Assembly (NCBI GenBank): GCA_024278345.1
Contig: JAJRTK010000069.1
Location: forward strand, 1-12,239
Source: a bacterium
Lineage (GTDB): Bacteria; CSSED10-310; JAJRTK01
DNA length: 12,239 nt
Direction: 5' to 3'
In this document: positions 1 through 12,239 of the stretch, one piece after another
Numbering within the stretch: the stretch's first letter is position 1
How the letters are laid out: each line of letters opens with the position of its first letter
The notes under the pieces: generated by a model
Seen by the model: the letters and a program-made list of their open reading frames with translations, nothing else
What the model was told of the DNA's origin: nothing
Databases searched by the model: none
Position numbers and translations under genes: made by a program

Positions 1-111
1 CACCGCTGGGGCGGGCCTCCTTCCCGGCTCCGTGCAGCCCGGAGGGCGCTACACCGGCAAGATGCCGGTGCCACCGTTTCGGCGAAGAAAATTGTAAAGC
101 AAAAACACGAC
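1..111. repeat. Terminal direct repeat, left copy
   Basis: These 111 bases are identical to 12129-12239. The copy contains an 8-bp hairpin CACCGGCA-AGA-TGCCGGTG at 52-70 and a shorter stem CTCCG/CGGAG just before it. Such hairpin-bearing intergenic units resemble dispersed repeats of Verrucomicrobiota and Acidobacteriota. Exact identity at both contig ends is what a de Bruijn assembler leaves when it closes a circle or stops in a repeat. Confidence 0.97.
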
Positions 112-115
112 AATT

Positions 116-126
116 TGATAGGTCCC
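116..126. repeat. 11-bp inverted repeat arm flanking the terminal repeat (left)
   Basis: TGATAGGTCCC here is the exact reverse complement of GGGACCTATCA at 12101-12111. If the two terminal repeat copies are superimposed, these arms bracket an element of about 154 bases with inverted ends, which suggests a small MITE-like or REP-like unit, or two copies of the same dispersed family. Confidence 0.7.
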
Positions 127-146
127 CCACCTTCCTCCCTCCGATC

Positions 147-566
147 CTACGGACCTTCGTAGATCTCCGTCACCATCCCCACTCGGTGAATCCCTACCTT
201 CTTCATCACGTCCAACACGGTGATGACATCCCCGTAGGGCACCCTCCGGTCGCCTCGAATGAAGACATCCTTCATCGAAAGCTCGCTCTTGAGGCGGCGA
301 AGAATGAACTCCAGCTTGTCCGCCGGGATCGGACGCTCGTCTATATATATCTTGCCGTCCCTGGCCACCGTGACGATGGAGCTCTCCTCCATGTTCATCT
401 CCACGATCTGCTGAGACGCCTTCGGCAGTTGGACTGGTATGCCTTGATTCATCATGGGAGTCGTCACCATGAATATAATGAGAAGTACCAACATCACGTC
501 CACCAGAGGCGTGACGTTGATTTCCGCCAACGACCCGCCACTATCGGGTTTTGAACTCATACCCAT
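147..566 (-). CDS. tolR: TolR/ExbD-family biopolymer transport protein
   Basis: A 139-aa inner-membrane protein that pairs with TolQ to form the proton-driven Tol motor. One transmembrane helix (about residues 20-38) carries the TolR/ExbD signature NVTPLVDVMLVLLIIFMVTT, with the proton-path aspartate at Asp23; the rest (about 45-139) is the periplasmic domain. Length is normal for the family. I chose ATG at 566 because AAGGGGAA (580-573) stands 7 bases upstream; an in-frame GTG at 599 would add 11 residues but has no ribosome binding site, and an ATG at 560 is also possible. tolQ is upstream on the same strand but 390 bases away, which is unusual because tolQ and tolR are normally adjacent. 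No TolA, TolB or Pal gene follows: downstream is the terminal repeat. An ExbD role cannot be excluded, but the membrane helix is of the TolR type and differs from that of the two exbD genes in this window. Confidence 0.93.
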   Translation of the reverse strand: MGMSSKPDSGGSLAEINVTPLVDVMLVLLIIFMVTTPMMNQGIPVQLPKASQQIVEMNMEESSIVTVARDGKIYIDERPIPADKLEFILRRLKSELSMKDVFIRGDRRVPYGDVITVLDVMKKVGIHRVGMVTEIYEGP

Positions 567-572
567 GCAGTG

Positions 573-580
573 TTCCCCTT
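573..580 (-). promoter_or_regulatory. Ribosome binding site of tolR
   Basis: AAGGGGAA on the minus strand, with GGGGA 7 bases before ATG 566. It decides the start against the GTG at 599. The TAA (582-580) of the open frame in the upstream gap overlaps this site. Confidence 0.75.
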
Positions 581-904
581 TACTCCGGCTTTCCTTCACG
601 GAGCTTCACCATATCGTGCTCTTCATCTAGGGCGTGATTCTCGGTAAGCTCATTCTCTTTTTGTGCTGCGTTCCGCTCACATCGGTCGCCGTCCGACGCC
701 CGCTGCTCGCCATCTAAGACCCTCTCGATCAACTCCCCGAGCCCCGATCACCACCGGGTGACCAGACAGACTGTCTCTTTCCAAGGATCGGGAGCCCACC
801 CTAGCGGAACCCGACCGAAAGTGAACGGCGTGCGCCAGAGGCGCTTGGGGAGGGTTTCAACCCGCCCGTGGACCCCGTTGAAGGAGACTCCCGACAAGAA
901 TGCC

Positions 905-923
905 GGCTGGTAGTGAACCAGCC
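905..923. other. Hairpin after tolQ
   Basis: Perfect 7-bp stem GGCTGGT/ACCAGCC with a 5-base loop, 33 bases past the tolQ stop on the minus strand. No T-tract follows on either strand, so it is not a typical intrinsic terminator; it may stabilise the tolQ mRNA end. Confidence 0.5.
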
Positions 924-956
924 ACCGCGGTAGATTTGTGACGAGATCTCCCGGTT

Positions 957-1694
957 TTATCCTCCGCCGTAACGTTTTTCCAGATAATCCAAGAGCTCCG
1001 ACGAGAACGATTCCATACTCTTCTGGATCCGGCGAATCCGGTTGAGGAAGAAATTGTAGCCTACCACCGCCGGGATTGCCGCCACCAGCCCGGCAGCCGT
1101 GGCGACCAGGGCTTCAGAGATCCCAGGCGCTACCGTGGCGATACTCGTCGAGTTCGCCGCACCAATTCCCTGGAACGCACGCATGACTCCCCATACCGTG
1201 CCAAACAAGCCAATGAAGGGTGCGGTGGAGCCGGTGGTCGCAAGGAATGGCAAGGCGATCTCTAATCTCTCCGTCTCTTCCGAAATCGCACGATCCATGG
1301 AAGACCCGATGAATTTCAGATGGGATGCCTTGAGCATGGCTCCCTGGGATGAAGCATTCGGCGAATCGGTGGGCTGCCTTAGATGAAGCGACTGCAGCTC
1401 GCGGTAACTGTCCAGTAGCAACCGCAGTAGCGGGGTTCCCCGCAGCCCCCGGACCCGCCCGATGATCTTGGCTGGCGACCCGTGCTGGCGAAAGCTCTCC
1501 AAAAACTGCCTCGTTTGAACCATCGCCCGACGGACGATGATCCACTTCGCTCCGATGATCGCCCACGTAAAAATGGACATCCCGAATAGCAACAACAGCA
1601 CGAGTTTCGCCATCGGTCCGGAGTCGAGGACCAGATCGCGAACACCGAGCTCGAAACCAGGTGCTTGAGCAATATAATACAGAATATTCTGCAT
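957..1694 (-). CDS. tolQ: TolQ/ExbB/MotA-family proton channel protein
   Basis: A 245-aa inner-membrane protein, the pentameric channel subunit of the Tol motor. Three membrane segments are visible: about residues 29-51 (AKLVLLLLFGMSIFTWAIIG), 147-175 (containing the family core TGSTAPFIGLFGTVWGVM) and 190-215 (GISEALVATAAGLVAAIPAV). The long cytoplasmic loop between the first two and the short C-terminal tail fit TolQ, and the N-terminus resembles TolQ more than ExbB. I chose ATG at 1694 because the protein begins like known TolQ; no clear ribosome binding site precedes it. The frame is open further upstream (GTG at 1739, TTG at 1850), so the start is uncertain. A candidate promoter lies at 2031-2059. 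tolR follows after a 390-base gap. The exbB gene at 8867-9541 is a separate, clearly diverged paralogue. Confidence 0.93.
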   Translation of the reverse strand: MQNILYYIAQAPGFELGVRDLVLDSGPMAKLVLLLLFGMSIFTWAIIGAKWIIVRRAMVQTRQFLESFRQHGSPAKIIGRVRGLRGTPLLRLLLDSYRELQSLHLRQPTDSPNASSQGAMLKASHLKFIGSSMDRAISEETERLEIALPFLATTGSTAPFIGLFGTVWGVMRAFQGIGAANSTSIATVAPGISEALVATAAGLVAAIPAVVGYNFFLNRIRRIQKSMESFSSELLDYLEKRYGGG

Positions 1695-2113
1695 GATGGA
1701 CGACCGTTCGGCGATGGGGCCGATGGTGGCTAGGCCCACGGATTCCAGGATCCACGAACGATTCAGACTTTCTGAAACGTTTTCATTGATTGCATAGCAT
1801 GCTCCGGAGTCCTGTCGTTTTTCGGCAAACTCTGGGCAGGCGCTTGGCAACCCTGTCTGTGGAGGCCTGCTTGCTTCCTTGTTCGAGCCCGGTGGACGGA
1901 ATTCACTCTACGCCGGGCGCTTTCCGCCCATTCTTGTGCCATGGTCCCGATTTTAGGCACGCTAGAACTGGCAAATCGGCTTGAAGATGGCGGCAAGTGG
2001 CGCCGCTAATGGGATCGGGAAAACACGAAGCTCATAACAAACGCCCCCTTGGCGGTCAAGGCATGACCCCGCACAAACCAGACCAGGTCTCATAGCCTGC
2101 AAAACGCGAAACC
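1695..2113 (-). other. 419-base gap upstream of tolQ, likely promoter and leader
   Basis: No convincing gene. It holds a candidate promoter at 2031-2059 and then a leader of about 330 bases. Within the leader are a GCGGC/GCCGC hairpin (1990-2006), a 7-base complementary pair TCCCGAT/ATCGGGA (1945-1951 with 2014-2020), and a GGGCG/CGCCC hairpin (1915-1929). A small open frame of 59 codons starts at ATG 1942, right beside one arm of the long-range pairing, and ends at 1763; it has a weak ribosome binding site and an arginine-rich, unremarkable sequence, so I do not call it a gene. No tRNA or known riboswitch core was recognised. Confidence 0.4.
2031..2059 (-). promoter_or_regulatory. Candidate sigma-70-type promoter for tolQ-tolR
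   Basis: On the minus strand TTGACC (2059-2054) and TATGAG (2036-2031) are separated by 17 bases; they match the consensus at 5 of 6 and 4 of 6 positions. It lies just past the gspF-like gene and points at tolQ, 336 bases before its start. Confidence 0.5.
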
Positions 2114-3187
2114 TTACTTCGGAAGCCAACCCAAAAGGCCGTCCACAATTTCTCCAATGTTGCCGCCCCCGAAATGATGAGCCACCCCGGAAATCAGTTT
2201 CGCCTGCCAAACGATGACGACGATCGCCACCGCGGGATAAGTGACCCATGGCATCACGGTATCCACCAACGTCCTCATCCGCCGCTCCGCAGACTCGAAC
2301 AACCCCTCCGCGAGCTTGGAAGCCGTGCCGTCCAGCTTTCCGGCTTCGAAAGCCGAGTCAAGAGTTCCGTAAATAGCCGCGTCCATCCAGCCCACTCGCC
2401 TCCACCTGGAAAAGGCAAAACCGGGCACCTCGTCAAACGCAGGTGTGAGATATGAAAAACGCCATGTCCACAGCCTGTTGCTGGAACTCTGCCCGGCGAG
2501 TTCGATGGCTTCCCGTAGCTCGAGTCCAGCGGCCAGCAACATCGAAAATACTTTCAAATACTGGCTGATACAGAGATCTCGCAACGCTTTGGAATAAAAA
2601 GGGATGAAGGCGACTATCGCGTCGATGAGCAACCCGAGATAGGGAACGAGCCGCAGCCACAATAGTGTTGCCAAGAGCCCCGCTAGTCCCACCACAACAG
2701 CCACCGCTGGAATCAGTGTCCCCGTGACCATCGACATGGCTGCACCGTACCTGTCCTCGGCAATCCAAATCAGCACTCCCTCGAACAACAGGATGGCCAT
2801 GAAAAGGTTAACCAGGGGCCGAACCATGAGCGAACGGGCGTGACCTAGAAAGCATGCACGGTTCTCGCTCTGCTCCGCCAGCATGGTCAGAGTGCCTTCC
2901 AAGGTTCCGCTGTCGAGCCCGATTCGGACCAGCGAGACTTCCACTGGCGCAAAGAGAACCGATTCCTTTTTCATCACCTCGTCGAGGCGCATTCCGGCGT
3001 GGAGAAAGCGAGACATTCTCTTGATCGCGCCGCGGAGGTTGCCGCTCTTCGCCGACGGAAACGCTCGATCCACTGCCTCCGGCAGGCCGACTCCGGCGCT
3101 GAATTGATTGCGGAGCGAAAGGAAGAATCGGTGTTTTTCTTCGCTTGATGCGCCGGGGGAAATGACACTGAACAGGCTGTACAGCAT
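2114..3187 (-). CDS. GspF-like type II secretion/type IV pilus inner-membrane platform protein (orphan)
   Basis: A 357-aa polytopic inner-membrane protein with two T2SSF-type helical domains, about residues 18-140 and 205-330. Each repeats the family layout: LRNQFSAGVGLPEAVDRA and LVRIGLDSGTLEGTLTML in the first, YLKVFSMLLAAGLELREAIE and AFEAGKLDGTASKLAEGL in the second. Hydrophobic segments lie near 125-143, 157-180 and 311-328, matching the usual three membrane helices. In GspF/PilC this protein is the platform for pilin or pseudopilin assembly under an ATPase. Here no GspE/PilB ATPase, secretin or pseudopilin gene is nearby, so the role is unclear. It starts 28 bases after the stop of the large barrel protein and probably shares its transcript; the ribosome binding site is weak. 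Length is a little under the roughly 400 aa usual for GspF, and the conserved pattern is looser than in bona fide secretion systems. Confidence 0.82.
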   Translation of the reverse strand: MLYSLFSVISPGASSEEKHRFFLSLRNQFSAGVGLPEAVDRAFPSAKSGNLRGAIKRMSRFLHAGMRLDEVMKKESVLFAPVEVSLVRIGLDSGTLEGTLTMLAEQSENRACFLGHARSLMVRPLVNLFMAILLFEGVLIWIAEDRYGAAMSMVTGTLIPAVAVVVGLAGLLATLLWLRLVPYLGLLIDAIVAFIPFYSKALRDLCISQYLKVFSMLLAAGLELREAIELAGQSSSNRLWTWRFSYLTPAFDEVPGFAFSRWRRVGWMDAAIYGTLDSAFEAGKLDGTASKLAEGLFESAERRMRTLVDTVMPWVTYPAVAIVVIVWQAKLISGVAHHFGGGNIGEIVDGLLGWLPK

Positions 3188-3215
3188 GGAAATGCTCGAT
3201 CGTGTGAGGTACCCT

Positions 3216-6044
3216 TCAAAACACGACTCCGCGGCCCACGGAGAAAGTCAGGGCTACATTGTCATCTATGGTATCGAGGTTCGTCCGAAATGCCAATGTC
3301 AACCGAAAATCCAGAGAACCAACTCTCACAGCCGCCCGGGCACCCAGGGATGCTTTCAAATCTTCCAGCTGAAATCTCGGTTTGCTCTTCCACGGATCGA
3401 AACGACTCCATTGCTCAAAAGTTGCTCCCATGTCGGCGAAAACCGCTCCCCGAACTCCCCCTGTACGAAGCCAGCTTCGGACCGCCAGATGATCGATGAT
3501 GGGAAAACGAAGCTCGACATTGCCAAGAAGGTAGTTTTCGCCCGTGAATGCCTCAAGGCCGTAGCCTCGCAGAGAGCGGTCTCCGCCCAGGCTGAAATAG
3601 AGAGGATCCGCACCCATGGAGGAGCCCGCAGCCATCCGAATGGCAGCGACGGTGCGCCGAAGAAGGGGCACATAGAAACGTTGTTCCAATTCCAAGGAAG
3701 ACTGTGACAGGAGCCCGTCCAGGGGAATGCTCCCGGTTGCTTCCATGCGGAGTTCCCAGCCAGACCTGGGACCCAGAGCACCCATATGCACCCTGTCGTT
3801 CAGGAATCTTGCCGACACCGCTAGCCTCTTTTGAGATCTCGAACCATAAATCCCGTAGTTCCCGGAACTCTTCCATCTTTTGACAGTCACGTCGGACTCG
3901 ATCCTGGTGGTTCGGCTCAACGGGTAGACAGCGAAGGCACTTCCCCACTGCTCGGAGTACTTTTGTTTTGCTCCCTGGAAACGGACCCAACGCCGTTGAT
4001 GTCCAGCTGTGACTCCCAGGGTGAGCCTTCGCCGAAGGTTTGCATAACTCCCGGAGAACCCCTCCAGATACGCGTCGCTGGAGAACCGAACCTGGAACTG
4101 ATGCTCGGCGGGCCGGTCAGAGAGAGAGAGAAACGCCGAAAAAAGGAACCGCTGGTCCTCAGCCCAGCCAAGGCGATAACCAAGATTGTGTAATCGAAGA
4201 GAGGCTCTCACCTTCTCGCCAGACAGCTCTGAAAGCGCCTCTCCTGTTGCCGGCCTCGCCATGCGGGCAGCAGACAGAGAGATCTCTTCGCTCGGCCTTT
4301 CCAGGGAAGACATCCGCAACGCTGGCCGCACCGAGCGGACGCGAAAACGGCCCCTTTCCAGTTGAGAGAAGAACACACGCCCATCCGGGCCTTGAGTCGG
4401 CCATGCCGTTTGCGTGAAGGTTTTGGTTAGGCGCGTGGCAGTCAAGGTCTTGGGATCGACCCGGTAAATGTCGGCGACGCCGCTTCGATCCCAGACCGCC
4501 AAGATTCCAGCCTTACTCCAAGTCGCCTGGAAAAAAGTGGATCGCGCGTTGAGCAAGGGCCGCGTTTTACGTTCGGTCAGGGTAAGAAGAAGGAGTTGTG
4601 GATGCTGATTTCGCTCAGAGGTGTAGACGAGCTCTCGGCCCGACGGGGACCAAGAAGGTTCTCCATCGACGGCGGTATCATCTGTGATCTGCTCCAATGT
4701 CCCGGTTTTTTCATCGTAGATGAAAACATCTGATTGCCCGTTCAGGAATCCTGCCATGGCCACTTGCCGTCCGTCCGGATGGACGCTTGGAGAACTCGCT
4801 GATTGGAGGCCAACGTCCAGGGCACGAGTGATCCTCTTTCGGGCCAAGTCATAGAAGCACAGGCGCAAGTCCCCATTGACCGTTGCAAAAAAAAGGATCT
4901 GAAAACCGTCCGGTGTCCAACTGAGCGGACGACCATTCGTGACGAAAGCGTCCACCTTCCGAAACCTGTGGGAAGCGCGCTGAAAAGGTGCGCCATCTCG
5001 TAGCCGATGGATCGCCAGCGTTGGCCTGCCGTCCATCGATGTAATGCTCGCCAGTAATTCACCAGCGGGGGAGATCACCGCGCCAATATGCGCGCCAGAT
5101 CCTCCTTCCGCCCATGGCGTCGATGTCGGAGGACCGCTTTCCGGTGCGCTGAAAAGGGCCGCGTTCTTCACCAGGAGCCGCCGCCGGAGAGCCTCATCCA
5201 GTTCCCAAAGCTGGTGGCGAGTCGCTCCAAAGAACGCCTCCGCCAGATCTGGATGGCGTCCTTGTAAGCGCAGGTTGGACAAAACTCGCATGAGGATATC
5301 GTCGCCATATTGCTCCAACATCAACTCGATCGTGGCATGCCCCACCGCGTATCCCAAGAAGGGCTGGCGCAGCCTGCGAAAGCTCCCAAGATCTCCCAGG
5401 TGAGGGAAGCTCCAAAACATCAGCGCATCCCGCAGAATTGCACGATCCCAGACCGCCCACTGGTCAGTGGCGCTTTCGGCAAGTCCTTCCAAAAACCAAA
5501 GTGGCAGTGAGTTGCGCAGGCCTCGCAACCCCGCTTGGCCCATGGCGCGGCGGGCAAGGAGGTGAGCAAGCTCGTGAACAATCAGCTCCTCCATTGCTTG
5601 GCGTGAATCGTCCCCCGGGATGGCGATTCTTTCCTGGAGCGGTTCGGAGAATCCCCGGGAATCCGGGCGTGCCGCGCCGGAGAGAACGCGGGTTTCACGG
5701 AGATCGGCCATGCTCGGGTAGACGAGAATGGTGATGGCTTGGCGCTGTTGGAATTCTTCTTCTCGATCCAGACCGTAGAGGGTGCGAAGTTTCTCCCCAG
5801 CTTTCTCGGCCTCGGCGGCGAGCCATGGAAGCAGTTGTGCCGAGGATTCTGTATAGAAAAAATCAAAATTCTCCGTCTTGTGGAGGCGCCACTTGAGAGG
5901 AGCGTGGGGAAGCCTGTTACGGCTGTGGCCTTCCACAGGTTCGAGAAAGGGCAAGAAGAAAACCGCGTACTGGAGGGCGAGAAGCAGGAATCCCACGATG
6001 GCCCGAGGAAAGTGAATCACGGTGGTCTCTCGTTTTGTTGCCAT
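3216..6044 (-). CDS. Exported peptidase-like / TolB-like propeller / Omp85 barrel fusion protein
   Basis: A protein of 942 aa from ATG 6044. Numbering from the GTG at 6053 (945 aa), I see: a signal-like hydrophobic segment (18-36); a gluzincin-like region (about 55-300) with zinc motif HELAH (160-164) and, 25 residues on, WFLEGLAE supplying the expected third ligand Glu189; a PD40/TolB-like beta-propeller (about 320-570) with repeats such as SSPSVHPDGRQVAMAG, DGEPSWSPSGRELVYTS and TQGPDGRVFFSQ; and a beta-barrel (about 615-945) with the Omp85 motif SLRGY (827-831) and a terminal Phe. POTRA domains, normal in Omp85 proteins, are not seen. The N-terminal domains should face the periplasm. Starts are ambiguous: ATG 6044 has a weak GGTGG, while GTG 6020 would give a GTGA overlap with the upstream gene's stop and also leaves a good signal peptide. 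Neighbours are two putative lipoproteins upstream and the GspF-like gene downstream. Possible roles are outer-membrane protein assembly, quality control or export; the substrate is unknown. Confidence 0.85.
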   Translation of the reverse strand: MATKRETTVIHFPRAIVGFLLLALQYAVFFLPFLEPVEGHSRNRLPHAPLKWRLHKTENFDFFYTESSAQLLPWLAAEAEKAGEKLRTLYGLDREEEFQQRQAITILVYPSMADLRETRVLSGAARPDSRGFSEPLQERIAIPGDDSRQAMEELIVHELAHLLARRAMGQAGLRGLRNSLPLWFLEGLAESATDQWAVWDRAILRDALMFWSFPHLGDLGSFRRLRQPFLGYAVGHATIELMLEQYGDDILMRVLSNLRLQGRHPDLAEAFFGATRHQLWELDEALRRRLLVKNAALFSAPESGPPTSTPWAEGGSGAHIGAVISPAGELLASITSMDGRPTLAIHRLRDGAPFQRASHRFRKVDAFVTNGRPLSWTPDGFQILFFATVNGDLRLCFYDLARKRITRALDVGLQSASSPSVHPDGRQVAMAGFLNGQSDVFIYDEKTGTLEQITDDTAVDGEPSWSPSGRELVYTSERNQHPQLLLLTLTERKTRPLLNARSTFFQATWSKAGILAVWDRSGVADIYRVDPKTLTATRLTKTFTQTAWPTQGPDGRVFFSQLERGRFRVRSVRPALRMSSLERPSEEISLSAARMARPATGEALSELSGEKVRASLRLHNLGYRLGWAEDQRFLFSAFLSLSDRPAEHQFQVRFSSDAYLEGFSGSYANLRRRLTLGVTAGHQRRWVRFQGAKQKYSEQWGSAFAVYPLSRTTRIESDVTVKRWKSSGNYGIYGSRSQKRLAVSARFLNDRVHMGALGPRSGWELRMEATGSIPLDGLLSQSSLELEQRFYVPLLRRTVAAIRMAAGSSMGADPLYFSLGGDRSLRGYGLEAFTGENYLLGNVELRFPIIDHLAVRSWLRTGGVRGAVFADMGATFEQWSRFDPWKSKPRFQLEDLKASLGARAAVRVGSLDFRLTLAFRTNLDTIDDNVALTFSVGRGVVF

Positions 6045-6769
6045 ACAGGCCACCAGGGGCAGAGGAGACGGCGCTGCACGTTCGGCTCCTCTTGCAGCGC
6101 AAGGACAAGCTTCTTCATGACCCCTTGGAGCATGGAATTCCGCAATACCGCTTCCCTCTCAAGCTGTTTTCCTTCCACGATGGAGTGCGCCACGAAGGAG
6201 CGCCGGAGCTGAACCCGGTTGTTGCGAAGATCGCGGAACTCGATTTTCAAGCGGAGCAGAAGTTTGGTGCGCCGGACAAAAACCGGCCAGCCCTGGCTTT
6301 GGCCGGCGTTCTTCACCTGTCTGTCCCATGTTGAGGCATCTTGTCTGTAATAGCCGAAACGACCGGTGATCAGGCCATCGATAGTCCGGCCTTCAAAAGA
6401 GAGGCCAGGCCCGAGGGACTTGGGGATCTCGTTGGCACGGAGCAGCCTCCGGTAAACGGGGAAAGGGGCTAGCTTCTCCAACTCGAAGAGCAGCAGGCGG
6501 GAGGCTAGTTCGGCTTCTCGTGCTTGCCCAGTTCCCAAGAGCGGCGTCAACTCTTGCAGAGCCACCAAAGAGTAGACGTGGCGCCTATTTTTTTCCCATG
6601 GCTCTGGAAAAGAGAGCTCCGTCACTCCATGGCAACTCACCGAGAGAGCGAGCGCTAGCAGGACCCAGCCAGTTGCCGGGACTCCATGCATTGACATGAG
6701 CGGGTCCCCGTGAAAAAACATCAGGGCCGCCTGTTTCAGCCCTTGGCACGGTGTAAGATCGGGCTTCAT
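6017..6769 (-). CDS. Putative outer-membrane lipoprotein of unrecognised family
   Basis: 250 aa from ATG 6769. A hydrophobic segment (about residues 34-45) ends in ALSVSC, so Cys46 may be lipidated after signal cleavage. The mature part has no motif I can name. It alternates helices with strand-like stretches (TIDGLITGRFGYYRQ, VRRTKLLLRLKIEFRDLRNNRV) and ends in a helix before a Trp/Pro-rich tail. That layout loosely recalls LptE- or LpoB/CsgG-like envelope lipoproteins, but this is only an impression. ATG 6769 overlaps the TPR gene's stop as ATGA, which favours translational coupling; however ATG 6697 has GGGGA 7 bases upstream and would leave a normal 21-residue signal peptide, so it is a strong alternative. 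The 3' end overlaps the start region of the large barrel gene, indicating one operon and perhaps a partner function at the outer membrane. Confidence 0.72.
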   Translation of the reverse strand: MKPDLTPCQGLKQAALMFFHGDPLMSMHGVPATGWVLLALALSVSCHGVTELSFPEPWEKNRRHVYSLVALQELTPLLGTGQAREAELASRLLLFELEKLAPFPVYRRLLRANEIPKSLGPGLSFEGRTIDGLITGRFGYYRQDASTWDRQVKNAGQSQGWPVFVRRTKLLLRLKIEFRDLRNNRVQLRRSFVAHSIVEGKQLEREAVLRNSMLQGVMKKLVLALQEEPNVQRRLLCPWWPVWQQNERPP

Positions 6770-7164
6770 GGGCGTTCATCGGGCGGGCCGTTTGCGTGTT
6801 GCGGGCCCGCCGGGCGCTGCGCCAGCGCGCGCTGAAGATTTTCGCGGATCCCCGCGTCTCTTGGTTCCAGAGCTGCCGCCACCTTGTAGTGCTCCAGCGC
6901 CGTTGCCCGCTCCCCCAGTGCTTCAAGGCAGATTGCCAGGTTATTATGGAGGGCCGCATTCGCAGGTTCTTTGGCCAAGTGACTTTCCAGCCGGCTGCGG
7001 GCCTCCTGCCAAAGCTGCTGCTCCATTAGAGTCTGGATCAGGCGATGCTCCGGAGAATAGGCACATCCGTGGAAGAAGAGGCTCCAGCAGCCGATCCAGA
7101 GGAAAAATCGCCGGTTTGCCAAAGACCCCAAGAATGCTCGGAAAATATTAGTGAGAAAGGGCAT
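6766..7164 (-). CDS. Small TPR-repeat putative lipoprotein
   Basis: 132 aa from ATG 7164. An RR-containing hydrophobic segment (18-33) ends in LFFHGC, so Cys34 is a candidate lipidation site; Phe and His in the lipobox are not canonical. Residues 40-110 form about two TPR units, including the typical stretch NAALHNNLAICLEALGERAT and the closing ALEHYKVAAALEP. The tail is Pro/Gly/Arg-rich. TPR domains bind other proteins, so an adaptor role for the envelope module is likely. The start is uncertain: ATG 7164 lies only 11 bases past the T-tract of the tonB terminator and has no good ribosome binding site; TTG at 7131 or 7122 would give a more usual signal-peptide length. The stop overlaps the next gene's ATG (ATGA). 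It is the first gene of the module that runs to the barrel protein. Confidence 0.75.
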   Translation of the reverse strand: MPFLTNIFRAFLGSLANRRFFLWIGCWSLFFHGCAYSPEHRLIQTLMEQQLWQEARSRLESHLAKEPANAALHNNLAICLEALGERATALEHYKVAAALEPRDAGIRENLQRALAQRPAGPQHANGPPDERP

Positions 7165-7176
7165 GGGCTCTCAGAA

Positions 7177-7209
7177 AAAACCCGAAGGGCACACGGCCCT
7201 TCGGGTTTT
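7177..7209 (-). terminator. Intrinsic terminator of the exbB-exbD-exbD-tonB operon
   Basis: A perfect 14-bp stem AAAACCCGAAGGGC/GCCCTTCGGGTTTT with a 5-base loop, followed on the minus strand by a run of T (7180-7175). It begins 39 bases after the tonB stop. The plus-strand side also ends in TTTT, so it may act in both directions, though no plus-strand gene is seen. Confidence 0.93.
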
Positions 7210-7247
7210 GAGGCATGACTCCGTTGCGTGAACGGTGGGCCAAGCAG

Positions 7248-7922
7248 TTACTTGAGTTGGAAGCGGACGGTCAGTGTCATGTAGGCATCCACTGGCCGGC
7301 CATTGATGTAGCCAGGTTCAAACTTCCACTTTTTCAGGGCCTTGACCGCTGCTTCGTTGCACCCGCTCTTGCCAAGACCTCGGAGGACCCGAATGTCCCC
7401 GACTCTTCCATTCCTTTGAATGACTGCTTCGAGGATGACGATGCCCTGAACGCGAGCCCGGCGTGCCATTTCCGGGTAAAGGGGATCCACCTGCTTGAGG
7501 ATCTTAGGCTGAACGCCGTCAACACCAATGCGGATAGGACCCGAATCACCCATATCCAACGGCGGACCTTCAGGTTCGCCAAAGATAATCTCCACATCGG
7601 GGGGGATGAGGTCGATATCTGGATCTGGCTCCGGTTCCACAACCGGTTCAGGCTCGTCCGGCGTCGGATCAGGGATCGGCTTCGGTTTCGTCCGCTTCTT
7701 CTTGATAATCTTCTTTTGTTTCGGAGCTAGTTTCTTCTTCGGCGGCTTGAAACGCCGAATCGTGACGACCTTCTTTTGGCTCGAATCGAAGATCCGTGCT
7801 TGGCCCTCCGGGATCTTCACGTAGAGAAGCACCACGTGGAAAATCGCCGAGAAGAGCGTCCCGACGAAGATGTCCTGACGATCTCTAGCTCGTATGGCTA
7901 TGATCTCTTCTTGTGTCAGCAT
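7248..7922 (-). CDS. tonB: TonB family energy transducer
   Basis: 224 aa, the arm that carries force from the ExbB/ExbD motor across the periplasm to outer-membrane receptors. A cytoplasmic N-terminus (1-16) is followed by one membrane helix (about 17-36, containing the family's usual His at 29), a Lys/Pro-rich stretch (57-82), a Glu/Asp/Pro-rich stretch (83-120) and the TonB C-terminal domain (about 138-224). The last shows the family features DPLYPEMARRARVQGIVILE, NGRVGDIRVL, AAVKALKKWKFEPG and a final strand ending TVRFQLK. The switch from basic to acidic in the linker is typical of TonB spacers. ATG 7922 has GAGGAG 7 bases upstream. It is the last gene of its operon, 24 bases after the second exbD, and a strong terminator follows. 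No TonB-dependent receptor is in the window. Confidence 0.96.
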   Translation of the reverse strand: MLTQEEIIAIRARDRQDIFVGTLFSAIFHVVLLYVKIPEGQARIFDSSQKKVVTIRRFKPPKKKLAPKQKKIIKKKRTKPKPIPDPTPDEPEPVVEPEPDPDIDLIPPDVEIIFGEPEGPPLDMGDSGPIRIGVDGVQPKILKQVDPLYPEMARRARVQGIVILEAVIQRNGRVGDIRVLRGLGKSGCNEAAVKALKKWKFEPGYINGRPVDAYMTLTVRFQLK

Positions 7923-7946
7923 GGCGAGGCTCCTCGACGATGGCAG

Positions 7947-8372
7947 CTACGAGCCTTCACCCCACGAGGCAATCTCCTCCCTCGTGGGTAAGGCGATGTT
8001 CTTGACGTCTAGCTGCTTGAGCTCGTCCAAAACGTCAATCATATTGCCGTACTGGGCGTCGCTATCAGTCTTGATGATCACGAATTTGTTGGGGTTAGCC
8101 GAGAGCTTTGGCATCAAGTAGGGCTTGATGTCCGTGAGGTTGAAGGGATTTCCATCCACAGTGACCCGGCCCCCCGGATCAATGTCGATGAGCACCGCTC
8201 GGACATCCTCTGGACTCTTGTTTTGGTCGTCCCTTGGAAGGTTGAAGTCAATGCCTTTCTTTGCGGAAAACGCGGTCGTCACCATGAAAAAGATGATGAG
8301 CAGAAAGGCGATATCAGCCATCGACGACGATGGTATGCCTTCGTTGGGAGTTGATCGCTGCTTGTACTTCAA
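7947..8372 (-). CDS. exbD: ExbD/TolR-family protein, second copy, TTG start
   Basis: 141 aa. It has a short cytoplasmic N-terminus, a membrane helix (about 18-35) with the proton-path aspartate at Asp20, then a periplasmic domain ending VKNIALPTREE. The 18 residues SSMADIAFLLIIFFMVTT are identical to the first exbD, but the periplasmic domains differ clearly: this one carries an insert around DDQNKSPEDVRA and a longer C-terminal tail. The start is TTG at 8372: no ATG or GTG lies in frame nearby, and GGAGG stands 7 bases upstream. It is 64 bases after the first exbD and 24 bases before tonB. ExbD works as a dimer inside an ExbB pentamer, so the two may form a heterodimer, or serve different motors. 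TTG may lower its synthesis relative to its neighbour (inference). Confidence 0.95.
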   Translation of the reverse strand: MKYKQRSTPNEGIPSSSMADIAFLLIIFFMVTTAFSAKKGIDFNLPRDDQNKSPEDVRAVLIDIDPGGRVTVDGNPFNLTDIKPYLMPKLSANPNKFVIIKTDSDAQYGNMIDVLDELKQLDVKNIALPTREEIASWGEGS

Positions 8373-8379
8373 ATGAAAA

Positions 8380-8384
8380 CCTCC
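8380..8384 (-). promoter_or_regulatory. Ribosome binding site fixing the TTG start of the second exbD
   Basis: GGAGG on the minus strand, 7 bases before TTG 8372. The next upstream codons in frame (CAT, TTT, GGT, GAG) are not start codons, so this site decides the unusual start. Confidence 0.85.
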
Positions 8385-8436
8385 GCCTTCAGAAGCTGAG
8401 GATACGAGGCAAATCGCTTGGCCTCAAAGCCTTGGC

Positions 8437-8835
8437 TTACTCACGATCCGTTGGCAAAGAGATGTTCTTCACCTTGGCACGCCGAAGCTGTTCCAACAGT
8501 TCATCAATGTACCGATAGGGAGCCCGTTTGTCCGCCTTCAAGATGAAAACCCTCTCTGAGTTGCGGGCAACCTCAACCTCGGCAATGTTTTGCACTTCGG
8601 CCATGACCGCAGTTTTTCCCTGAATCTTAATGTCCCCTTCATGGGTCACCGAAATGGTGATGGCATCCTTGGGGATTTCTACTCGCTCCGTTGTCTTGGG
8701 CAACGTCACGGGCGTTTTGTCCACCGTGAACGTCGTGGTCACCATGAAGAAGATGATGAGCAGGAAAGCAATGTCCGCCATGGACGAGTCGGGAATCTTG
8801 TCCTCGACTTTCGAGCTGGCCTTGAGTTTCATCAT
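8437..8835 (-). CDS. exbD: ExbD/TolR-family protein, first copy
   Basis: 132 aa. It has an N-terminal cytoplasmic stretch with basic residues, a membrane helix (about 19-37) with the essential aspartate at Asp21, and a periplasmic domain closing with AKVKNISLPTDRE. With ExbB it forms the proton-driven motor that energises TonB. ATG 8835 is supported by GGAGGG with 7-base spacing (8848-8843); ATG 8832 is the next codon. It is 31 bases after exbB and 64 bases before the second exbD. Its membrane segment is identical to that of the second exbD over 18 residues and unlike that of tolR, so the pair looks like a duplication within the TonB cassette. Confidence 0.95.
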   Translation of the reverse strand: MMKLKASSKVEDKIPDSSMADIAFLLIIFFMVTTTFTVDKTPVTLPKTTERVEIPKDAITISVTHEGDIKIQGKTAVMAEVQNIAEVEVARNSERVFILKADKRAPYRYIDELLEQLRRAKVKNISLPTDRE

Positions 8836-8866
8836 GGGATTACCCTCCGCACTTCAACAGTCAGTG

Positions 8867-9541
8867 TCAGAACGGACGGGTTTGTTCCATGGCCGGATTG
8901 GCATCCCGGTTGTCAACGAACCCAGCCTCTTCCGATTCCGTCAGGAACTCCAGCATCAGGGCGGAAGATTCTTCCATTTCCAGAACCATTTTGGAAACCC
9001 GGCTCGAAAAGTAGTTGTACGACGCCAAGACCGGAATGGCGATGATGAGGCCCGTAGCCGTTGTGATCAAGGCTTCCGAGATACCGATTGCCACAAGGGC
9101 AGGGTTGTTGAGACCCGCCTTGGCGATGGCCCAAAACGCCCCGATCATACCGGTAACCGTGCCAAGGAAGCCCATGAGCGGCGCAATGTTCGCCACCGAC
9201 ACGAGAACCACGAGTCCGCGCTCCAGGCGAGACAGTTCCAGCCCACCGGAAAACTCGATGGCCTTTTCGATCTCCTCTCGACCACGGTCGTACTTCAAAA
9301 GGCCCGCTTTCAAAATCGACGCGATGGGACCACGATAAGCCTCGCAGATCTTGATCGCTTCTTTAATCCTCCCCTTTTTGATCACTTTTCGCATTTTATC
9401 AAGAAAGGCCGGCGTGTCGATGCTGGCTCGGTGGTAGTGCCAAAATCGCTCGATCATGAATCCGAGCGCAACAATCGAACAGAGCAGCAGCGGCCACATG
9501 ACCGGACCACCCTTGTCGAAATATTCAACCAGGCTGTCCAT
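8867..9541 (-). CDS. exbB: ExbB/TolQ/MotA-family proton channel protein
   Basis: 224 aa, the inner-membrane channel subunit of the TonB motor. Membrane segments are about 12-33 (GPVMWPLLLCSIVALGFMIE), 112-140 (with the family core APLMGFLGTVTGMIGAF) and 149-175 (GISEALITTATGLIIAIPVL). The N-terminus, with a GGPVMWPLL start into the first helix, matches the shorter ExbB/MotA-like class found beside exbD and tonB rather than Proteobacterial ExbB with an extra N-terminal region. ATG 9541 has AAGGGA 6 bases upstream and GGAGG 12 bases upstream. It heads exbB-exbD-exbD-tonB, 174 bases after the oppF stop, so it may have its own promoter in that gap. It is paralogous to tolQ at 957-1694 but differs in length and loop size. 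Confidence 0.95.
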   Translation of the reverse strand: MDSLVEYFDKGGPVMWPLLLCSIVALGFMIERFWHYHRASIDTPAFLDKMRKVIKKGRIKEAIKICEAYRGPIASILKAGLLKYDRGREEIEKAIEFSGGLELSRLERGLVVLVSVANIAPLMGFLGTVTGMIGAFWAIAKAGLNNPALVAIGISEALITTATGLIIAIPVLASYNYFSSRVSKMVLEMEESSALMLEFLTESEEAGFVDNRDANPAMEQTRPF

Positions 9542-9715
9542 AAATTTCCCTTACCTCCGACAGGTTGACGGCAATCAGCCCTTGACTCTACCTCGGCAAG
9601 CCGAGCAAGCGCTTTCGCACGAGCCCTTCCGTTCCGAACAGAGCATGATATGGATTTCGCAACAGCACACAGAATCTGAACTCGCGGCTGGCTTCTCTAC
9701 AAACTGAACTCGAAG
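9542..9715 (-). other. oppF-exbB intergenic region
   Basis: 174 bases with no gene. On the minus strand it holds a TATCAT that matches the -10 box at 5 of 6 positions (9650-9645) but with no good -35, a hairpin CTCGG/CCGAG (9592-9605), and two copies of the 9-mer CTGAACTCG (9676-9684 and 9704-9712). I see no Fur-like palindrome. The hairpin has no T-tract, so oppF has no clear terminator and readthrough into exbB is possible. Confidence 0.4.
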
Positions 9716-10762
9716 CTAACTCGAGCCTTGAAGGATCTTGGAGCGAAGCTCACCCACTTCCTCGTAATTGTGGCAGGCCACTTGGTGGCTGCCCCCTAGC
9801 TCCACCAATTCTGGTTCCACAAATTTACACTCTTCGGTCGCATAGTAACAACGAGGGTGAAAATAACAACCACTCGGCGGATTCTGGGGACTTGGTACAT
9901 CCCCTTGCAAGATGATGCGGTTCTTCTTCGCCCGTGGATCCGGGATTGGAACCGCCGACAATAGTGCTTCCGTATAAGGGTGGCTGGGCTCGCGGTACAA
10001 GGCGCGGCTTTCCGCTACCTCCACGAGCTTCCCAAGATACATGACTGCCACCCGATCCGAAATATGGCGAACCACACTCAAATCATGGGCGATGAAAAGA
10101 TAGGTCAGCCCCAGCCGTTCCTGAAGGTCCTGCATAAGGTTGCAAACCTGAGCCTGGATCGACACGTCCAATGCACTGACCGGCTCATCGGCCACAATCA
10201 CTTCAGGGTTCACGGAAAGGGCTCGAGCGATCCCTATCCTCTGGCGCTGTCCCCCGGAAAACTCGTGTGGATATCTCTTGGAAAACCTTGAATCGAGGCC
10301 CACGACGTTCAAAAGTTCCTTGACTCTTTCGTCTCGCTCTTTCCGGTTTCCCAAACGGTGGATGAGCAGGCCCTCCCCAATGATGTTCCCCACGGTCATT
10401 CTGGGGTTGAGACTGGCGAAAGGGTCTTGAAAGATAATTTGGAAACTTCGGCGGATGCCAAGAAGTTCGCTCCGGCTCATCTCCAGGACGTTTTTTCCCC
10501 GAAACTTCACTTCGCCCGCCGTTGGCTTAAGAAGCCGAAGAATGCATCGGCCTGTGGTGGATTTGCCACAGCCGGACTCTCCAACGAGCCCCAGTGTTTC
10601 TCCCTTGGCGAGGTCGAACGATACTCCGTCCACGGCCTTGACATGGGCGACAACCCTGGAAAAGATCCCCTTCCGCTTTGGGAAATACTTCTTGAGATCC
10701 CGTACTTGCAGAATCGGTTCCACGTCCGTCGGAGGCTTCTTTTCCAACGCCAACTCGCTCAT
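9716..10762 (-). CDS. oppF: Oligopeptide/dipeptide/nickel ABC transporter ATP-binding protein OppF/DppF
   Basis: 348 aa, one of the two cytoplasmic ATPases that drive a peptide (or nickel) importer. Visible motifs: Walker A GESGCGKS (61-68), Q-loop Gln112, signature FSGGQ (168-172), Walker B ending Asp192 with catalytic Glu193, and H-loop His226. A C-terminal oligo_HPY domain follows, with cysteines 299, 305, 312 and 330 in the family pattern GCYFHPRC...C...HQVAC. The start at ATG 10762 gives a 4-base ATGA overlap with oppD, showing tight coupling; an upstream in-frame extension to 10861 lies wholly inside oppD and is rejected. Length is normal. The permease genes and substrate-binding protein that usually accompany it are absent from the window, so the substrate cannot be told. 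Confidence 0.96.
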
Positions 10763-11757
10763 CCGTCCACTGCGGCTTGCGCCGCATCCTCTTGGTATAG
10801 GAAACACCTGACTTCCAGCTTTGCGCCAATTTCCACCAACGGCGGTCGCTGCTTCGAACATTCAGCTAAGGCTTGATTGCACCGGGGCTCAAAAGCGCAG
10901 CCAGGTGGCATCTCCAAGGGATTGGGAACCACGCCTTCGATGGTCTCGAGCCGGTGGGTTTCAGTGGAATCCAGGCGTGGTACTGAACGGAGAAGACCTT
11001 GAGTATAGGGATGACGGGGCTCCAAATAAATGGAATTAACTGGACCCTGTTCGACGATTCTGCCGGCATACATGACGGCAACCCGATCGGCGACCTCGGC
11101 CACGACTCCAAGATCGTGGGTGATGAGCAAGAGTGACAGACCGTATTGCGATTTCATCGTGCCCAAGAGGTCGAGGATTTGCGCTTGCACCGTGACGTCC
11201 AGGGCTGTGGTCGGCTCGTCGGCGATGAGCAAGAGTGGGTTGCATGAAAGTGCCATGGCGATCATCACCCGCTGGCGCATCCCTCCGCTAAGCTGGTGCG
11301 GGTACTCGTGAACTCGCAGTTCCGGCGCGGGAATATGCACCTTCCGAAGCATCTCAACGGTGATCTCAAGCGCTTCAGCCCGCGTTGTCTTCCGGTGAAG
11401 CTGAATCGCCTCCGCAATCTGGTCTCCGACGGTGAAGACTGGGTTCAGGGAGGTCATCGGTTCCTGAAAAATCATGGAGATATCGTTGCCCCGGACTTTT
11501 CGCATTTGGGATTCCGAGAGCTTCAAGAGGTTTGTTTCCTGGAACAGGATCTCGCCTCCCACGATTTTTCCGGGAGGATCGGCCACAAGCCGCATGATCG
11601 ACAGCGAAGTGACGCTTTTGCCGCATCCGGACTCCCCGACGAGGCCCAGGCTTTCTCCTTTTCGGAGCACGAACGACACATCGTCCACCGCCTTGACGAC
11701 ATCTCCTTCCGTGGAGAAATATGTCTGAAGGCCTCGGACGTCCAGAAGCTCCTCCAT
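10759..11757 (-). CDS. oppD: Oligopeptide/dipeptide/nickel ABC transporter ATP-binding protein OppD/DppD
   Basis: 332 aa, the partner ATPase of the oppF product. Visible motifs: Walker A GESGCGKS (41-48), Q-loop Gln98, signature LSGGM (156-160), Walker B LLLIAD (175-180) with catalytic Glu181, and H-loop His214. The C-terminal domain carries cysteines 287, 293, 300 and 318 (PGCAFEPRC...C...VRC), the pattern reported in some family members to bind an iron-sulphur cluster. I chose ATG 11757, where [14 protein letters not shown] matches the family's N-terminus and GGAGAAGAG lies upstream; the longer frame to 11874 adds residues without family character. Its stop overlaps the oppF start (ATGA). 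A candidate promoter lies at 11909-11938. No oppB/oppC permease precedes it, only a repeat-containing gap. Confidence 0.96.
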
Positions 11758-11908
11758 CGTTACTCTTCTCCGATAAAGGTTCTCGAAAAGCCATGACTCC
11801 CAGGCTGCCAGCCGCATCGCCCGGCCAGAACCCATCTCCGCTGCTGGGAACCCGGACTGTTGCGGCGCACTCACTTGAGGGCGGCCCTGACACCTTACGA
11901 ACTTTACC

Positions 11909-11938
11909 CTTGTATCCCACGCCTTAGGGCGCTGTCAA
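11909..11938 (-). promoter_or_regulatory. Candidate sigma-70-type promoter for oppD-oppF
   Basis: On the minus strand a perfect TTGACA (11938-11933) and TACAAG (4 of 6 to the -10 consensus, 11914-11909) are 18 bases apart. The oppD start lies about 150 bases downstream. This suggests that oppDF is transcribed from here and not from an upstream permease gene. Confidence 0.5.
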
Positions 11939-12012
11939 TCCATCTGTGTGGGCAATCTGGTGGCGCTCCGCTTGCCGGCCAATGGATAAGGAAGGCGGGG
12001 AAGTGGGCGAGT

Positions 12013-12036
12013 AGCGGCGGACGGACTGCCGCCGCT
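12013..12036. repeat. Hairpin AGCGGCGG/CCGCCGCT
   Basis: Perfect 8-bp inverted repeat around an 8-base loop. No T-tract on either side, so not a normal terminator. Its position next to the terminal repeat suggests it belongs to the same repeat-rich intergenic block. Confidence 0.6.
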
Positions 12037-12100
12037 GAGAGCGGAACGCCATACAAGGAGAAAAATTGGGTGGCCGACGCAGGTGGTTTTGAAAAGAGCA

Positions 12101-12111
12101 GGGACCTATCA
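12101..12111. repeat. 11-bp inverted repeat arm flanking the terminal repeat (right)
   Basis: GGGACCTATCA, the partner of 116-126. It lies 17 bases outside the 111-base repeat, while the left arm lies 4 bases outside it, so the arms belong to a unit somewhat larger than the exact terminal repeat. Confidence 0.7.
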
Positions 12112-12128
12112 GATCCGGTTGACAACAT

Positions 12129-12239
12129 CACCGCTGGGGCGGGCCTCCTTCCCGGCTCCGTGCAGCCCGGAGGGCGCTACACCGGCAAGATGCCGGTGCC
12201 ACCGTTTCGGCGAAGAAAATTGTAAAGCAAAAACACGAC
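12129..12239. repeat. Terminal direct repeat, right copy
   Basis: Identical to 1-111, with the same hairpin at 12180-12198. Joined at the repeat, the circle would be 12,128 bases. The gene content is ordinary chromosomal envelope and transport functions, so a dispersed repeat interrupting assembly is the simpler reading. Confidence 0.97.

Follow-up and report, generated by a model that had tools for sequence, protein, structure and literature searches.

A zinc peptidase-like domain, a TolB-type propeller and an Omp85 barrel on one chain form the usual architecture of a widespread outer-membrane protein family

The gene at positions 3216..6044 on the reverse strand of the window, by which we mean the whole stretch of 12,239 nucleotides that was analyzed, encodes one chain made up of a signal peptide, a gluzincin-type domain, a TolB-type propeller and a 16-strand Omp85 barrel. 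This three-domain form is the normal architecture of a widespread outer-membrane protein family that is functionally unstudied. Omp85 proteins are builders of the outer membrane, and almost all descriptions of them feature POTRA domains plus a barrel. The fusion may be an accessory assembly factor of the Omp85 superfamily at the outer membrane, with its own zinc metallopeptidase processing or removing clients, a reading to which we give a probability of about 0.4. The chief competing readings are that the fusion has a TamA-like role in which the peptidase domain is structural, that it processes a specific substrate, or that it is a protease at the cell surface.

Domain architecture of the fusion protein

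The open reading frame is intact over positions 3216-6053; the ATG at 6044 gives a protein of 942 amino acids, and a GTG at 6053 is a possible alternative start. All window features described below lie on the same reverse strand. AlphaFold2 modeling of the whole chain with 45 aligned sequences gave a mean pLDDT of 78 and a pTM of 0.76. The original prediction had placed a peptidase-like domain, a propeller and an Omp85 barrel in one polypeptide, and all three are supported by profiles, including Pfam, by the AlphaFold2 model and by conservation. The N-terminal hydrophobic segment (approximately residues 10-39, 5928..6017) is, from the sequence and the alignment, a probable signal peptide, and it is followed directly by an FGKNK motif in the relatives.

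The peptidase domain (approximately residues 40-300, 5145..5927) was recognized by its matches to Peptidase_MA_2 and to M9 and M1 peptidases and in the model. The Peptidase_MA_2 match (3.2e-4) was below the Pfam cut-off for the window protein; among four scanned relatives, three were above the cut-off of 32.4 bits (L115, L126 and L084, 34.5-51.9 bits) and one, L131, was below it. A profile built solely from the peptidase domains matched M9 collagenases (3.3e-4) and the cold-active aminopeptidase 3cia (0.01), which we take to belong to the M1 family. The HELAH motif (residues 157-161, 5562..5576) contains the predicted zinc ligands H157 and H161 and the predicted catalytic E158, and Glu186 in PLWFLEGLAE (5487..5489) is the predicted third ligand; in the profile alignment, the HExxH motif and the downstream Glu were in register with those of the M9 collagenases shown. 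The model places HELAH in the helix 148-167 and Glu186 in the helix 182-192, a helix order as expected for a gluzincin. The best structural matches listed for the whole model were all to TolB and BamA, which left no place among them for a gluzincin. Judged by its profile, the domain is of the gluzincin type, nearest to the collagenase M9 and M1 gluzincins. The M48 family was also considered; by profile the domain does not belong to it, as neither the window protein nor the scanned relatives matched Peptidase_M48 (PF01435) at E <= 0.1.

Six residues (H157, E158, H161, W183, E186 and G187) were invariant in 20 of 20 diverse full-length relatives as well as in the 45 aligned sequences, and the HExxH motif and Glu were present in all 60 further ORFs sampled, among which L236 carries the variant TWLIEG. 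The two His and two Glu were thus retained in 20/20, 45/45 and 60/60 sequences, so the domain is likely an active zinc enzyme. Loss of these ligands, named beforehand as a result that would refute the prediction, was therefore not seen.

The six-bladed propeller (approximately residues 309-573, 4326..5120) matched PD40 (4.7e-12) in Pfam and TolB (5e-18) in a phmmer search against the PDB, in which S9 peptidases (8wt1) also proved to have propellers of this kind. Superposition of the modeled propeller on TolB (2hqs_A) with VIA-align gave a Z score of 26.4 over 244 residues at 2.4 Å. The fusion reached 95 bits against the cut-off of 343 for the TolB equivalog TIGR02800, its chain had no Pfam match to the TolB_N domain, and NCBIfam has no model whose cut-off is passed by the fusion family.

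Between propeller and barrel lies a linker (approximately residues 574-616, 4197..4325). The absence of POTRA domains, as proposed from the sequence, was borne out by the Pfam scan, which found no match to any POTRA family in the fusion or in the scanned relatives, and by the model, in which the poorly predicted stretch of about 45 residues (573-616) shows no POTRA-like fold. The barrel (approximately residues 617-942, 3219..4196) matched Omp85 (PF01103) above the cut-off, at 9.2e-12 over positions 130-322 of the 325 in the profile. A barrel of about 16 strands with SLRGY and a terminal Phe had been expected, and the whole-chain model gave 16 long strands at residues 617-937. The SLRGY motif (residues 825-829, 3558..3572) corresponds to the VRGF/Y-type motif of Omp85 loop 6, with R826 and G827 conserved, and the chain ends in GRGVVF, with F942 as its last residue. 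The modeled barrel aligned to BamA (8xnb_A) with a VIA-align Z score of 22.4 over 299 residues at 3.3 Å, a profile built from the barrels alone also matched BamA, and the structural neighbors of the barrel include TamA as well as BamA.

Distribution of the three-domain architecture

Both within the phylum of the window and outside it, a search of 60 genomes identified full-length, collinear relatives. The single protein used as a query against the genome contigs gave no confirmed relatives. A search with an alignment of relatives did find further ones; those with taxon names were mostly Candidatus Poribacteria, and also CSSED10-310 and Acidobacteria/Vicinamibacteria. The peptidase profile matched 210 of 386 sampled genomes (E <= 1e-10), and most strong matches were in frames 900-1200 residues long; judged by this profile, a family in which a conserved zinc peptidase and a propeller replace the POTRA domains is present in about half of the genomes sampled.

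We read 60 ORFs in full, one per genome, picked from the strong matches to the peptidase profile. Peptidase and barrel were present in all 60, a propeller score was also obtained, completing the three domains, in 59, and 59 ended in Phe, Trp or Tyr. The exact three-domain form, singled out in the original prediction as the part to test, is not special to this genome but is what most members of a broad family have. In 107 genomes, 54 barrel matches were obtained at E < 1e-26, and by a hand count from the two match lists 51 of them shared an ORF with a peptidase match. Of the other three, two are disrupted or located at contig edges, and the third (G096:C3) is the one exception. These results indicate that the peptidase and this type of barrel have been inherited together.

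Several copies of the fusion per genome were found in some lineages. The genome of the window itself has a second, divergent fusion of 1109 amino acids (L066:3751-7038, G000:C455; peptidase profile 2.9e-35, barrel 6.5e-28). Multiple copies suggest substrate specialization, and this could mean that the fusion processes or imports one particular envelope or nutritional substrate at its barrel, with the propeller and peptidase handling entering peptides, a task unrelated to the assembly of outer-membrane proteins. The propellers of the same kind in S9 peptidases fit such a role. We consider it improbable, given the genes of outer-membrane biogenesis among the neighbors of the fusion in several lineages, and no Omp85 barrel is known to be a nutrient importer.

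Conserved lipoprotein genes upstream of the fusion

A trio comprising a TPR lipoprotein, a CsgG/LptE/TolB-N-like lipoprotein and the fusion is conserved and appears new. The TPR lipoprotein that had been noted beside the fusion is real and is a conserved neighbor: its gene (6766..7164) encodes a predicted lipoprotein of 132 amino acids recognized by a TPR profile, has 4 bases in common with the next gene, and matched a profile of the relatives built without the window copy at 4.6e-13. Between it and the fusion, a second small gene (6017..6769), absent from the original prediction, encodes a divergent predicted lipoprotein with a CsgG/LptE/PelC/TolB-N-domain fold, identified by profile, lipobox and family fold. 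The window copy is 12-20% identical to its relatives and matched a profile built without it at 6.7e-5; the lipobox Cys, Cys46 in the window, is invariant in the family. A sequence search for a solved relative of this lipoprotein found none. A model of the family, made from a poribacterial member (L106) and not from the window copy (pLDDT 83), resembled FlgT (Z 14.1), PelC (12.3), TolB-N (11.4) and LptE (11.3).

Among the loci from Poribacteria and CSSED10-310, 55 include sequence upstream of the fusion, and in 53 of these the TPR and CsgG/LptE-like genes were directly upstream of it. This count consists of 52 loci plus L125, whose second gene was recognized by a further profile search, and leaves out four loci at contig edges; of the two exceptions, L115 lacks the TPR gene but has the second one, and L108 lacks both. 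The pair was beside the fusion in none of 20 Acidobacteria-type loci, one of which begins at a contig edge. It was also located upstream of the fusion in the genomes G288, G153, G354 and G089, and, with weaker profile scores, in G246 and G121. Loci with the trio outside Poribacteria and CSSED10-310 were L213, L218, L235, L236, L231 and L240.

A quick tree was made of 93 fusions, and every row labeled with the trio falls into one group of 33 (support 100), some members of which are without the trio. The window forms a long branch in this tree, so its exact place is unsure. The fusion of L146, a record titled Acidimicrobiia bacterium, groups with Acidobacteria; the title or the binning of this record may be wrong. 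The conservation of the trio makes the two lipoproteins candidate partners of the fusion.

Gene neighborhoods and other envelope proteins

In two CSSED10-310 genomes (L048 and L049), bamA and skp-, lpxD- and lpxA-like genes lie approximately 5-6 kb upstream of the fusion, and in a third genome (L050), bamA and an lpxA-like gene are also upstream; bamA and the lpxA of L049 were named by Pfam, and skp, lpxD and the other lpxA copies by eye from the sequence. Genes adjoining the fusion in other lineages encode TamB (two genomes), MlaE (two), MlaD (two) and a BamB-like PQQ propeller (four). RseP was identified upstream by Pfam in one locus (L189), and three more proteins cluster with that of L189. 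Proteins with a GWxTD domain are encoded directly beside the fusion at L054:5771-7024 and in L193 and L201, and the Pfam count was three among the scanned neighbors. Housekeeping genes were at least as common among the neighbors, and the neighborhoods outside the trio clade were heterogeneous. The envelope-biogenesis genes among the neighbors favor a role in outer-membrane assembly but are suggestive only.

Besides the fusion, the genome of the window encodes a BamA-like protein of 867 amino acids (C85), two Omp85-TamB pairs resembling TamA-TamB (C525 and C48) and two M48 proteins (C381 and C22). That the fusion is the only BamA, TamA or BepA of the genome is ruled out by these separate copies. 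It therefore replaces none of them, and with all of them already present its task is not obvious.

These neighbors also bear on a different role, in which the fusion would be a TamA-like factor for lipid or outer-membrane protein assembly, with the peptidase domain mainly a binding scaffold and proteolysis minor or self-limited. The adjacency of TamB, MlaE and MlaD in several genomes, the presence of TamA with BamA among the structural neighbors of the barrel, and the LptE/TolB-N/PelC fold of the partner lipoprotein are all consistent with it. A mere scaffold, however, would not need the zinc ligands and catalytic Glu, which none of the complete relatives read has lost; TamB adjoins the fusion in few cases (2 of 60 sampled loci), and the same genome has its separate TamA-TamB-like pairs. 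We regard this role as rather unlikely.

In the window, genes for TonB, ExbD, ExbD and ExbB (7248-9541) lie directly upstream of the trio, a second ExbB/ExbD pair (147-1850) lies downstream of the fusion, and a lone type II secretion F-like gene (2114-3187) begins 28 bases after it. The upstream set, on the same strand, and the closeness of the propeller to TolB raise the idea of a Tol-Pal-like or TonB-like energized system in which ExbB, ExbD and TonB pull on the propeller. In the other loci tested, the surroundings of the fusion yielded no ExbB, ExbD or TonB gene. Since this synteny is confined to the window, the idea was dropped as the main reading, and we consider it very unlikely.

Proposed function

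In the reading as an accessory assembly factor, the peptidase and propeller would stay in the periplasm. This placement is made by analogy with PlpD, whose enzyme domain was found by experiment to be periplasmic (PMC11116518). The propeller and the two lipoproteins would receive clients, standing in for the POTRA domains and for partners like BamB and BamD, the seam of the barrel may help to insert or hold a client beta-barrel or a lipid-handling protein, and the peptidase may trim, mature or remove clients that stall at the barrel. The fusion would then be a single-chain counterpart of BamA plus BepA, in logic and not by descent; at BAM, BepA and the machine show the same division of labor on separate chains (reviewed in PMC13067283).

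The location of these domains is also where a surface protease would differ. If the barrel exported the N-terminal part of its own chain through the outer membrane, the result would be a secreted or surface-displayed peptidase, as in the original view of patatin-Omp85 proteins; a 2014 paper raises this option for enzyme-Omp85 fusions (PMC4104836). The nearest solved relatives of the peptidase domain by profile are collagenases, which fits this option. Collagenases are secreted enzymes. A 16-strand barrel would, however, hardly let a folded propeller and peptidase through, the partners conserved beside the fusion are lipoproteins by prediction, and the enzyme domain of PlpD turned out not to be on the surface but periplasmic. 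We judge a surface location to be improbable as well.

Some Omp85 barrels, such as those of PlpD and FhaC, do not insert outer-membrane proteins, which counts against the assembly-factor reading. A bolder version of that reading, in which the fusion is receptor, insertase and quality-control protease and forms, with the two lipoproteins, a second general route of outer-membrane assembly beside BAM and TAM in many diderms, appears doubtful to us. Should the peptidase act on clients at the barrel, a single molecule would combine insertion with proteolytic quality control, and how the cell chooses to fold or to degrade an outer-membrane protein that has stalled would become directly testable.

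Comparison with known systems

That propeller-barrel fusions were already annotated in other diderms, as the original prediction stated, is correct. A WD40-Omp85 subfamily with a TolB-like propeller before the Omp85 barrel was named in 2014 by Heinz and Lithgow, who likened it to a BamA-BamB fusion; like the fusion described here, it is defined by a propeller N-terminal to the barrel and by the lack of POTRA domains (PMC4104836). The accessible portion of that paper (PMC4104836) mentions neither a peptidase domain in this class nor partner lipoproteins, both of which the fusion has. Since the peptidase is present in nearly every member of the fusion family, the WD40-Omp85 subfamily, as far as the accessible portion describes it, may be this family. 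In the literature searched, which covered few subscription papers, nothing on the three-domain form or its function was found beyond the accessible portion of PMC4104836. Against this coverage, the near-universal intact peptidase domain of the family and the lipoprotein trio appear new.

Enzymes on Omp85 barrels are known from two other cases. PlpD and the patatin-Omp85 proteins also combine an enzyme and an Omp85 barrel on a single chain, but the enzyme of PlpD is a phospholipase instead of a peptidase, and PlpD has a POTRA domain. PF00149, which we take to be the calcineurin-like phosphoesterase family (Metallophos), is the domain to compare in the second case. The 'Metallo' subfamily of Omp85 is like the fusion in that an enzyme-like domain replaces POTRA on the barrel; according to the accessible portion of its description (PMC4104836) this domain is PF00149. 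It is thus not an HExxH peptidase, and the fusion had no PF00149 match in the Pfam scan.

BepA, of the M48 family, is a periplasmic zinc peptidase that acts at BAM, an Omp85 assembly machine (reviewed in PMC13067283). BepA and BamA together resemble the fusion in combining a zinc peptidase, in the fusion only probably periplasmic, with an Omp85 protein and in having a TPR unit nearby. BepA is, however, a separate polypeptide from BamA and an M48 member, whereas the TPRs of the fusion system are on a separate small lipoprotein. Because the peptidase of the fusion is not M48, BepA is at most a functional analogue: the proposed single-chain analogue works only as an analogy, and shared descent is not supported, no M48 match having been found at E <= 0.1.

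TamA-TamB is likewise built on an Omp85 barrel, and TamB adjoins the fusion in two genomes; the fusion differs from TamA in having no POTRA domains and in its additional peptidase and propeller, and separate TamA-TamB-like pairs occur in the same genome. TolB of the Tol-Pal system resembles the fusion in the fold and sequence of the propeller (Z 26.4), and the family of the second gene of the trio has a fold like the TolB N-terminal domain (Z 11.4). Unlike in TolB, the propeller of the fusion continues into a barrel, and the TolB-N-like domain forms a lipoprotein of its own.
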